This document shows, in pieces, positions 1-64,000 of a stretch of 64,000 nt of DNA. The position numbers and the translations under genes were made by a program. This stretch comes from Lachnospiraceae bacterium. Lineage in GTDB: Bacteria; Bacillota; Clostridia; Lachnospirales; Lachnospiraceae. Position 1 is the stretch's first letter; each line of letters begins with the position of its first letter. The stretch spans positions 1 through 64,000 of the forward strand of contig JAILRC010000016.1 of NCBI GenBank assembly GCA_024698485.1. Reading direction: 5' to 3'. The notes under the pieces were generated by a model. It had not been told where the DNA came from. It ran no database searches and saw only the letters and a program-made list of their open reading frames with translations.

Positions 1-333
1 GGCAATGTCCTTATGGTATTTAGAAAATCCGACATGAAAATGGTAGGGTGTATGCAGGTTCATAATGTACTAAATCAGCGTATGAAAGACTTCACCGGTC
101 ATGTTGGCTATTCTGTACGACCATCAGAAAGGAAAAAAGGATACGCAAAGAGAATGCTGAAAAAGGCTCTTGATTTTTTGAAGGCTTTTGGATTTGATGA
201 AGTATACGTTAGTTGCTTGCCAACAAATATTGCAAGTAGGAAGACTATTTTAGCTAATGGTGGAGAATATATTGAGACAAAATACCTAGAGTGCGACAAT
301 GTAAATCTTGAACGTTATAGAATTCGCATATGA
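1..333 (+). CDS. GNAT-family N-acetyltransferase, 5' end cut by the window
   Basis: Frame is open to base 1 (GNVLMVFRKSD...); GNAT-like GHVGYSVRPSERKKGYAKRML and NIASRKTILANGGEY motifs. Confidence 0.85.
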   Translation, partial: GNVLMVFRKSDMKMVGCMQVHNVLNQRMKDFTGHVGYSVRPSERKKGYAKRMLKKALDFLKAFGFDEVYVSCLPTNIASRKTILANGGEYIETKYLECDNVNLERYRIRI

Positions 334-460
334 CCCTTTTGAGACGGGGTTAGGGTGTCAAATTTAGGTGTATTGCAATTGGAACGTTGTGCGAAATTGG
401 AAAAGATTGGAAAATAGGATTTATTTTGTATTACAATATTTTGGGAAATGAGATGATTTT

Positions 461-1189
461 ATGGCTACGTATGTGACATCGGATATTCACGGGGAACTTA
501 AATACTTTGAAAAACTGCTTAAGATGGTGGATTTTAAGGACACAGACACACTTTATGTCCTTGGAGACAACATTGACCGTGGTCCGAAGCCCATGGAAAC
601 GGTGCAGAAGATCATGCACATGAAAAATGCTCATTGTCTTCTTGGAAATCATGAAGCAATGGCGCTTGATGCACTTGAGTACCTGGACAGTGAATATGAA
701 AAAGAAGATGTGGAGAAGTTTGATGAAGATCTCCAAAAAAAGACCCGCAGGTGGCTTAAGAACGGATCGGATGTTACCATACGTGCTTTTAGGGCACTTG
801 ACCGTGAAAGAAAAGATGAAATCATTGATTTCTGGCGTGGCTTAAAGACCTATGAAGAGATCAATGTGAATGGTACAGACTATGTTCTTGTGCATGCAGG
901 GCTCGGAAACTTCTCCGAGGACAAGGGACTCAACGAATACACTCAGTATGAACTTGTCTGGACCAGAGATCCCTTTGATGTGAGCTACTACAAGGACAAG
1001 GTAGTTGTTGCCGGACACACTCCTACTCAGGAACTCAATGATAATCCCAAACCCGGCAGCATCTTTAAAAAGAACAACAGGATAGATGTGGACTGCGGTT
1101 CTTGCTACACGGGCGGAAGACTCGCCATGCTGTGCTTGGACACAGGGGAGGAGTTTTATTATCCGAAAAGGCCGTTGCTTAAGCCCTAA
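461..1189 (+). CDS. Metallophosphoesterase (PPP-type serine/threonine phosphatase-like)
   Basis: SDIHGELKYF, GDNIDRGP and GNHEAM metallophosphatase motifs, later VVAGHTPT. Confidence 0.88.
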   Translation: MATYVTSDIHGELKYFEKLLKMVDFKDTDTLYVLGDNIDRGPKPMETVQKIMHMKNAHCLLGNHEAMALDALEYLDSEYEKEDVEKFDEDLQKKTRRWLKNGSDVTIRAFRALDRERKDEIIDFWRGLKTYEEINVNGTDYVLVHAGLGNFSEDKGLNEYTQYELVWTRDPFDVSYYKDKVVVAGHTPTQELNDNPKPGSIFKKNNRIDVDCGSCYTGGRLAMLCLDTGEEFYYPKRPLLKP

Positions 1190-1290
1190 TTCCATCATCA
1201 GCATCATAGTCGGAACAACGGTATATATACTGCTCACCATGCTGTGACGGATGTGCCGGAGGGGGGAACAAAGATGCGGGAAAACAAAAG

Positions 1291-1491
1291 GATCTGCTGC
1301 CTCTCACGGGATATGTCCACGGCGGATGTTCTCCCATAGGGATGAAAAAGCAGTTTCCTACGTTTATCCACGAAACGGCGGCGGGCTTTGAGCACATATA
1401 TGTAAGTGCGGGAAAAGTGGGCTTTCAGACAGAAATCTCCCCTGATGACCTGATCAAGGCAGCATGCTGTAAAGTAGCGGATATTGTTTGA
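1291..1491 (+). pseudogene. C-terminal remnant of a YbaK/EbsC-type Cys-tRNA(Pro) deacylase
   Basis: Frame 1291-1491 reads DLLPLTGYVHGGCSPIGMKKQFPTFIHETAAGFEHIYVSAGKVGFQTEISPDDLIKAACCKVADIV*, the conserved YbaK C-terminal half. No start codon or N-terminal half upstream; in-frame stop near 1207. Confidence 0.78.
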
Positions 1492-1532
1492 TGAAAGCAC
1501 AAAAAGATCAGAAATACAAGGAGGTACCCCAC

Positions 1533-2897
1533 ATGACCAACGAAAACAACACCCTTCCCGGTGACAAAATGCCGGGCTCAATTTGGGCATATGAAAGCGT
1601 TTTTTACCAGATCTACCCGTTGGGTCTGACGGGTGCACCCTTTGAGAATGACGGCGTTTTGGAACATAGGATCCTGAAACTGTTGGACTGGGTTCCGCAC
1701 ATCAAAAAACTTGGTGCAAATGCGGTGTATCTCTGCCCTGTTTTTGAGTCGGACACTCACGGGTACAACACAAGGGATTACACGAAGGTGGATGTGAGAC
1801 TGGGCACTGACGACGACCTTAAAAAAGTGGTTTCGGAGTTTCACAAAAACGGCATCAGAGTCGTGTTGGACGGCGTGTTCAATCACGTGGGACGAGGCTT
1901 TTGGGCATTTCGTGATGTGCTTGAAAAACGTGAGGCGTCTCAATATGTCAATTGGTTCGCGCGCATAGATTTTTCGGGCAATTCCAACTACAACGACGGG
2001 CTTTGGTACGAGGGCTGGGAAGGTAACTACGACCTTGTGAAGCTGAACCTTTGGAACCCGGATGTCAAAAACCACATTTTTAACGCAGTTGAAGGCTGGA
2101 TCCGGGACTTTGACATAGACGGCATCAGGCTTGACGTGGCATATTGCCTGGAACGTGGCTTCCTTAACGAACTCAGACGCTTCTGCGACTCGAAAAAAGA
2201 GGAGTTCTTCCTGCTGGGCGAGGTGCTTCACGGTGAATATGGCAGGATGCTTTCAGAAATGTGCATCCACTCCCTCACCAACTACCAGTGCTACAAGGGA
2301 CTGTACTCCGCTGTCAACAGCTACAACCTTTTTGAAATCGTTCACTCACTACTTCGTCTCTTCGGTCCCGAGGACTGGACAGTGGCACGGGGGACTCACC
2401 TCCTGTCGTTTCTTGACAACCACGACGTGACGAGGATCGCAAGCATATTAAACGACGAAAGAGAGCTGCAGCCTGCATATGCACTGCTTTTCGGTATGCC
2501 GGGCATTCCAAGCATATATTACGGCAGCGAGTGGGGAGTGAAGGGCGACAAAAAGGACGGCGATCCGGCCCTCAGACCCTTCATCGAAAAGCCTGAAACC
2601 AACGAACTCACCGAATACATCCAAAAACTCGCCGAGATCAAAAAACGTGAGAATGCATTGAATTACGGCGGTATGCGAAGCCTCTTCCTTACAAACCGTG
2701 CCTGCGTTTTTGCAAGGGAATGGGAAAACGAAAGGATACTTGTGGCAGTGAACATTGATGATAAGCCTGTTATGGCGTATTTCGAAGCAGGCAGTCAATG
2801 GGCTGACAAACTGATCACGGGGCAGGAACATGATTTTACCGGAGGCAGCGAACTTGCACCATTCGGAACTTATTTCTGGAAGATAAAAAGCAAATGA
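1533..2897 (+). CDS. GH13 alpha-amylase family glycoside hydrolase (cyclomaltodextrinase/neopullulanase-like)
   Basis: GH13 motifs VVLDGVFNHVG, DGIRLDVAY, LLGEVLHGEY, FLDNHDVTRI. AAGGAGG at about 1518 places the start at ATG 1533 rather than 1488. Confidence 0.9.
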   Translation: MTNENNTLPGDKMPGSIWAYESVFYQIYPLGLTGAPFENDGVLEHRILKLLDWVPHIKKLGANAVYLCPVFESDTHGYNTRDYTKVDVRLGTDDDLKKVVSEFHKNGIRVVLDGVFNHVGRGFWAFRDVLEKREASQYVNWFARIDFSGNSNYNDGLWYEGWEGNYDLVKLNLWNPDVKNHIFNAVEGWIRDFDIDGIRLDVAYCLERGFLNELRRFCDSKKEEFFLLGEVLHGEYGRMLSEMCIHSLTNYQCYKGLYSAVNSYNLFEIVHSLLRLFGPEDWTVARGTHLLSFLDNHDVTRIASILNDERELQPAYALLFGMPGIPSIYYGSEWGVKGDKKDGDPALRPFIEKPETNELTEYIQKLAEIKKRENALNYGGMRSLFLTNRACVFAREWENERILVAVNIDDKPVMAYFEAGSQWADKLITGQEHDFTGGSELAPFGTYFWKIKSK

Positions 2898-3029
2898 TAT
2901 GAAATAAAGAGAACTTATGATGGATGTGCAAGGATTACGAAAATCCTTGAAAAGGCATGAAATCCTTAAAGACAATGCAATGAAAATGTGCTATTATCTG
3001 TGGGATCGGAAATCCCGTCCATTTTTTTC

Positions 3030-3086
3030 TTGACAAAGTTAGGCGAACGGTGTACTCTATCGAAGACGTTAGCGTACAGCGTTCGC
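3030..3086 (+). promoter_or_regulatory. Promoter with overlapping inverted repeat, probable TetR operator
   Basis: TTGACA 3030-3035, 17-nt spacer, TACTCT 3053-3058. GCGAACGGTGTAC (3043-3055) and GTACAGCGTTCGC (3074-3086) form a 12/13 inverted repeat. Confidence 0.55.
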
Positions 3087-3117
3087 TTTTGATTTGAACA
3101 GACGTGCAGGAGTGGAT

Positions 3118-3732
3118 ATGCCCAGAGACAAGAGTGAAAATCATGAGAAGATCATAGAGGCTGCTTTTGAGGAATTCGCAAGATACGGATTCGAAGACGC
3201 ATCCATGCGCCGCATCGCTGCAGCATGCGGGATGAGTGCATCCGGACTGTACAAGCATTTTCCGGGAAAGGAAGAGATGTTTGCCACTCTGGTAAAACCT
3301 GCGGTGGACGGCTTGATGGATCTGTATCATGAGATCGAGAAAGAATATTTCGATGATCTTTCGGGTGAGGGAAAGGCAGATGTAAGCAACTCAAAGGGCG
3401 AAATGGTCAGGATGACGGAATACATATATGACCATTTTAAGGAGTTTGAGCTGATCATTTGTAAGTCCAAAGGCTCGATTTACGAAAACTTCAAGCACGA
3501 CGTGGCGAGCCTTGAGGAGAGAGTGACCCTTCGGTATATGGAAGTGGCCAAGGAGAAAGGTGTCCGTGTCAAGGAATTTGATATCGGGGAATTCCATCTT
3601 CTGGTGACAGCAAGCATAGAAGCACTCTTTCAGACGGTTTTGCACGGTTTTTCAAAAGAAAAAGCCCTTCATTTTGCAGAAACGGTATCATCATTTTACG
3701 CGCCTGCATGGAGTGCATATTTTGGAATATAG
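3118..3732 (+). CDS. TetR/AcrR family transcriptional regulator
   Basis: N-terminal HTH: IIEAAFEEFARYGFEDASMRRIAAACGMSASGLYKHFPGKEEMF. ATG 3118 has GCAGGAG upstream. Confidence 0.9.
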   Translation: MPRDKSENHEKIIEAAFEEFARYGFEDASMRRIAAACGMSASGLYKHFPGKEEMFATLVKPAVDGLMDLYHEIEKEYFDDLSGEGKADVSNSKGEMVRMTEYIYDHFKEFELIICKSKGSIYENFKHDVASLEERVTLRYMEVAKEKGVRVKEFDIGEFHLLVTASIEALFQTVLHGFSKEKALHFAETVSSFYAPAWSAYFGI

Positions 3733-3774
3733 TTCACAGACCCCGCTCAGTGCGGGGTTAAAAAACGGACATGG

Positions 3775-3790
3775 GTTAGCAGGGGCTAAC
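3775..3790. promoter_or_regulatory. Short inverted repeat upstream of the ABC exporter operon
   Basis: GTTAGCAGGGGCTAAC: GTTAGC/GCTAAC perfect arms, 4-nt spacer. GTTAGC also occurs in the TetR promoter region. Confidence 0.35.
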
Positions 3791-3824
3791 TAATCAGACT
3801 GTATTATTAAAAGGAGAGAAAAAC

Positions 3825-5576
3825 ATGGAAAGTACCAAAAAGAGATCCACACTCAGCTGGGTGATGGAGTTTGCGGGTATGAACAAAAGCTCATACATAT
3901 TGAGCGTCATATTTGCGATAATAAGTGTCCTGGCAGGCTTTGTACCTTACTTTTTTGTGGCAGAGATAGTAAGGGCGCTGATCGCAGGAAATGAGGACAT
4001 GAGTTTCTATCTGCAGAAATGCGGGATCATATCCCTTTGCTGGCTTGTGAATAAACTTTTTCACAGCATATCCACAACCCTGTCCCACAGAGCCACTTTC
4101 GGAGTCCTGGCGGAGATCAGAAGAAGGCTTACAAAGAAACTGAGCCTCATGCCCCTGGGAGATGTGCTGGAGGATTCTTCGGGATCCTATAAAAATATAA
4201 TCGTGGAGAGAGTGGATTCCATAGAGACAACCCTTGCTCACATAATCCCGGAGATGATATCAAACGCCATTGTCCCCATAGGTATTCTGGTGATCATGTT
4301 CACGGTGGACTGGAGGCTGACTCTGCTTTCGCTTATCAGCGTTCCTTTGGGAATGGTCTTTTACGGCATGATGATGGTGGGATCGGAAGAGAGTTTCAGA
4401 AATACAATGGTCAAGACCAAGGCATTGAACGACACCGCTGTTGAATATATAAACGGTATCGAAGTCATTAAAGCCTTCGGTAAGACCAAAACATCCTACG
4501 AAAAATTCATTACTGCGGCCAAAGAAGGCGCCGACTGCTTCATCGAATGGATGAGAAGGTGCAATGTATGGCAGAATCTGGCTTTGACACTTTTGCCTGC
4601 ACAGCTTCTGACACTTCTTCCGTTTGCGGGACTGTATTATTTTCAGGGTAAGACAGACGGAACGGATGCAATGCTCCTCATCATCCTGACCCTCGGTCTG
4701 GTCTCGCCTTTCATGGTGGTTGCGGGACATATGGATAATCTTAAGAAAACGGGAGCGATCATTGAAGAGGTGACATCCGTTCTTGAAAAGAGAGAACTTG
4801 CCCGCCCCGAGACCATCAGGAAAAAGCCTGAGGGAAGCACCATAGAATTTAAGGATGTTCATTTCGGATATGACGAGAAAGAGGTTCTCCACGGGATCAA
4901 CATGACCATAAAAGAAGGCACGGTCAATGCGCTTGTGGGACCTTCCGGATCGGGTAAATCCACTGTGGCAAAACTCATCGCCTCCTTCTGGGATCCGGAC
5001 AGTGGAAGCGTCACTTACGGCGGAGCAGACATAAAGGATATGCCCCTTACTTATTATAATAAGATGATCGCATATGTTTCCCAGGACAATTATCTTTTTG
5101 ACGAGACCGTCATGGAAAACATAAGGATGGGCAATCCGGATGCTACGGACGAGGAGGTCGTAAATGCTGCAAAAGCATGCGGATGTCATGATTTCATCAT
5201 GAACCTTGAAAACGGATATGAAACAAAGACGGGAGGAGCGGGAGGTCATCTTTCCGGTGGTGAGAGACAGAGGATCAGCATAGCCCGTGCCATGCTGAAG
5301 AATGCCCCTGTTGTGATCCTTGACGAGGCAACTGCCTACACGGATCCTGAGAACGAGGCTCTTGTGCAGAGGAGCGTTGCAAAGCTTATAAAGGGAAAGA
5401 CACTTATCGTCATCGCCCACAGACTTTCCACCATTGCTTCGGCTGACCGTATCTTTGTCATCGACGACGGAAATGTGGCAGCACAGGGAACCCAGGAGGA
5501 GCTTCTTAAGAACTCGCCTTTATACAAAGAAATGTGGGAAGCTCACATCGCTTCAAAAGATTCGGAGGTGGCATAA
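3825..5576 (+). CDS. ABC transporter, fused permease and ATP-binding protein (exporter half 1)
   Basis: N-terminal TM domain; Walker A GPSGSGKST, signature LSGGERQR, Walker B VVILDEAT. Confidence 0.93.
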   Translation: MESTKKRSTLSWVMEFAGMNKSSYILSVIFAIISVLAGFVPYFFVAEIVRALIAGNEDMSFYLQKCGIISLCWLVNKLFHSISTTLSHRATFGVLAEIRRRLTKKLSLMPLGDVLEDSSGSYKNIIVERVDSIETTLAHIIPEMISNAIVPIGILVIMFTVDWRLTLLSLISVPLGMVFYGMMMVGSEESFRNTMVKTKALNDTAVEYINGIEVIKAFGKTKTSYEKFITAAKEGADCFIEWMRRCNVWQNLALTLLPAQLLTLLPFAGLYYFQGKTDGTDAMLLIILTLGLVSPFMVVAGHMDNLKKTGAIIEEVTSVLEKRELARPETIRKKPEGSTIEFKDVHFGYDEKEVLHGINMTIKEGTVNALVGPSGSGKSTVAKLIASFWDPDSGSVTYGGADIKDMPLTYYNKMIAYVSQDNYLFDETVMENIRMGNPDATDEEVVNAAKACGCHDFIMNLENGYETKTGGAGGHLSGGERQRISIARAMLKNAPVVILDEATAYTDPENEALVQRSVAKLIKGKTLIVIAHRLSTIASADRIFVIDDGNVAAQGTQEELLKNSPLYKEMWEAHIASKDSEVA

Positions 5577-7312
5577 TGTTTCGCACTTTAAAAAAATACT
5601 TTGACTTTGCCAATAAAGTTAACAAAAAGAAACTCATGGGAGCTATGCTCTTGGGCGTGCTCAAGGCCATGTTCGCAATGCTCAAGATCCCTGCTATAGC
5701 AGCGATCATACAGGGGATCCTGGATGATAACATGACTCCCTCCACCATATGGACATCCTTCGGCATCATGTGTCTGTCTGTCGCCGGACAGGTGCTTGTA
5801 GGCCTTAAGACCACCATGCTCCAGACAGAGGCGGGATACAACACCTGTTCCGGAAAACGCATCGAGATAGCGGAACATTTAAGATACCTTCCCATGGGCT
5901 TTTTTAACGCCAACAGCCTGGGACAGATCACGAACATCACCACAAACACCATGGAACAGCTGGCGGATGTGGCTACCCTTGTGGTAATGATCACCACACA
6001 GGGGATCGTGACCACGGGTGTGATCTTTGTGTTCCTGGCATTCTTTGACATACGTATCGCCCTTATCCTGCTGGTGGGTATCCTTGTTTTCTCATTCTTT
6101 AACTCCATGATGCAGAGAGCGACCATTCCCGTGGCACCCAGAGCGGCAAAGGCAGGAGAGAGTCTTGTGAGTGCCGTCATCGAGTACATCCAGGGCATAG
6201 CGGAAGTAAAGAATTTCAACCTTACCGCAAAGGCTGCCAAAAAACTTGAAAGCACCATCAGAGAAAAACAGGCAGCGGACACAAAAATGGAATTTACCGT
6301 GATCCCTTTCATGTTCCTTCAGGGCCTTGCCACCAAGCTTACGGGCGTTCTCATGTGCCTTGTTTCGGTGTATTTTTACCTGACCGGCTCCATGCCTCTT
6401 TTGTACACCATAATCATGACCATATCCTCATTTATGATATATGAAAGCCTGGATATGATGGGAGGCTTCTCTGCACTTATGAGGAATGTTAACATCATAG
6501 TGGACAAGGCCAATGAGGTCCTTTCCATTCCCGCCATGGACATAGAAGGGGCAGATCTTACCCCTTCCAAAACGGACATCGAACTTAAAAATGTTTCATT
6601 TGCATATGAGGACAGAACCATCATCGACAATGTTTCGGTAAAGATCCCCGCCAACACCACAACAGCCATAGTGGGACCTTCCGGCGGCGGAAAGACGACT
6701 CTTACAAATCTCATGGCCAGATTCTGGGACGTGCGATCGGGCGAGGTCCTTCTGGGAGGCAAAAATGTCAAGGATTACAGTTTCGACTCCCTTATGAAGA
6801 ATTTCAGTTTTGTGTTCCAGAGAGTCTACCTTTTTGAAGACACCATTGCCAACAACATCAGGTTCGGTAACCCCGAAGCACCCATGGAAAAGGTCATTGA
6901 AGCGGCAAAGAAGGCCAGATGCCACGATTTCATCATGAACCTTCCCAAGGGGTACGATACCATGATCGGTGAAGGGGGAGCGTCTCTTTCCGGCGGAGAG
7001 AAACAGCGTATCTCCATAGCCCGTGCCATTATGAAGGATGCACCCGTCATCATCCTTGACGAAGCCACAGCCAATGTGGATCCCGAGAATGAAGCGGAAC
7101 TCACCAAAGCCGTGGAAGAACTCACCCGTAACAAGACCATCATCATGATCGCTCACAGGTTAAAGACCGTAAGAAATGCGGATCAGATCCTTGTGGTGGC
7201 GGACGGAAAGATAGTTCAGAAGGGAACCCATGATGAACTTATGGCAGAAGAAGGCATATACAGGAACTTTGTCACCGAAAGAAAGGAAGCGGTTTCCTGG
7301 AAGATAGCATGA
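5576..7312 (+). CDS. ABC transporter, fused permease and ATP-binding protein (exporter half 2)
   Basis: Walker A GPSGGGKTT, LSGGEKQR, VIILDEAT. ATG 5576 overlaps the upstream stop (TAATG). Confidence 0.93.
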   Translation: MFRTLKKYFDFANKVNKKKLMGAMLLGVLKAMFAMLKIPAIAAIIQGILDDNMTPSTIWTSFGIMCLSVAGQVLVGLKTTMLQTEAGYNTCSGKRIEIAEHLRYLPMGFFNANSLGQITNITTNTMEQLADVATLVVMITTQGIVTTGVIFVFLAFFDIRIALILLVGILVFSFFNSMMQRATIPVAPRAAKAGESLVSAVIEYIQGIAEVKNFNLTAKAAKKLESTIREKQAADTKMEFTVIPFMFLQGLATKLTGVLMCLVSVYFYLTGSMPLLYTIIMTISSFMIYESLDMMGGFSALMRNVNIIVDKANEVLSIPAMDIEGADLTPSKTDIELKNVSFAYEDRTIIDNVSVKIPANTTTAIVGPSGGGKTTLTNLMARFWDVRSGEVLLGGKNVKDYSFDSLMKNFSFVFQRVYLFEDTIANNIRFGNPEAPMEKVIEAAKKARCHDFIMNLPKGYDTMIGEGGASLSGGEKQRISIARAIMKDAPVIILDEATANVDPENEAELTKAVEELTRNKTIIMIAHRLKTVRNADQILVVADGKIVQKGTHDELMAEEGIYRNFVTERKEAVSWKIA

Positions 7313-7434
7313 GTGTGTGAACTGTAAGAAAAAGTGCCTTGAAGCAAAAGGATTTTAAAGACAAGAGAAGAGATTTGTGCTAATATCTGTAGAAGTGTAG
7401 AGATACATGATCAAAGGTAAAGGAAAAAGATAAC

Positions 7435-8112
7435 ATGAATCTTTTTGACATTATAGGACCGGTCATGGTGGGACCTTCAAGTTCCCACACGGCCGGAGCA
7501 GTGAAGATCGGACTGGCGGCGGGAAAACTGCTGGGAGAAAAGGTGGTCTCCGCGGAGATACTTTTGTACGGATCCTTCCTGGCAACGGGAAAGGGACACG
7601 GTACGGATGCGGCGCTGGTGGCAGGTCTTTTGGGGATGAAGATGGACGACGAAAACATTCCCAAAAGTCTTGAGATAGCAAAGGAAAGAGGACTTCAGAT
7701 AAAGTTCGGAAAAGCGGATCTTAAAGATGCTCATCCCAATTCGGTAGAAATGAGGCTTGTGGGAGAGCATGGAAGAAAGCTCTCCATAGTGGGAGAATCC
7801 ATCGGGGGTTCCCTCATCAACATTGCGAAGATCGACGGTCTGGATGCAAATTTCTCGGGAGATTTCCCGACACTCATCATCCACAACGAAGACCAGCCGG
7901 GACATCTGGCAGAGGTTACCGGTATGCTGGCCCGCAGTTCCATAAATGTGGCCACCATGCAGCTGTACCGTGCAAGTCGCGGCGGTGAAGCCGTCATGGT
8001 CATTGAATGCGATCAGGAGGTTCCGGAAGAGACTCTGGAATGGTTGCAAAAAGCGGATGGGATCACAAAAGTGACCTATTTCAGTCTTAAGGAGCCGGAG
8101 GAAACAAGATGA
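7435..8112 (+). CDS. sdaAB: L-serine ammonia-lyase, iron-sulfur-dependent, beta subunit
   Basis: FDIIGPVMVGPSSSHTAGAVKIG plus C-terminal ACT-like domain; adjacent to alpha subunit. Confidence 0.93.
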   Translation: MNLFDIIGPVMVGPSSSHTAGAVKIGLAAGKLLGEKVVSAEILLYGSFLATGKGHGTDAALVAGLLGMKMDDENIPKSLEIAKERGLQIKFGKADLKDAHPNSVEMRLVGEHGRKLSIVGESIGGSLINIAKIDGLDANFSGDFPTLIIHNEDQPGHLAEVTGMLARSSINVATMQLYRASRGGEAVMVIECDQEVPEETLEWLQKADGITKVTYFSLKEPEETR

Positions 8113-8987
8113 GTTACAAGAAACTGACTGAGATCACTGAACTCTCCGAAAAGCGCCACATTCCTTTTTGGCAGGCTGTGCTGGAGGAAGATATGATCGA
8201 GAGAGGTGTGTCCAGAGAAGATTCCATGAGCCGCATGGAATATATGTATGAGACCATTAAAGAAGCGGACGAGAACTACGATCCCGCTCTGCGTTCCGCC
8301 AGCGGCCTTGCGGGAGGCGACGGAGGACTGCTTGAAGAGTACAGGAAGAAGCACTCTTCCCTTCTTAACGATTTCGTCCTTGAAGTAATGGAAAAAGCTG
8401 TGAAAATGGGAGAATCCAATGCTTGCATGCGAAGGATCGTGGCTATGCCCACAGCAGGTTCCTGCGGTGTCATTCCCGCAGTGCTTCTTACTTATATGAA
8501 ACATAAAAATCCCGGGAAAGACAGGATCATTGAGGCCCTTTATGTTGCCGGAGGCATAGGCGAAGTCATTGCCACTTCTGCCAGCATATCCGGAGCGGAA
8601 GGGGGCTGTCAGGCGGAGATAGGAAGCGCCAGTGCCATGGCGGCGGGAGCCCTTGCCTACCTTGAAGGGGGCGGAAACGAGGAGATCGTTCATGCTGCCG
8701 CCCTTACATTAAAGAATATGCTGGGACTGACCTGTGATCCCGTGGCCGGGCTGGTGGAAGTTCCCTGTATCAAGAGAAATGTGGCGGGTGCCGTGAACGC
8801 GGTGGTCTATTCCCAAATGGCCATGGCAGGTGTCAGAAGTGCCATAGAGCCCGATGAAGTCATCGATTCCATGAACAGGATCGGAAGACTTCTTCCCACC
8901 TGCCTCAAAGAGACGGGTCAGGAAGGTCTGGCCATCACCCGCAGTGCTCAGAAGATCACGGAACGTCTGAGTATCACGGATCTGTAA
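8109..8987 (+). CDS. sdaAA: L-serine ammonia-lyase, iron-sulfur-dependent, alpha subunit
   Basis: MPTAGSCGVIPAVL, GAEGGCQAEIGSASAMAAGAL, LTCDPVAGLVEVPC. Confidence 0.93.
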   Translation: MSYKKLTEITELSEKRHIPFWQAVLEEDMIERGVSREDSMSRMEYMYETIKEADENYDPALRSASGLAGGDGGLLEEYRKKHSSLLNDFVLEVMEKAVKMGESNACMRRIVAMPTAGSCGVIPAVLLTYMKHKNPGKDRIIEALYVAGGIGEVIATSASISGAEGGCQAEIGSASAMAAGALAYLEGGGNEEIVHAAALTLKNMLGLTCDPVAGLVEVPCIKRNVAGAVNAVVYSQMAMAGVRSAIEPDEVIDSMNRIGRLLPTCLKETGQEGLAITRSAQKITERLSITDL

Positions 8988-9020
8988 TGAAAAACTTTAA
9001 ACATATACAAGGTGACGACT

Positions 9021-9356
9021 ATGCTTGATGAAAGATGGGTATTTCATGAAAATGTGAAGGCGGAGGATCAGGGAAACGGCGTTGTGCGCCGCGTCCTTGC
9101 CTACAGCAAAGATCTTATGTGCGTTGAGAATTCTTTTAAAAAGGGAGCGGTGGGAGCTTTGCATCATCACCCCCACACCCAGATCACCTATGTGGTGAGC
9201 GGGAAGTTCGAGTTTGAGATCGACGGTGTTAAGAAAACAGTGAAGGCAGGAGACACCATGCTCAAGACCGACGGTGTGGAACACGGATGCATATGCCTGG
9301 AAGAGGGCATCTTACTTGACATTTTTAACCCTATGAGAGAGGATTTTGTGAAATAG
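9021..9356 (+). CDS. Small cupin-domain protein
   Basis: GALHHHPHTQITYVVSGKFEFEIDG and GDTMLKTDGVEHGC cupin motifs; ATG 9021 has AAGGTG upstream. Confidence 0.85.
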   Translation: MLDERWVFHENVKAEDQGNGVVRRVLAYSKDLMCVENSFKKGAVGALHHHPHTQITYVVSGKFEFEIDGVKKTVKAGDTMLKTDGVEHGCICLEEGILLDIFNPMREDFVK

Positions 9357-9358
9357 AC

Positions 9359-9859
9359 ATGAGCAGGGGAAACATAGTTTTGATAGGAATGCCCACATCG
9401 GGGAAAAGCACCGTGGGGGTCATTGCCGCCAAGATCCTTGGAATGGATTTTGTGGACACCGACATAGTGATCCAGCGGAGAGAAGGAGCAAGGCTCTGCG
9501 ATATCATTGAAAAAAGAGGGCTGGAAGGCTTTCTGGAATGCGAAGAACAGGCGCTCCTGAGCCTTGAAGTCGCCAATGCCGTGATCGCCACCGGCGGAAG
9601 TGCGGTGTACAGCCAAAAGGCCATGGAAAGCCTAAAAAAGAACGGAACCGTGGTTTATCTGAAACTGGAAAAGGACGAACTCTTCAGGAGACTTAAGGAA
9701 GTGAAAGAACGGGGAGTGGTCTTAAGAAACGGAGAAACCCTGGAGGAGATGTTCGAGGAAAGGGTTAAGCTCTACGAGGCATATGCCGACATCACCGTTT
9801 CCGAAGAGAACAGCACCATTGAAGACACGGTTAAGGACGTGACGGATCATTTTCGATGA
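9359..9859 (+). CDS. Shikimate kinase-like P-loop kinase
   Basis: GMPTSGKSTVGVIAAKILGMDFVDTD and VIATGGSAVY motifs. Confidence 0.8.
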   Translation: MSRGNIVLIGMPTSGKSTVGVIAAKILGMDFVDTDIVIQRREGARLCDIIEKRGLEGFLECEEQALLSLEVANAVIATGGSAVYSQKAMESLKKNGTVVYLKLEKDELFRRLKEVKERGVVLRNGETLEEMFEERVKLYEAYADITVSEENSTIEDTVKDVTDHFR

Positions 9860-9879
9860 AATACGGCCTGATACGACCT

Positions 9880-10242
9880 TTACAGGATCCTGTAAAGGCC
9901 GCTCACAAGGCGGATGATGTAGCAGATCAGGATGCACAGACCCAAAAGGGCGGCACCTATGTTGTAAAGACGGTTGGAGATCTTAACGATCTTCAGAGCC
10001 TTAAGCAACTCCGTAAGGAGTGCGAGAACGATCAAGGGCCAGAGCGGATGAAAAGCGAAAGCCTCTTTCATGTGGAAATGAGAGGCTGACATGAAGGCTC
10101 TGGAAATGCCGCAAAAAGGGCAGGGGATCTTAAAGAGGAGCCTGAAAGGGCATTGATAGATCCCTGTCAACATGAGTATTACGAGAACGAGGAGTGCAGC
10201 TGCCAAAACAACCGCACTCCTCGATATTTTTTTATTTTGCAT
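9880..10242 (-). CDS. DUF2752-like small membrane protein
   Basis: Three hydrophobic segments and [13 protein letters not shown] motif. Start ATG 10242 overlaps the end of the upstream TM2 gene. Confidence 0.72.
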
Positions 10243-10474
10243 ACTGTCCGTCGATGAATTCAACATTTGTATCGTTTCCGAAAGCATCGCTGCCGTAAAC
10301 CTTTGTAAGAGCGATGATGAAATCTACCAGCTGCCATACGCCGCATCCGCCGCAGGTAAGGAGCTTAAGGACTCCGAGTCCGATCTGTCCTCTTACGAAA
10401 CGGTCAGCGCCGAATTCGCCCAAAAGGAAGCAGAAAACCCATACGAAAACATTTTTTTCCATAGTCTTCTTCAT
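10232..10474 (-). CDS. TM2-domain membrane protein (copy A)
   Basis: [50 protein letters not shown] 10474 has GGAGG upstream. Confidence 0.85.
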
Positions 10475-10508
10475 AACTTTGATTCCTCCGTGTTGTGTGA
10501 TTGTTTTA

Positions 10509-10751
10509 TTATTTGGCATAGTCTCCGTCGATGAATACAACCTCCGTATCATTTCCGAAAGCGTCACTGCCATAAACCTTTGTAAGAGCGATGATGAAGT
10601 CAACAAGAGCCCAGATACCGCAACCGCCGGCTGTCAAAAGCTTGAGAACTCCGAGACCCACCTGACCTCTGACGAAACGGTCAACACCGTATCCGCCCAA
10701 TAAGAAGCAGAAAACCCAGACAAAGATATTTTTGTCAAATCTTTTTTCCAT
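10509..10751 (-). CDS. TM2-domain membrane protein (copy B)
   Basis: [47 protein letters not shown]; near-identical to copy A. Confidence 0.87.
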
Positions 10752-10839
10752 TAAAATTTTCCTCCTGCATGGATATATGTTTCATGATACAATTTTTTTT
10801 CTCAAAATGCAAGAAAACTTTTAACGGACATGGGGGAAC

Positions 10840-11946
10840 TCACCTGATCCCCTGACTGTTGTTCATCAAGGTCTCGCTGAACATGAACAGCACATCCGAG
10901 TTCTCGAAGGGTATGAACCTGCCGTAAACATCCGGATGGGCATATCTCATGTCTACAAGATAGACTGTCCTGTAGGCGGAGGCAAGAAGAGGAGCCATGG
11001 AGGAGGCGTAGGAATCACGGAAGATCACCAGCTGTCCCTCGGGGGCATCGGGATTTTCTATGCGTATGAGACCAAGCCCGCCGCCGAGAAAAAGGGTGTA
11101 GAGGTCTTTTGGGTCGCAGCCTTCGGGATCGTAAATCTTAAGAGGTGCCCTTATTTCAAGGTTTATGGCTTTAAGCTCGTTCAGGTAGCCTCCCTTTAGC
11201 CAATATATGGTCTCGGGATCGGGATCCATGGCGGATTGTCCTGCATAGACTCCGAGAAAAGGGTAGAGAGAGTCAGTTTCAAGATCCCCGTCAAGAAGGG
11301 AGGAGTCACGGCCCATGGCTTCAAGGATGTGCTTTGCGGCAGGGGTCAGCTTTTCCTGACGCCAGTGGCTGTCGGTGTAATAGTAGTCCTCAAGGCTCAA
11401 AATGTCCCTTAAGGAAATGGCTTCTGCGAAGGGGAGACTGTCGGCATAGAGTTGGTCCATGAGGTCAAGGTCTATGGTGGGATAGCCCCATTTTCCCGCA
11501 AAGCTGCTCTTGTCCGGCACAAGGGTCCGGTAGATGTGACTTCCGGAGTTTTTGAGATACCTTTCCCAAACCGCATTGAAACGCTCTGCGGCATAGGCTA
11601 TGGAAGAGGAGTTTATGTTTTTCGGGAGGCTTATGATATAGCCATTATGGTTAACAAAACCGTTGTATTCGTTTTCATTAAGTATCCCTGTCTGGAAGAG
11701 GAAGCGGAGGTGTCTCAGGGTTTCTCTTCCCGCAAAGTGATCCGCTGTCCAGAGATCCAGATCCTCAAAGTAATCACCCTTCATGACATTTTTGCAGGAC
11801 AGAACGGGAGCGGATGCCAGAGGGCGGCGTTCCGCTTCGGATATGTTTTTTTTCGGAAAAGCGAAAAGTGTGACGGTGCCCATGAGGACAGCCGTAATGA
11901 ATGACAGAGCCGGGAGAGCGGCAATCGATCTTTTTAGCATATGCAC
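10840..11946 (-). CDS. DHHW/AlgX-like protein, SGNH-type acyltransferase partner
   Basis: N-terminal TM, YYYTDSHWRQEKLTPAA motif; directly downstream of MBOAT gene. Confidence 0.75.
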   Translation of the reverse strand: MHMLKRSIAALPALSFITAVLMGTVTLFAFPKKNISEAERRPLASAPVLSCKNVMKGDYFEDLDLWTADHFAGRETLRHLRFLFQTGILNENEYNGFVNHNGYIISLPKNINSSSIAYAAERFNAVWERYLKNSGSHIYRTLVPDKSSFAGKWGYPTIDLDLMDQLYADSLPFAEAISLRDILSLEDYYYTDSHWRQEKLTPAAKHILEAMGRDSSLLDGDLETDSLYPFLGVYAGQSAMDPDPETIYWLKGGYLNELKAINLEIRAPLKIYDPEGCDPKDLYTLFLGGGLGLIRIENPDAPEGQLVIFRDSYASSMAPLLASAYRTVYLVDMRYAHPDVYGRFIPFENSDVLFMFSETLMNNSQGIR

Positions 11947-11948
11947 TC

Positions 11949-13355
11949 CTAAAATCTGAAATACAGGAAAGGTGAAAAACTTCCGTCTACAAGGTAAGCG
12001 GTTACAAAGATAAGGATAAAGACTATGAACGCCGACCTTAAGAAAGGAGCAAGGACGCGGCCCGCCGCAGAGTTTTCCGCTTTTTTATAAAGGATCTTTG
12101 GGAGAGGCGTTGCCCCAAGGCAGGCCATGGACAGAAGGACCCAAAAACCTTTTAAAAGATAGGCGGTGCTCCCGGTCCATAAAGGAACGGTACCGAACAT
12201 GCGGCCGTATTGGGTGAGGGCGTCACGAAGGTCGGTAAATCGGAACCACACGAAGAACAGCACCGTCAGGGTGAGTACCAAAATGTGCTTTAGGACTGCG
12301 GGGATCTTTTTTTTCTTAAACAGTCCCGTTTTTTCCAAAAGCACCTCCGCTATGAGCATGATGCCGAAACTCAGGCCCCAGAGAACAAAATTCAGGGATG
12401 CTCCGTGCCAGAGACCTGTGAGGACCCAGACCGTGAGAAGGTTCCTTAAGTGTATGAGAAGTCCTTTACGGCTTCCTCCCAGAGGAATGTAGACATAGTC
12501 TCTGAACCAGGAACCCAGGGATATGTGCCAGCGTCTCCAGAATTCACGAAAACCGGTGCTGATCAGGGGATAGTCAAAGTTTTCCGGAAGATCGAAGCCA
12601 AAACAGCGGGCGAGACCTATGGCCATATCGCTGTAGCCGGAAAAATCGAAGTAGACATAAAGGAGAAAAGCCAGACCTTCCGTCCAGGAAAGAAGAAGGG
12701 AAGGGGAGGCTGCAGCGGCAGCGGTATCACAGAAGGCGTAGAGCCTGTCGGCAATGAGAACTTTTTTGCCCAGACCCAGAGTGAAACGGAAGAGACCTTC
12801 ACTGAGACGCGCTATGCTGTGGGTGCGATACTTTAGGTTTTCGCTTACGGTTTCAAAGCGCACTACGGGACCTGCGATGAGCTGGGGAAAGAAGGAAACA
12901 TAGAGGGAGAGGTTCAGCAGGTTCTTTTCCGCCGGGTACTTTCCGCGATAAACATCGATCCCGTAGCTCACGCTCTGAAAGACGTAGAAGCTGATCCCGA
13001 TGGGAAGAGGAAGGCGAAGGAGGGTGAAGATCTCTCTGCCTGCCAGGCCGTTCACTGTTCCCGGGATCAGATCCGCATATTTAAATAACCCCAACAGACC
13101 AAAACTTAAAACAAGAAAAACCGCCAGGGTGACCTTTTTTGCTTTGTCCGGGAGGATCTCCAAAAGCCTTCCCGCAACATAGGTCAAAAGGGTCTCACCT
13201 GCCATGAGCAGAAGATAGATCTGCTCGCCGCAAAAATAGAAGAAAAGGCTGGAGGCAAGAAGGACTGCGTTCCGAAACTTGGTCGGAACGCAGAAGTACA
13301 GGAGCAGGACTCCCGGCAAAAACAGATATATAAATGTCAGACTTGAAAAGACCAT
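11949..13355 (-). CDS. MBOAT-family O-acyltransferase (AlgI-like)
   Basis: Multi-TM; FDFSGYSDMAIGLARCFGF, FREFWRRWHISLGSWFRDYVYIPLGGSR, LTGLWHGASLNFVLWG. Confidence 0.93.
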   Translation of the reverse strand: MVFSSLTFIYLFLPGVLLLYFCVPTKFRNAVLLASSLFFYFCGEQIYLLLMAGETLLTYVAGRLLEILPDKAKKVTLAVFLVLSFGLLGLFKYADLIPGTVNGLAGREIFTLLRLPLPIGISFYVFQSVSYGIDVYRGKYPAEKNLLNLSLYVSFFPQLIAGPVVRFETVSENLKYRTHSIARLSEGLFRFTLGLGKKVLIADRLYAFCDTAAAAASPSLLLSWTEGLAFLLYVYFDFSGYSDMAIGLARCFGFDLPENFDYPLISTGFREFWRRWHISLGSWFRDYVYIPLGGSRKGLLIHLRNLLTVWVLTGLWHGASLNFVLWGLSFGIMLIAEVLLEKTGLFKKKKIPAVLKHILVLTLTVLFFVWFRFTDLRDALTQYGRMFGTVPLWTGSTAYLLKGFWVLLSMACLGATPLPKILYKKAENSAAGRVLAPFLRSAFIVFILIFVTAYLVDGSFSPFLYFRF

Positions 13356-13364
13356 AATTTCCTT

Positions 13365-14363
13365 TTACTCTTCATCTTTGGGCTCGGAGCACATCATGAA
13401 GAGAACGGCGTTACCGTCGGTTTCGATGATGACGGTGTTGGCGACCATGCATATGTTCCAGGCCAGGTTTGCATTGTCTTCAAGGCTCTTTACGAAAGCG
13501 TCCTTGTCTGTGGAATCGTCAAGACGGAAAACATATCCGATGAAAAGGTTGGGGGACATGAAGGGCTTTATGCCTGCAGCTTCCGTAAATCCTTTGATGG
13601 TACATTCTCCGGAGTAGTCCGTGAGCCCCGTGAGCCTGTCGGCTGTTGCTTCTTCGGCGTAGATGCTGTTGAATTTCTGGTGTCTTACAAAGTACTCGGC
13701 GAGTTCGAGCATCGTAGCGTCGGGATGGGATGCAAGGTACTCATGGAAAACGGTGACAAGATCTCTTGCTTTTTCGGCTATGGTTCCCGTAACAGGCTCC
13801 ATTTGTGTGTCATACATGGAAAAATAGAGAATGCCGTTTTCTGCAAAGCTCATCATTCCGTCCGTTCCTTTTTCAAAATCCATCCATTTGGGATCGGAGT
13901 TTGCCTTGAGGCTTTCCGCGATGGCTTCGGGATCTGTGCCTTCTTCGGGGATGATGACGTAGACAAGAGAACCCTTTTTGCTGACATTGTCGGCAATGCA
14001 GAGCACGTCCTTTACGCCCTGAGGCTTAAAGTCCCAGACCATTCCGGGATAGTACCACTCTGTATATTCACGGGTGTAGAGCACGAAAAACGGGTTTTTT
14101 ATGATGTCTGCCTCGATCTTTTCCAGGTCTCCTTCGGGATTTGCCTTGGCGATCTCCCTGAGAAAAGCTTCCATGTCCAGAGGCATTGTGGGCTTTGTGG
14201 GAACGGGAGTGGGAGTGATTTCGGCTTTCGGGTCTTCTGCTCCTTGGGTGGGAGCGGGAGTGCCGGCAGCGGGGATGTTCACACCGTCTGCTTTCTTGCC
14301 GCAGCCCACAAAAAGGGAGGCGATGATCGTCAGAGTTATGATCAGAGCTATATATTTCTTCAT
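13365..14363 (-). CDS. Lipoprotein of unknown function with TP-rich linker (possibly DUF4358-like)
   Basis: Lipobox ASLFVGC followed by TPAPTQ...ITPTPVPTKPT linker. Confidence 0.65.
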   Translation of the reverse strand: MKKYIALIITLTIIASLFVGCGKKADGVNIPAAGTPAPTQGAEDPKAEITPTPVPTKPTMPLDMEAFLREIAKANPEGDLEKIEADIIKNPFFVLYTREYTEWYYPGMVWDFKPQGVKDVLCIADNVSKKGSLVYVIIPEEGTDPEAIAESLKANSDPKWMDFEKGTDGMMSFAENGILYFSMYDTQMEPVTGTIAEKARDLVTVFHEYLASHPDATMLELAEYFVRHQKFNSIYAEEATADRLTGLTDYSGECTIKGFTEAAGIKPFMSPNLFIGYVFRLDDSTDKDAFVKSLEDNANLAWNICMVANTVIIETDGNAVLFMMCSEPKDEE

Positions 14364-14384
14364 TTGAGATTTCCTTTCTTTTCT

Positions 14385-14918
14385 TTAACGGTACAATGCG
14401 TTGACCGTTTTGTCATATACTTCTTCCGAGATCTTAAGGCATCTGAAGCCCTCGGTCTCTATTCCCACAAGTCCTTCTCCTGCGAAGATGATACGGATCT
14501 CCTTTCCGTCCGCGGTCATTACGGAGAATTCTTTGAGGATCGTGAGTTCGCTCTTTTCCATATGCAGATCTTCATTGACGTGAGAGTTCACTTCTGCGGC
14601 AAATTCATCCCACAGGGCAGGCTCGATACCTGGAAGGGGAGCCTTTGCCAGCTCCGAAAATGAAGGGAGCAGGGATTCCGTGAAGGATAAAATGCTCACA
14701 TCTCCGGAATCCCACGACATGGTCTGTATTCCCTCTTCTTTTTGAGGGAGGAGACGGGGAAGAGTGAGGGCAGCCGCAACCGTTAAAACAATGGCAGCAG
14801 CCGCTACGGTGATCTGTTTTATATGACGCCTTAGGGGCGTGATGGCCGAAAGATCGGCTTCTTTGATATATTTTTCGTCGATGTTGCCGATGGCTTCCAA
14901 AAGGTCATGGTCGTTCAT
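14385..14918 (-). CDS. Single-TM protein overlapping the sigma factor gene, probable anti-sigma factor
   Basis: One TM segment (QITVAAAAIVLTVAAALTL) after a charged N-terminus; overlaps the sigma ORF by 4 nt. Confidence 0.6.
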   Translation of the reverse strand: MNDHDLLEAIGNIDEKYIKEADLSAITPLRRHIKQITVAAAAIVLTVAAALTLPRLLPQKEEGIQTMSWDSGDVSILSFTESLLPSFSELAKAPLPGIEPALWDEFAAEVNSHVNEDLHMEKSELTILKEFSVMTADGKEIRIIFAGEGLVGIETEGFRCLKISEEVYDKTVNALYR

Positions 14919-15475
14919 ACGGTATAACCTCCTTTTTCAAGATACTGCTTCAGGTCGGCGCGAAGTCTGAAGAGCATGGTCTTAACTTTGGCGGGGGAAA
15001 AGCCGAAGGCAGCGGCGATGCTGTTTACGGGATCGAAGTACCAGTACCTTCTTACAAACACCAGACGCTGTTCCTTGGAACAGGTTTCCAGAAAAGAATT
15101 TATGAGACCTGTAAGGATCTCTGCGTCTTCTTTTTCCGCCGCAACGTCCGGTGCGGGGATGCATTCCTCCATTTCCCGGGTCAGCTCGCAATAGACTGCG
15201 GATCTTTTTTGGGCATTGTTCTTTTTGCATATGTTAAGAGCAATGTTCCTCGCTATCCTTCCCACAAAGGGGAAAAGGTAGGTTCTGGGTTCATGGGGCG
15301 GTATCAGGTTCCAGGTCTCGTTGTAGGTGTCGTTCTCGCATTCCTTGGCGGTTTCAAGGTCATCAAGGATGCCGTAGGCGATCTTTCTCAGTTTAAGACC
15401 GTATTTCTGCGCCGTCTGTTCTATGGCTTCTTCGTTTCTTGACAAGTAGAGCTCTACGATTGCGTTGTCGTCCAC
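14915..15475 (-). CDS. ECF-type RNA polymerase sigma factor
   Basis: Sigma-70 region 2/4 pattern (CENDTYNETWNLIP, FVRRYWYFDPVNSIAAAFGFSPAKVKTMLFRLR). GTG 15475 preceded by AGGAGG. Confidence 0.85.
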   Translation of the reverse strand: MDDNAIVELYLSRNEEAIEQTAQKYGLKLRKIAYGILDDLETAKECENDTYNETWNLIPPHEPRTYLFPFVGRIARNIALNICKKNNAQKRSAVYCELTREMEECIPAPDVAAEKEDAEILTGLINSFLETCSKEQRLVFVRRYWYFDPVNSIAAAFGFSPAKVKTMLFRLRADLKQYLEKGGYTV

Positions 15476-15589
15476 GAATGTTTCCTCCTGTTCTTTTAAA
15501 GGCCTCACCCTATAAAGCAACTTTTTTTGTTCCTTGGTTACATTTTTTGAAAAAAAATTTTATATTTTTAATGTACCATTTAAATAAAA

Positions 15590-15614
15590 AAGAGACAACC
15601 CATCAGGCTGTCTC
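15590..15614 (-). terminator. Rho-independent terminator for the PadR/DUF2812 operon
   Basis: Minus strand GAGACAGCCTGATGGGTTGTCTC then TTTTTT. Confidence 0.7.
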
Positions 15615-15621
15615 GCTGAGA

Positions 15622-16029
15622 TCAATATTTAAATCCGTAACTTCCCCGGTGATCGTCGGTATCCAGGTAAATGCGGACCGTTTTTGATGCAGGCACTTCG
15701 AATTCCTCATCTCCCGAGATGGTCTTTTCGAACAGCACCGTCTTGGTCTTGTAATCCTCGATCCTTACGGTGAGTTCTCCCGACTTTGTTGTGACGGAAC
15801 AAAGGACTGCGTCGGCACCGGAAGAGGGGAAGAGAATATGCTCGAAAGAACCCGTGATCCTGCTGTATGTTCCGTTATATCTGTGGAACGTGGTGTTTCC
15901 CGAAAAACCCATCCGAAGTCCCGACTGGTCGCCTATCAATCCTGCGGCCTTTATTACAATGACCCCGGCCAGGATCAGTATCATTATGGGGATGGTGATC
16001 TTTAAATTTCCAGCTCCTTTTGTTTTCAT
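15622..16029 (-). CDS. Hypothetical membrane-anchored protein
   Basis: N-terminal TM (ITIPIMILILAGVIVIKAAG); GGAGG upstream of ATG 16029; co-directional with DUF2812 gene. Confidence 0.6.
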   Translation of the reverse strand: MKTKGAGNLKITIPIMILILAGVIVIKAAGLIGDQSGLRMGFSGNTTFHRYNGTYSRITGSFEHILFPSSGADAVLCSVTTKSGELTVRIEDYKTKTVLFEKTISGDEEFEVPASKTVRIYLDTDDHRGSYGFKY

Positions 16030-16031
16030 GA

Positions 16032-16637
16032 TCATTCCTCCAACTCGTTATTTTTAAGGATCTGTTTGATCTTGTGACGGGCACGGCCGAAAAACGTCCC
16101 GCACAGCAATGCCCCTGCACCCGCTACGCACACTACGGGCATAAAGGGCCAGGCAAGGATGCCCCAAAGGAGAAACAAAAAGCAGCCATACACCCAGGGA
16201 ACACTGAGACGGTCGTAGTAATTTGCCAGATCTTCGTTGTCCGTATGGAGTTCAAAGGGCTTTCCGTCCCTTTCCTTTTCAACTATAAGAAGTTCTTTGT
16301 TATAGGTGGATCTTTTGGTGTTGGAAGAGATCTTCCCGCCTTTTTCCGCCCAGGGACGGAAGGTGATCTTGAAAGGTGAAAAGTCAAGGTTCATATTCTT
16401 GTAAAACACGGTGTATCCCATGTCTTCCAGAAATTCCTTGTAATTTTCTTCTTCTTTAAAGGATTTGTCTCCCACGTACTCCACAGCGTATGCATATTTA
16501 CCTGCTTCGCATTCTTCGAAGACATATCTCATCTTTCCGGTTTTCACAAGTCTGTAACCTTTGGCCGACATGGAGTTCAGCCATTTTGTCTGGCTTTCGA
16601 TAAAACCTGCAAAAAATCTAATCTTAACCTTGCTCAT
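16032..16637 (-). CDS. DUF2812-like membrane protein
   Basis: IRFFAGFIESQTKWLNSMSAKGYRLVKTGKMRYVFEE then C-terminal TM segments. ATG 16637 overlaps the padR stop (ATGA). Confidence 0.75.
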   Translation of the reverse strand: MSKVKIRFFAGFIESQTKWLNSMSAKGYRLVKTGKMRYVFEECEAGKYAYAVEYVGDKSFKEEENYKEFLEDMGYTVFYKNMNLDFSPFKITFRPWAEKGGKISSNTKRSTYNKELLIVEKERDGKPFELHTDNEDLANYYDRLSVPWVYGCFLFLLWGILAWPFMPVVCVAGAGALLCGTFFGRARHKIKQILKNNELEE

Positions 16638-16957
16638 TTCCCCTCCTCCACAATGGCAGCCGCGATCTTTGTGAGCTCCGTCAGTCTTTGCAGCTCTTTT
16701 TCCGCTATGGCCTTTCCTTCCGGTGTGATGCAGTACTCCTTGGTCCTTCCGCCACTGTCGCCGTAAGGACCGATCCATCCTTTTTCCGTCAGGGTGTTCA
16801 GGGCACCGTAGAGAGAACCTGCTCCCAGCACCAGTCTGCCGCCTGTCTTTTCTTCTATGAACTGCATTATGGCATATCCGTGTCTCGGGGTGTACAGAGA
16901 CAGCAATATGAAAAATGTAACTTCGGTCAAAGCGCCGCTTTTAACATTGTCCTTCAT
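16634..16957 (-). CDS. PadR-family transcriptional regulator
   Basis: ILLSLYTPRHGYAIMQFIEEKTGGRLVLGAGSLYGALNTLTEKGWI winged-helix motif. Confidence 0.9.
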   Translation of the reverse strand: MKDNVKSGALTEVTFFILLSLYTPRHGYAIMQFIEEKTGGRLVLGAGSLYGALNTLTEKGWIGPYGDSGGRTKEYCITPEGKAIAEKELQRLTELTKIAAAIVEEGK

Positions 16958-17003
16958 GTTTTTCCTTTCGGGATCGTTTCATTGTTATCGGATACTATCG
17001 TTG

Positions 17004-17047
17004 TATTACGTTTACTGTAATATATCACTAACCGTAACAATTGTCAA
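17004..17047 (-). promoter_or_regulatory. padR operon promoter with overlapping operator-like inverted repeat
   Basis: Minus strand TTGACA (17047-17042), 17-nt spacer, TATATT (17024-17019). TATTAC-N7-GTAATA spans 17004-17022. Confidence 0.65.
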
Positions 17048-17129
17048 CGGGAAATTCAAGAGAAAATCTGAAAGACGCAATGCGGTATACGGTATGCAGG
17101 AAGGTGGCGATCATAAAGCCGACTTTTGA

Positions 17130-17840
17130 TCATGAGGGAAACATAAAGTTAAAACAGGCATCTTTGAAGGCAGAGCCTTCACCCCTTGCGATGGGGCAAC
17201 AAAACCCCGACAGGGTGATCGCCTCGCCGGTTGTAAACGTCTTCACATGAGCCAGTCCCACGATGTAACTCCTGTGACATTTGAAAAAACTCTTGTCCTT
17301 AAGGAGCTGTTCCTCATAAGTCGAAAATTTGCCCACAGCTTCAACCTCTGTACCGTCGGAGAGATGAAAGATCACGTTTTTACCTTGAGCTTCGGCGCAT
17401 TCGATGACGGAGGGATCCAGGTTTCTGTATCCCATCCTGGTCTTGACCAGAATGTGCTCTTTCTTTGCTTCCGCTTCTTCCGCAAACTTGTCCAGAAGAG
17501 CGCAGAGCTTTTTATGATCCGGAGGCTTGAGAAGATAGCCCGCGGCATTTACTTCATAGGATTCTACGGCGTATTCCGGGGCTGAGGTCAAAAAAACAAG
17601 CTTAATATCCACAGTCCTCTCACGTATGATGCGGGCGGTTTCCATGCCGCTCAGCAAAGGCATCATGATATCGAGAAAAAGAACGTCTGCCCGGTTCTTT
17701 TCAAGGTGATCCAGAAGGGCGTCACCGTTGTCGAATAAAATGATACGGTCGTTTCTTGACCGTTCCTTCATCCATTTTCTAATTTTTTCACTTGTATTCA
17801 GACGGCACGTTTCGTCGTCGTCGCATATTACAATAGTCAT
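17130..17840 (-). CDS. LytTR-family response regulator
   Basis: Receiver MTIVICDDDE...VLFLDIMMP...; LytTR-like C-terminus (FSTYEEQLLKDKSFFKCHRSYIVGLAHV). Confidence 0.88.
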   Translation of the reverse strand: MTIVICDDDETCRLNTSEKIRKWMKERSRNDRIILFDNGDALLDHLEKNRADVLFLDIMMPLLSGMETARIIRERTVDIKLVFLTSAPEYAVESYEVNAAGYLLKPPDHKKLCALLDKFAEEAEAKKEHILVKTRMGYRNLDPSVIECAEAQGKNVIFHLSDGTEVEAVGKFSTYEEQLLKDKSFFKCHRSYIVGLAHVKTFTTGEAITLSGFCCPIARGEGSAFKDACFNFMFPS

Positions 17841-17982
17841 TTTCGCAACCTTCGATAAATTGTCTGAGTATTCAAAATATAACACATCTCACTGTTTTTT
17901 ACAAGTTCAGCATTTCATACCAAAAAAATGACGTTTCATGATGTGTTGGCGGATCGGCGGACAAAGGGTGTATCATATGCTT

Positions 17983-18150
17983 GAACACAGCTATCATGTT
18001 TCTGTTTATGCAAGGCGTAGAAACATCTTTCTTGGTACCTGTGGGAAATTCACACAGGACCGCTGTGGGGATGATGAATACTTATATCTTGATTAGGGTC
18101 TCAGAGCAGGCAGCAACTTTCGATATTTTTGAAGGTTGGTGCCTGTTCTT
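17983..18150 (+). ncRNA. Candidate structured leader RNA upstream of the EAL-domain gene
   Basis: CACAGC 17986-17991/GCTGTG 18062-18067 encloses ATGTTTCT/AGAAACAT (17996-18003/18019-18026) and CCTGTG/CACAGG (18038-18043/18053-18058). A longer stem at 18105-18121/18131-18147 follows. Confidence 0.5.
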
Positions 18151-18284
18151 TATGTAAACGGTTACTGTTTGTTATACAATTTTTATTATTTTTTTTATTT
18201 GTGTATAAATTTCTGCGTGGTACAATCATATTGGACGGAAAGCCGGCAGGGGATCAACAGGCATTTCCGAAAGGGAGGTACCCC

Positions 18285-20177
18285 ATGTGGAGCTTTAGTT
18301 TTGTCGTTCCTACATTGCTTATATTGCTGATCATTCTTTTGTTCTTCTTCTCATTACCCAGACTTTCCATCAAAAGAAACAGATATTTTGTCGAAATGAT
18401 CATTGCTGAGACCGTTACCATCATCAGTGACATTTCTTCAAGTTATGCGGACAACCATTATGAACTTTTTTCCGTAAAGATCCTGTATCTCTTGAATCTG
18501 TTATATTTTGTCGTTTTTTTTACCCGTTCCTTCATTATGTATAAATTTACCGTGGGGATCCTTGGAGTTACCATGGGAGCCTCGAAAGCTGTCAGGTTCA
18601 TCATCAGGATACCTTATTATTTCTGCGTGATGATGAGCGTACTTTCATTTTTTGACGATCTGGTGTTTTATGTTGATGCCACGGGTTATCACGGAGGTAA
18701 ACTGTACAATATCCTTTATTACTGCGCCTTTTTCTATGTGCTGTTGAGCTTTCTTGCGGTATCCCATTTCAGAAAGCGTCTTGCAAGAAGAAGAGAGCGA
18801 TACAGTATGCTCCTTTATAACGCCATCATTATGGCAGGCATAGTGATACGCCTTCTCCTTCCAAGGTATCTTCTTATGGATACTTTTGTGCTCATGGCGG
18901 TGCTTGTGGTCTATCTCGCGTTCGAAAATCCGGAGTACTATCTTGAACTCAGGAGCATAGTTTTTAACAGCCGCGCCCTGAGGGAGTATCTGGAGGAACA
19001 CACCGGCCGGGAAGACTGCCGTTGTCTGGGGATCGTGGTGAGAAAATATCACGAGATGAGAGACATATACGGAGCATCTCGGACGGACGAAGCTCTGAAT
19101 ATGATAGGAAGATATATTGTTCAGCTATGTTCGGGAAAAAAGGTCTTCTATTGCAGAAAAGGACGTTTCATCGTTCTGGGTGACGGAGAAAACAATTACG
19201 GCACCATATGCAGGGATATGATGGAAAGGTTCAGGGAGGCGTGGAAGTCCAGAGACATGGAAATCTATCTTGATGTGAGATTTGCCATCATAGAACTCAG
19301 CGACAAGGTGGGTTCTGCGGACGTGATTCTGAACACCATGGCTAAGGGCCTTGAAGAAGCGGACAGATCCGATTCCGAGATGCCTGTGATGATCACAGAA
19401 AAGGATCTGGTGTCCACCGAAAGAGAGATGAGCATCAAGAGATGCCTTGAAAATGCCATAGATGAGGACGGCATCGAACTGTTCCTGCAGCCCCTGGTGG
19501 ATGCGGAGACAGGGAAGGTCATTGGTGCGGAAGCCCTTTCAAGGTTAAGGGACGGCAATGGAGAACTCATCGCTCCCGGAAGTTTCATCGGCATAGCGGA
19601 AAAGAACGGGCGCATCAACGAACTGGGTGATCAGATGTTTGAAAAGACCTGTCGCTTTATAAAAGACAACGATATCGAGAAGATGGGGATCAAATGGCTG
19701 AATGTCAACCTTTCCCCGATACAGTTCATGCAGAAAGGGCTGGCGGACAGATATGCCGCTGTTACGAAGAAATACGGTATCGATCCCGAAATGATCCATC
19801 TGGAGATCACGGAGGAATCCCTCATCGACGAAACCTTTATGAACAGACAGGTCAAAGCTTTCAACGACAATGGATTCAAATTTGTGCTGGATGATTACGG
19901 TACGGGTTACTCCAATCTGGCAAGACTTAAAAAATGTCCCTTCATAAACGTGAAACTTGACATCAGTCTGGTGCGGGATTACTGCAAACAGCCCGACGAG
20001 ATCCTTCCCATGATGATCGGAGCTTTTAAGAACATGGGCTTCGGCATCACTTCCGAGGGAGTGGAAGACGACGAAATGGCGGCGCTCATGAGGAAGATCG
20101 GCTGTGACTATCTCCAGGGATATTATTATTCAAAGCCCATTCCCGTTGATGAGTTCGTGGAAAGATATTCGCATTGA
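18285..20177 (+). CDS. Membrane c-di-GMP phosphodiesterase: multi-TM N-terminus, degenerate GGDEF, EAL domain
   Basis: GAEALSRL, VNLSPIQF, LEITEESL, LDDYGTGYSNL, SEGVEDDE, LQGYYYSKP. GGDEF site reads KGRF. AGGGAGG precedes ATG 18285. Confidence 0.9.
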   Translation: MWSFSFVVPTLLILLIILLFFFSLPRLSIKRNRYFVEMIIAETVTIISDISSSYADNHYELFSVKILYLLNLLYFVVFFTRSFIMYKFTVGILGVTMGASKAVRFIIRIPYYFCVMMSVLSFFDDLVFYVDATGYHGGKLYNILYYCAFFYVLLSFLAVSHFRKRLARRRERYSMLLYNAIIMAGIVIRLLLPRYLLMDTFVLMAVLVVYLAFENPEYYLELRSIVFNSRALREYLEEHTGREDCRCLGIVVRKYHEMRDIYGASRTDEALNMIGRYIVQLCSGKKVFYCRKGRFIVLGDGENNYGTICRDMMERFREAWKSRDMEIYLDVRFAIIELSDKVGSADVILNTMAKGLEEADRSDSEMPVMITEKDLVSTEREMSIKRCLENAIDEDGIELFLQPLVDAETGKVIGAEALSRLRDGNGELIAPGSFIGIAEKNGRINELGDQMFEKTCRFIKDNDIEKMGIKWLNVNLSPIQFMQKGLADRYAAVTKKYGIDPEMIHLEITEESLIDETFMNRQVKAFNDNGFKFVLDDYGTGYSNLARLKKCPFINVKLDISLVRDYCKQPDEILPMMIGAFKNMGFGITSEGVEDDEMAALMRKIGCDYLQGYYYSKPIPVDEFVERYSH

Positions 20178-20192
20178 TACAGTGTTTTCAGG

Positions 20193-20231
20193 CATCCCGA
20201 GAGGGCAGATCCTCCCGGGATGTTTTTATTT
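20193..20231 (+). terminator. Rho-independent terminator after the EAL gene
   Basis: CATCCCGAGAGG...CCTCCCGGGATG followed by TTTTTATTTT. Confidence 0.8.
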
Positions 20232-20347
20232 TCAACGGATATGCTATACTTAATGATTGTTTAATATTTTCCGATGTATCCTATGTATGAAAGTTAAACA
20301 CGATCATACGCCGGGCGGATCCCCCGGCCCGGAAAGAGAGGAATCAC

Positions 20348-22720
20348 ATGTTTTTCAGAATGCTAAAAAAAGATCTTAAGAGAAAGAAAGCCATGAATAT
20401 TGTTTTGCTGGTGTTCATACTTCTTTCCGCCATGTTTGCCTCGGGCAGCATGAACAATATGATCTCTGTCTACGGCGGTATCGATCATTTCTTCGATAAA
20501 GCCGGCATGTCGGATTTCATCATGATCATGCGTTACGAAAACGGGGAAAACAAAGCGGATGAGGTGATGAATTCAGCATCTTCCGTAAAGGATTTCAAAA
20601 AAGAGGAAGTTATCTACTATTCCTCCGCAAACCTCCTGAAGGACGGGGAGAAATACACCAATTTCGAGAATCCCGGCCTCATAGTTTCGGTTTCCGGAGC
20701 GAAACTCAACTATTACAACAGAAAAGACGAACCGATCGAGGAAGTGCCCAAGGGTCATGTTTATATCGGAGGCTGCCTTGCAGATCCTGGGAAGACCAAG
20801 ATCGGGGACACGGTGAACATTGAATTTGAAGGCATATCCCTTCCTGTGGTCATCGACGGATACTTAAAGGATGCCCTTATGGGTTCCCAGTTCTTGGGAA
20901 ATCCCCGAATGCTCATGAATGACGAGGACATGGAGATCCTTCTCCAAAACGAAAACGTGGTCGCAAACTCCACGGGAGCGGTCTACTACGTTTACACCGA
21001 CGATCTCAAGGGGGTAAAAGCCGACCTTACCAAGGTGGGAAATGTAATGTTCGCCAAGGAAAAAGCCGTGATCAAGATGGCCTATATGATCGATATGCTG
21101 GTGGCAGGTCTCATGCTGGTGGTAAGCATATGCCTGATCCTCATAGCCTTCACAATGCTGGCCTTCACCATCCGCTTCACCCTTGAGGAAGACTTCAGGG
21201 AGATCGGCGTCATGAAGGCCGTGGGTCTCAAAGACCGGTCCATCAGGATGATGTATATGGTGAAGTACCTGGGCATATCCGTTGCAGGCGCTGCCATAGG
21301 ATATGTCTGCAGTGTGCCTTTCGGAGATCTGATGCTGCAGAGCGTCACCGAAAGGATCTTCGTGGGAAACGACAACCGTGCCTTCGTGGGTATATTAAGC
21401 GCCCTGGCAGTGGTATTTGTCACTCTTGCTTTTTGCTACTCCTGCACCAAGAGGATCAGGAAGATGTCACCCATAGATGCGGTTCACAGCGGCGAGACGG
21501 GAGAGAGATATCACAAAAGATCTGCCCTGAGACTTTGCGGAAGCAAGCTGGGATGCGATCTTTTCCTTGCTGCCAACGATGTTTTAAGTAAACCCAGACA
21601 ATATGTCAGCATGACGGTGACCTTCACCCTTTGCCTGCTGCTCATCACCATGCTGGCCACAGCTTCCAACACCCTGACCAGTGAAAAGCTTCTTTTCCTT
21701 TTCGGAACCACGGAGAGCGATGTTTATTATTCCTCTTCGGAAAAGATCATGGCTCTTATGGGAAGTACGGATGAACATGAACAGGAAAAGCAGTTTGAAG
21801 AGATAGAAAAGATCCTTGCGGACAACGGTATGCCCGGCAAGGTGCATCAGGAGCTGCTCTATCAGCTGCCCGTGACCTTTAAGGACACAAAGATCCAGGT
21901 GCAGATGCAGCAATGTACCGATACAAAGACCACGGATTATGTTTACAGCGAAGGCGTGGCTCCCATCTACCCCAACGAGGTGGCTTTCACTCCCCAGATC
22001 CTTGACAGCCTCGGAGCAAAGATCGGCGACAAGGTGAAGATACTTGTGGAGGGTGAAGAAAAGGAGTTCCTGGTTACCGCAACTTTCGTTTCCTTTAACC
22101 AGATGGGAGAGGCGGGCCGTTTCCACGAAGGTCTGGAGCTGATCCCCAATCATGCTTCCGCGGCCTTTTCCTTCCAGATAGATTTTGACGACGACCCGGA
22201 TAAAGCGGAAACAGAAAAAAGGATCGAAAGACTTAAAGAGATCTTCGGTACGGAAAAGATCTACGACGTGTCGGGTTTTGTGGACACTTCCACGAACTCC
22301 TCACGGGCCATCGGAACAGCCAAGGATCTGGTGCTCCTTATTGCGGTCATCATTGCGGGACTCATCACCGTTCTCATGGAAAGATCCTTCCTGAGCAGGG
22401 AGGCTTCCGAGATAGCACTGATGAAGGCCATAGGTTTCAAAAACAGTTCCGTTTCCGCACAGCACACGTTACGCTTCCTTGTGGTAGCCGTGATCTCGGG
22501 ATTATGCGCGCTGATCCTTAACTATCCCGCCACCAAGCTGGTGTGCGACAGGATCTTCGGAACTATGGGTGCCATAAAGGGCATATCTTATGACATCCGC
22601 CCGGTGGAACTCTTTGCGGTGTACCCCGCGATACTTATTGCAGCCGTGTGTCTCACTTCGTTCCTGACTTCTCTCTATGCAAGAACGATAAATACGGATT
22701 CCATGGGTAATATTGAGTAA
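20348..22720 (+). CDS. FtsX-like ABC transporter permease
   Basis: 790 aa with two FtsX-like cores (LEEDFREIGVMKAVGLKDRSIR; SREASEIALMKAIGFKNSSV). Confidence 0.88.
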   Translation: MFFRMLKKDLKRKKAMNIVLLVFILLSAMFASGSMNNMISVYGGIDHFFDKAGMSDFIMIMRYENGENKADEVMNSASSVKDFKKEEVIYYSSANLLKDGEKYTNFENPGLIVSVSGAKLNYYNRKDEPIEEVPKGHVYIGGCLADPGKTKIGDTVNIEFEGISLPVVIDGYLKDALMGSQFLGNPRMLMNDEDMEILLQNENVVANSTGAVYYVYTDDLKGVKADLTKVGNVMFAKEKAVIKMAYMIDMLVAGLMLVVSICLILIAFTMLAFTIRFTLEEDFREIGVMKAVGLKDRSIRMMYMVKYLGISVAGAAIGYVCSVPFGDLMLQSVTERIFVGNDNRAFVGILSALAVVFVTLAFCYSCTKRIRKMSPIDAVHSGETGERYHKRSALRLCGSKLGCDLFLAANDVLSKPRQYVSMTVTFTLCLLLITMLATASNTLTSEKLLFLFGTTESDVYYSSSEKIMALMGSTDEHEQEKQFEEIEKILADNGMPGKVHQELLYQLPVTFKDTKIQVQMQQCTDTKTTDYVYSEGVAPIYPNEVAFTPQILDSLGAKIGDKVKILVEGEEKEFLVTATFVSFNQMGEAGRFHEGLELIPNHASAAFSFQIDFDDDPDKAETEKRIERLKEIFGTEKIYDVSGFVDTSTNSSRAIGTAKDLVLLIAVIIAGLITVLMERSFLSREASEIALMKAIGFKNSSVSAQHTLRFLVVAVISGLCALILNYPATKLVCDRIFGTMGAIKGISYDIRPVELFAVYPAILIAAVCLTSFLTSLYARTINTDSMGNIE

Positions 22721-22740
22721 AGGTTGAGAAAGGAAATGAT

Positions 22741-23508
22741 ATGAGCGTAGTAATAGATGTAAAAGATCTTTGTAAGACATATGTGGTAAACAAGAAACAG
22801 AACAACGTGCTTAAAAATGTGAATTTCGCCGTTGAAGAGGGTGAGATGGTGGCTGTCATGGGCCCTTCGGGATCCGGCAAATCCACACTGCTCTACACGG
22901 TTTCGGGCATGGACAGGATGACTGCGGGCGAAGTGCATTTTAACGGGCATAACCTGTCCGAGCTCAACGAAAACGAAATGGCTGAGCTCCGACTCAACGA
23001 GATGGGATTCATCTTCCAGCAGATGTATATGATGAAAAATCTTTCCATACTTGATAATATCATCCTTCCCGGTGTAAAATCCAAGAAGAAGGACATGAGC
23101 CGCAAAGAAGTGGAAGAAAAGGGCAGGATGCTCATGAAAAAACTGGGCATAGAAGAAACAGCCAACAATGACATTAACGAGGTTTCAGGCGGTCAGCTCC
23201 AGCGTGCATGCATATGCAGGAGCATGATCAACAATCCCAGGGTGATCTTTGCGGATGAACCCACAGGTGCCCTGAACCGCACTTCTTCGGAAGAAGTGAT
23301 GGAAGAACTGGTAAAACTGAACCGTGAGGGCACCACCGTCATGCTGGTGACCCACGACGTAAAAGTTGCGGCAAAGTGCTCCAGAGTGCTTTACATCGTT
23401 GACGGAAACATCAAGGGTGAAAACAGACTGGGGATCTTCGGAAAGGAAACCGAACTCAGAGAAAGGGAAAGAACCTTAAGCAGCTGGCTTATGGAGATGG
23501 GCTGGTAA
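22741..23508 (+). CDS. ABC transporter ATP-binding protein (MacB/BceA type)
   Basis: Walker A GPSGSGKST, VSGGQLQRACICRS, Walker B VIFADEPTGAL. Confidence 0.92.
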   Translation: MSVVIDVKDLCKTYVVNKKQNNVLKNVNFAVEEGEMVAVMGPSGSGKSTLLYTVSGMDRMTAGEVHFNGHNLSELNENEMAELRLNEMGFIFQQMYMMKNLSILDNIILPGVKSKKKDMSRKEVEEKGRMLMKKLGIEETANNDINEVSGGQLQRACICRSMINNPRVIFADEPTGALNRTSSEEVMEELVKLNREGTTVMLVTHDVKVAAKCSRVLYIVDGNIKGENRLGIFGKETELRERERTLSSWLMEMGW

Positions 23509-23525
23509 CATCCTCGGAGGATAAA

Positions 23526-24188
23526 ATGACGGACATACTCATCGTTGAAGACAATAAGGAACTCAGCGGAATGCTGGCGGATTTCCTCATGGCTGAGGAT
23601 TACACAGTTTCCGTGGCGGAGAACGGGGAGAAGGCGCTGAAACTCTATGAAATGTACGGAGCGAGGCTCCTGATCCTGGACATCATGCTTCCGGGAGTTG
23701 ACGGTATGCACATTTTAAGCAGAGTGCGTGAACAGTCCAACACCCCTGTCCTCATGGTGAGTGCCAAGGTGGGAAAGGATGATAAGCTTCGGGCCATAGT
23801 CTCCGGCGCCGATGATTACATCGAAAAACCCTACGACATCGACATCCTTATGGCCAAGATCAAGGGCATATTCAAACGGAGGCTGGCCACGGAAAACTTT
23901 TCCGACGGAAACATCACCCTGGACACGGTCCATGAAAAGATCCTGGTGGACGGGAAGGAGATCGATGCCACTTCCAAGGAATTCGAACTCCTGAAGCTTT
24001 TCATGGAAAACAAGGGGCACACTTTACTGAAGCAGTACATCTTTGACACCGTCTGGGGCGCGGACAGTGAGTCGGAACAGCAGACACTGACGGTACACAT
24101 AAAGTGGCTCAGGGAAAAGATAGAAAAGGATCCCAAGAATCCTCAAAAGATCATTACGGTCTGGGGAAAAGGATACAGGTATGAATGA
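23526..24188 (+). CDS. OmpR/PhoB-family response regulator
   Basis: Receiver (ILIVEDNKEL, LLILDIMLPGVDG) plus winged-helix C-terminus (VHIKWLREKIEKDPKNPQKIITVWGKGYRYE). Confidence 0.92.
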   Translation: MTDILIVEDNKELSGMLADFLMAEDYTVSVAENGEKALKLYEMYGARLLILDIMLPGVDGMHILSRVREQSNTPVLMVSAKVGKDDKLRAIVSGADDYIEKPYDIDILMAKIKGIFKRRLATENFSDGNITLDTVHEKILVDGKEIDATSKEFELLKLFMENKGHTLLKQYIFDTVWGADSESEQQTLTVHIKWLREKIEKDPKNPQKIITVWGKGYRYE

Positions 24189-25463
24189 TTGAAAAGTGAC
24201 AACGGTATAAAAAGAGCATATGCAAGGCTTTGCGGGCTCATAGCCGTGATTCTGCTGCTGATGATATCAACAGCAGAATTTGTCATGCTGGGGAGCAAGC
24301 ATGACGCAAACTACCTTTACAGGATAGAATTGAACAGGGTGGAGAACGAGATCGCGGCAAAGGGGGACGGATATGCCTTCGATCCTTCGGCCTACGGAAC
24401 GGTCACGGCAGTGACTGTGGGGGCGGAAGAGGGAAGCGACTTGGACGAAGAGTTCCTTAAGACGGAGGAACACTGTGTGGTCAGACTCATAAACGGAAGA
24501 TATTATCGCATCGATTACAGACAGGACCTGTCGGATGAAAGAAGGGAGATCTTCCTTCGAGTCAACATATGTTTCGGAGCGGTGGCATTGACCCTGGCAT
24601 TTATTCTGATCTTTCTGTATTTTTCTGTCATCAGGAATTTCGTCCGCCTTTCGGATTACCCCGAAGAACTGGCAAAGGGCCACATGGTTCCTCCTCTGCC
24701 TCAGAGCGGAGCTGGATTTTTCGGGAGATTTCTCTGGGGACTGGATGTGCTTAGGGAAAAACTGGAGGATGAAAAGAAAAAGAACTATGAACTTCAAAAG
24801 GAGAGGAATGTTTTCCTGCTCTCTCTTTCCCATGACATAAAGACTCCCCTTTCCGCCATAAAACTCTATGCTGCTTCTTTAAAGAAGAAACTCTATAAAG
24901 ATGAGGACAAGACCGTGGAGATCGCCGGAAAGATAGACCATAACGCCAATGAGATCGAAGCCTATGTTTCGAAGATCATTTCCGCATCCGGTGACGATTT
25001 CCTGAATTTCTCGGTAAACCCGGGAGAATTTTACCTTAAGGATGTCATTGAATATATAAGGAACTATTATGCGGAAAAACTCTCCGACGTGGGGACGGAA
25101 CTCTGCATAGGAGAGTACTCGGACGTGCTTCTTTCCGGAGACAGGGAGAGGTTCATAGAGGTTCTTCAGAACATATTTGAAAATGCGGTCAAATACGGAG
25201 ACGGACGCAGGATCTCCGTAGAATTCCGCGAAGAAGAGGATTGCAGGCTCATTACGGTTTCCAACACCGGCTGCACTCTTTCCGAAGATGAGACGGAACA
25301 CATCTTTGAAAGCTTTTTCAGAGGCTCCAATGCGGGAAACAAGAGCGGCAGCGGTCTGGGACTTTTTATATGTAAGAAGCTCATGAACCTTATGCATGGA
25401 GAGATCTTTGCGGAAAGGGACGGAGACCTGATGAAGATCACTCTGGTCTGCCCGAGAAGATGA
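24189..25463 (+). CDS. Sensor histidine kinase
   Basis: Two TM segments; SLSHDIKTPLSAIKLY H-box, ENAVKYG N-box, GSGLGLFICKKL G-box. TTG start directly abuts the RR stop. Confidence 0.9.
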   Translation: MKSDNGIKRAYARLCGLIAVILLLMISTAEFVMLGSKHDANYLYRIELNRVENEIAAKGDGYAFDPSAYGTVTAVTVGAEEGSDLDEEFLKTEEHCVVRLINGRYYRIDYRQDLSDERREIFLRVNICFGAVALTLAFILIFLYFSVIRNFVRLSDYPEELAKGHMVPPLPQSGAGFFGRFLWGLDVLREKLEDEKKKNYELQKERNVFLLSLSHDIKTPLSAIKLYAASLKKKLYKDEDKTVEIAGKIDHNANEIEAYVSKIISASGDDFLNFSVNPGEFYLKDVIEYIRNYYAEKLSDVGTELCIGEYSDVLLSGDRERFIEVLQNIFENAVKYGDGRRISVEFREEEDCRLITVSNTGCTLSEDETEHIFESFFRGSNAGNKSGSGLGLFICKKLMNLMHGEIFAERDGDLMKITLVCPRR

Positions 25464-25496
25464 ATACATATGCAAAAAATTTAGAAAAAGTTGTAT

Positions 25497-25662
25497 TTTT
25501 GCTGTTCGTACACTCTCCATGTCACACATTCGCAATTCGCTATGCTACTTGCTCATGTGAGCATGGAGAGTGATGCTGCTACGCAGAATATGCAAGACGT
25601 TGAAACTCTTTGAAAGCGAGCTTTCAGAGATTCAACATCTTGCATATCTACGAACAGCAAAA
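25497..25662. repeat. Cloverleaf-like inverted-repeat element (MITE-like or structured RNA)
   Basis: Perfect 14-bp outer arms TTTTGCTGTTCGTA (25497-25510)/TACGAACAGCAAAA (25649-25662), enclosing CACTCTCCATG/CATGGAGAGTG, CTGC-TAC-GCAG, and a long stem starting ATATGCAAGA/TCTTGCATAT. Confidence 0.75.
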
Positions 25663-25687
25663 TTCTGTATTTTTATACATTTTCATG

Positions 25688-25715
25688 TTGACAATGAAAA
25701 AAAATATGATATAGT
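25688..25715 (+). promoter_or_regulatory. Sigma-A-type promoter for the amino-acid ABC operon
   Basis: TTGACA 25688-25693, 16-nt spacer, TATAGT 25710-25715. Confidence 0.65.
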
Positions 25716-25730
25716 GTTATGCAATCAAAG

Positions 25731-25768
25731 CGTGCAACGGAGCACACAACTCTGGGGCACGTTTTTTT
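25731..25768 (+). terminator. Leader terminator / candidate attenuator
   Basis: CGTGC (25731-25735) pairs with GCACG (25757-25761), followed by T7. Alternative GTGC-AACGGA-GCAC (25732-25745) shares the left arm. Confidence 0.5.
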
Positions 25769-25829
25769 ATTTGAAAACACTATACTATGCTATCACAACA
25801 GAGCATTAAAGAAAACGGAGGAAAAATTC

Positions 25830-26660
25830 ATGAAGACAGTAAAAAAGATCGCGGCTCTTTTGGGAGCAGCAGCCCTCAGCATCTCTCTTCTTGCGGGATG
25901 CGGAAAGAAAGCGGAAGAAAAGGTTGAAACCGCAAAGAGCAACATCGATCTGAGCGGAATTAAATTTATCAGCGACGGCGTTCTGAGTGTCGGTTGCGAA
26001 GTGGGCTACCCTCCCTTCGAGGATTTTGCGGAAGACGGCAAGACAGCCATTGGATATGACATTGACATCATCACTGAGGTGGCAAGAAGACTGGGACTCA
26101 AGGTTAACATCATCAACACTGCCTGGGACGGCATCTTTGCAGGCATCGACAACAACTACGACGTTGTATGCTCAGCCTGCACCATAACTCCCGAGCGCAA
26201 AGAGAGCATGCTCTTCTCGGACCCTTACATTTCAAACTATCAGGCAGTCATCCTTAAAAAAGGAAACAACAAGAAGATCACTTCCTTCAAGGATCTTAAC
26301 GGCATGACCGTTGCGGTACAGAAGGAGACCACTTCCGATGAACTTCTTAGCGACTACAAGTCCACAGGCACCATCAGCCTTGAGATCGTGGCAAACGAAA
26401 AGGTCTTGAGCTGCTTCACCCAGCTGGACAACGGAGAAGTGGATGCCGTCTGTGTGGATTCCACTGTTGCGGACGGCTATCTTGCAAAAAACGGCGACAA
26501 ATATATCTATGCATATAAGGATGAGACCGAGCCCGAGTTCTTCGGTATCGTAATGGGACTCAACAACACAGCTTTGCAGAAGGCTGTCAACGAAGTACTT
26601 GCCGAAATGGAAAAGGACGGATTCATAAAGGAGACCCTTGACTACTGGTTCGGACTGTAG
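25830..26660 (+). CDS. Amino-acid ABC transporter substrate-binding lipoprotein
   Basis: Lipobox SLLAGCG; SBP_bac_3 features VGCEVGYPPFEDFAEDGKTAIGYDIDI. CGGAGG precedes ATG 25830. Confidence 0.9.
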   Translation: MKTVKKIAALLGAAALSISLLAGCGKKAEEKVETAKSNIDLSGIKFISDGVLSVGCEVGYPPFEDFAEDGKTAIGYDIDIITEVARRLGLKVNIINTAWDGIFAGIDNNYDVVCSACTITPERKESMLFSDPYISNYQAVILKKGNNKKITSFKDLNGMTVAVQKETTSDELLSDYKSTGTISLEIVANEKVLSCFTQLDNGEVDAVCVDSTVADGYLAKNGDKYIYAYKDETEPEFFGIVMGLNNTALQKAVNEVLAEMEKDGFIKETLDYWFGL

Positions 26661-26694
26661 GCATAAACACTGATTCAGATCGGATGGAGATCAT

Positions 26695-27738
26695 ATGAAG
26701 ACATTTCTGAAAGAACTGATCGATATCAAAAATTGGAAAAAGAAGACCAAGATCACAGGCATTGTGGTCTTGGGTCTTTTTGCCCTTTGCGTGATATTGG
26801 CACTGATGAAACCCTCGGAAGCGGACATGAAGGCTCAGGCTTCGGAGGAAATGCAGGAACTTTTAAAGAAGGATGAGACAGGAACGAGAAAAAGAGTGAC
26901 TGTGACTTACAACAGCCTCATTATCATCAATTACTGCTCCTTTTCTTCTTCCGGGGCAAATGCCCTGTCCGAAAAATATGTGGGCTTTGCGGGACACATA
27001 TTCCGGGCGGATGAGGGAGCGGGAAAGTTCACGGGACAGATGGTGAACTACACCTATCGAATGCTGGGAAGCGGAGAGAACATACTTCACGGGGCAAAGC
27101 TCACCCTGTTCCTTACCACCCTTTCCATGGTGATCGGTGTTGCTTTCGGAACGGTGCTGGCTCTTGGAAAGATCTCGAAGAACAAGGTGATAAGCAAGAT
27201 ATGCTCGTCATACATCTTTTTCTTCAGAGGAACTCCTCTCATGATACAGCTCTTCGTGGTCTACTACACACTGCCTGCGGTCTTCGGGTTTGCCTGGAGG
27301 GATCTGTTTTCGGCAGGAGACGAACAGGCTGTATACAAGGGAGCTTTCATTGCCGCACTCATCGCCTACGGCCTGAATTCCGGGGCATATTGCGCGGAGA
27401 TCGTGAGAGCAGCCATCCAGTCCATAGAAAAGGGACAGCATGAAGCTGCAAAGGCTCTGGGACTCAGTTACGGACAGACCATGAAACTCATAATCCTGCC
27501 TCAGTCGGTACGTCGTATGGTGCCTCCGGTATGTAACGAGTTCGTCATGATGCTTAAGGATGCATCCCTGGTGTTTGCCATTTCCCTTATGGACATCACT
27601 ACCATATCCAAGAACATCATGACCAGTGAGATATCTTACAACGTATTCCTGCCGGCTCTTGTCATCTATCTGGTGATCACCGCTTTCTTCACATGGATAT
27701 TTGATGCCATAGAGAAGAAATTCTCTCTTTACGAATAG
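26695..27738 (+). CDS. Polar amino-acid ABC transporter permease
   Basis: TM protein with [16 protein letters not shown] and [21 protein letters not shown]. Confidence 0.92.
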
Positions 27739-27760
27739 TTTTCGGGATCAGGAGGAAAAA

Positions 27761-28537
27761 ATGGCTCAAAGCGAATATATTTTGGAAACGGAACATGTCA
27801 GCAAGAACTACGGAGATCTTGTGGTGTTGAAGGACATCAATCTCAAAGTGAAGAAGGGTGAAGTGATCTGCATCATCGGTCCTTCCGGGGCGGGCAAATC
27901 CACTTACTTAAGATCCCTGAACCAGCTGGAAAAGATCACATCCGGAAAGATCTTTATAAAAGGAGATCTTTTCCTTCACAGAGAAAACGATCACACTGTG
28001 GAGAGGATAGACAAAGCGACACAGAAAGCATTGCTCTTGGAAATGGGCATGTGCTTCCAGAGGTTCAATCTCTTTCCTCACAAGACTGTGCTCCAGAACA
28101 TAATGCTGGCTCCCATCGAGGTAAAGCATGAAGACAGGGAGACTGTAAAGGCAGAGGCTCTTGAACTTCTAAAGAAAGTGGGACTTGCGGACAAAGCGGA
28201 TGCATTTCCCAATCACCTTTCCGGAGGGCAGCAGCAGCGTGTGGCCATTGCAAGAGCTCTTGCAATGAAGCCTGAGATAATGCTTTTTGACGAACCCACT
28301 TCCGCATTGGATCCGGAACTGGTGGGAGACGTGCTTCAGGTAATGAAGGACCTTGCAAATGAAGGAATGACAATGCTTGTGGTGACTCATGAAATGGGAT
28401 TTGCAAAAGAGGTGGCAGATCGTGTATTATTTATGGCGGATGGAATCGTAGCAGAGGAAGGAACGCCGGAACACATATTTGAACATCCCGAGAATCCCAG
28501 GACCAAGAGCTTTCTTAAGTCGGTCCTGAACGCATAA
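27761..28537 (+). CDS. Polar amino-acid ABC transporter ATP-binding protein
   Basis: [40 protein letters not shown]. Confidence 0.94.
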
Positions 28538-28558
28538 AAGTGTTTTCGGCAGATAGAA

Positions 28559-29506
28559 ATGAGTATTAAACAAGTAAGAAGTTCATTGGTATTGGTGCTG
28601 ACCGCAGTGATCTGGGGTGTGGCATTTGTTGCGCAGACCGAAGGCGGAGACGCGGTGGGACCCTTTTCTTTCAACGCCGTTCGCTTTCTCATAGGTTCTG
28701 TGGTTCTTGTACCTGTGATCAAGGCTCTGGACAGAACAAAGTTCTCCGTCCGGAGGCCGGTGACCGGGGAAGAGCGTAAGAGGTTGTGGATCTACGGCTG
28801 CCTTGTGGGCGGGGCTTTGTTTCCGGCAGTCAATGCCCAGCAACTGGGGATCTATCTGGGAGCCCAGGTGAGCAAAGCAGGTTTTCTGACCGCTTTGTAC
28901 ATTATCATGGTCCCGATCCTGGGACTATTCGTAAAAAAGAAATGTGGCTGGAATGTCTGGCTGGGAGTGCTGATCAGCATAGCAGGCCTGTATTTCCTTT
29001 GCATGACGGGAGGAACCGGGTTCCAACTCATGGATCTTGCTCTCTTGGCATCGGCCCTTTTGTTCTCCGTACAGATCCTTATGATCGACAGTTTTGCACC
29101 CCTGACCGATCCCGTAAGGCTTTCCTCCATACAGTTCCTGGTGTGCGGAGTGCTTTCCTTTATCCCGGCACTGATCTTTGATGTGCCCCGGAGCGGAGGC
29201 TTCGCAGGATGGATGGGATCCTTTGCAGGGTGGGAGGCATGGCTTCCCATACTGTATGCGGGGGTGCTCAGCAGCGGAGTTGCTTATACCCTTCAGGTGG
29301 TAGCACAGCCGGGACTTAATCCGACCATTGCCTCTCTCATCATGAGCTTTGAAGCCGTTTTCGGGACTCTGGCGGGATGGATCCTGTTGCACCAGACCTT
29401 GTCCGCAAGGGAAGTGGCCGGCTGCATACTGATGTTTGCCGCCATCATTATCGCACAGCTCCCTTTGCCTGCTGTATTTATAAAAAAAGAGAAAGTTACG
29501 GAATAA
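28559..29506 (+). CDS. EamA/DMT-family transporter
   Basis: Ten hydrophobic segments; AVIWGVAFVAQ and LIMSFEAVFGTLAGWILLHQTLS typical of EamA. Confidence 0.88.
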   Translation: MSIKQVRSSLVLVLTAVIWGVAFVAQTEGGDAVGPFSFNAVRFLIGSVVLVPVIKALDRTKFSVRRPVTGEERKRLWIYGCLVGGALFPAVNAQQLGIYLGAQVSKAGFLTALYIIMVPILGLFVKKKCGWNVWLGVLISIAGLYFLCMTGGTGFQLMDLALLASALLFSVQILMIDSFAPLTDPVRLSSIQFLVCGVLSFIPALIFDVPRSGGFAGWMGSFAGWEAWLPILYAGVLSSGVAYTLQVVAQPGLNPTIASLIMSFEAVFGTLAGWILLHQTLSAREVAGCILMFAAIIIAQLPLPAVFIKKEKVTE

Positions 29507-29512
29507 CTGTAG

Positions 29513-29562
29513 CCTCGACGTGGGATTGCATTTCGATATGTACTCCGTCGGGGTTATTTTTT
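29513..29562 (+). terminator. Probable rho-independent terminator
   Basis: CCTCGACG...CGTCGGGG (one wobble) followed by TTATTTTTTTAT. Confidence 0.6.
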
Positions 29563-29657
29563 TATAAAATAATTCTTAAACAGTTGTCTGATAATTCTCA
29601 TTGTGTTATATTCATGATATAATTTTTTGAAAACTTCACATGAAAAGGAGCAATTAT

Positions 29658-31337
29658 ATGACAAGATCATCCGGAAACGAGACGATAGCCCAGTCACTTA
29701 AGAGAATGACATCCACCACGAGTCTTTTGTTCATTATTCTGGCAGCGTTAATGCTGATCTTCCTCGGCGTTATCTCATGGAACTTTTGGAGCTTCTATAA
29801 TGTAGAATATGTGACAGAAAAGTATCAGATGGAGATCAGAAAGGACGTTCAGACCATCAACAAACGGCTTCTTTTTGCACAGGCATCCAATGATGCGGCA
29901 GTCACCAAGGCACAGTCTGACGATCTGAAAAAAAGGTTTGACAAGATCACTTCCTACTTCGGCGTCATCTCCGGAAACCTCAAAGATGATGCTCTGGGCA
30001 CCAAGCTGAACAAAGCCTGGAATGATGTAAAGAATGCTTCTTTCGATATGCTGGACCTTGTGAACAAAGGTGATTCCGCAGGGGCGCTTGCTTTTTACAA
30101 CGACACATTGAACGAGGTGTCCGAAGTTCTGGCGGATCTTTTGGACGAAACGGGTGCCATGGCCGACAGGGCGGCAGAGAGAAAATTCCGTTCAACCATC
30201 GGTTTTTCCGTGATATCGGTAATTGTTCTTGTTCTGGCAACGGGAGTGACCATCTACCTGAGTAACAGAAACGGCAAAGCCATTACCGAAGACATAGGAA
30301 ACGCTCTGCAGGTTCTGGATGCTGCGGCGGTTGAGATCGCCAAAGGAAATGTACATGCGGAGATCGTTTACGACGGTCAGGATGAGATCGGAGCCGTGGC
30401 AGAGCAGCTGCGTATAGCGGTCACATCCCTTTCCGAGTATATAGACAAGATAAGCACCGTGATGTCCACCATGGCAAACGGCAATTTCAATATCCGTTTT
30501 GAAAAGAACTTCGAAGGAGATTTTGTCTCCATCCAGAATGCCATTGAAAGCTTTTCGCTTGAGATCTCGGAATCCATGAAAGCCATCAAAGGGGTTGCGG
30601 GAGATGTTTCCAACGGTGCGGACCGTCTGGCGGGAGCGGGAAAGAGCCTGGCAGACACTACCGTAAATCAGGCGGATATAGTGGACAATCTTTCGAAGCA
30701 GGTAAATAACATTGCCAATGAGATCTCCGGTAATTCAACGGAGGCGGAGAACATCTCCAAGGATGTGGAGAGAGTTGTGGGCAGCATCATCCTGAGCAAC
30801 AAGAAGATGACAGAGGTAGTTAATGCCATGAACAACATTTCATCTTCCTCTGAGCAGATCAGTAAGATCATAGACACCATCAACGATATTGCGGATCAGA
30901 CCAACCTTCTTTCACTAAATGCCAGTGTTGAGGCATCCAGAGCGGGGGAGGCAGGCAGAGGTTTTGCCGTGGTTGCTTCCGAGGTTTCCCAGCTGGCGGG
31001 ACAGACAGTGAATGCGGCACAGAATACCGCAAACCTGATCAACGAGTCTTTAAAGAGTGTGGAGGAAGGCATTAAGATCGCAAATGACACGGCAGATGAG
31101 TTCAACGCCATGGTCAGCAGGGTAGAAGACATCAGAGACAAAGTAAAGCAGATCGCCGACAGTTCGATCAGGCATTCCAATTCCGTACAGGATCTTTCCG
31201 TAAACATCGGAGAGATCGCCGAAGAAGGAAGGAACAATGCCGCAACATCCGAGGAATCCCTTGCGCTCAGTACCGAAATGAACGAACATGCCATTACTCT
31301 TAAGGAAATGGTGGATCATTTCGAGCTTAAAGGATGA
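29658..31337 (+). CDS. Methyl-accepting chemotaxis protein
   Basis: Two TM segments, HAMP-like region, signalling hairpin [33 protein letters not shown]. Confidence 0.92.
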
Positions 31338-31379
31338 GAATGTTCTTTCGTCCTCTTTCATAAAAAAATAAAATTCTTC

Positions 31380-31408
31380 TTGCAATAAAAAAAACTTAGG
31401 TGTATAAT
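31380..31408 (+). promoter_or_regulatory. rpmE promoter
   Basis: TTGCAA 31380-31385, 17-nt spacer, TATAAT 31403-31408. Confidence 0.7.
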
Positions 31409-31476
31409 CTCTTAGCATTTGGTTTTGTTAACAGTGTTTTTAGGGCACGGAAGCCTTGAAAACACGCACATCAGAA

Positions 31477-31498
31477 GTTCTGAGCCAAATCTCAGAAC
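31477..31498 (+). ncRNA. Hairpin in the rpmE 5' leader, candidate r-protein leader
   Basis: GTTCTGAG-CCAAAT-CTCAGAAC, perfect 8-bp stem between promoter and RBS. Confidence 0.45.
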
Positions 31499-31520
31499 CC
31501 GCGTTGAAAGGAGAAAGATC

Positions 31521-31721
31521 ATGAAAGAGGATATCCAGCCTAAATACGAAGTATCTCATGTTACATGCAACTGCGGTAACACATTTGAGACTCGTTCCAC
31601 AAAGGGTGATATTCACGTTGAAATCTGCTCTAAGTGCCATCCTTTTTACACCGGCCAGCAGAAGGCTTCTGCAGCCCGTGGCGCAATTGAGAAGTTCAAT
31701 CGTAAGTACGGCCTTGCATAG
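31521..31721 (+). CDS. rpmE: 50S ribosomal protein L31
   Basis: MKEDIQPKYEVSHVTCNCGNTFETRST...VEICSKCHPFYTGQQK; zinc-type CxC/CxxC. Confidence 0.95.
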   Translation: MKEDIQPKYEVSHVTCNCGNTFETRSTKGDIHVEICSKCHPFYTGQQKASAARGAIEKFNRKYGLA

Positions 31722-31737
31722 GTTATAGAAAAACGAC

Positions 31738-31776
31738 CGGGGTGAGATTATATTGCGATAATCTCATCCCGTTTTT
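31738..31776 (+). terminator. Strong rho-independent terminator after rpmE
   Basis: CGGGGTGAGATTAT-ATTGCG-ATAATCTCATCCCG followed by TTTTT; A-rich left flank so possibly bidirectional. Confidence 0.85.
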
Positions 31777-31888
31777 CTGTATCTATGGACTGTAAAATTT
31801 TAAAGAATTGTGCTATACTATACGAGCAATTTTGAAATGAACGGATTGCCGTTTTGAATAATTACTTTTTCACTTATCCGGAGGTTAT

Positions 31889-33415
31889 ATGAAGTCATCG
31901 GGAATAGGGGGACAGGCCGTTATCGAAGGCGTTATGATGCGTAATCGCGGGCAGTATGCCATTGCGGTTCGTAAGCCCAACGGTGAAATTGAGGTTGACG
32001 TTAAGAGCTGCGGTGATGTAAGCAAGAGAAACAGATTTTTCAGGCTTCCCATCGTTCGCGGCGTTATGGCTTTTATAGATTCGCTTACACTCGGAATGAG
32101 CACTCTGCAGTATTCCGCTTCTTTTTATGATGAAGAGGCAAAGGAGGGCTCCCTTGAGAAGAGACTCAACAACATTACGAAGGGACACGGGGAGAAGATC
32201 CTCGACGTTCTTACCGTAACGTTTTCGGTGGTTCTGGCCCTTGTGATTTTTGTGCTTGTGCCCATGCTCATCACAAGTTTTATTTCGCCCTACCTTCAGT
32301 TTGAACATTCTCGTCTTGTAGTATCGTTCATCGAAGGCGTTTTGAGAGTACTCATTTTCATCCTTTATATCGTTCTCATCTCCAGGATGGAAGATATAAA
32401 ACGTATGTTCATGTATCACGGTGCGGAGCACAAATGCATCAACTGCATCGAGCACGGAAGAACTCTTACCGTGGACAATGTAAGACGTTCCAGCAAGGAA
32501 CACAAGCGCTGCGGAACCAGCTTTATGCTGAATGTTATGCTCATCAGCATCCTGCTCTTCATGGTCATCGATGTTGACAGCATCCTTATCAAACTTTTGC
32601 TGAGACTGGTACTCATCCCCGTTATAGCGGGCGTATCCTATGAATTTACCCGTATCGCGGGCAAAACGGACAATAAATTTGTGAACCTTCTTTCCAAACC
32701 CGGACTTTTAATGCAGGCCCTCACCACCAAGGAGCCCGATGATTCCATGATCGAAGTGGGCATCGCTTCCGTAGAGGCTGTATTTGACTGGGAGCCTTTT
32801 GTTGAAGGCATCAAGAATGAAAGAAGAGCCGGAAGAGCCGGCGCCGTTACCGAACGCAGAAAGCGCGAGACAGCGGAAAAGACCGAGAAAACGGGACAGA
32901 CAGCGAAGAACGACAAGTCCGAAAACCGCAAGTCCGCCAAGTCTTCCGACAACGGCGGGAATGAGAGACGTCATGAGAGGACGGAAGAAAGGAAGCGCGA
33001 GACGGCTCCGATCCCTGAAGTGACCGAAGAAGAGAAGGTCATGGCTCCCATTTCCGAAGAAGCTTTCAGACCTTTGGAGATAGACATTTCGGATCTTTTT
33101 GACATCAAACTTCCCGAAGCGGAAGCGGATACAAAGAAGAATTCGAAAAAGAATGCCAAAGAGCAGCCTAAGGAGGAAACTCCTCAGGAGAGAGAATTGA
33201 GACAGAAGCATGAGCAGGAGGCAGATGAACTTCTTGCGGCTCTGGATATCATGTTTGAGTATCACGGAGCAAAGACCGTTACCGAGATGAGCGACGATCC
33301 GGCTGTTACAAGCGGTGAAAATGTTGTTTTCAACTTTGATTCCGAGGCGGTAAGACATGCGCAGGATGCGTTGGATACGGAAGCATCGTCGAGACAGCAG
33401 GCACAGAACGCATGA
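31889..33415 (+). CDS. DUF1385-family membrane protein with long charged C-terminal extension
   Basis: GGQAVIEGVMMRN, YHGAEHKCINCIEHG, RRSSKEHKRCGTSF; about 200 aa Lys/Glu/Arg-rich tail. Confidence 0.9.
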   Translation: MKSSGIGGQAVIEGVMMRNRGQYAIAVRKPNGEIEVDVKSCGDVSKRNRFFRLPIVRGVMAFIDSLTLGMSTLQYSASFYDEEAKEGSLEKRLNNITKGHGEKILDVLTVTFSVVLALVIFVLVPMLITSFISPYLQFEHSRLVVSFIEGVLRVLIFILYIVLISRMEDIKRMFMYHGAEHKCINCIEHGRTLTVDNVRRSSKEHKRCGTSFMLNVMLISILLFMVIDVDSILIKLLLRLVLIPVIAGVSYEFTRIAGKTDNKFVNLLSKPGLLMQALTTKEPDDSMIEVGIASVEAVFDWEPFVEGIKNERRAGRAGAVTERRKRETAEKTEKTGQTAKNDKSENRKSAKSSDNGGNERRHERTEERKRETAPIPEVTEEEKVMAPISEEAFRPLEIDISDLFDIKLPEAEADTKKNSKKNAKEQPKEETPQERELRQKHEQEADELLAALDIMFEYHGAKTVTEMSDDPAVTSGENVVFNFDSEAVRHAQDALDTEASSRQQAQNA

Positions 33416-33443
33416 GGCGTAATGTGCTTACCTATGGTAGCAT

Positions 33444-34295
33444 ATGACATATAAAGAACTGTTAAAAGAAATCACAGACAGATTAAAGGCGACAAACGTT
33501 CCGGAGGCAGAATCGGATGCTTGGCGCCTTTTTGAAGGTATTACGGGCTTCGACAGAGCGACGCTCTTCCTTAGGGGAAACGAGACCGCGGACCATGAAA
33601 AGGAAGCAAAGGCACTGGAATGGACGGATAGGAGGCTTACGGGCTGCCCTGTTCAGTACATCATCGGGACACAGGAATTTTGCGGCTTTGAATTCGAAGT
33701 GGCTCCCGACACCCTGATCCCCAGATTCGACACCGAAGTTCTGGTGGACGTCGTTTCAAAAGAGGCATCGGGAAAGAGCGTTCTGGACATGTGCACCGGA
33801 ACAGGCTGCATATTGATCTCTCTGGCAAGGCTCTGCGACCTTGAGACGGCTGTGGGATGCGACATTTCCGAAAAGGCCGTGGAACTGGCAAAAAGAAACG
33901 CAAAGAGGAACGGGACTGCGGAAAAAACGCTGTTTTTTGTGGGGGACCTTTTTGAGGCTTTAAAAGATACCGAATTCGAAGATCATAAATTTGATATCAT
34001 AGTTTCCAATCCGCCATACATCAGATCGGCGGATATAGAAGAACTGTCCCCCACCGTGCGTGATTTTGAGCCGCGCAGGGCGCTGGACGGTATGGAGGAC
34101 GGGTTATGTTTTTACAGAAGGATTACAAAAGAGGCCACTTATAGCCTTAAAGATAACGGATTACTGGCTTACGAGATCGGATGGGATCAGGGAGCATGTG
34201 TCAGTGCGATCATGAAGGATCACGGTTTTAAAGAGATCGAAGTGATCAAGGATTATGCGGGATTGGACCGCATCGTTATCGGAAGGAAAGGATAA
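33444..34295 (+). CDS. prmC: Peptide chain release factor N5-glutamine methyltransferase
   Basis: [17 protein letters not shown] motif, IIVSNPPYI catalytic motif; upstream of prfA. Confidence 0.93.
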
Positions 34296-34299
34296 AGAT

Positions 34300-35376
34300 A
34301 TGTTTGATAAATTGGAAGATCTGATAAAGAGATATGAGGAGATCCAGAACGAACTGGCAGATCCTCAGGTGGTGAACGATCAGGCGCGTTTCAAGAAACT
34401 CATGAAGGAGTCCAACGACCTTCAGGAACTGGTGGAGACCTACACCACATACAAGAAAGAAAAGCAGAACATCCAGGACTCTCTGGATCTTCTGGACAGT
34501 GAGTCCGATGAAGAGATGAGAGAACTGGCAAAAGAAGAACTTGACAATTCCAAGAAGAATGTGGAAAAACTGGAGCAGGAGCTCAAGATCCTTCTTCTGC
34601 CCAAGGATCCCAACGACGAAAAGAACGTTTGCGTGGAGATCAGAGCAGGCGCAGGCGGTGAAGAGGCGGCGCTCTTTGCTGCGGAACTTTACAGGATGTA
34701 TTCGAAGTATGCGGAATCTCAGAGATGGAGAACAGAACTTGTGAGCATCAATGAGTCCGAGATCGGCGGAATAAAGGAATGTGTGTTCATGCTCAGCGGA
34801 GACAGGGTTTATTCCAAACTCAAGTATGAGAGCGGAGTGCACAGAGTACAGAGAGTTCCCGTTACGGAAAGCGGCGGAAGGATCCACACGTCCACGGCTA
34901 CGGTGGCCATAATGCCCGAAGCGGAAGAAGTGGACGTAAAGATCGATCCCAAGGACTACAGGATCGACGTGTTCCGTTCGTCGGGTAACGGCGGTCAGTG
35001 TGTCAACACCACGGACTCTGCCGTTCGTCTTACTCACTATCCCACAGGTATCGTCATCTCCTGTCAGGACGAGAAGTCACAGCTTAAGAACAGAGACAAG
35101 GCTTTGAGAGTTCTCAGAGCAAAGCTTTATGAATTGGAACTGGAAAAGGCTCATGATGCGGAAGCAGCCGCAAGAAAGAGTCAGGTGGGAACAGGCGACC
35201 GTTCCGAGAAAGTCAGAACCTACAACTTCCCTCAGGGACGTTGCACGGATCACAGGATACATTTCACATCCTATGCTCTGGACGATGTTATGAACGGAGA
35301 CCTTCAGGAATTTGTTGATGCCCTTACCGCAGCGGATCAGGCGGCAAAGCTTGCGGATATGGCAGCGGAACAGTAA
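34300..35376 (+). CDS. prfA: Peptide chain release factor 1
   Basis: [16 protein letters not shown] and [26 protein letters not shown] (GGQ). Start ATG 34300. Confidence 0.95.
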
Positions 35377-35379
35377 CGG

Positions 35380-36138
35380 ATGATAACTTCTGAAAATAAC
35401 GCACAACTTAAAAATATCACCGCCCTCATGAAAAAGTCCAAAGAGAGACAGCAGCAGGGGCTTTATGTCGTCGAGGGAAGAAAGATGTTCATGGAAGCAT
35501 GTGAACTGGGGCTGGCGGAAAAAGCCTATCTTTCGGAGAGTTATGCCTCCGAGTGCGGCAGTGTGACCTGTGAGCATGAGATCGTTTCTGACGAGGTTTT
35601 CAACAGGATCGCGGAAACAGTCACACCTCAGGGAGTCATCGCTCTGGTGAAGATGCCTGAAAGAGATGTGAAGGACATCACGGAAAAAGCCCAAAGTCTT
35701 CTTTTGCTTGAGGATCTTCAGGACCCCGGAAATCTGGGGACCATGATCCGCACTGCGGAAGCTGCGGGAATGGACGGCGTGATCCTGAGCAAAACCTCTG
35801 TGGACATCTACAATCCCAAGGTGGTCCGTTCCACTATGGGAGCTGTTTTCAGAATGCCTGTCTTTTACGTTGATGATCTTTTGGGACTGGTGAAAGACAT
35901 CAACCTTAAAGGTTTTAACACTCTCGCCACTCATCTTTCCGCCCGGAAGGCCTACTTCGAAGCGGATTATTCCGGAAAGACCGCCATCCTCATCGGCAAC
36001 GAAGGCAACGGTCTCAGCGATGAGATCACGGCTCTTGCAAAGGAAAAGGTCATCATCCCCATGTCGGGAAAGGTGGAAAGTCTTAACGCATCCATAGCAG
36101 CAGCTCTGATGATGTATGAGATAAAACGCCACAGGTAA
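35380..36138 (+). CDS. TrmH/SpoU-family RNA 2'-O-methyltransferase
   Basis: LQDPGNLGTMIRTAEAAGMDGVIL, AILIGNEGNGLS, MSGKVESLNASIAAALMMYE. Confidence 0.92.
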   Translation: MITSENNAQLKNITALMKKSKERQQQGLYVVEGRKMFMEACELGLAEKAYLSESYASECGSVTCEHEIVSDEVFNRIAETVTPQGVIALVKMPERDVKDITEKAQSLLLLEDLQDPGNLGTMIRTAEAAGMDGVILSKTSVDIYNPKVVRSTMGAVFRMPVFYVDDLLGLVKDINLKGFNTLATHLSARKAYFEADYSGKTAILIGNEGNGLSDEITALAKEKVIIPMSGKVESLNASIAAALMMYEIKRHR

Positions 36139-36173
36139 ATTTTTGTTGCACAATGTCAAAAAAGTGATAAGAT

Positions 36174-36199
36174 AGTTATTGGTAACGTTTCCAATAACT
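36174..36199. promoter_or_regulatory. LacI-type operator, near-perfect 26-bp palindrome
   Basis: AGTTATTGGTAACGTTTCCAATAACT: 9-bp perfect arms around TAACGTTT. A TTGCAC-N16-TAAGAT promoter lies immediately upstream. Confidence 0.75.
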
Positions 36200-36206
36200 A
36201 TTTTTT

Positions 36207-36304
36207 ATGACACCGGGGAGGACCGCTGCAAAGCAGGGGAGGGCCCCCGGGGTATATGACACCGGGGAGGACCGCTGCAAAGCAGGGGAGGGCCCCCGGG
36301 GGAT
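36207..36304 (+). repeat. Two tandem 49-bp repeats, each a GC-rich nested hairpin with SD-like GGGGAGG
   Basis: ATGACACCGGGGAGGACCGCTGCAAAGCAGGGGAGGGCCCCCGGGG(T/G)AT twice (48/49 identical). Confidence 0.9.
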
Positions 36305-36319
36305 AATGTGGGGTTAAAA

Positions 36320-37339
36320 ATGGAACAGATCACGATAAAGGACGTGGCAAAAGCCTGCGGAGTCGGTGTCAGCACCGTTTCCAGAGCCATAAACGATCAT
36401 CCCAACATCAATGAAGAAACAAAACAGCTGGTACTGGACAAGATCAGGGAGTTGGGGTATGTGCCCAACAACAGCGCCAGAAATCTGAAGAGGAGCGAAG
36501 GCAAGGCCATAGCGGTACTTGTGAAAGGCATGACCAATCCTTTTTTCAATGTCATGGTGAAGATCATGGAAGAGGACATCATTTCCAGGGGATACACCAT
36601 GGTGCTCCAGCACGTGGATCCGAAGGAAGACGAAGCGGATGTGGCTCTGGAACTCACAAAGGAAAAGCGGCTCAGCGGCATAGTTTTTCTCGGAGGCATA
36701 GTTACCAGAACAGGCGAAAAACTGGGACAGCTCAATGTTCCTTACGTTGTTTCCACCATCGGAGCGCCCCTTGAGGGTGTGAGAGAGGATGAATACTCCT
36801 CTGTGGCTGTGGATGACGAGAGAGAAGGGAAAAAAGCCACCAAGTTCCTTTTGGATAAGGGTTACAGGAAGATCGCCATATTTGCCGGAGCGGAGGACGA
36901 CACTTCCGTCGGAATGCTGAGACTTTCCGGATACAAAAAAGCATATGAAGAAGCGGGAATAACGCCGGATGAGAGACTCATCCGCTATCTTCCCAAAGAT
37001 AATGAAGAGTATTCCTTCGACACGGGATATGCTTCTGCGAAAAAACTGATAGAAGAGGGCGTGGATTTTGATGCGGTCTTCGCCATTGCCGATGTGATGG
37101 CCGTGGGAGCCTGCAGAGCTTTCCTGGAAACGGGAAGAAAGATCCCCAAGGATGTGGCTGTAATGGGATTTGACGGTATTGACCTCACCAGATTCTACCT
37201 GCCTTCCATCACCACCGTTGCCCAGCCCATCAAGCAGATGGCCATAGAGACCAGCCGCCTGCTCTTCGAGGTGATCGAGGGTAAGAAGCACAAACATCTT
37301 GTTTTTGAAGCGGTGATAACAGAGAGAGAGACAACCTGA
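36320..37339 (+). CDS. LacI-family transcriptional regulator
   Basis: ITIKDVAKACGVGVSTVSRAINDHPNINEETKQLVL HTH and periplasmic-binding-like domain. GTG 36308 is an alternative start. Confidence 0.92.
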   Translation: MEQITIKDVAKACGVGVSTVSRAINDHPNINEETKQLVLDKIRELGYVPNNSARNLKRSEGKAIAVLVKGMTNPFFNVMVKIMEEDIISRGYTMVLQHVDPKEDEADVALELTKEKRLSGIVFLGGIVTRTGEKLGQLNVPYVVSTIGAPLEGVREDEYSSVAVDDEREGKKATKFLLDKGYRKIAIFAGAEDDTSVGMLRLSGYKKAYEEAGITPDERLIRYLPKDNEEYSFDTGYASAKKLIEEGVDFDAVFAIADVMAVGACRAFLETGRKIPKDVAVMGFDGIDLTRFYLPSITTVAQPIKQMAIETSRLLFEVIEGKKHKHLVFEAVITERETT

Positions 37340-37362
37340 GTAATGGCAGGTTGTCTTTTTTG
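37330..37362 (+). terminator. Rho-independent terminator overlapping the lacI-type gene stop
   Basis: GACAACCTG...CAGGTTGTC followed by TTTTTT. Confidence 0.8.
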
Positions 37363-37385
37363 TTGTACTTTTTTTGATACAATCA

Positions 37386-37413
37386 CCTTGAATAGGCACA
37401 TTTCAAGGTTTTT
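37386..37413 (+). terminator. Second short terminator-like hairpin
   Basis: CCTTGAA-TAGGCACAT-TTCAAGG followed by TTTTT. Confidence 0.5.
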
Positions 37414-37590
37414 AAACTTACATTGCAAAAGAGCGACGGATTTTTGACGCAAAAATGACAGGATGTCACAGATTTGCCATAAGGGACCAAAAATTCATTT
37501 GAAAAAGTCCATAAAATGACTTTAATCTGTCGGAATAAAAACATTCAGTTTTTTTATAATGCCACCGAAAAAGAACAGGAGCGAGATGCA

Positions 37591-39114
37591 ATGAAGAATT
37601 TCTTGATCGGATTAATCTATACTGTAGTCCTTGCCGGATGTCTTGCGCATTTCTCGGGCTGTGAAGTCCCTGAAGAGATCTCGGAATCACTCTACGAGAT
37701 CGCTGCGATGCTTACTCCGGAGGTGGCAGCGACCCCGACAGCGGCTATCGGCTCAGTTCCTGTTCCTTCGGAGGACGGCACAGACGCGCAGTCTTCCGGA
37801 AAACAGATCACCGGGAACTCCGAAGGAACGCCTGCTGACCCCGCAGCCGACGATAGCCTCGGAGGAAACGGCTCTGTGACTGAGACTACCTCTACCGAGA
37901 CTCAGACCATTTCTTCCCAAACCACACCGAAGGCAAAGTCAACACTGACACCCACCACAGCAAGTACTCCTACGTCGGTACCTAACAACAACACGGGTTC
38001 TTCTTCGCCTAGTTCGTCGGAGAACCGGGATATTGACAATGTAAGTGCAGTATTGACTTTGATCCCTCCGGCTCTTAACGAGTACGGAAGAGAAGTGATG
38101 GTAAACACCGAGCTGGCAGCTGCGGACGGGTTCTATTACGCCAACGAAGAAGAAGCAACGGCGGATTTCTTCAGAAAATGTATGCGTTATGAGTCCTTTA
38201 CCATGCTTTTTAAGGACGAGACATGCATGCACACTCCCGAGTATTATATGACAGTCTATCCGGAACTTACTCATGTGGAGATAGACTATGAGATGAGCAC
38301 CAGATATCGTAACGGTATCTATGTGAATTTCAAAGTGCGGAACGAACTTGGTGCAACGTACAAATATGCCGTTACCACGGGAAACACCGCTTTTTTAAAG
38401 GACACTGAACTGGCCGCAGTGAATGAGATCGAGAGGATCTCTGAGAAACTGGGGCTTGATAAGATGAACGATATCGATGTGGTAGTGACGGTTCACGATT
38501 ACATCATCAACAATACAAAATACGACACAGCCTACAGAGACATTTCACACACCCCTTACGGACTTTTGACCGAGCACAGGGCTGTCTGCGACGGATATGC
38601 CAATTCCTTCCTGATCTTCATGCTGCTGAACGGCATAGACTGCAAGACGGTGGAGGGCGTTGCAAAGGGAGAAAGCCATGCCTGGAACCAGGTGAAGCTT
38701 GAAGGCAAATGGTACAATGTGGATGTGACCTGGGATGATCCCATTACCACCGATTCTGCGGGAACGGTGGTGGACAACCTCAAATACACCTATCTTCTCA
38801 TCACAAACGAAGAACTTTACAAGACTCATGTTCCCATCAGCGACTATATCGAAGAGTGCAATGACGAACGCTATCATTTGCTCATGTACTCGAAATATAT
38901 GTGCGAGACGGAAGATGACCTTTTTGCGCAATTGGAGGCGCAGAGGAACAACGACGAGATCGTCTTCGTTTACAGGACGGGAGCTTTCACTAAGGAACAG
39001 CTGGTGTCAGCCATGAGAAAGAAATACGATTTCAGGGACACCATCCTGGTTTACAATCCCACAGAGGTCCGGGACGGATATGTACAGCATATTTTTATAA
39101 ATCCTTTGAAGTAA
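37591..39114 (+). CDS. Transglutaminase-like (cysteine protease fold) surface lipoprotein with TP-rich linker
   Basis: Lipobox-like AHFSGC; RAVCDGYANSFLIFMLLNGIDC, SHAWNQVKLEGKWYNVDVTWDDP (Cys-His-Asp triad). Confidence 0.85.
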   Translation: MKNFLIGLIYTVVLAGCLAHFSGCEVPEEISESLYEIAAMLTPEVAATPTAAIGSVPVPSEDGTDAQSSGKQITGNSEGTPADPAADDSLGGNGSVTETTSTETQTISSQTTPKAKSTLTPTTASTPTSVPNNNTGSSSPSSSENRDIDNVSAVLTLIPPALNEYGREVMVNTELAAADGFYYANEEEATADFFRKCMRYESFTMLFKDETCMHTPEYYMTVYPELTHVEIDYEMSTRYRNGIYVNFKVRNELGATYKYAVTTGNTAFLKDTELAAVNEIERISEKLGLDKMNDIDVVVTVHDYIINNTKYDTAYRDISHTPYGLLTEHRAVCDGYANSFLIFMLLNGIDCKTVEGVAKGESHAWNQVKLEGKWYNVDVTWDDPITTDSAGTVVDNLKYTYLLITNEELYKTHVPISDYIEECNDERYHLLMYSKYMCETEDDLFAQLEAQRNNDEIVFVYRTGAFTKEQLVSAMRKKYDFRDTILVYNPTEVRDGYVQHIFINPLK

Positions 39115-39219
39115 AGCTTTACTAATCGGAAAAAAAGATATACAATAACCCACGTTGTAAAACAGAACATGAAACTTTCATCGGATAGGTCATCAGAAAG
39201 CCTATGGGAAGGTGGTTTT

Positions 39220-39951
39220 ATGGAACTTGAAGAAAAGATCGTCGAGTTGCAAAAGCTGATCGACGGTTCAAACAACATCGTATTTTTCGGAGGCGCGGGC
39301 GTCAGTACGGAAAGCGGCATACCGGATTTCAGAAGTACGGACGGTCTGTACAATCAGCATTACAAATATCCTCCGGAAACTATACTCAGCCACAGTTTCT
39401 TCATGCAGAAATGCGAAGAGTTCTTTGATTTCTACAGGGCAAAGATGAACCCCGGCGGTTTTGAGCCCAATGTGACACACAGATTTCTGGCAGAACTGGA
39501 AAAGGCGGGGAAATTAAAGGGCATCATCACCCAGAACATAGACGGTCTTCATCAGAAGGCCGGGAGCAAGGTTGTTTGGGAACTTCACGGAAGCACACAG
39601 CGGAATCATTGTATGAAGTGCGGAAAGCCCTACGGACCCGAAGCTGTTTTTGACACACAGGGCGTTCCCAAGTGCTCCTGCGGCGGTATCATAAAGCCCG
39701 ATGTGGTGCTCTATGAGGAAGGACTCGATGAGAGAACTGTTGAAAATGCCATAGCCTTGATCTCAGAGGCAGAAGTTTTGATCATAGGAGGCACGTCCCT
39801 TGCGGTCTATCCTGCGGCGGGCTTCATTAGATATTTCAGGGGCAGGAGTCTTGTACTCATCAACCTGTCCGGAACAGCATATGATTCCGATGTGGATCTT
39901 TTGATCCATGCCGGTCTGGGCGAAGTTTTTTCACGTATAAAGATAAGGTAA
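39220..39951 (+). CDS. cobB: NAD-dependent protein deacylase (sirtuin)
   Basis: FFGGAGVSTESGIPDFRS, TQNIDGLHQKAGS, ELHGS, zinc cysteines CMKC/CSC. Confidence 0.95.
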   Translation: MELEEKIVELQKLIDGSNNIVFFGGAGVSTESGIPDFRSTDGLYNQHYKYPPETILSHSFFMQKCEEFFDFYRAKMNPGGFEPNVTHRFLAELEKAGKLKGIITQNIDGLHQKAGSKVVWELHGSTQRNHCMKCGKPYGPEAVFDTQGVPKCSCGGIIKPDVVLYEEGLDERTVENAIALISEAEVLIIGGTSLAVYPAAGFIRYFRGRSLVLINLSGTAYDSDVDLLIHAGLGEVFSRIKIR

Positions 39952-39960
39952 AGTGTATCG

Positions 39961-40485
39961 ATGAGGATCAGAAGACAGGCTTTCGAGCAAAAGATCTCGA
40001 AAGAAGTTGAAAAAATGGTAAATGAGAGCAGGTTTTCCATGACCAGGGATTTCATACAGCACGGAGACGTTTCCGTTTTTGTGCATTGCATATGCGTGGC
40101 ATACATGAGCTGTGTGATCACCAGGGTGCTGAACATCCGGGTGAATCTTTCCGCACTGATCGTCGGGGCCCTGCTCCACGATTATTTTCTCTATGACTGG
40201 CATGACGGGGAACTGTGCAGAAAAGTGCATGGTTTCACCCACCCCTTCAAAGCCTGCAAAAATGCGAAAGAAGATTTTGAACTTTCCTATCTTGAGGAAA
40301 ACATCATAAAGAGACACATGTTCCCTCTTGTGCCCGTTCCGCCCAGATACAGGGAAGCATGGGTGGTCTGTCTGGCAGACAAGATCTGCGCAACGGAGGA
40401 GACTCTCATGGGACACTGCAAGGGAAGAAAGATGGAGTTCGCCAAAGAACTTCTTGATAAAAACAGCATCTTCGAAGAGGGTTGA
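39961..40485 (+). CDS. HD-domain phosphohydrolase
   Basis: VGALLHDYFLYDWHD with flanking H/D residues (HPFKACKNA, CLADKICA). Confidence 0.75.
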   Translation: MRIRRQAFEQKISKEVEKMVNESRFSMTRDFIQHGDVSVFVHCICVAYMSCVITRVLNIRVNLSALIVGALLHDYFLYDWHDGELCRKVHGFTHPFKACKNAKEDFELSYLEENIIKRHMFPLVPVPPRYREAWVVCLADKICATEETLMGHCKGRKMEFAKELLDKNSIFEEG

Positions 40486-40513
40486 TCTTTCGGGACAAAA
40501 TATTGAAAACAAA

Positions 40514-40550
40514 GGCTTGTACCGACATCGTGACAGGCTCTTTTTTTATG
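40514..40550 (+). terminator. Probable rho-independent terminator
   Basis: GCTTGT...ACAGGC (one wobble) followed by TCTTTTTTT. Confidence 0.5.
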
Positions 40551-40650
40551 CCCCGAGGTTTTATCGCAACTTGTTTTTTTGCGGTCAATGTGATAATATT
40601 CTATAATGCTTTAAAAGGCTTTAATTTTTTGTGGATTCAGGGATTTGGAC

Positions 40651-42513
40651 ATGAGTAACGAGAAAAAGATAAATTATCAATTATTCTTCAGGCAATTATC
40701 CTTGCTGGTGGCGGACGGGCTTGTGGCTTTGGCCTCCTCTGCCATGGCTCTTTGGCTTAGATATAATTTCAGTGTTGAAGAGATCAACCCTATTTTTTTG
40801 GAAAACGTGTGGAAATATGCGATCCCCAACATTGTTTCGGTGATCGTGATATTCTGGCTCTTCAGACTTTACAGGAGCATCTGGCTCTATGCGGGACTCT
40901 ACGAGATGCAGCAGATCGTGTTTGCCGTGTGCACTGCCACCCTGGTGCATTTTCTGGAACTGATCCTTACGGGGGCGGGCATGCCCAGAACCTATTGGTT
41001 CTTCTATCTGATGTTCCTGGGAATGTTCACTGTCCTCACAAGGTTTTCCTACCGACTCTTAAGAAGAGTGCAGGCCAATGTGAGAGGCTTTAAGAACAGC
41101 GACGAGATCTCAAGGACCATGGTGGTGGGCGCGGGAAGCGCCGCAGACATCCTGATCCACGAGATGAAATCCAGCTCTCATCTCAACATGCACCCCGTGT
41201 GCATCGTGGACGATGACCCCCGACTCAGGGGGAAAATGCTCCGAGGCATACGTATCGTGGGCAACACCAACGACATCCCCGAGGTGGTCAAGAAGTTTGC
41301 GGTAGAGGACATAGTCATCGCCATGCCCTCTGTTTCCAAGAAACGTATCGCGGAGATCACCAATCTCTGCAACACCACAGGATGCACCATCCGTACCCTT
41401 CCGGGCGTTTATCAGCTGGTAAACCAGGAGGTTTCCGTTTCAAAACTCAGACCTGTGGAGATCGAAGACCTTTTGGGACGTGAGCCCGTAAAGGTTGATA
41501 TCGACAGGATCAACGGATTTCTTGCGGGTCAGACTGTCCTTGTTACGGGCGGAGGCGGTTCCATCGGTTCTGAACTCTGTCGTCAGATCGCTGCGGCACG
41601 TCCCGCAAAGCTCATAATTCTGGATATATATGAGAACAACGCCTACGACATCCAGCAGGAACTCATCATGTCCCATCCGGAACTGGATCTTACCGTACTT
41701 ATCGCATCCGTAAGGGATGTTTCCAGAATAGAAAGCATATTCGAAGAATACCGTCCTTCCATTGTTTTCCATGCGGCGGCTCACAAACATGTACCTCTTA
41801 TGGAGGGCTCACCCAATGAAGCCATAAAGAACAATGTGTTTGGTACTCTCGCCGTTGCGTCGGCAGCGGACAAGTTCGGCACAAAGCGTTTTGTCATGAT
41901 CTCCACCGACAAGGCCGTGAACCCTACAAATGTTATGGGTGCGTCGAAGCGCATCTGCGAGATGATCATCCAGGCCTATTCCAGAAAGTCCGAGACACAG
42001 TTTGTGGCTGTACGTTTCGGCAATGTTCTGGGCAGCAACGGCTCCGTCATCCCCCTTTTCAAGAAGCAGATAAATGCGGGCGGACCCGTCAGGGTCACTC
42101 ATCCCGACATCATAAGATATTTCATGACCATTCCCGAAGCGGTTTCCCTTGTGCTGGAAGCAGGCGCATATGCGGGAAATGGTGAGATCTATGTCCTTGA
42201 TATGGGTGAACCCGTTAGGATCGCGGATCTTGCGGAAAATCTCATCAGACTTTCGGGTTACATTCCCAATGAAGACATCATGATCGAATATACGGGACTC
42301 CGTCCCGGAGAGAAACTCTACGAAGAGCGCCTTATGGACGAAGAAGGTCTGGAGAAGACCGAAAACGATCTTATTTCCGTTGCAAAGCCCATAGAGATGG
42401 ACGACGAACTGTTCTTTAAGAAACTGGACAAGATCTATGGGGACGCCTACTCGGAAGGGGAAGATATCAGGGATTGCATCGCGGATATAGTTCCCACATA
42501 CAGACCCGAATAA
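40651..42513 (+). CDS. Membrane-bound nucleotide-sugar epimerase/dehydratase (CapD/PglF/FlaA1-like)
   Basis: Four N-terminal TM; VTGGGGSIGSELCRQIA, FHAAAHKHVPLMEGSPNEAIKNNVFGT, ISTDKAVNPTNVMGASKR. Confidence 0.93.
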   Translation: MSNEKKINYQLFFRQLSLLVADGLVALASSAMALWLRYNFSVEEINPIFLENVWKYAIPNIVSVIVIFWLFRLYRSIWLYAGLYEMQQIVFAVCTATLVHFLELILTGAGMPRTYWFFYLMFLGMFTVLTRFSYRLLRRVQANVRGFKNSDEISRTMVVGAGSAADILIHEMKSSSHLNMHPVCIVDDDPRLRGKMLRGIRIVGNTNDIPEVVKKFAVEDIVIAMPSVSKKRIAEITNLCNTTGCTIRTLPGVYQLVNQEVSVSKLRPVEIEDLLGREPVKVDIDRINGFLAGQTVLVTGGGGSIGSELCRQIAAARPAKLIILDIYENNAYDIQQELIMSHPELDLTVLIASVRDVSRIESIFEEYRPSIVFHAAAHKHVPLMEGSPNEAIKNNVFGTLAVASAADKFGTKRFVMISTDKAVNPTNVMGASKRICEMIIQAYSRKSETQFVAVRFGNVLGSNGSVIPLFKKQINAGGPVRVTHPDIIRYFMTIPEAVSLVLEAGAYAGNGEIYVLDMGEPVRIADLAENLIRLSGYIPNEDIMIEYTGLRPGEKLYEERLMDEEGLEKTENDLISVAKPIEMDDELFFKKLDKIYGDAYSEGEDIRDCIADIVPTYRPE

Positions 42514-42626
42514 TGAACGGTAAGGGTGACGATAACATTTCTTGTTTTTTTATTGTTACTTTATTTCATTTTGCGGTGATGGGTTGTATGATTATTCGAG
42601 GTTACGTCTTATGAGAGAGGTTAGCT

Positions 42627-43340
42627 ATGCAGATCGGAAACAAAAGGACCGCATTGAAAGACAATGCGGCACTGTATACCCACGAGACCGATGGGCTTAC
42701 GGACAAAGAAATAATGAAATCCCTTAAGGGAAGAAAAAAATGGATCCAGTTCAGGGACTACTACCTGATGAAGATCATCGCCATTATGGCTGTGCTGGCG
42801 TTTGTGGGCTCACTTCTGTACACGGTGCTGAAACCCAAGCCGAAAACGATCTTCTATGCAGCAGTATGCGACATGACGGTGGATCTTGAAAACAGGGATC
42901 TTATAGAAAAAGATTTTCAGGAATATGTTGGCATAGACAAGGAAAAGGAGGAGATCCTTTTTGATAACGCTTACTATTTTGAAACCGATGAGGTGAGTTC
43001 CCAGCAGAAACTTGCGGTTTATACGGCAGTGGGACAGATAAGCGTTGCCATAATGCCCGAGTCCAGATTTAAACAGCTGGCGGAGAATTCCTTCTTTAAA
43101 CCTCTTTCCGAGGTCCTTTCCACAGAAGACTATCTGAAGCTTACCAAGCGGTTCGCCATGAGCGGTATCAGGGGGGACAATGGCGAGATCATCCCCGATT
43201 CGGAAAAAGCCTACGGGATCTATGCCGACGGTTGCAGATACATTGTGCAGGGCTACAAGGAACCTATTGTAATAGCGGTTTCCGCCGGCTGGGAAGACAA
43301 TAAGATCATTACTGATTTTATTGAATTTCTTTTCAAATAA
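42627..43340 (+). CDS. Hypothetical single-TM protein
   Basis: AGAGAGG before the ATG; one TM (YLMKIIAIMAVLAFVGSLLYTVL). Confidence 0.65.
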   Translation: MQIGNKRTALKDNAALYTHETDGLTDKEIMKSLKGRKKWIQFRDYYLMKIIAIMAVLAFVGSLLYTVLKPKPKTIFYAAVCDMTVDLENRDLIEKDFQEYVGIDKEKEEILFDNAYYFETDEVSSQQKLAVYTAVGQISVAIMPESRFKQLAENSFFKPLSEVLSTEDYLKLTKRFAMSGIRGDNGEIIPDSEKAYGIYADGCRYIVQGYKEPIVIAVSAGWEDNKIITDFIEFLFK

Positions 43341-43372
43341 TCTTTGCAGATTACCCTAAAAAGAGTATAATA

Positions 43373-43401
43373 AAGGTGTATGCGTTGCATGCACCTTTTT
43401 T
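43373..43401 (+). terminator. Rho-independent terminator
   Basis: AAGGTGTATGC-GTT-GCATGCACCTTTTTT. Confidence 0.75.
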
Positions 43402-43431
43402 CGTACAATTTTTTATATACGGAGGGTTTAT

Positions 43432-44076
43432 ATGTCTGACAAAAAAACAGAGATCTTAGAGTGGCTCGAAAGAAATAAGAAAACAGTCCTTATCGCCGGT
43501 GTTTCGGTGATAGTTCTGATAGTTGCAGTGATAGTGATCGTATGTGTTGTTAACGGAAAGAAGAAAAACGGCGGCGATGTGGCTGCCACACCTACTCCCG
43601 TTATCATTCCAACAACTGTGGTTACCACTATCCCCACGGATGTTCCCAAGCAGAACACCCCCACACCCACTGCAACGCCTACGAATGCGCCTGCAGCAAC
43701 ACCCACATCGACGCCTGTTGCCAATGCGACACCTACACCTCAGCCTACGGCAACACCTACTGCCGTACCCAAGGCGACTCCCACACCCGAACCTGTGGAA
43801 ACGGGCAAGATCACCTATGAAGAGGCAAAGCAGATCCTTTACAGATATTCAAAAGAAACTCTCGGACTCAAGAAGGATGCGAGAGAATATGACATCGACC
43901 CTGTGCAGACAACAGCTCTGATCAACGGATCCGACTGTTACTGTTTCACCCTTTTGGAGAAAGACTCCGAAGGTAAGTTAAGAAATCGCGGAGAGTATTA
44001 TATCTCCGATGACGGAACCGCATGTTATGTATTCGACAGCGAATCCGGATCCTTCGTACCTCTTCCGCTGGGCTGA
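43432..44076 (+). CDS. Hypothetical membrane-anchored protein with TP-rich linker
   Basis: One TM, then about 75 aa TPTPTATPTNAPAATPTS-type linker, then a small C-terminal domain. Confidence 0.7.
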   Translation: MSDKKTEILEWLERNKKTVLIAGVSVIVLIVAVIVIVCVVNGKKKNGGDVAATPTPVIIPTTVVTTIPTDVPKQNTPTPTATPTNAPAATPTSTPVANATPTPQPTATPTAVPKATPTPEPVETGKITYEEAKQILYRYSKETLGLKKDAREYDIDPVQTTALINGSDCYCFTLLEKDSEGKLRNRGEYYISDDGTACYVFDSESGSFVPLPLG

Positions 44077-44108
44077 TAAAGGGATACAAAGAGGAGAAAG
44101 ATCGCATC

Positions 44109-44150
44109 ATGCTCAACGGCACAGAGCATGATACATGGGAAGATTTATGA
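44109..44150 (+). CDS. Candidate 13-aa leader peptide MLNGTEHDTWEDL
   Basis: GAGGAG at 44091-44096, ATG 44109; stop TGA overlaps ATG 44147 (ATGA). Lies in a 9-bp inverted repeat. Confidence 0.3.
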   Translation: MLNGTEHDTWEDL

Positions 44151-47100
44151 AGGAAAAGATCGAGAGACTGTCGAAGGGAATATTCGAATACGAACAACCG
44201 GAAATCGTTCTTTCTCAGGATGTTTTGGATGTGTTCCTGAGCGAAGGGGAAAACTGTTCCGGTTCCTTTGTCATCTCCAATTCTGCCAACACCACCATGA
44301 AAGGCCTGCTTTACAGTTCCTCAAATATTGTAAAGCTGGACAGCAAAACCTTTAACGGGGTTTCAAACGAGATCACCTATACGGTCACTTCCGGACACAT
44401 GGAACAGGGAGAAAGGACCGAAGGGCGCATCGATATCATCAGCGATTGCGGAGAGCGTCAGCTCCCCTTTACAATTTCCGTCCTGGGAACCACATGCAGA
44501 AGTTCCGTCGGAAGGATCAACAATTTCTTCAGTTTTCAAAGCCTCGCCCAGGCCAACTGGAACGAGGCTCTTGAGCTTTTTGACAGCAAACCCTTTTACG
44601 ATGCGGTAATTAAAAACGACGATGGGCTGAAATGTGCCTATGAGACTTTGAAAGCTTCTCCCGACAGGAATATGGCGATGGAGGAGTTTCTCTTTTCACA
44701 CAAAAAAAAGCCCGAGTGCAGTTTCTTTGTGGGAACTTCCGAGATCACCGCAGATGTGGACCCCATCAGTTTCATGGAAAAGGTGGTCATCACCAAGAGC
44801 AACTGGGGGTATCTCAAACTCAAGGCAGAAAGTGATGTTCCCTTTATACTGCCTTCAAAGAATGTTATCGATAACAACGATTTTATAAACGGACGATTCG
44901 AACTCAGGTTCATTGTTAATCTGGAGGGGGCAAGACCCTGCGTAAGACGCGGGAATATCACCATCGGCAATGCCCTTCATGAAGTGGTCATTCCCGTGAC
45001 CTACAGGGTCAGGGATAATGATGAAAAGAGACGGGAAAAGAACCTGACTTTCAAAAAATTTGAACTCAGCCTCATGGACCGCCTTATGGGATACAGATGC
45101 GGCAGAACGGAGCGCCATGAATTCCTGGCGGAATCGGTGAAACTGGCTGAGACGCTGGAACATCTTCTGGACAGAGAAGCTGAGGAAAATGCCGCACAGG
45201 GCACCGCTGTTTCGGCGATCAGAGAATATCTTCCCGTTTACCGTGCTTTTCTTGCGACCCTTGCCGATCGCAATTCCATGAATGATGACATTATTGCCCT
45301 TACTCTTTTAAAGAAAAGGGATTATGAGCAGAAAAATCCGGAACTGTATGCGGCGCTTCTTTACATCGAAGCCCTGTATGTAAACACTCCGGAGATCAGA
45401 AAACAGAACTCGGAGGCCATACGTGCGCTGTACGAGAGAGACAGGGACAATGCCTGGATGCTGGTAATGTACATGTACCTCGATCAGGGGATCAGGGACA
45501 ATTACAGGCTGAGATACGAATATGTCAAAAAGCTCATAGACCAAGGCAACAACAGCCCACTGCTCCTTAGCGAAGCGGGACTTATGGTGAAGAACGATCC
45601 GGGACTTTTAAGAAAAGCCGGAAAGGAAGAATGCAGGATCCTTCTTTACATGACCGAGAACAGTCTCGTGAACGATCGCGTCATTTCGGAGTTCGTCTAT
45701 CTCAGCAGACACAACGAGAAATGCGACAGACTGCAGCTCAGGGTGCTGGAGAGATTTCATGAGATCAGTGCCGACAAGGATCTTCTTGCTGCCATCTGCC
45801 TTAAGATCGTATGTGCGGATCTCAGGGACAGAAGATATCATGTTTATTTCAGAGAAGCTGTGGCTGCTCAGCTCAGTTTCGTCAACATATTCGAATACTA
45901 CATGTACACCTACGGTACGGACAACGACGAGCCCATCGACCAGCCCGTGCTCCTTTACTTCGGATACAATTCCGCCCTGCCCGAGGATCTTATGGCTGTG
46001 CTCTTTGCCTATGTGGTAAAGAACAAGGAAGAGAACAAGGCCATATACAGAGCCTATCTCAAGAATATCGAGCAGTTTGCGGTGAATTCCCTTAAGAACA
46101 GAAAGATCGACAGGATACTGGCCACGATCTATGCAGACGTTCTGAACAGGAGCATTCTGGACAGCGAACTGGTGAATGCGGTTCCGGATGTTCTGTTTAC
46201 AAGCGGTGTGGATGTTCCTCCGGGGCGTTTCAGGGAAGTGGTGGTCACCAACAACCTTGAGATGAACGAGGGAAGATATGAGATAGTTGACGGACATGCA
46301 AATGTGCTGTGCTACACCGATTCCTGCACCTGCTGGCTGGAGGATGAGGAGGGCAACCGTTACGTATTAAGAGACGATTGCAGATGCGTGAGGTACCTGC
46401 ATATGCAGGATCTCCTTGCCAATTGTTACGACGAGGGAGCTGTCAATCCCAGACTTCTCCTTTACATGTGGGAGAAGAACAGGGGATTCAATCAGAGCGA
46501 TAATTCCTACATCACGCTTCAGAAGCAGATCTCGGGCATCAGGACTCTTAAGCCGGAGATCGCCAATGTCTGCTTCTACAATCTGGCGGAATATTATTAC
46601 GACAACTACGAAGGAGAGCTTCTGGAAGCCTATCTTGCGGACGTGGACATCCGCCTTTTGAGCGCTGAGCAGCGCAACAAGGTGGTCGAACTCATGATCG
46701 TAAGAAACATGTACGACAAGGTCATTGAATATGTTAAGGAGTTCGGCTGCGAAAAGCTGGCTCTTAAGAGACTTTCGAAACTTTGTCTTCAGGCTGTGGA
46801 ATCTCCGAGAGAAGCAGAGGACAGAGAGACCATAGTGGCCATGAGTCATTTTGCTTTCAGGAACGGAGGAGTGGACGACAGGCTCCTTAAGTACATAGTG
46901 GACAATTTCAACGGAACCACTCTGGAAATGTACGAGATCTGGAATGCTGCCAAGCAGGAAAATCTGGACACTCTGAAACTGGAAGAAAACCTTCTGGCCC
47001 AGATACTGTTTACAGAAACCTATATAGAGAACACTTTTGCCGTGTTCAAAAGCTACTATTTCAAAAACAACAACCGGAAACTGGTGAGAGCTTTCATATC

Positions 47101-47740
47101 CTACACGGCCTACAAGTACTTCGTGTGCCTTAGGGTGACGGAGGATGAATTCTTTGATGTGCTGAAGGCGGATCCGTCCCTTGAAAACAGTAGGATCGGG
47201 ATTTTGGCTCTTCTCAAGCATTACAGCGAAAAGGAAGTGCTGACCGCGGAAGAGAAGGAATTTGCGGATTCCCATGTGCGCCAGCTCCTTCAAAAGAAGG
47301 TGTTCTACGCATTCTTCAAGGACTTCGGAAACAAGCTCTCTCTTCCCGACAGTCTGCTGGAAAAATTCTACATCGAATATAGGACCGATCCCAAAAAGAT
47401 GGTCTACATCCACTATTCCTACGACAGGGGCAATGAGTTCAAGGCTGAAGTCATGCCCGATGTGGGATACGGCATATTCACCAAGGAATTTATCCTGTTC
47501 CACGGCGATGTGCTTCAGTACTTCATCACCGAATCCGACGGTGAGGGGGAGGAGATCACGGAGAGCGATGCCATATCCTGTCCGAAGGATCCCACCGGTG
47601 GCAGGATGACTACCAAATACGATAAGATAAACAACATCCTCATGGCTGCGGAGGCCAAGGATGACAAGGCTGTTCTCCAATATCTGGAACAGTACTATTT
47701 CACGGAATACGCTATAAAGAGGCACTTTAAGCCTCTATAA
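44147..47740 (+). CDS. Very large cytoplasmic protein of unknown function (DUF5717-like)
   Basis: About 1197 aa, no signal peptide or TM seen; two N-terminal beta-rich Ig-like segments then long helical repeats. ATG 44135 is an alternative start. DUF name recalled, not searched. Confidence 0.75.
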   Translation: MKEKIERLSKGIFEYEQPEIVLSQDVLDVFLSEGENCSGSFVISNSANTTMKGLLYSSSNIVKLDSKTFNGVSNEITYTVTSGHMEQGERTEGRIDIISDCGERQLPFTISVLGTTCRSSVGRINNFFSFQSLAQANWNEALELFDSKPFYDAVIKNDDGLKCAYETLKASPDRNMAMEEFLFSHKKKPECSFFVGTSEITADVDPISFMEKVVITKSNWGYLKLKAESDVPFILPSKNVIDNNDFINGRFELRFIVNLEGARPCVRRGNITIGNALHEVVIPVTYRVRDNDEKRREKNLTFKKFELSLMDRLMGYRCGRTERHEFLAESVKLAETLEHLLDREAEENAAQGTAVSAIREYLPVYRAFLATLADRNSMNDDIIALTLLKKRDYEQKNPELYAALLYIEALYVNTPEIRKQNSEAIRALYERDRDNAWMLVMYMYLDQGIRDNYRLRYEYVKKLIDQGNNSPLLLSEAGLMVKNDPGLLRKAGKEECRILLYMTENSLVNDRVISEFVYLSRHNEKCDRLQLRVLERFHEISADKDLLAAICLKIVCADLRDRRYHVYFREAVAAQLSFVNIFEYYMYTYGTDNDEPIDQPVLLYFGYNSALPEDLMAVLFAYVVKNKEENKAIYRAYLKNIEQFAVNSLKNRKIDRILATIYADVLNRSILDSELVNAVPDVLFTSGVDVPPGRFREVVVTNNLEMNEGRYEIVDGHANVLCYTDSCTCWLEDEEGNRYVLRDDCRCVRYLHMQDLLANCYDEGAVNPRLLLYMWEKNRGFNQSDNSYITLQKQISGIRTLKPEIANVCFYNLAEYYYDNYEGELLEAYLADVDIRLLSAEQRNKVVELMIVRNMYDKVIEYVKEFGCEKLALKRLSKLCLQAVESPREAEDRETIVAMSHFAFRNGGVDDRLLKYIVDNFNGTTLEMYEIWNAAKQENLDTLKLEENLLAQILFTETYIENTFAVFKSYYFKNNNRKLVRAFISYTAYKYFVCLRVTEDEFFDVLKADPSLENSRIGILALLKHYSEKEVLTAEEKEFADSHVRQLLQKKVFYAFFKDFGNKLSLPDSLLEKFYIEYRTDPKKMVYIHYSYDRGNEFKAEVMPDVGYGIFTKEFILFHGDVLQYFITESDGEGEEITESDAISCPKDPTGGRMTTKYDKINNILMAAEAKDDKAVLQYLEQYYFTEYAIKRHFKPL

Positions 47741-47767
47741 AAGATTTATTTGATTCAGGGGTAAGTA

Positions 47768-49009
47768 ATGGCTTCATTAGTACTTGGAATGGATTTTTAC
47801 GAACAAGAGGTATATGTAGGCCTTTGGAACGAGGAAGAACACTGTACCAAAAGCTTTACCGTGCCTGCCAAATCGGATGGTGAGCATATACCTCTTTTTG
47901 TCGTACCTTTGGCTGACGGCAGTTTCATAGCCGGACATGAGGGGATCACCAGAAGCATCAAGGACAACTGCAACGGAGTGTCGCTGCTCTACGGGAAGAA
48001 CGTCAGGGAAAAGGTGGAAGTCAATGGTATGGAATTTGACATATCCACACTTTTGGCGGGATTTATCGGCGACGTGCTTTCTGCAGTAAGGAAATGCTTT
48101 GCGGGAGCTTCTTTTTCCAGGATATGCATTACGGGTGAACGTATGAATGCAGACGATGAAAGAAGACTTTCCGATGCATTGCTGAAACTGGGCTATGACA
48201 GGAACAGGTTCTTCATCATCAATCATGCCAATGCGTTTATGAGATATATGGTCTGCGCCGACGAGATGAGAAGAAGGCAGAGGGCAGTGGACATTGACAC
48301 CGACTCTGTGGGCTGTGAAGCCTACTTTTTCAATCCCGCGGACAGAGGCATGGGCTTCCCGGCCTATGTGGAGCATATGGATGTCACACAGGATATGAAT
48401 GTCTGCATTTCGGACATAGAAGACGGGGAAAAGAGGGCGGAAGCCTTTGACACCGTGGTGAGTCATGTCCTCATGCAGAACCGCAGCGTGGGATGGATGT
48501 ATGTTACGGGTAAGGCAGCGGAGGATGACAGGATAAAGAATGTGCTGAGACAATATGCCTCCGCAAGTCTTAAGATCTTCTCGGGACAGAACCTATACTC
48601 TTCCGGAGCCTGCTACAGAGCTGTGAATGAAAAGACCAAGGACGGGATCCTTTCCGACGGCGAAGTTTTTCACAGTGTTTCCGTGGAGGGCTACAAGGAC
48701 GCGGTCATCGACGCCATACCTCTGGTCAGTGCAGGCTGTCCTTTGAAGGAAGCAAAAAACAAGATCACCATGATCCCCGACAATGCGGACAAGATCGTCT
48801 TCCGCATCAAGGATGCAAGGAACGGACGTTCCGAGACCATAAATTTCCCTCTTGAGGGACTTCTGAATCCGGAAAACAAGACCAATCGTATCGAGATCAC
48901 CGTCAGATTTCCGGACATCAAAACCCTGGTGATCAAGGTCAGAGACCTTGGTTTCGGAGACATTTTCCACGCCAGCTACAGGGTATTTGAGCAAACTATC
49001 ATGTTATAA
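47768..49009 (+). CDS. ASKHA (Hsp70/actin)-like protein of unknown function (DUF5716-like)
   Basis: LGMDFYEQEVYVGLW; ICITGERMNADDERRLSDALLKLGY...INHANAFMRYMV; MYVTGKAAEDDRIKNVLRQYASASLKIFSGQNLYSSGACYRAV. Confidence 0.65.
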   Translation: MASLVLGMDFYEQEVYVGLWNEEEHCTKSFTVPAKSDGEHIPLFVVPLADGSFIAGHEGITRSIKDNCNGVSLLYGKNVREKVEVNGMEFDISTLLAGFIGDVLSAVRKCFAGASFSRICITGERMNADDERRLSDALLKLGYDRNRFFIINHANAFMRYMVCADEMRRRQRAVDIDTDSVGCEAYFFNPADRGMGFPAYVEHMDVTQDMNVCISDIEDGEKRAEAFDTVVSHVLMQNRSVGWMYVTGKAAEDDRIKNVLRQYASASLKIFSGQNLYSSGACYRAVNEKTKDGILSDGEVFHSVSVEGYKDAVIDAIPLVSAGCPLKEAKNKITMIPDNADKIVFRIKDARNGRSETINFPLEGLLNPENKTNRIEITVRFPDIKTLVIKVRDLGFGDIFHASYRVFEQTIML

Positions 49010-49021
49010 AGGAATCTGTAT

Positions 49022-49858
49022 ATGGGCAAGATGATCGTTACCGAAGGTAACTATTCAAAAAAATCATATTTGCTGAAGAATTCAAAGCTTAGCATTCATT
49101 CCATAGAGGAACTCTGTTACTGTATCATAAAGAATCCGGAACTCTGTGAGGATTTCCTGTACGACAGGGATCTGGCGACTTTCATGGATGAGGAACTGGG
49201 ACTCAGGGAAAGAGCCAACCTCCTGGCGGACTGCATCGAGAGAGATGCACCCCTTAAGGATCTGGCAACGGTGGTCTTTTGCTCCTGCGACTATCTCGTA
49301 AGGGAAGAGATCGAGGACTTTGTGGAAGAGCTTTCCAGAGCGGAACGCAGTGAGAAGTGGATCAGGATAAAGAATAAGGCCGACAGTTATCTGAGCCTTG
49401 AAAACTATAAAAATGCCGTCATCAACTACAGGAGTCTTGTGAAGGACGCAGGTAACCTGGGGATCACCAGCGAGAACCTGGGAGACATCTATCACAACAT
49501 GGGCATAGCTTTTCTACACACCGAGGGCTTTGAAACCGCAGCGGAATGTTTCAGGATGGCATATGAGATGAACAACCGTGAGGAGTCTCTGGAATCCTAT
49601 CTTCTGGCCCTTAAGTTTGCGGAGAGGAATGAGGAGTTCAAAACTGCTCTGGAGGTATATGACATTCCGGAAAAGACGGTGGAGAGACTGAGGTCCGCCG
49701 TGCTCCATACGGAACTTGAGGCTTCGGACGAGGCGGAACTCTACGAACTGGGAGAAGCGGAAAAACTCCTAAAGAGCGGACGAACCGAGGAGTTCTATGA
49801 TACGGTGGCCAGAATGACTGCAGAGATGAAAGAACAGTACATAAAATACAACGAATAA
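49022..49858 (+). CDS. TPR-like protein of unknown function
   Basis: Helical repeats (NLGDIYHNMGIAFLHTEGFETAAECFRMAYEMN); spaced 12 nt from the upstream gene. Confidence 0.65.
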   Translation: MGKMIVTEGNYSKKSYLLKNSKLSIHSIEELCYCIIKNPELCEDFLYDRDLATFMDEELGLRERANLLADCIERDAPLKDLATVVFCSCDYLVREEIEDFVEELSRAERSEKWIRIKNKADSYLSLENYKNAVINYRSLVKDAGNLGITSENLGDIYHNMGIAFLHTEGFETAAECFRMAYEMNNREESLESYLLALKFAERNEEFKTALEVYDIPEKTVERLRSAVLHTELEASDEAELYELGEAEKLLKSGRTEEFYDTVARMTAEMKEQYIKYNE

Positions 49859-49873
49859 CGGAAACGGGAAAAT

Positions 49874-51037
49874 ATGGGATTTTTCGACCTTTTCAAAAAA
49901 AGAAAAGCGGATCGGGCACCGGTCAAGGAAAAAGATAAAAATGCAGTGAGCGAAAGTGCCCTGAATGACAGACAGGCCAGAATGGCTTTTTTGGAAAGCA
50001 ATTGTGAGATCATAGTGGCCGCAGACAAACAGATCCTTGAATCGCGTAAGGAATACGAAGTGGTCACGGGCTATCTTTCTGACATACAGAAGATCGATGC
50101 CGTAAAGCCGGAGGAAAGAAAAGAGATCAACGAAAGCGCCAACAGGATCATAAACCTGAACAACGAGCGCCGCGCCATGCAGCACACTCCTCCCAAGATC
50201 ACCATCGCCCAGAGATATGCCATTGAGCAGGAAGAGGAGGGCATCGAGGCGGAGATCAAGAAACTGGCGGAGAACGAGGCCTACAAAGGGCTTGTGGAGA
50301 ATGACCTTAAGGTGCTGGAAGACGAAAGGGATTCTCTGGATCAAAAGATCAACCGCAACATTTCCAAGACGGAATTCAACCGCAAGATCCTGACACTTGC
50401 CACGGTTTTCATAGGCATTGCGCTGATCTTCCTCATCATTGCCAGGATCAGGACGGGATCGGATGTGACCCTTGTCTTTGCCCTTGTGGTGGCTTTCGGC
50501 GGTCTCTGCGCCCTTTATTTTTTCCTGGTCCACAGGAGGATGCTGAAGGATACGAAGATGAATGAAGCCATGCTGGGTCGTGCCATCACCCTGATCAACA
50601 AGACCAAGATCAAGTACGTGAACGTCACCAACGTGCTGGATTACAACTACGAGAAGTTCCACGTGAGCGGGTCTCAGGACCTGAGCTTCAACTGGAAGGA
50701 ATACAACCGCATCGTGGAAGAGGAGCGAAGGTTCCAAAAAGCGGAGCAGCTCATCGATTTCTATGACGACGATCTCAGAAAACGTCTTAAAGCCTGCGGC
50801 GTTGCAGACGTGGGCATATGGGTCTACCAGTGCGAAGCTCTGGTGGATGCGGGCGAAATGGTGGAAGTCCGTCACAGACTCAACGTGAGACGGCAGAAAC
50901 TCAGAAAAGCCATCGATTTCAACAATCAGCAGAAAAAGAGCGCGGTCCTTGCATTGCGGAGCTTCGTGGTGAAACACCCGGAATATGAATTCGATACAAA
51001 GCTTGTAATGGAAAGGTACGGATTGACGAATCAGTGA
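49874..51037 (+). CDS. Coiled-coil membrane protein of unknown function
   Basis: N-terminal coiled coil, two adjacent TM segments, second helical domain; same operon. Confidence 0.65.
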   Translation: MGFFDLFKKRKADRAPVKEKDKNAVSESALNDRQARMAFLESNCEIIVAADKQILESRKEYEVVTGYLSDIQKIDAVKPEERKEINESANRIINLNNERRAMQHTPPKITIAQRYAIEQEEEGIEAEIKKLAENEAYKGLVENDLKVLEDERDSLDQKINRNISKTEFNRKILTLATVFIGIALIFLIIARIRTGSDVTLVFALVVAFGGLCALYFFLVHRRMLKDTKMNEAMLGRAITLINKTKIKYVNVTNVLDYNYEKFHVSGSQDLSFNWKEYNRIVEEERRFQKAEQLIDFYDDDLRKRLKACGVADVGIWVYQCEALVDAGEMVEVRHRLNVRRQKLRKAIDFNNQQKKSAVLALRSFVVKHPEYEFDTKLVMERYGLTNQ

Positions 51038-51096
51038 ACCTTTGTTAAAATATTTTCTTTATAAAGCGAAAAGAAATACCTGAAAGGATGTTATAT

Positions 51097-53802
51097 ATGA
51101 ACAAGGAACTTGAAAAGAACTACGATCCCAAACAGATCGAAGACAGACTCTACAAAAAATGGATCGATAACAAATATTTCCATGCGGAACCCGATTCCAA
51201 GAAGAAACCCTTCACCATCGTGATCCCTCCGCCGAACATCACAGGCCAGCTTCACATGGGACATGCTCTTGACAACACCATGCAGGACATTCTGATCCGT
51301 TACAAGAGGATGCAGGGCTTCAACACTCTTTGGCAGCCCGGCACAGACCATGCTTCCATCGCTACGGAAGTTAAGATCATAGAGACTCTCAAGAAAGAGG
51401 GCATAGACAAGCACGATCTGGGAAGAGAAGGCTTCCTTAAGAGAGCCTGGGAGTGGAGAGCACAGTACGGCGGAAGGATCGTTGAACAGCTTAAAAAGCT
51501 GGGATCTTCCTGTGACTGGGACAGAGAGCGCTTCACCATGGACGAAGGCTGCAACAAGGCAGTTGAAGAAGTGTTTGTAAAACTCTACAGAAAGGGAATG
51601 ATCTACAAGGGATCCAGGATCGTTAACTGGTGCCCTGTATGCAAGACTTCCATTTCCGATGCTGAGGTTGAATACGAAGATCAGGCCGGACATTTCTGGC
51701 ACATTAAATATCCTTTGGTAGAAGAGGACGGATCCGTAAGCAAGACCCGTTTCCTTGAATTCGCCACCACAAGACCCGAGACCATGCTGGGTGATACTGC
51801 GGTTGCGGTAAATCCCGATGACGATCGTTACAAAGACATCGTAGGCAAGTTTGTATGGCTTCCTTTCGTAGACAGAAAGATCCCCATCATTGCGGATCCT
51901 TACGTTGAGATGGATTTCGGAACAGGTGTTGTTAAGATCACACCCGCTCACGACCCCAACGACTTCGAGGTAGGAAAGCGCCACAACCTTCCTGAGATCA
52001 ACATCCTGAACGATGATGCCACCATCAACGAGAACGGCGGCAAGTTCAAGGGCATGGACAGATATGCCGCAAGAGAACGGATCGTTAAGGAACTGGACGA
52101 GATGGGACTCCTTGTTCGCATCGAGGATTATTCCCATAACGTAGGTACCCACGACCGTTGCAAGACAACTGTAGAACCCCTCATCAAGAAGCAGTGGTTC
52201 GTAAAGATGGACGAGCTCATCAAGCCCGCCGTTGATGCGGTTAAGAACGGTGACATCAAGCTCATCCCCGAAAGGATGGAGAAGACCTACTACAACTGGA
52301 CGGACAACATCAAGGACTGGTGCATTTCCCGTCAGCTCTGGTGGGGTCACAGGATCCCCGCATATTACTGCGCGGACTGCGGCGAGATCATCGTTGAAAA
52401 AAGCGAGAATGCACCTCACAAATGTCCCAAGTGCGGTGGCACAAATTTGACACAGGATCCTGATACACTCGATACGTGGTTTTCATCCGCACTCTGGCCT
52501 TTCTCCACACTCGGATGGCCTGAGAACACCGAGGACCTCAAGTACTTCTATCCTACGGATGTTCTTGTTACGGGCTATGACATCATTTTCTTCTGGGTTA
52601 TCAGAATGATATTCTCCGGCTATGAGAATATGGGCGAGAAGCCGTTCCATACGGTTCTTTTCCACGGACTCGTAAGAGACTCTCAGGGAAGAAAGATGAG
52701 CAAGTCTCTGGGCAACGGTATCGATCCTTTGGATGTTATCGATAAATATGGAGCAGATGCCCTGAGGTTCACCCTCATCACAGGAAACGCACCCGGAAAC
52801 GATATGCGCTTCTATTGGGAGAGAGTAGAAGCAAGCCGTAACTTCGCCAATAAGGTTTGGAACGCTTCACGTTTCATCATGATGAACATGAAGCAGATGG
52901 AAGAAGCGGGACTTGACAGCAAGGTTCAGGAATTTGACATTTCTTCTTTGGAAGACGCCGACTGCTGGATTCTTTCCAAACTCAACACCTGCATAAAAGA
53001 GGTCACCCAGAATCTGGATTCCTTCGAACTGGGTGTTGCTGCTCAGAAGATCAACGATTTCATCTGGGATGATTTCTGCGACTGGTACATCGAAATGGTC
53101 AAGCCTCGTCTCTACGGCGACAATGCGGCTTCAAAGATCGCTGCCATGTGGACACTGAGACATGTTCTTACGGATGCGCTCAAACTCCTTCATCCTTATA
53201 TGCCTTTCGTTACGGAAGAGATCTTCTGCACCCTTAAGGAAGCAGAAGGCATCCTGGACACCAACGAATCCATAATGATCTCGCAGTGGCCCGTATATGA
53301 CGAGAAGTTCGCCTTCGAGAAGAAGGTTTCCGCCATCGAGATGATCAAGGAAGCGGTTAAGGGCATCAGAGACGTGAGAACCTCCATGAACGTTGCTCCC
53401 AGCCGTAAGGCCGAAGTATTTGTTGTTTCGACCGACAAAGCAGTAAGAGACGTATTTGAAGAAAACAGAACCTTCTTTGCTGTATTGGGATATGCTTCCG
53501 AGGTAATTGTACAGGAAGACAAGACAGGCATTGCGGATGACGCCGTCTCGACGGTTCTTCCCAAGGCTGTGGTATACATTCCTTTCGCAGAGCTGGTAGA
53601 CATTGATAAAGAGCTTGAAAGACTTGCAAAGGAAAAGGATCGTCTCACAGGCGAGATCAAGCGCTGCGAGAGCATGCTGGCCAACGAGAAGTTCATCTCC
53701 AAGGCTCCCGAGGCAAAGATCAACGAAGAAAAGGGCAAGCTCGAGAATTACAGAAGCATGATGACGAAAGTGGAAGAGAGGATCAAAGCACTTTCTAAGT
53801 AG
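51097..53802 (+). CDS. valS: Valyl-tRNA synthetase
   Basis: PPPNITGQLHMGHAL, KMSKSLGNGIDPLDVI (KMSKS), C-terminal coiled coil. Confidence 0.96.
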   Translation: MNKELEKNYDPKQIEDRLYKKWIDNKYFHAEPDSKKKPFTIVIPPPNITGQLHMGHALDNTMQDILIRYKRMQGFNTLWQPGTDHASIATEVKIIETLKKEGIDKHDLGREGFLKRAWEWRAQYGGRIVEQLKKLGSSCDWDRERFTMDEGCNKAVEEVFVKLYRKGMIYKGSRIVNWCPVCKTSISDAEVEYEDQAGHFWHIKYPLVEEDGSVSKTRFLEFATTRPETMLGDTAVAVNPDDDRYKDIVGKFVWLPFVDRKIPIIADPYVEMDFGTGVVKITPAHDPNDFEVGKRHNLPEINILNDDATINENGGKFKGMDRYAARERIVKELDEMGLLVRIEDYSHNVGTHDRCKTTVEPLIKKQWFVKMDELIKPAVDAVKNGDIKLIPERMEKTYYNWTDNIKDWCISRQLWWGHRIPAYYCADCGEIIVEKSENAPHKCPKCGGTNLTQDPDTLDTWFSSALWPFSTLGWPENTEDLKYFYPTDVLVTGYDIIFFWVIRMIFSGYENMGEKPFHTVLFHGLVRDSQGRKMSKSLGNGIDPLDVIDKYGADALRFTLITGNAPGNDMRFYWERVEASRNFANKVWNASRFIMMNMKQMEEAGLDSKVQEFDISSLEDADCWILSKLNTCIKEVTQNLDSFELGVAAQKINDFIWDDFCDWYIEMVKPRLYGDNAASKIAAMWTLRHVLTDALKLLHPYMPFVTEEIFCTLKEAEGILDTNESIMISQWPVYDEKFAFEKKVSAIEMIKEAVKGIRDVRTSMNVAPSRKAEVFVVSTDKAVRDVFEENRTFFAVLGYASEVIVQEDKTGIADDAVSTVLPKAVVYIPFAELVDIDKELERLAKEKDRLTGEIKRCESMLANEKFISKAPEAKINEEKGKLENYRSMMTKVEERIKALSK

Positions 53803-53825
53803 TATTGATCAGTCAGAGGGTTTAT

Positions 53826-53972
53826 ATGATCGATTACGATGAAGAAGTAAAAAAATTTCAGCCGAGCCTTGAAATAGAGGAAGCTGAAGAGACCATCATA
53901 CACAATGATATGACGGACATTGCCGACGTCATAGAGAAGCTTACGGGGCCTAAGGGGGGCAGAAAGCAGTGA
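53826..53972 (+). CDS. 48-aa acidic small protein, translationally coupled to the next gene
   Basis: ATG 53826 to TGA 53972: MIDYDEEVKKFQPSLEIEEAEETIIHNDMTDIADVIEKLTGPKGGRKQ. Stop overlaps the next GTG (GTGA). Confidence 0.6.
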   Translation: MIDYDEEVKKFQPSLEIEEAEETIIHNDMTDIADVIEKLTGPKGGRKQ

Positions 53973-55162
53973 ATTGTCCGAGATGCGGTTACAAGATCGT
54001 CGGACATCACCGCAGATGCGAAAATTGCGGTCAGGACCTGAGGCCCTATGAAGGCATCAGAAAACTGTCCAACAGGCTGTACAACGAGGGACTGGCCCTG
54101 GCAAGAGTCAGGAACCTTTCCGGAGCCTGCGACAAACTGAAAAGAAGCCTGGAATACAACAAAGAGAACATCGAAGCCAGAAATCTCCTGGGTCTTGTCT
54201 ATTACGAGATGGGGGAGACGGTGGCGGCCATCGTCGAATGGGTCATCAGTACCAACATCTCAAAAAATGACAACCCTGCGGACGGCCTTCTGGAAAAAGT
54301 TCAGGGGGATGCCAATGAATTCCGGGAAGTGAAGTCGGCGATCAAAAAATTCAATATAGCTCTGGATATGGCGAAGAACGGAAATGACGATCTCGCCGTA
54401 CTGCAGCTTAAAAAGGTTGTAGATCTGAACGACCACTACGTAAAAGCCCTTCTTTTGCTGGCGCTTTTACAGATAAAGCACGGGGATTACGAATCCGCCA
54501 GAAAACACCTGAAGAGAGTGCTGAGGGTGGATGTGGGTAACCTTGATGCCAGAAGATACATAGCGGAACTTCGGTCGCTGATGGCAGACAAGGGCAGAAG
54601 CCCGGTGCCTGAAGAAAAACCGGGGAAGGAAGCCGGAAAGGAAGGAGCTTTCGGTATATCACCGGGAACTCCTTACAAAGAAGACAAGCCCAACATTGCG
54701 GCCATTGTCATGTTCATTCTCGGCATCCTTATAGGAGTCTTCGTTTTCCAGTTCTTTGCGGTACACGGCATCAGGGAAAAACTGATGGCGGAAAACACGG
54801 AAGAAGCCAGGAGGATGGGAAGTCAGATCACAGAGCTTTCCGCCCAGGTTTCGACTCTTGAGAGTGACAAGAGCCTGCTGGAGGGCAAGATCCGTGATCT
54901 GAACAGCGAACTGCTGATCCTCAAGGCACGGAATGCCGTTGACTATGAGGAGTTTCTGGGCATATGCCTGGAGTACGATAAATTGAGACCTAAGATCGAA
55001 GCGGCGGGAGAGAAACTGCCGGAGGATCTTAAGGAAGCAACTACGGCTCTGTACAAGAGGCTGATGGAATTTGACATTTCAAAGGCGGAAGCATCGGAAG
55101 CCGTTTGCGGGATCTATGAAGAAATGAAGACGTATATTTCCGGTCATATACAGATCCAATAA
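53969..55162 (+). CDS. Zinc-ribbon, TPR, single-TM protein
   Basis: NCPRCGYKIVGHHRRCENCGQDL; TPR-like helices; TM IAAIVMFILGILIGVFVFQFF; coiled coil. Confidence 0.75.
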   Translation: MNCPRCGYKIVGHHRRCENCGQDLRPYEGIRKLSNRLYNEGLALARVRNLSGACDKLKRSLEYNKENIEARNLLGLVYYEMGETVAAIVEWVISTNISKNDNPADGLLEKVQGDANEFREVKSAIKKFNIALDMAKNGNDDLAVLQLKKVVDLNDHYVKALLLLALLQIKHGDYESARKHLKRVLRVDVGNLDARRYIAELRSLMADKGRSPVPEEKPGKEAGKEGAFGISPGTPYKEDKPNIAAIVMFILGILIGVFVFQFFAVHGIREKLMAENTEEARRMGSQITELSAQVSTLESDKSLLEGKIRDLNSELLILKARNAVDYEEFLGICLEYDKLRPKIEAAGEKLPEDLKEATTALYKRLMEFDISKAEASEAVCGIYEEMKTYISGHIQIQ

Positions 55163-55198
55163 AAATATTTTGTTTTGCGCTTTTTACGGGAGAAAAAA

Positions 55199-56047
55199 AT
55201 GCCGACAATAATCTGGGTGATATTGTTCATACTTGTGGCCCTGTTTCTGATCTATCTTGTCTTCGTAATGCCGAGGATGTTAAACAGAGCCGACAGAACC
55301 CCATTTATGAACAGGTGGTATGCACACAGGGGCTTTCACGACAATGAGAGCGACGCTCCGGAAAACAGCATCCCGGCTTTTAAAAAGGCTGTGGAAAAGG
55401 GCTATGGCATCGAACTGGATGTTCAGCTCACAAAAGACGAAAAGGTCGTGGTCTTTCATGACAACGACCTGAAGAGAGTCTGCGGAGTCGACGCTCCGGT
55501 AAACTCCATGACCTATGAAGAACTGCAGGAACTTACCCTGTGCTCTTCAAAGGAAAGGATACCTCTTTTTGAAGAAGTCCTGAGCACCGTGGGAGGAAAG
55601 GTTCCCCTGATCGTTGAGATCAAGATGGTAGACGGTAAAACGAGAGTCTGTGAACTGGCGAATGAGATCCTTGTGAACTATGAAGGCCTCTATTGCGTGG
55701 AGTCTTTTCATCCGGTAGCGGTCAAGTGGTTTAAGGATCACAGACCGGAACTCATGAGAGGACAGCTTTCAAGCGATTTCGGAGCGGAGTCAGGCAAAAG
55801 GGAAAATTTTGGGATGTTTGCCGTGCATTTTCTCATCAGCAACATCATATGCCGTCCGGATTTCGTAGCCTATTGCTGTGATTTTCCCAATAATTTCGGC
55901 TTTCTTCTTACCAAGTGTTTCGGGGCGCTTCCCGTGGCTTGGACGGTGAAGTCGCCGGAAAAACTTCTCAAGGTTTACGGGAAGTATAAGCTATTTATTT
56001 TTGAAGGATTTTCGCCTGAAGAGGTGAAGAAGATCGAGCAGCACTGA
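55199..56047 (+). CDS. Glycerophosphodiester phosphodiesterase family protein
   Basis: N-terminal TM; WYAHRGFHDN...APENSIPAFKKAVEKGYGIELDVQLTKDEKVVVFHDNDLKRVCG. Confidence 0.93.
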   Translation: MPTIIWVILFILVALFLIYLVFVMPRMLNRADRTPFMNRWYAHRGFHDNESDAPENSIPAFKKAVEKGYGIELDVQLTKDEKVVVFHDNDLKRVCGVDAPVNSMTYEELQELTLCSSKERIPLFEEVLSTVGGKVPLIVEIKMVDGKTRVCELANEILVNYEGLYCVESFHPVAVKWFKDHRPELMRGQLSSDFGAESGKRENFGMFAVHFLISNIICRPDFVAYCCDFPNNFGFLLTKCFGALPVAWTVKSPEKLLKVYGKYKLFIFEGFSPEEVKKIEQH

Positions 56048-56056
56048 CGGGGGAGT

Positions 56057-56857
56057 ATGAAGGATTCGGGTAAAGGGCCCACGCCCTTTGAACGTGAGGT
56101 CAGAAAAAGAAGATTAATAGTAGAGATACTGATCTTGGTTTTTTTGGTACTGATTGGTATAATGGTTAACGGGCTGGTCAATACAGCCATTGAAGCCGCA
56201 AGATATGCCAAGATGACACCCACGCCCACACTCACACCCTATGTCCGGGTTACAAGGACACCCACTCCTACGGTCACTCTCACGCCCACACCGGGTCCGG
56301 TTGTAATGATAGATCCCGGACACGGCGGTAATGATGTGGGGGCCGGTCCCGAAGTAAATGCGGATGTTTATGAGAAGATCATCACTCTTTCCATAGGAAT
56401 GAAGGTCTGTCAAAAACTTCAGGATCTGGGATTCACCGTGATCATGACAAGAGAGGATGATTCCTATGTTTCCCTTAAGGACAGACGGGAATCTTACAAT
56501 GCTTCCGAAGCCGAGGCTTTCGTCAGCATCCATCTGGATGCCTTTGACGGGGACAACAAGGCATCGGGATGCACGGTACATTATTGCAAGGGCAGGAACG
56601 AAAACAGTCCATTCCTTGCGGAATGCCTTGTGAACGGGATATGTGATTCCACGGGAGCAAGGAACAGAGGCGTCAAGAACTCCGATTACGAGGTGCTGTT
56701 GTCGCCGAAGCCTTCGGTTTTGATCGAATGCGGGTTTATGAGTTCGGAAAACGAATATCCTTTGCTCAAGGATGAGGGCTATCAGGAACTGATCGCTCAG
56801 GGAATTGCCGATGGCCTGGTAAAATTTTTTAAGAAAATGAATGGAGCAGATCGATAG
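56057..56857 (+). CDS. N-acetylmuramoyl-L-alanine amidase (Amidase_3) with TM and TP linker
   Basis: VMIDPGHGGNDVGA, SIHLDAF, LIECGFMSSENEYPLL. Confidence 0.92.
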   Translation: MKDSGKGPTPFEREVRKRRLIVEILILVFLVLIGIMVNGLVNTAIEAARYAKMTPTPTLTPYVRVTRTPTPTVTLTPTPGPVVMIDPGHGGNDVGAGPEVNADVYEKIITLSIGMKVCQKLQDLGFTVIMTREDDSYVSLKDRRESYNASEAEAFVSIHLDAFDGDNKASGCTVHYCKGRNENSPFLAECLVNGICDSTGARNRGVKNSDYEVLLSPKPSVLIECGFMSSENEYPLLKDEGYQELIAQGIADGLVKFFKKMNGADR

Positions 56858-56858
56858 A

Positions 56859-59606
56859 ATGGATAATGAAAAAATAGGGGCAGGAAAAGCCATCCCTGCC
56901 GGCTTTGCCGCTTATACCGTAACGGGTATAGTAAACGGTTTCTTACCTCTTCTGATCGCGGTATTGGCAAAGAACATGGCCTTTGGTCTGATGTCATTGG
57001 GTTTTATGGCTCTTGCCTATTTCGGCATCAGATGTGCGGGACATTTCTTTTCGGGAAAAGTTGCCCGGATCATCGGATACAAGATCACCATCATCATAGG
57101 TCTTATAATAAGTGCTTTCGGATCGCTGGCTCTGGGATTGTTCCCGGATCTTATGGGCTTGAAAGCGGGAATATGGCTTGGACTTTTGCTTTGCGGCACA
57201 GGAGCGGGGCTGGTAACGGTTCCCGTGGGAAACGCCTTGAGATGGTATTCGGGAGAAGATGACAGAACGGTTAAATGTCTGCATTTCTTTAACCTGGGAG
57301 GACAGTGCATTGCAATGATACTCAGTGTTCTTGTCCTGACAGCGGCGGGAGATGCCGCATGGAGAGTGCTCGCAGCCATATTTGCGGTGCTCCCCGTCAT
57401 GTGCGCCATGCTCTTCATCTTCATATTCTTTGAAGATCCCGACACCGACGAAGAACCGTCGGATCTTCAAAACCTTTTCGGCAATAGTGCATTTTGGGTT
57501 GTTTTTCTCTTAATGCTTTTTGCAGGTGCCACAGAACAGTCCATGGGACATTGGATAGCTTACTTTTCGGATGTTCCTCTGGAAGCTTCGGGCATTGCGG
57601 GACGCCTTTTGGGACCGAGCCTTTTCGCTGTGGGTCTCATGGTGTCACGGTTACTTTATATTCAGTTTCCTGAGAGATTCAGGCTTCAGCGTTTCGTCGT
57701 TTACGGCGCATTCCTTGCTCTGGCGGCGTTCCTTCTGGCGATTCTTTCGGGGAATGAGGGTTTGGCCCTTGCAGGATGTATCCTGGTGGGTTTTGCCACA
57801 GGATTCATGAGACAGGGGATGTTCTCACTGGCTTCTTCCAAAATCTCCGATATGGAAACGGCAACCTTCGGATTGCTCATGCTTGCCGGAGACTTGGGTT
57901 ACGGAGTAGGACCTGCACTGGTCGGGACAGTGTCGGGGATTTTAGACAACAATCTTAAGAAAGGAATGATCATTGCGTTAATTTTCCCGATCGCGATGAT
58001 AGTCACCATCATGAAGGTAAACAAGAATTTGACCCATAAGTTGATCAGAGACAAGAGGACCTGGATCGGAATAGCTTGTACAGCCCTTGTTATCGTATTG
58101 TCAACCTTTACAAGCGGATGCACAACGGCAGTAAATACACCTACGCCCACACCCACGCAGATCGTGTACAACTCCCCCGTTCCCGTACAGACACTTCCTG
58201 CTGAAACGGCTACTCCTACCGCAACACCCACTCCTGAGACGCCTGTTGCGACCGCAACACCCACGCCTACAAGAAAGCCTACGGTAGCACCTACAAATAC
58301 ACCCACACCCACTCCTACGGGAATCCCGGGAGTTACAATTACACCTCGCACAGGTACTGTGGTTGTTACTGTTGATGAAGGTTCTTCCTTACATGTAAGA
58401 GCACTTCCCGACAGATCGGGAAGCAGCATCGGTGGTGCAAAGAACGGTGAAGAATTCCAGCTGACCGGTGAAACCTCCAACGGCTGGTGGCAGATCAGCT
58501 TCAACGGACAGGTAGCTTACATCAGCCAGAGTTATTCAAAGATCAAGGGAAGCTCGGGAAGTGTAACACCAACTCCCACAAGGTCAGCTGCTACTTCTAC
58601 TCCCACACCCACACCTACATCGGGGACGACAGTCAAAGTAACTCCCACTCCTACACCCAGAGCTACCGCAACACCCACTCTTCCTCCCGCAGCCGGCACA
58701 ACTTTTGAGAATTACGTAAACTTTAAAGGAAGAGCATATATCGTTATGGATGCAAAGACCACCGAGATCCTTCACGCATACAACGAGACGGATCAGTTGA
58801 GCCCGGCATCCCTCACAAAGATGATGACAGCATTGATCGCTGTGGATCAGTATTATCTTACGGATATCTGCCCGATGCCTGTAGAGGCACTTCGCTGGAA
58901 CGACGTTCTTTTCAACGGAAAAGTTAACGCAGGTCTGGACAACGAGATGTCCACTTTTGCAATCTTTGCAAATTCCACTGCCGGAAAGAAGACAGTGGAT
59001 CAGAAGTTCACCGCAGAACAGTGGGCAGCAGCCGAGTACACCGTAGAGGAAAGACTCTATCAGCTCCTCATGTCCAGCTGTGCAGATGCGGGCGAAGCAC
59101 TTGCATTCATGTATCAGGAAGATCTTACCTGCTTTGCAGAGGAACTCATGGCAGCAAAGGCTGAGCAGTTGGGACTCATCTCCACCAGCTTCAACAATGC
59201 GGTAGGTGCTGACAAGACCTGCGGCGCTCAGTTTGACGGTAACCTTTCATCAGCTCAGGATCTTGCTATGATCGCCAGAGAGATCATGGAAAACGACGAA
59301 TATTACATCCTCAGACAGATCGTAGGCACATCCACCTACACCATTCCCGCAAGAGGTGACATTCCTGCGGTAACACTTACCAACGGAAACAAGCTCTTGA
59401 CCGATTCTTCATACAAGAGCAACAACTTCACCTGCATCGGTATCAAGACAGGTTACACCGGTGACGCAGGTTACTGCCTGGCAGCATGCGGTAAGGATGT
59501 TGACGGTAACGAAGTGATCGTTGTTACCCTGGGCGAGCCCGGCAGAGCTGACAGTTTTGAACAGACAATGAAGATGCTGGATTATGTCTTCAGATATGAA
59601 AAATAG
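56859..59606 (+). CDS. Fusion: MFS-like permease + TP linker + SH3b + TP linker + S11 D-alanyl-D-alanine carboxypeptidase
   Basis: Uninterrupted ORF: 12 TM-like N-terminus, SLHVRALPDRSGSSIGGAKNGEEFQL SH3b, then SPASLTKMMTAL (SxxK) and GIKTGYTGDAGYCL (KTG). Confidence 0.85.
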   Translation: MDNEKIGAGKAIPAGFAAYTVTGIVNGFLPLLIAVLAKNMAFGLMSLGFMALAYFGIRCAGHFFSGKVARIIGYKITIIIGLIISAFGSLALGLFPDLMGLKAGIWLGLLLCGTGAGLVTVPVGNALRWYSGEDDRTVKCLHFFNLGGQCIAMILSVLVLTAAGDAAWRVLAAIFAVLPVMCAMLFIFIFFEDPDTDEEPSDLQNLFGNSAFWVVFLLMLFAGATEQSMGHWIAYFSDVPLEASGIAGRLLGPSLFAVGLMVSRLLYIQFPERFRLQRFVVYGAFLALAAFLLAILSGNEGLALAGCILVGFATGFMRQGMFSLASSKISDMETATFGLLMLAGDLGYGVGPALVGTVSGILDNNLKKGMIIALIFPIAMIVTIMKVNKNLTHKLIRDKRTWIGIACTALVIVLSTFTSGCTTAVNTPTPTPTQIVYNSPVPVQTLPAETATPTATPTPETPVATATPTPTRKPTVAPTNTPTPTPTGIPGVTITPRTGTVVVTVDEGSSLHVRALPDRSGSSIGGAKNGEEFQLTGETSNGWWQISFNGQVAYISQSYSKIKGSSGSVTPTPTRSAATSTPTPTPTSGTTVKVTPTPTPRATATPTLPPAAGTTFENYVNFKGRAYIVMDAKTTEILHAYNETDQLSPASLTKMMTALIAVDQYYLTDICPMPVEALRWNDVLFNGKVNAGLDNEMSTFAIFANSTAGKKTVDQKFTAEQWAAAEYTVEERLYQLLMSSCADAGEALAFMYQEDLTCFAEELMAAKAEQLGLISTSFNNAVGADKTCGAQFDGNLSSAQDLAMIAREIMENDEYYILRQIVGTSTYTIPARGDIPAVTLTNGNKLLTDSSYKSNNFTCIGIKTGYTGDAGYCLAACGKDVDGNEVIVVTLGEPGRADSFEQTMKMLDYVFRYEK

Positions 59607-59617
59607 AAAATGACCGT

Positions 59618-59654
59618 GACGAAGGCTTTGCCGTGAGGCAGAGCCTTCCACGTC
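59618..59654 (+). terminator. Strong hairpin between the fusion gene and the topoisomerase genes (no T-tract)
   Basis: GACGAAGGCTTTGCC-GTGA-GGCAGAGCCTTCCACGTC, 12-bp inner stem plus outer GACG/CGTC. Confidence 0.4.
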
Positions 59655-59705
59655 TGTAAAAGAATAATTGAACGAACAGAATTAAAACAGGTTTGGTGAA
59701 TTTAA

Positions 59706-61649
59706 ATGGAACAATACAACGGCAGTCAGATAGTGGTTCTCGAAGGACTCGAGGCAGTGAGAAAACGCCCGGGCATGTACATCGGAAGTACGGGCTCCAG
59801 AGGACTTCACCATCTGATCTGGGAAATTCTTGACAACGGAATAGACGAGCATCTGGCAGGTTTCTGCAACAGGATCGATATCACACTCCGGAAGGACGGA
59901 GGCATTACCATAGCCGACTTCGGTCGAGGCGTACCTGTGGACATCCATCCTACCAAGGGGATCCCCACGGTCAGGGTAGTCTACACCATCCTTCATGCCG
60001 GCGGTAAGTTTTCCAATTCCGTTTACAAAGTGTCCGGAGGTCTCCACGGCGTGGGTGCTTCGGTTGTAAACGCCCTTTCCAAGCATATGATAGTCGAGGT
60101 GCGCAGGGAAGGAAAGGTGTTCAGGGATGAATATGTGGACGGAGGTCATCCTGTGGTTGCCCTGGAAAAAGGACTTCTTCCCGTTGTGGGTAAATGCGCC
60201 AAATCCGAAACAGGCACCAAGGTCACCTTCTACCCCGATGAGACCATCTTCGAGACGGTGGAATTCAAGCCTGAGATCATTGCAAAACATTTAAAAGAAT
60301 CCGCATTTTTGAACAAGGGTCTCATCCTGAACTTTAAGGACGAGATAAATAAGACAGAGGTCACTTTCTGCGAGGAAGAGGGCATCAAGAGCTACGTGAA
60401 CTACCTCACAAAAGCAGCGGAAAGAGACAACGAGGGCTATAAGACCCTGATCCCCGAGCCCGTATACATCGAGGGCGTCAGCGGGGACATTGACGTGGAG
60501 GTGGCTTTCACCTACACCAATTCCTACTCGGAGCAGATCAATGCCTACTGTAACCGTATCAATGTTGTGGACGGAGGTACCCTGGTCACGGGCTTCAAAT
60601 CCGCTCTTACGGGTGTAATGAACAAATATGCCAGAGAGTTGGGCATATTAAAGGATAAAGACGAAAACTTCGACGGCAAGGACATCAGAAACGGTATCGT
60701 TGCCATCGTTTCCATCAAACATCCGGATCCACAGTTCGAAGGTCAGACCAAGACGAAACTGGGAAATACAGATGCCAAGCAGGCTGTGGACGATGTGTTC
60801 TCGGCCGAAGTTACAAGATACTTTGACAAGAACATCGAAGAGCTCAGGAGCATTCTTGAAAATTCGATGAAATCATATAATGCGAGAAAAGCGGGGGACA
60901 AGGCAAGAAACGCCGTTTTGAAGCAGTTAAGCGATGTGGACACCAGAAGCAAGCTGGCAAGCTGTTCGTCCAAAAAGGCTGAAGAGTGCGAGATCTACAT
61001 CGTAGAGGGTGATTCCGCCGGTGGTACCGTAAAGACCGCAAGAAACAGAAAGACCCAGGCTGTGCTCCCTCTCCGCGGTAAGATCCTTAACGTGGAGAAA
61101 GCCCGTCTCGAGAACATTCTCACCAACAACGAGATCAAGACCATGATCGCGGCTTTCGGCTGCGGCATAGGCGATGAATTCGACATTACAAAGCTCAGAT
61201 ATGACAAGATCATCATCCTTACGGATGCCGATGTGGACGGTGCCCACATCTCCACCCTGATGCTGACCTTCTTCTACAGATTCATGCCCGAACTCATCAT
61301 GGAGGGCAAGGTCTACAGAGGAATGCCCCCTCTTTACAAGGTGGATTACGAGACATCCAAAAAGAAGGGTAAAGAGTCCAGGTATCTCTTTAATGATTTC
61401 GAACTTGAGAAATTCCGCAAGGAAGGACACAAGATCCTGAATCTCCAGAGATACAAAGGTCTTGGTGAAATGGATGCGGATCAGCTCTGGGAGACCACAC
61501 TGGATCCCGAAAGACGCGTGCTGGCACAGGTTTCCATTTCCGATACGGTGGAAGCGGACGAAGTGACCACCTTGCTCATGAGCTCCAACGTACCTCCCAG
61601 ACGTGAGTTCATCATGACGGAAGCAAAGTACGCCACCCTTGATGTATAA
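59706..61649 (+). CDS. parE: Type IIA topoisomerase subunit B (ParE-like; GyrB not excluded)
   Basis: RKRPGMYIGSTG, LHGVGASVVNALS, EGDSAGGTVKTARNRKTQAVLPLRGKILNVE, LQRYKGLGEMDADQLWETTLDP. Confidence 0.75.
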   Translation: MEQYNGSQIVVLEGLEAVRKRPGMYIGSTGSRGLHHLIWEILDNGIDEHLAGFCNRIDITLRKDGGITIADFGRGVPVDIHPTKGIPTVRVVYTILHAGGKFSNSVYKVSGGLHGVGASVVNALSKHMIVEVRREGKVFRDEYVDGGHPVVALEKGLLPVVGKCAKSETGTKVTFYPDETIFETVEFKPEIIAKHLKESAFLNKGLILNFKDEINKTEVTFCEEEGIKSYVNYLTKAAERDNEGYKTLIPEPVYIEGVSGDIDVEVAFTYTNSYSEQINAYCNRINVVDGGTLVTGFKSALTGVMNKYARELGILKDKDENFDGKDIRNGIVAIVSIKHPDPQFEGQTKTKLGNTDAKQAVDDVFSAEVTRYFDKNIEELRSILENSMKSYNARKAGDKARNAVLKQLSDVDTRSKLASCSSKKAEECEIYIVEGDSAGGTVKTARNRKTQAVLPLRGKILNVEKARLENILTNNEIKTMIAAFGCGIGDEFDITKLRYDKIIILTDADVDGAHISTLMLTFFYRFMPELIMEGKVYRGMPPLYKVDYETSKKKGKESRYLFNDFELEKFRKEGHKILNLQRYKGLGEMDADQLWETTLDPERRVLAQVSISDTVEADEVTTLLMSSNVPPRREFIMTEAKYATLDV

Positions 61650-61672
61650 AATATTGAAAGTGAGCTTTTCTC

Positions 61673-63934
61673 ATGGCAGATAAAAAAGAGGCTGAGGTAA
61701 AAACAGCTGAACTCAAACAACTTGATTTTTCGGAGGAGATGAAGACCTCCTATCGTGACTATGCGGTGAATGTCATCATTGACCGTGCGCTTCCCGACGT
61801 GAGGGACGGTCTGAAGCCTGTACAGAGGAGGATCCTCTACGCTATGACCGAGCTGGGACTGGATCCCAAGAAACCCCACAGAAAGAGTGCCCGTATCGTG
61901 GGCGACACCATGGGTAAATACCATCCCCACGGCGATTCTTCCATTTACGAAGCACTGGTGCATATGTCCGAGGATTTCTCCCTCTCCATTCCTTTGATCG
62001 ACGGACACGGAAATTTCGGTTCCCTTGACGGAGATCCCGCAGCAGCCATGCGATACACGGAAGCAAGACTTTCCGAAGGCGCCATGACCATGCTGGCAAA
62101 CCTTGAGGACGATCTGGTAGATTACAAGCCCAACTTTGACAATTCGGAGAAAGAGCCTACGGTGCTTCCCGCACTGCTGCCCAATCTTCTCATAAACGGA
62201 ACCACGGGTATCGCCGTAGGTATGGCCACCAACATTCCTCCACACAATGCGGGAGAGGTCATCGACGGATGCATCGCCTACCTCGACGATCCTGACATCA
62301 CCGTGGCAGACCTTATGAGTTACATTCCCGGACCCGACTTCCCCACGGGAGGCGTCATAGTCAACAGCGATGTTCTTCCGGGCATATACGAGACCGGCGA
62401 AGGCAAGATCAGAGTCCGTGCCAAGACAGAGATCGAGAACGGTGAAAACGGCAGAAAGAACATTGTGGTCACCGAGATCCCTTACACCAGTTCCGGAAAC
62501 AAGACAAGACTGGTGGAGAATCTGGTGGATCTCATGAAGAACAAGACCTTCGAAGAGATCTACGATGTCAGGGATGAAAGTTCCAAGGATGTGCGTATAG
62601 TCATCGAAGTCAAGAAAGACAGGGATGTGGACAACCTACTGAACGGACTTTTCAAGAAATCTCCCCTGGAAGGCACCTACACCGTAAATCTTCTTGCGGT
62701 AAAGGAACAGCAGCCCATCGTTTTTAATCTGAAGAGCCTCATCCATGAATTTATCCTGTTCCAGGAAGAGATCTACACCAGAGAATACAAGACCAGACTG
62801 CAAAAAGCGAAAGACAGGGCAGAAGTGGTGGACGGTCTCCTTCGCGCCACCGATGTCATCGACCTCATCATCGAGATCTTAAGAGGAAGTACTTCCGTAA
62901 AGCAGGCCAAGGATTGTCTTACAACGGGTGAGACCAAGGACATCAGGTTTAAGAGCGAAAAGTCGGCTAAAGACGCCGCAAAGCTGGATTTTACCGAGAG
63001 ACAGGCAGACGCCATCCTTTCCATGCAGCTTTCCAGACTCATCGGACTGGAGATCAAAAAACTCATGGACGAGCAGGCGTCATTAAAGGAAAATATTAAA
63101 GAATTCGAGAAGATCCTGGGTTCCGTAAAGGAACTCCACAAGGTGATAAAGAAACAGCTCCAGGAGTTCAGAAAGAAGTTCGCGTCTCCCAGAAAGACCG
63201 ACATCACGCTTATCGAGCAGACCAATTACGTTGTGGAAGAAAGGATCGAGGACATATATGTCCTCATAGATAAATTCGGATACACCAAATCCGTGGATGC
63301 GGCCTCATTCCTGAAGGCTACCACGGATCAGTTGAAGGAATTCCTGTATTGTATTAAAATGAAGAGTAACGACAGACTCTGCGTCTTTACCGCCGAAGGC
63401 AACATGTATCAGGTAAAGGCTTCCCAGATCCCCAGAGGCAAGGTCAAAGACAAGGGCACCCTGATCCATCAGATGATCAAGCTGGGCAAGGAAGAGATCG
63501 TTCTCTACACCGGTTTCGAAGAACTTTTCGAATGCTCGCTGCTCTTCGTGACCGAAAGCGGATATGTGAAGATCGTTTCCGGCATCGAATTTGATACCGC
63601 AAGACTTCAGGTAATGGCAACAAAGCTCGACGAAGGCGATAAAGTGGTGAACATTGTTAAACTCACCGCCACCGACATCCTTTCCGAGAACAGGAAGGTC
63701 ATCATGATGACCAACACGGGACTCAGCCTTGCTTATGCTCTTGAGGAAGTTGCGGAGTTCAAGAAGACCAGCCGCGGAGTAAGGGGCATTCTTCTTGAAA
63801 AGAACGATAAAGTTGCTTTCACAACAGTGGTCACACCCACGGATGAGAGCTTCGAATTTAAGGGTAAAGAAATCCCTGTAAAGAAACTAAAGATCAGAAA
63901 GCGCGGACTTAAAGGAATGAAGATTTCTCTGTAA
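61673..63934 (+). CDS. parC: Type IIA topoisomerase subunit A (ParC-like; GyrA not excluded)
   Basis: [58 protein letters not shown]; no clear GyrA-box. Confidence 0.72.
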
Positions 63935-63956
63935 ACAAAAACAAGGAGGAAGATTT

Positions 63957-64000
63957 ATGGATAACAACAAAGTGATCCGAACACTGAGTAAAGCTTATTT
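63957..64000 (+). CDS. Start of an unidentified CDS, truncated by the window
   Basis: AAGGAGGAAGATTT-ATG, then MDNNKVIRTLSKAY... Confidence 0.6.
   Translation, partial: MDNNKVIRTLSKAY

Follow-up and report, generated by a model that had tools for sequence, protein, structure and literature searches.

A single open frame (56841-59606, forward strand) of the window, by which we mean the whole stretch of 64,000 nucleotides that was analysed, encodes an MFS permease of 12 helices with a 13th helix behind it, then an SH3b domain and a Peptidase_S11 domain, each preceded by a Thr-Pro linker. The fusion is found in all seven analysed genomes of one rumen Lachnospiraceae genus. The best explanation that we can offer, to which we give a probability of about 50%, is that a permease gene and a lipoprotein gene were fused in the ancestor of this genus, that helix 13 exports the wall module and that Lgt and Lsp process the chain at Cys427.

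The fusion gene and its parts

The features of the gene and of its two flanking genes are given below; residues of the protein are numbered from the ATG at 56841.

56057..56857, +: N-acetylmuramoyl-L-alanine amidase gene (Amidase_3, Pfam 148.7 bits), product TM-anchored, with a Thr-Pro linker and no Cys after the TM segment
56841..59606, +: MFS-SH3b-S11 fusion gene, likely start at 56859 (giving 915 aa)
56901..58025, +: MFS permease domain, residues 21-395, 12 predicted helices (Pfam MFS_1 66.7 bits, hydropathy, AlphaFold, stand-alone relatives ending near 395)
58020..58061, +: basic stretch NKNLTHKLIRDKRT, predicted cytoplasmic, between helices 12 and 13, resembling the n-region of a signal peptide (5 Lys/Arg in the loop)
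58062..58118, +: 13th helix WIGIACTALVIVLSTFTSG, resembling a lipoprotein signal peptide (hydropathy; PROSITE PS51257-type match in five of seven species)
58119..58121, +: codon of the invariant Cys427, directly after helix 13, candidate site of lipidation and cleavage
58122..58370, +: Thr-Pro linker 1, whose length varies between species
58383..58538, +: SH3b domain (SH3_3, Pfam 41.3 bits)
58551..58694, +: Thr-Pro linker 2 (28-61 aa in relatives)
58701..59597, +: Peptidase_S11-type domain, residues 621-919 (Pfam 102.1 bits; phmmer; structure search with a low-confidence model)
58809..58820, +: SxxK motif, SLTK, residues 657-660 (each of the six complete sequences has SLTK or SLSK)
58866..59033, +: insert separating the second motif from SxxK, about residues 676-731 (alignment with S11 domains of other genomes; shorter in G004)
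59076..59084, +: second motif, SCA (the six complete sequences all have SxA, most of the S11 domains compared have SxN)
59445..59453, +: KTG motif, residues 869-871 (KTG in all six complete sequences)
59706..61649, +: ParE/GyrB-type topoisomerase subunit gene, downstream neighbour in the genus

The frame runs without interruption over 921 codons from its first ATG. Met7 (56859) is invariant in five species and a TAA precedes it in G001 and G002, so that 56859 seems a likelier start than 56841; it is also the start chosen by the first-pass annotation, which a model had made from the letters and their open reading frames. That annotation had seen one continuous frame through an MFS-like permease, an extra TM segment, linkers, an SH3b domain and an S11 domain, and both the open frame and Pfam bear this out: MFS_1 (PF07690) matches residues 21-358 (gathering score 33.4), SH3_3 matches residues 515-566 and Peptidase_S11 matches residues 728-899 (gathering score 27.6), all three above their gathering cut-offs.

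Hydropathy gives twelve peaks before residue 395 (helices up to residue 393), as in the 12-helix MFS fold, and a 13th helix at 409-427. The AlphaFold model of the permease resembles the MFS structures NorA, FucP and MdfA (TMt 0.65-0.83). By fold, the closest solved structures are a varied set (NorA, FucP, VMAT2). The stand-alone MFS relatives form a broad family and their gene neighbours differ; no substrate can be deduced from neighbours or fold. Three stand-alone relatives from Clostridia/Oscillospiraceae (L050, L051 and L056) lie between apparent aroC and pheA genes, in operons of aromatic amino-acid biosynthesis, a possible hint to the substrate of the MFS family.

The fusion in the genus and beyond

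Six of the seven sequences of the genus are complete and without a stop. The five complete relatives (G001, G002, G003, G004 and G006) are uninterrupted and 40-60% identical to the window protein; taken by half, identity to the window is 35-52% for the MFS half and 41-66% for the S11 half. The last sequence, from G005 (34% identical), remains fused past helix 13 as far as the Thr-Pro linker, in which its contig ends. Four members of the genus are the rumen Lachnospiraceae MAGs RUI274, Tb.RUG.499, Tb.RUG.54 and RGIG3528, found independently in a named collection; the rumen origin of the genus members is read from isolate names.

Two separate genes, a stop near 58010-58060 or a frameshift at the locus, any of which the first-pass annotation would have held against a genuine fusion, occur in no sequence of the genus. 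The chance that an error of assembly or sequencing joined two adjacent genes is practically negligible. It is true that the named relatives are metagenome assemblies and that the contig of G005 breaks within the linker, but independent assemblies of six further species share the junction, down to about 35-40% identity, and the chance loss of a stop at the same place in each species is not credible. Hence, we rejected this explanation.

MFS relatives at E <= 1e-36 occur in 162 of 397 genomes of the family. Of the listed matches from other genera, nearly all stop aligning at residues 390-415 or so and lie in open frames of about 400 aa, and an order-wide sample of about 390 genomes gives the same picture, with MFS relatives as separate genes of about 400 residues among the matches listed. 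No fusion outside the genus appears among the matches listed in these 397 family genomes and about 390 order genomes; both sets are even samples, and rare fusions elsewhere are possible. Our search of the open-access literature found no description of an MFS-S11 fusion. This fits the remark, already made in the first-pass annotation, that S11 enzymes do not usually occur joined to polytopic transporters. The gene combines a known permease family with known SH3b and S11 domains in an architecture seen nowhere else here.

The upstream amidase gene and the downstream ParE-type gene are kept beside the fusion in the genus wherever a contig reaches that far. The amidase gene ends at 56857, so that the fusion gene does lie directly after it, as had been noted at first pass. 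The two nearest genera by ParE (G015, 83%, and G017, 79%) have different genes upstream of parE, and for this reason the locus appears to be genus-specific; no ancestral split pair was found at this locus in other genera, which carry a different gene upstream of parE. A GDPD-family gene precedes the amidase gene, and these two upstream genes suggest an envelope-maintenance cluster. Upstream of the GDPD gene, the window encodes a protein with a zinc ribbon, TPR, a TM segment and a coiled stretch (53969-55162). G004 has two tandem amidase copies upstream of the fusion (L013 4248-5657).

The S11 domain

The best PDB matches of the S11 domain are S11 structures (phmmer, 4k91, E=3.9e-14), and S11 structures are still the first match of the AlphaFold model, although this model, built with five sequences, has a mean pLDDT of 54 and is not good enough for an assessment of the active site. 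SxxK and KTG are kept. In the second motif, the Ser of the SxN typical of Peptidase family S11 is kept and its Asn is lost in all six complete sequences; L033, another of the S11 domains compared, has SAG there. The titles of PDB entries name the mutants S96A and C98N of the K15 DD-transpeptidase, which suggests that an S11 enzyme can carry a Cys at the third position of this motif. As K15 apparently has a Cys there, Asn may not be a strict requirement of the family. With SxA in place of SxN and with the long insert before it, carboxypeptidase activity is not to be assumed: we call the domain S11-type, and it may be active, altered or a binder.

The junction between helix 12 and the Thr-Pro linker

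All seven species have the layout of a lipoprotein signal peptide at the junction, that is a basic n-region, a hydrophobic h-region and a terminal Cys. Helix 13 itself is only 21-73% identical between species (21-26% in two divergent ones), while Cys427 is invariant in seven of seven; it is the sole invariant Cys within the first 430 residues and, with Trp408, one of the only two invariant positions of helix 13. In the AlphaFold model, residues 405-424 form a helix, at low confidence. The lipobox is loose: the PROSITE PS51257-type pattern fits five of the seven species, Lys or Arg stands at -2 in G004 and G005, and five species have Thr or Phe at -3, unlike a classic lipobox. The first-pass annotation had described a further TM segment here. 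A 13th hydrophobic helix is indeed present, but it is better read as a signal peptide of lipoprotein type, with a Cys at its end and the Thr-Pro linker soon after. Since the signal-like segment is not at the N-terminus (it comes after twelve helices, with no conserved internal start), we do not class the fusion as an ordinary lipoprotein.

We infer that the chain, entering the membrane from a cytoplasmic N-terminus, is back in the cytoplasm after the twelve helices of the permease, that helix 13 goes outward and that SH3b and S11 lie on the wall side. The S11 domain is placed outside because the number of helices is even and because five Lys/Arg lie between helices 12 and 13.

Proteins built in a similar way are encoded in the same genome. 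One of them (L005 478-2172) has a lipoprotein-like signal peptide ending in ...TTGC, a TP linker, SH3_3 and DUF6273. Another, L002, has ...LTEGC, a TP linker and SH3_3, hence a similarly loose site in a stand-alone protein, the lipidation of which is only predicted. A third, L008, has ...SAGC, a TP linker and an M14 carboxypeptidase domain. L002 and L005 have the same order of parts as the second half of the fusion, beginning with the basic n-region and ending with the C-terminal domain, and L008 is similar; each of the three begins with a Met of its own, whereas the lipoprotein-like unit of the fusion follows the 12-helix permease in frame. The simplest reading of this likeness is that the second half would be such a lipoprotein, fused in frame, together with its signal peptide, to a permease gene.

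A proposed lipoprotein capture, cut or uncut

We propose the following course of events. A stand-alone MFS gene and a lipoprotein gene following it would have become one frame in the ancestor of the genus, which has been kept since. The donor lipoprotein would have consisted of a signal peptide, the Cys, a Thr-Pro linker, SH3b, a linker and the S11 domain. The basic stretch and the hydrophobic segment of the old signal peptide would now form the 13th, outward helix and carry SH3b and S11 to the wall side. There, SH3b would attach to wall material, and stem peptides would be acted on or bound by the S11 domain, next to the amidase encoded just upstream. Lgt would lipidate Cys427, Lsp would then cut before it, and one chain would yield permease and lipoprotein at 1:1. 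If Cys427 is processed like that of a lipoprotein, then the permease and S11 halves do not stay joined. Lgt is present in all seven genomes of the genus and Lsp in five, the two genomes without Lsp being about 80% complete. The amidase next door, which also has a TM segment and a TP linker, has no corresponding Cys. Judged from the sequences, lipidation and cutting at Cys427 have roughly an even chance, a little better than that of a 13-helix protein left uncut. That the product would be a bacterial polyprotein, in which Lgt and then Lsp recognise an internal signal peptide behind helix 12 and separate the halves, thus fixing both their ratio and their birthplace in the membrane, is a more tentative proposal, to which we give somewhat less than an even chance. 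In the open-access literature we found no description of an internal lipoprotein signal peptide, nor of one that functions after 12 helices.

Translation could also begin inside the gene, near 58011-58040, and yield the S11 half separately, as a normal lipoprotein in addition to the fusion. Codons 374-396, before helix 13, have a pairwise codon identity of 0.86 in four species against a mean of 0.47 for the gene; the peak (residues 361-402) is reached by none of 5000 shuffles within the gene, and a TTG at 58029 would yield a plausible lipoprotein precursor in G000. But this TTG is replaced by CTT, CTG or TTA in relatives, the ATG at 58011 is absent in G004 and G005, none of the possible starts preceded by a Shine-Dalgarno sequence is conserved, promoter-like matches do not surpass those of shuffles, and 4 of 18 comparable genes of the window have higher peaks of codon conservation. 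An internal promoter or translation start was therefore rejected, and we consider the separate product improbable. The conserved stretch (57921-58046) is single-copy, other genes of the window have peaks too, some at gene starts, and a search of Rfam gave one weak match only, inside parE.

A far stronger contender, at somewhat less than even odds, is a 13-helix protein that stays whole. The permease would then anchor SH3b and S11 outside, selection would act on the closeness of transport or ligand sensing to wall trimming, and Cys427 would be a relic or structural. The frame is fused in all seven species, the lipobox is weak in G004 and G005, and the length of helix 13 suffices to cross the membrane. 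One can object that Cys427 and Trp408 are all that is invariant in helix 13, and that the Thr-Pro linkers vary in length, so that rigid coupling is not apparent. For its part, the captured lipoprotein cut at Cys427 must face the facts that a Cys at the end of a helix could be kept for another reason, and that a fusion kept in all species could equally mean selection on physical joining.

Whichever holds, a transporter and a wall enzyme are united throughout a genus. The first-pass annotation had supposed that transport of a muropeptide or D-Ala product, or drug sensing, could be coupled to wall trimming; such a coupling may exist, but nothing found here speaks positively for it. If Lsp cuts, a lipoprotein signal peptide can work away from the N-terminus; this would have consequences for the prediction of lipoproteins and for the targets of globomycin-type inhibitors, and the junction would be new in its mechanism. 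If the protein stays whole, an MFS protein with an outer SH3b domain and a penicillin-binding-type domain would be a new tie of transport or sensing to the wall.

Comparison with known systems

The stand-alone MFS permeases of Lachnospiraceae (about 400 aa, 30-35% identical) belong to the same MFS_1 family and align over residues 15-395 or so; among the matches listed, none covers helix 13 and the outer domains. With the S11 D,D-carboxypeptidases (DacB of B. subtilis, 3mfd; PBP5 of P. aeruginosa, 4k91; the Streptomyces K15 DD-transpeptidase) the fusion shares the Peptidase_S11 profile, SxxK and KTG, and enzymes of family S11 are extracytoplasmic, as is predicted for its S11 domain. Unlike in these enzymes, this domain sits behind an MFS permease, has SxA for SxN, with a long insert separating this motif from SxxK, and lacks a C-terminal PBP5-like domain or tail anchor.

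For the proposed cut, the nearest precedent that we found is LtaS of Staphylococcus aureus, a polytopic synthase whose outer catalytic domain is cut off by SpsB (PMC10865820). The two proteins are of unrelated families. In both, a polytopic part is followed by an outer enzyme domain, the site of signal-peptidase type at the junction being only predicted in the fusion. SpsB is a type I peptidase and the domain of LtaS is released (PMC10865820), whereas the site predicted in the fusion is of type II and would leave the S11 half on a lipid anchor.
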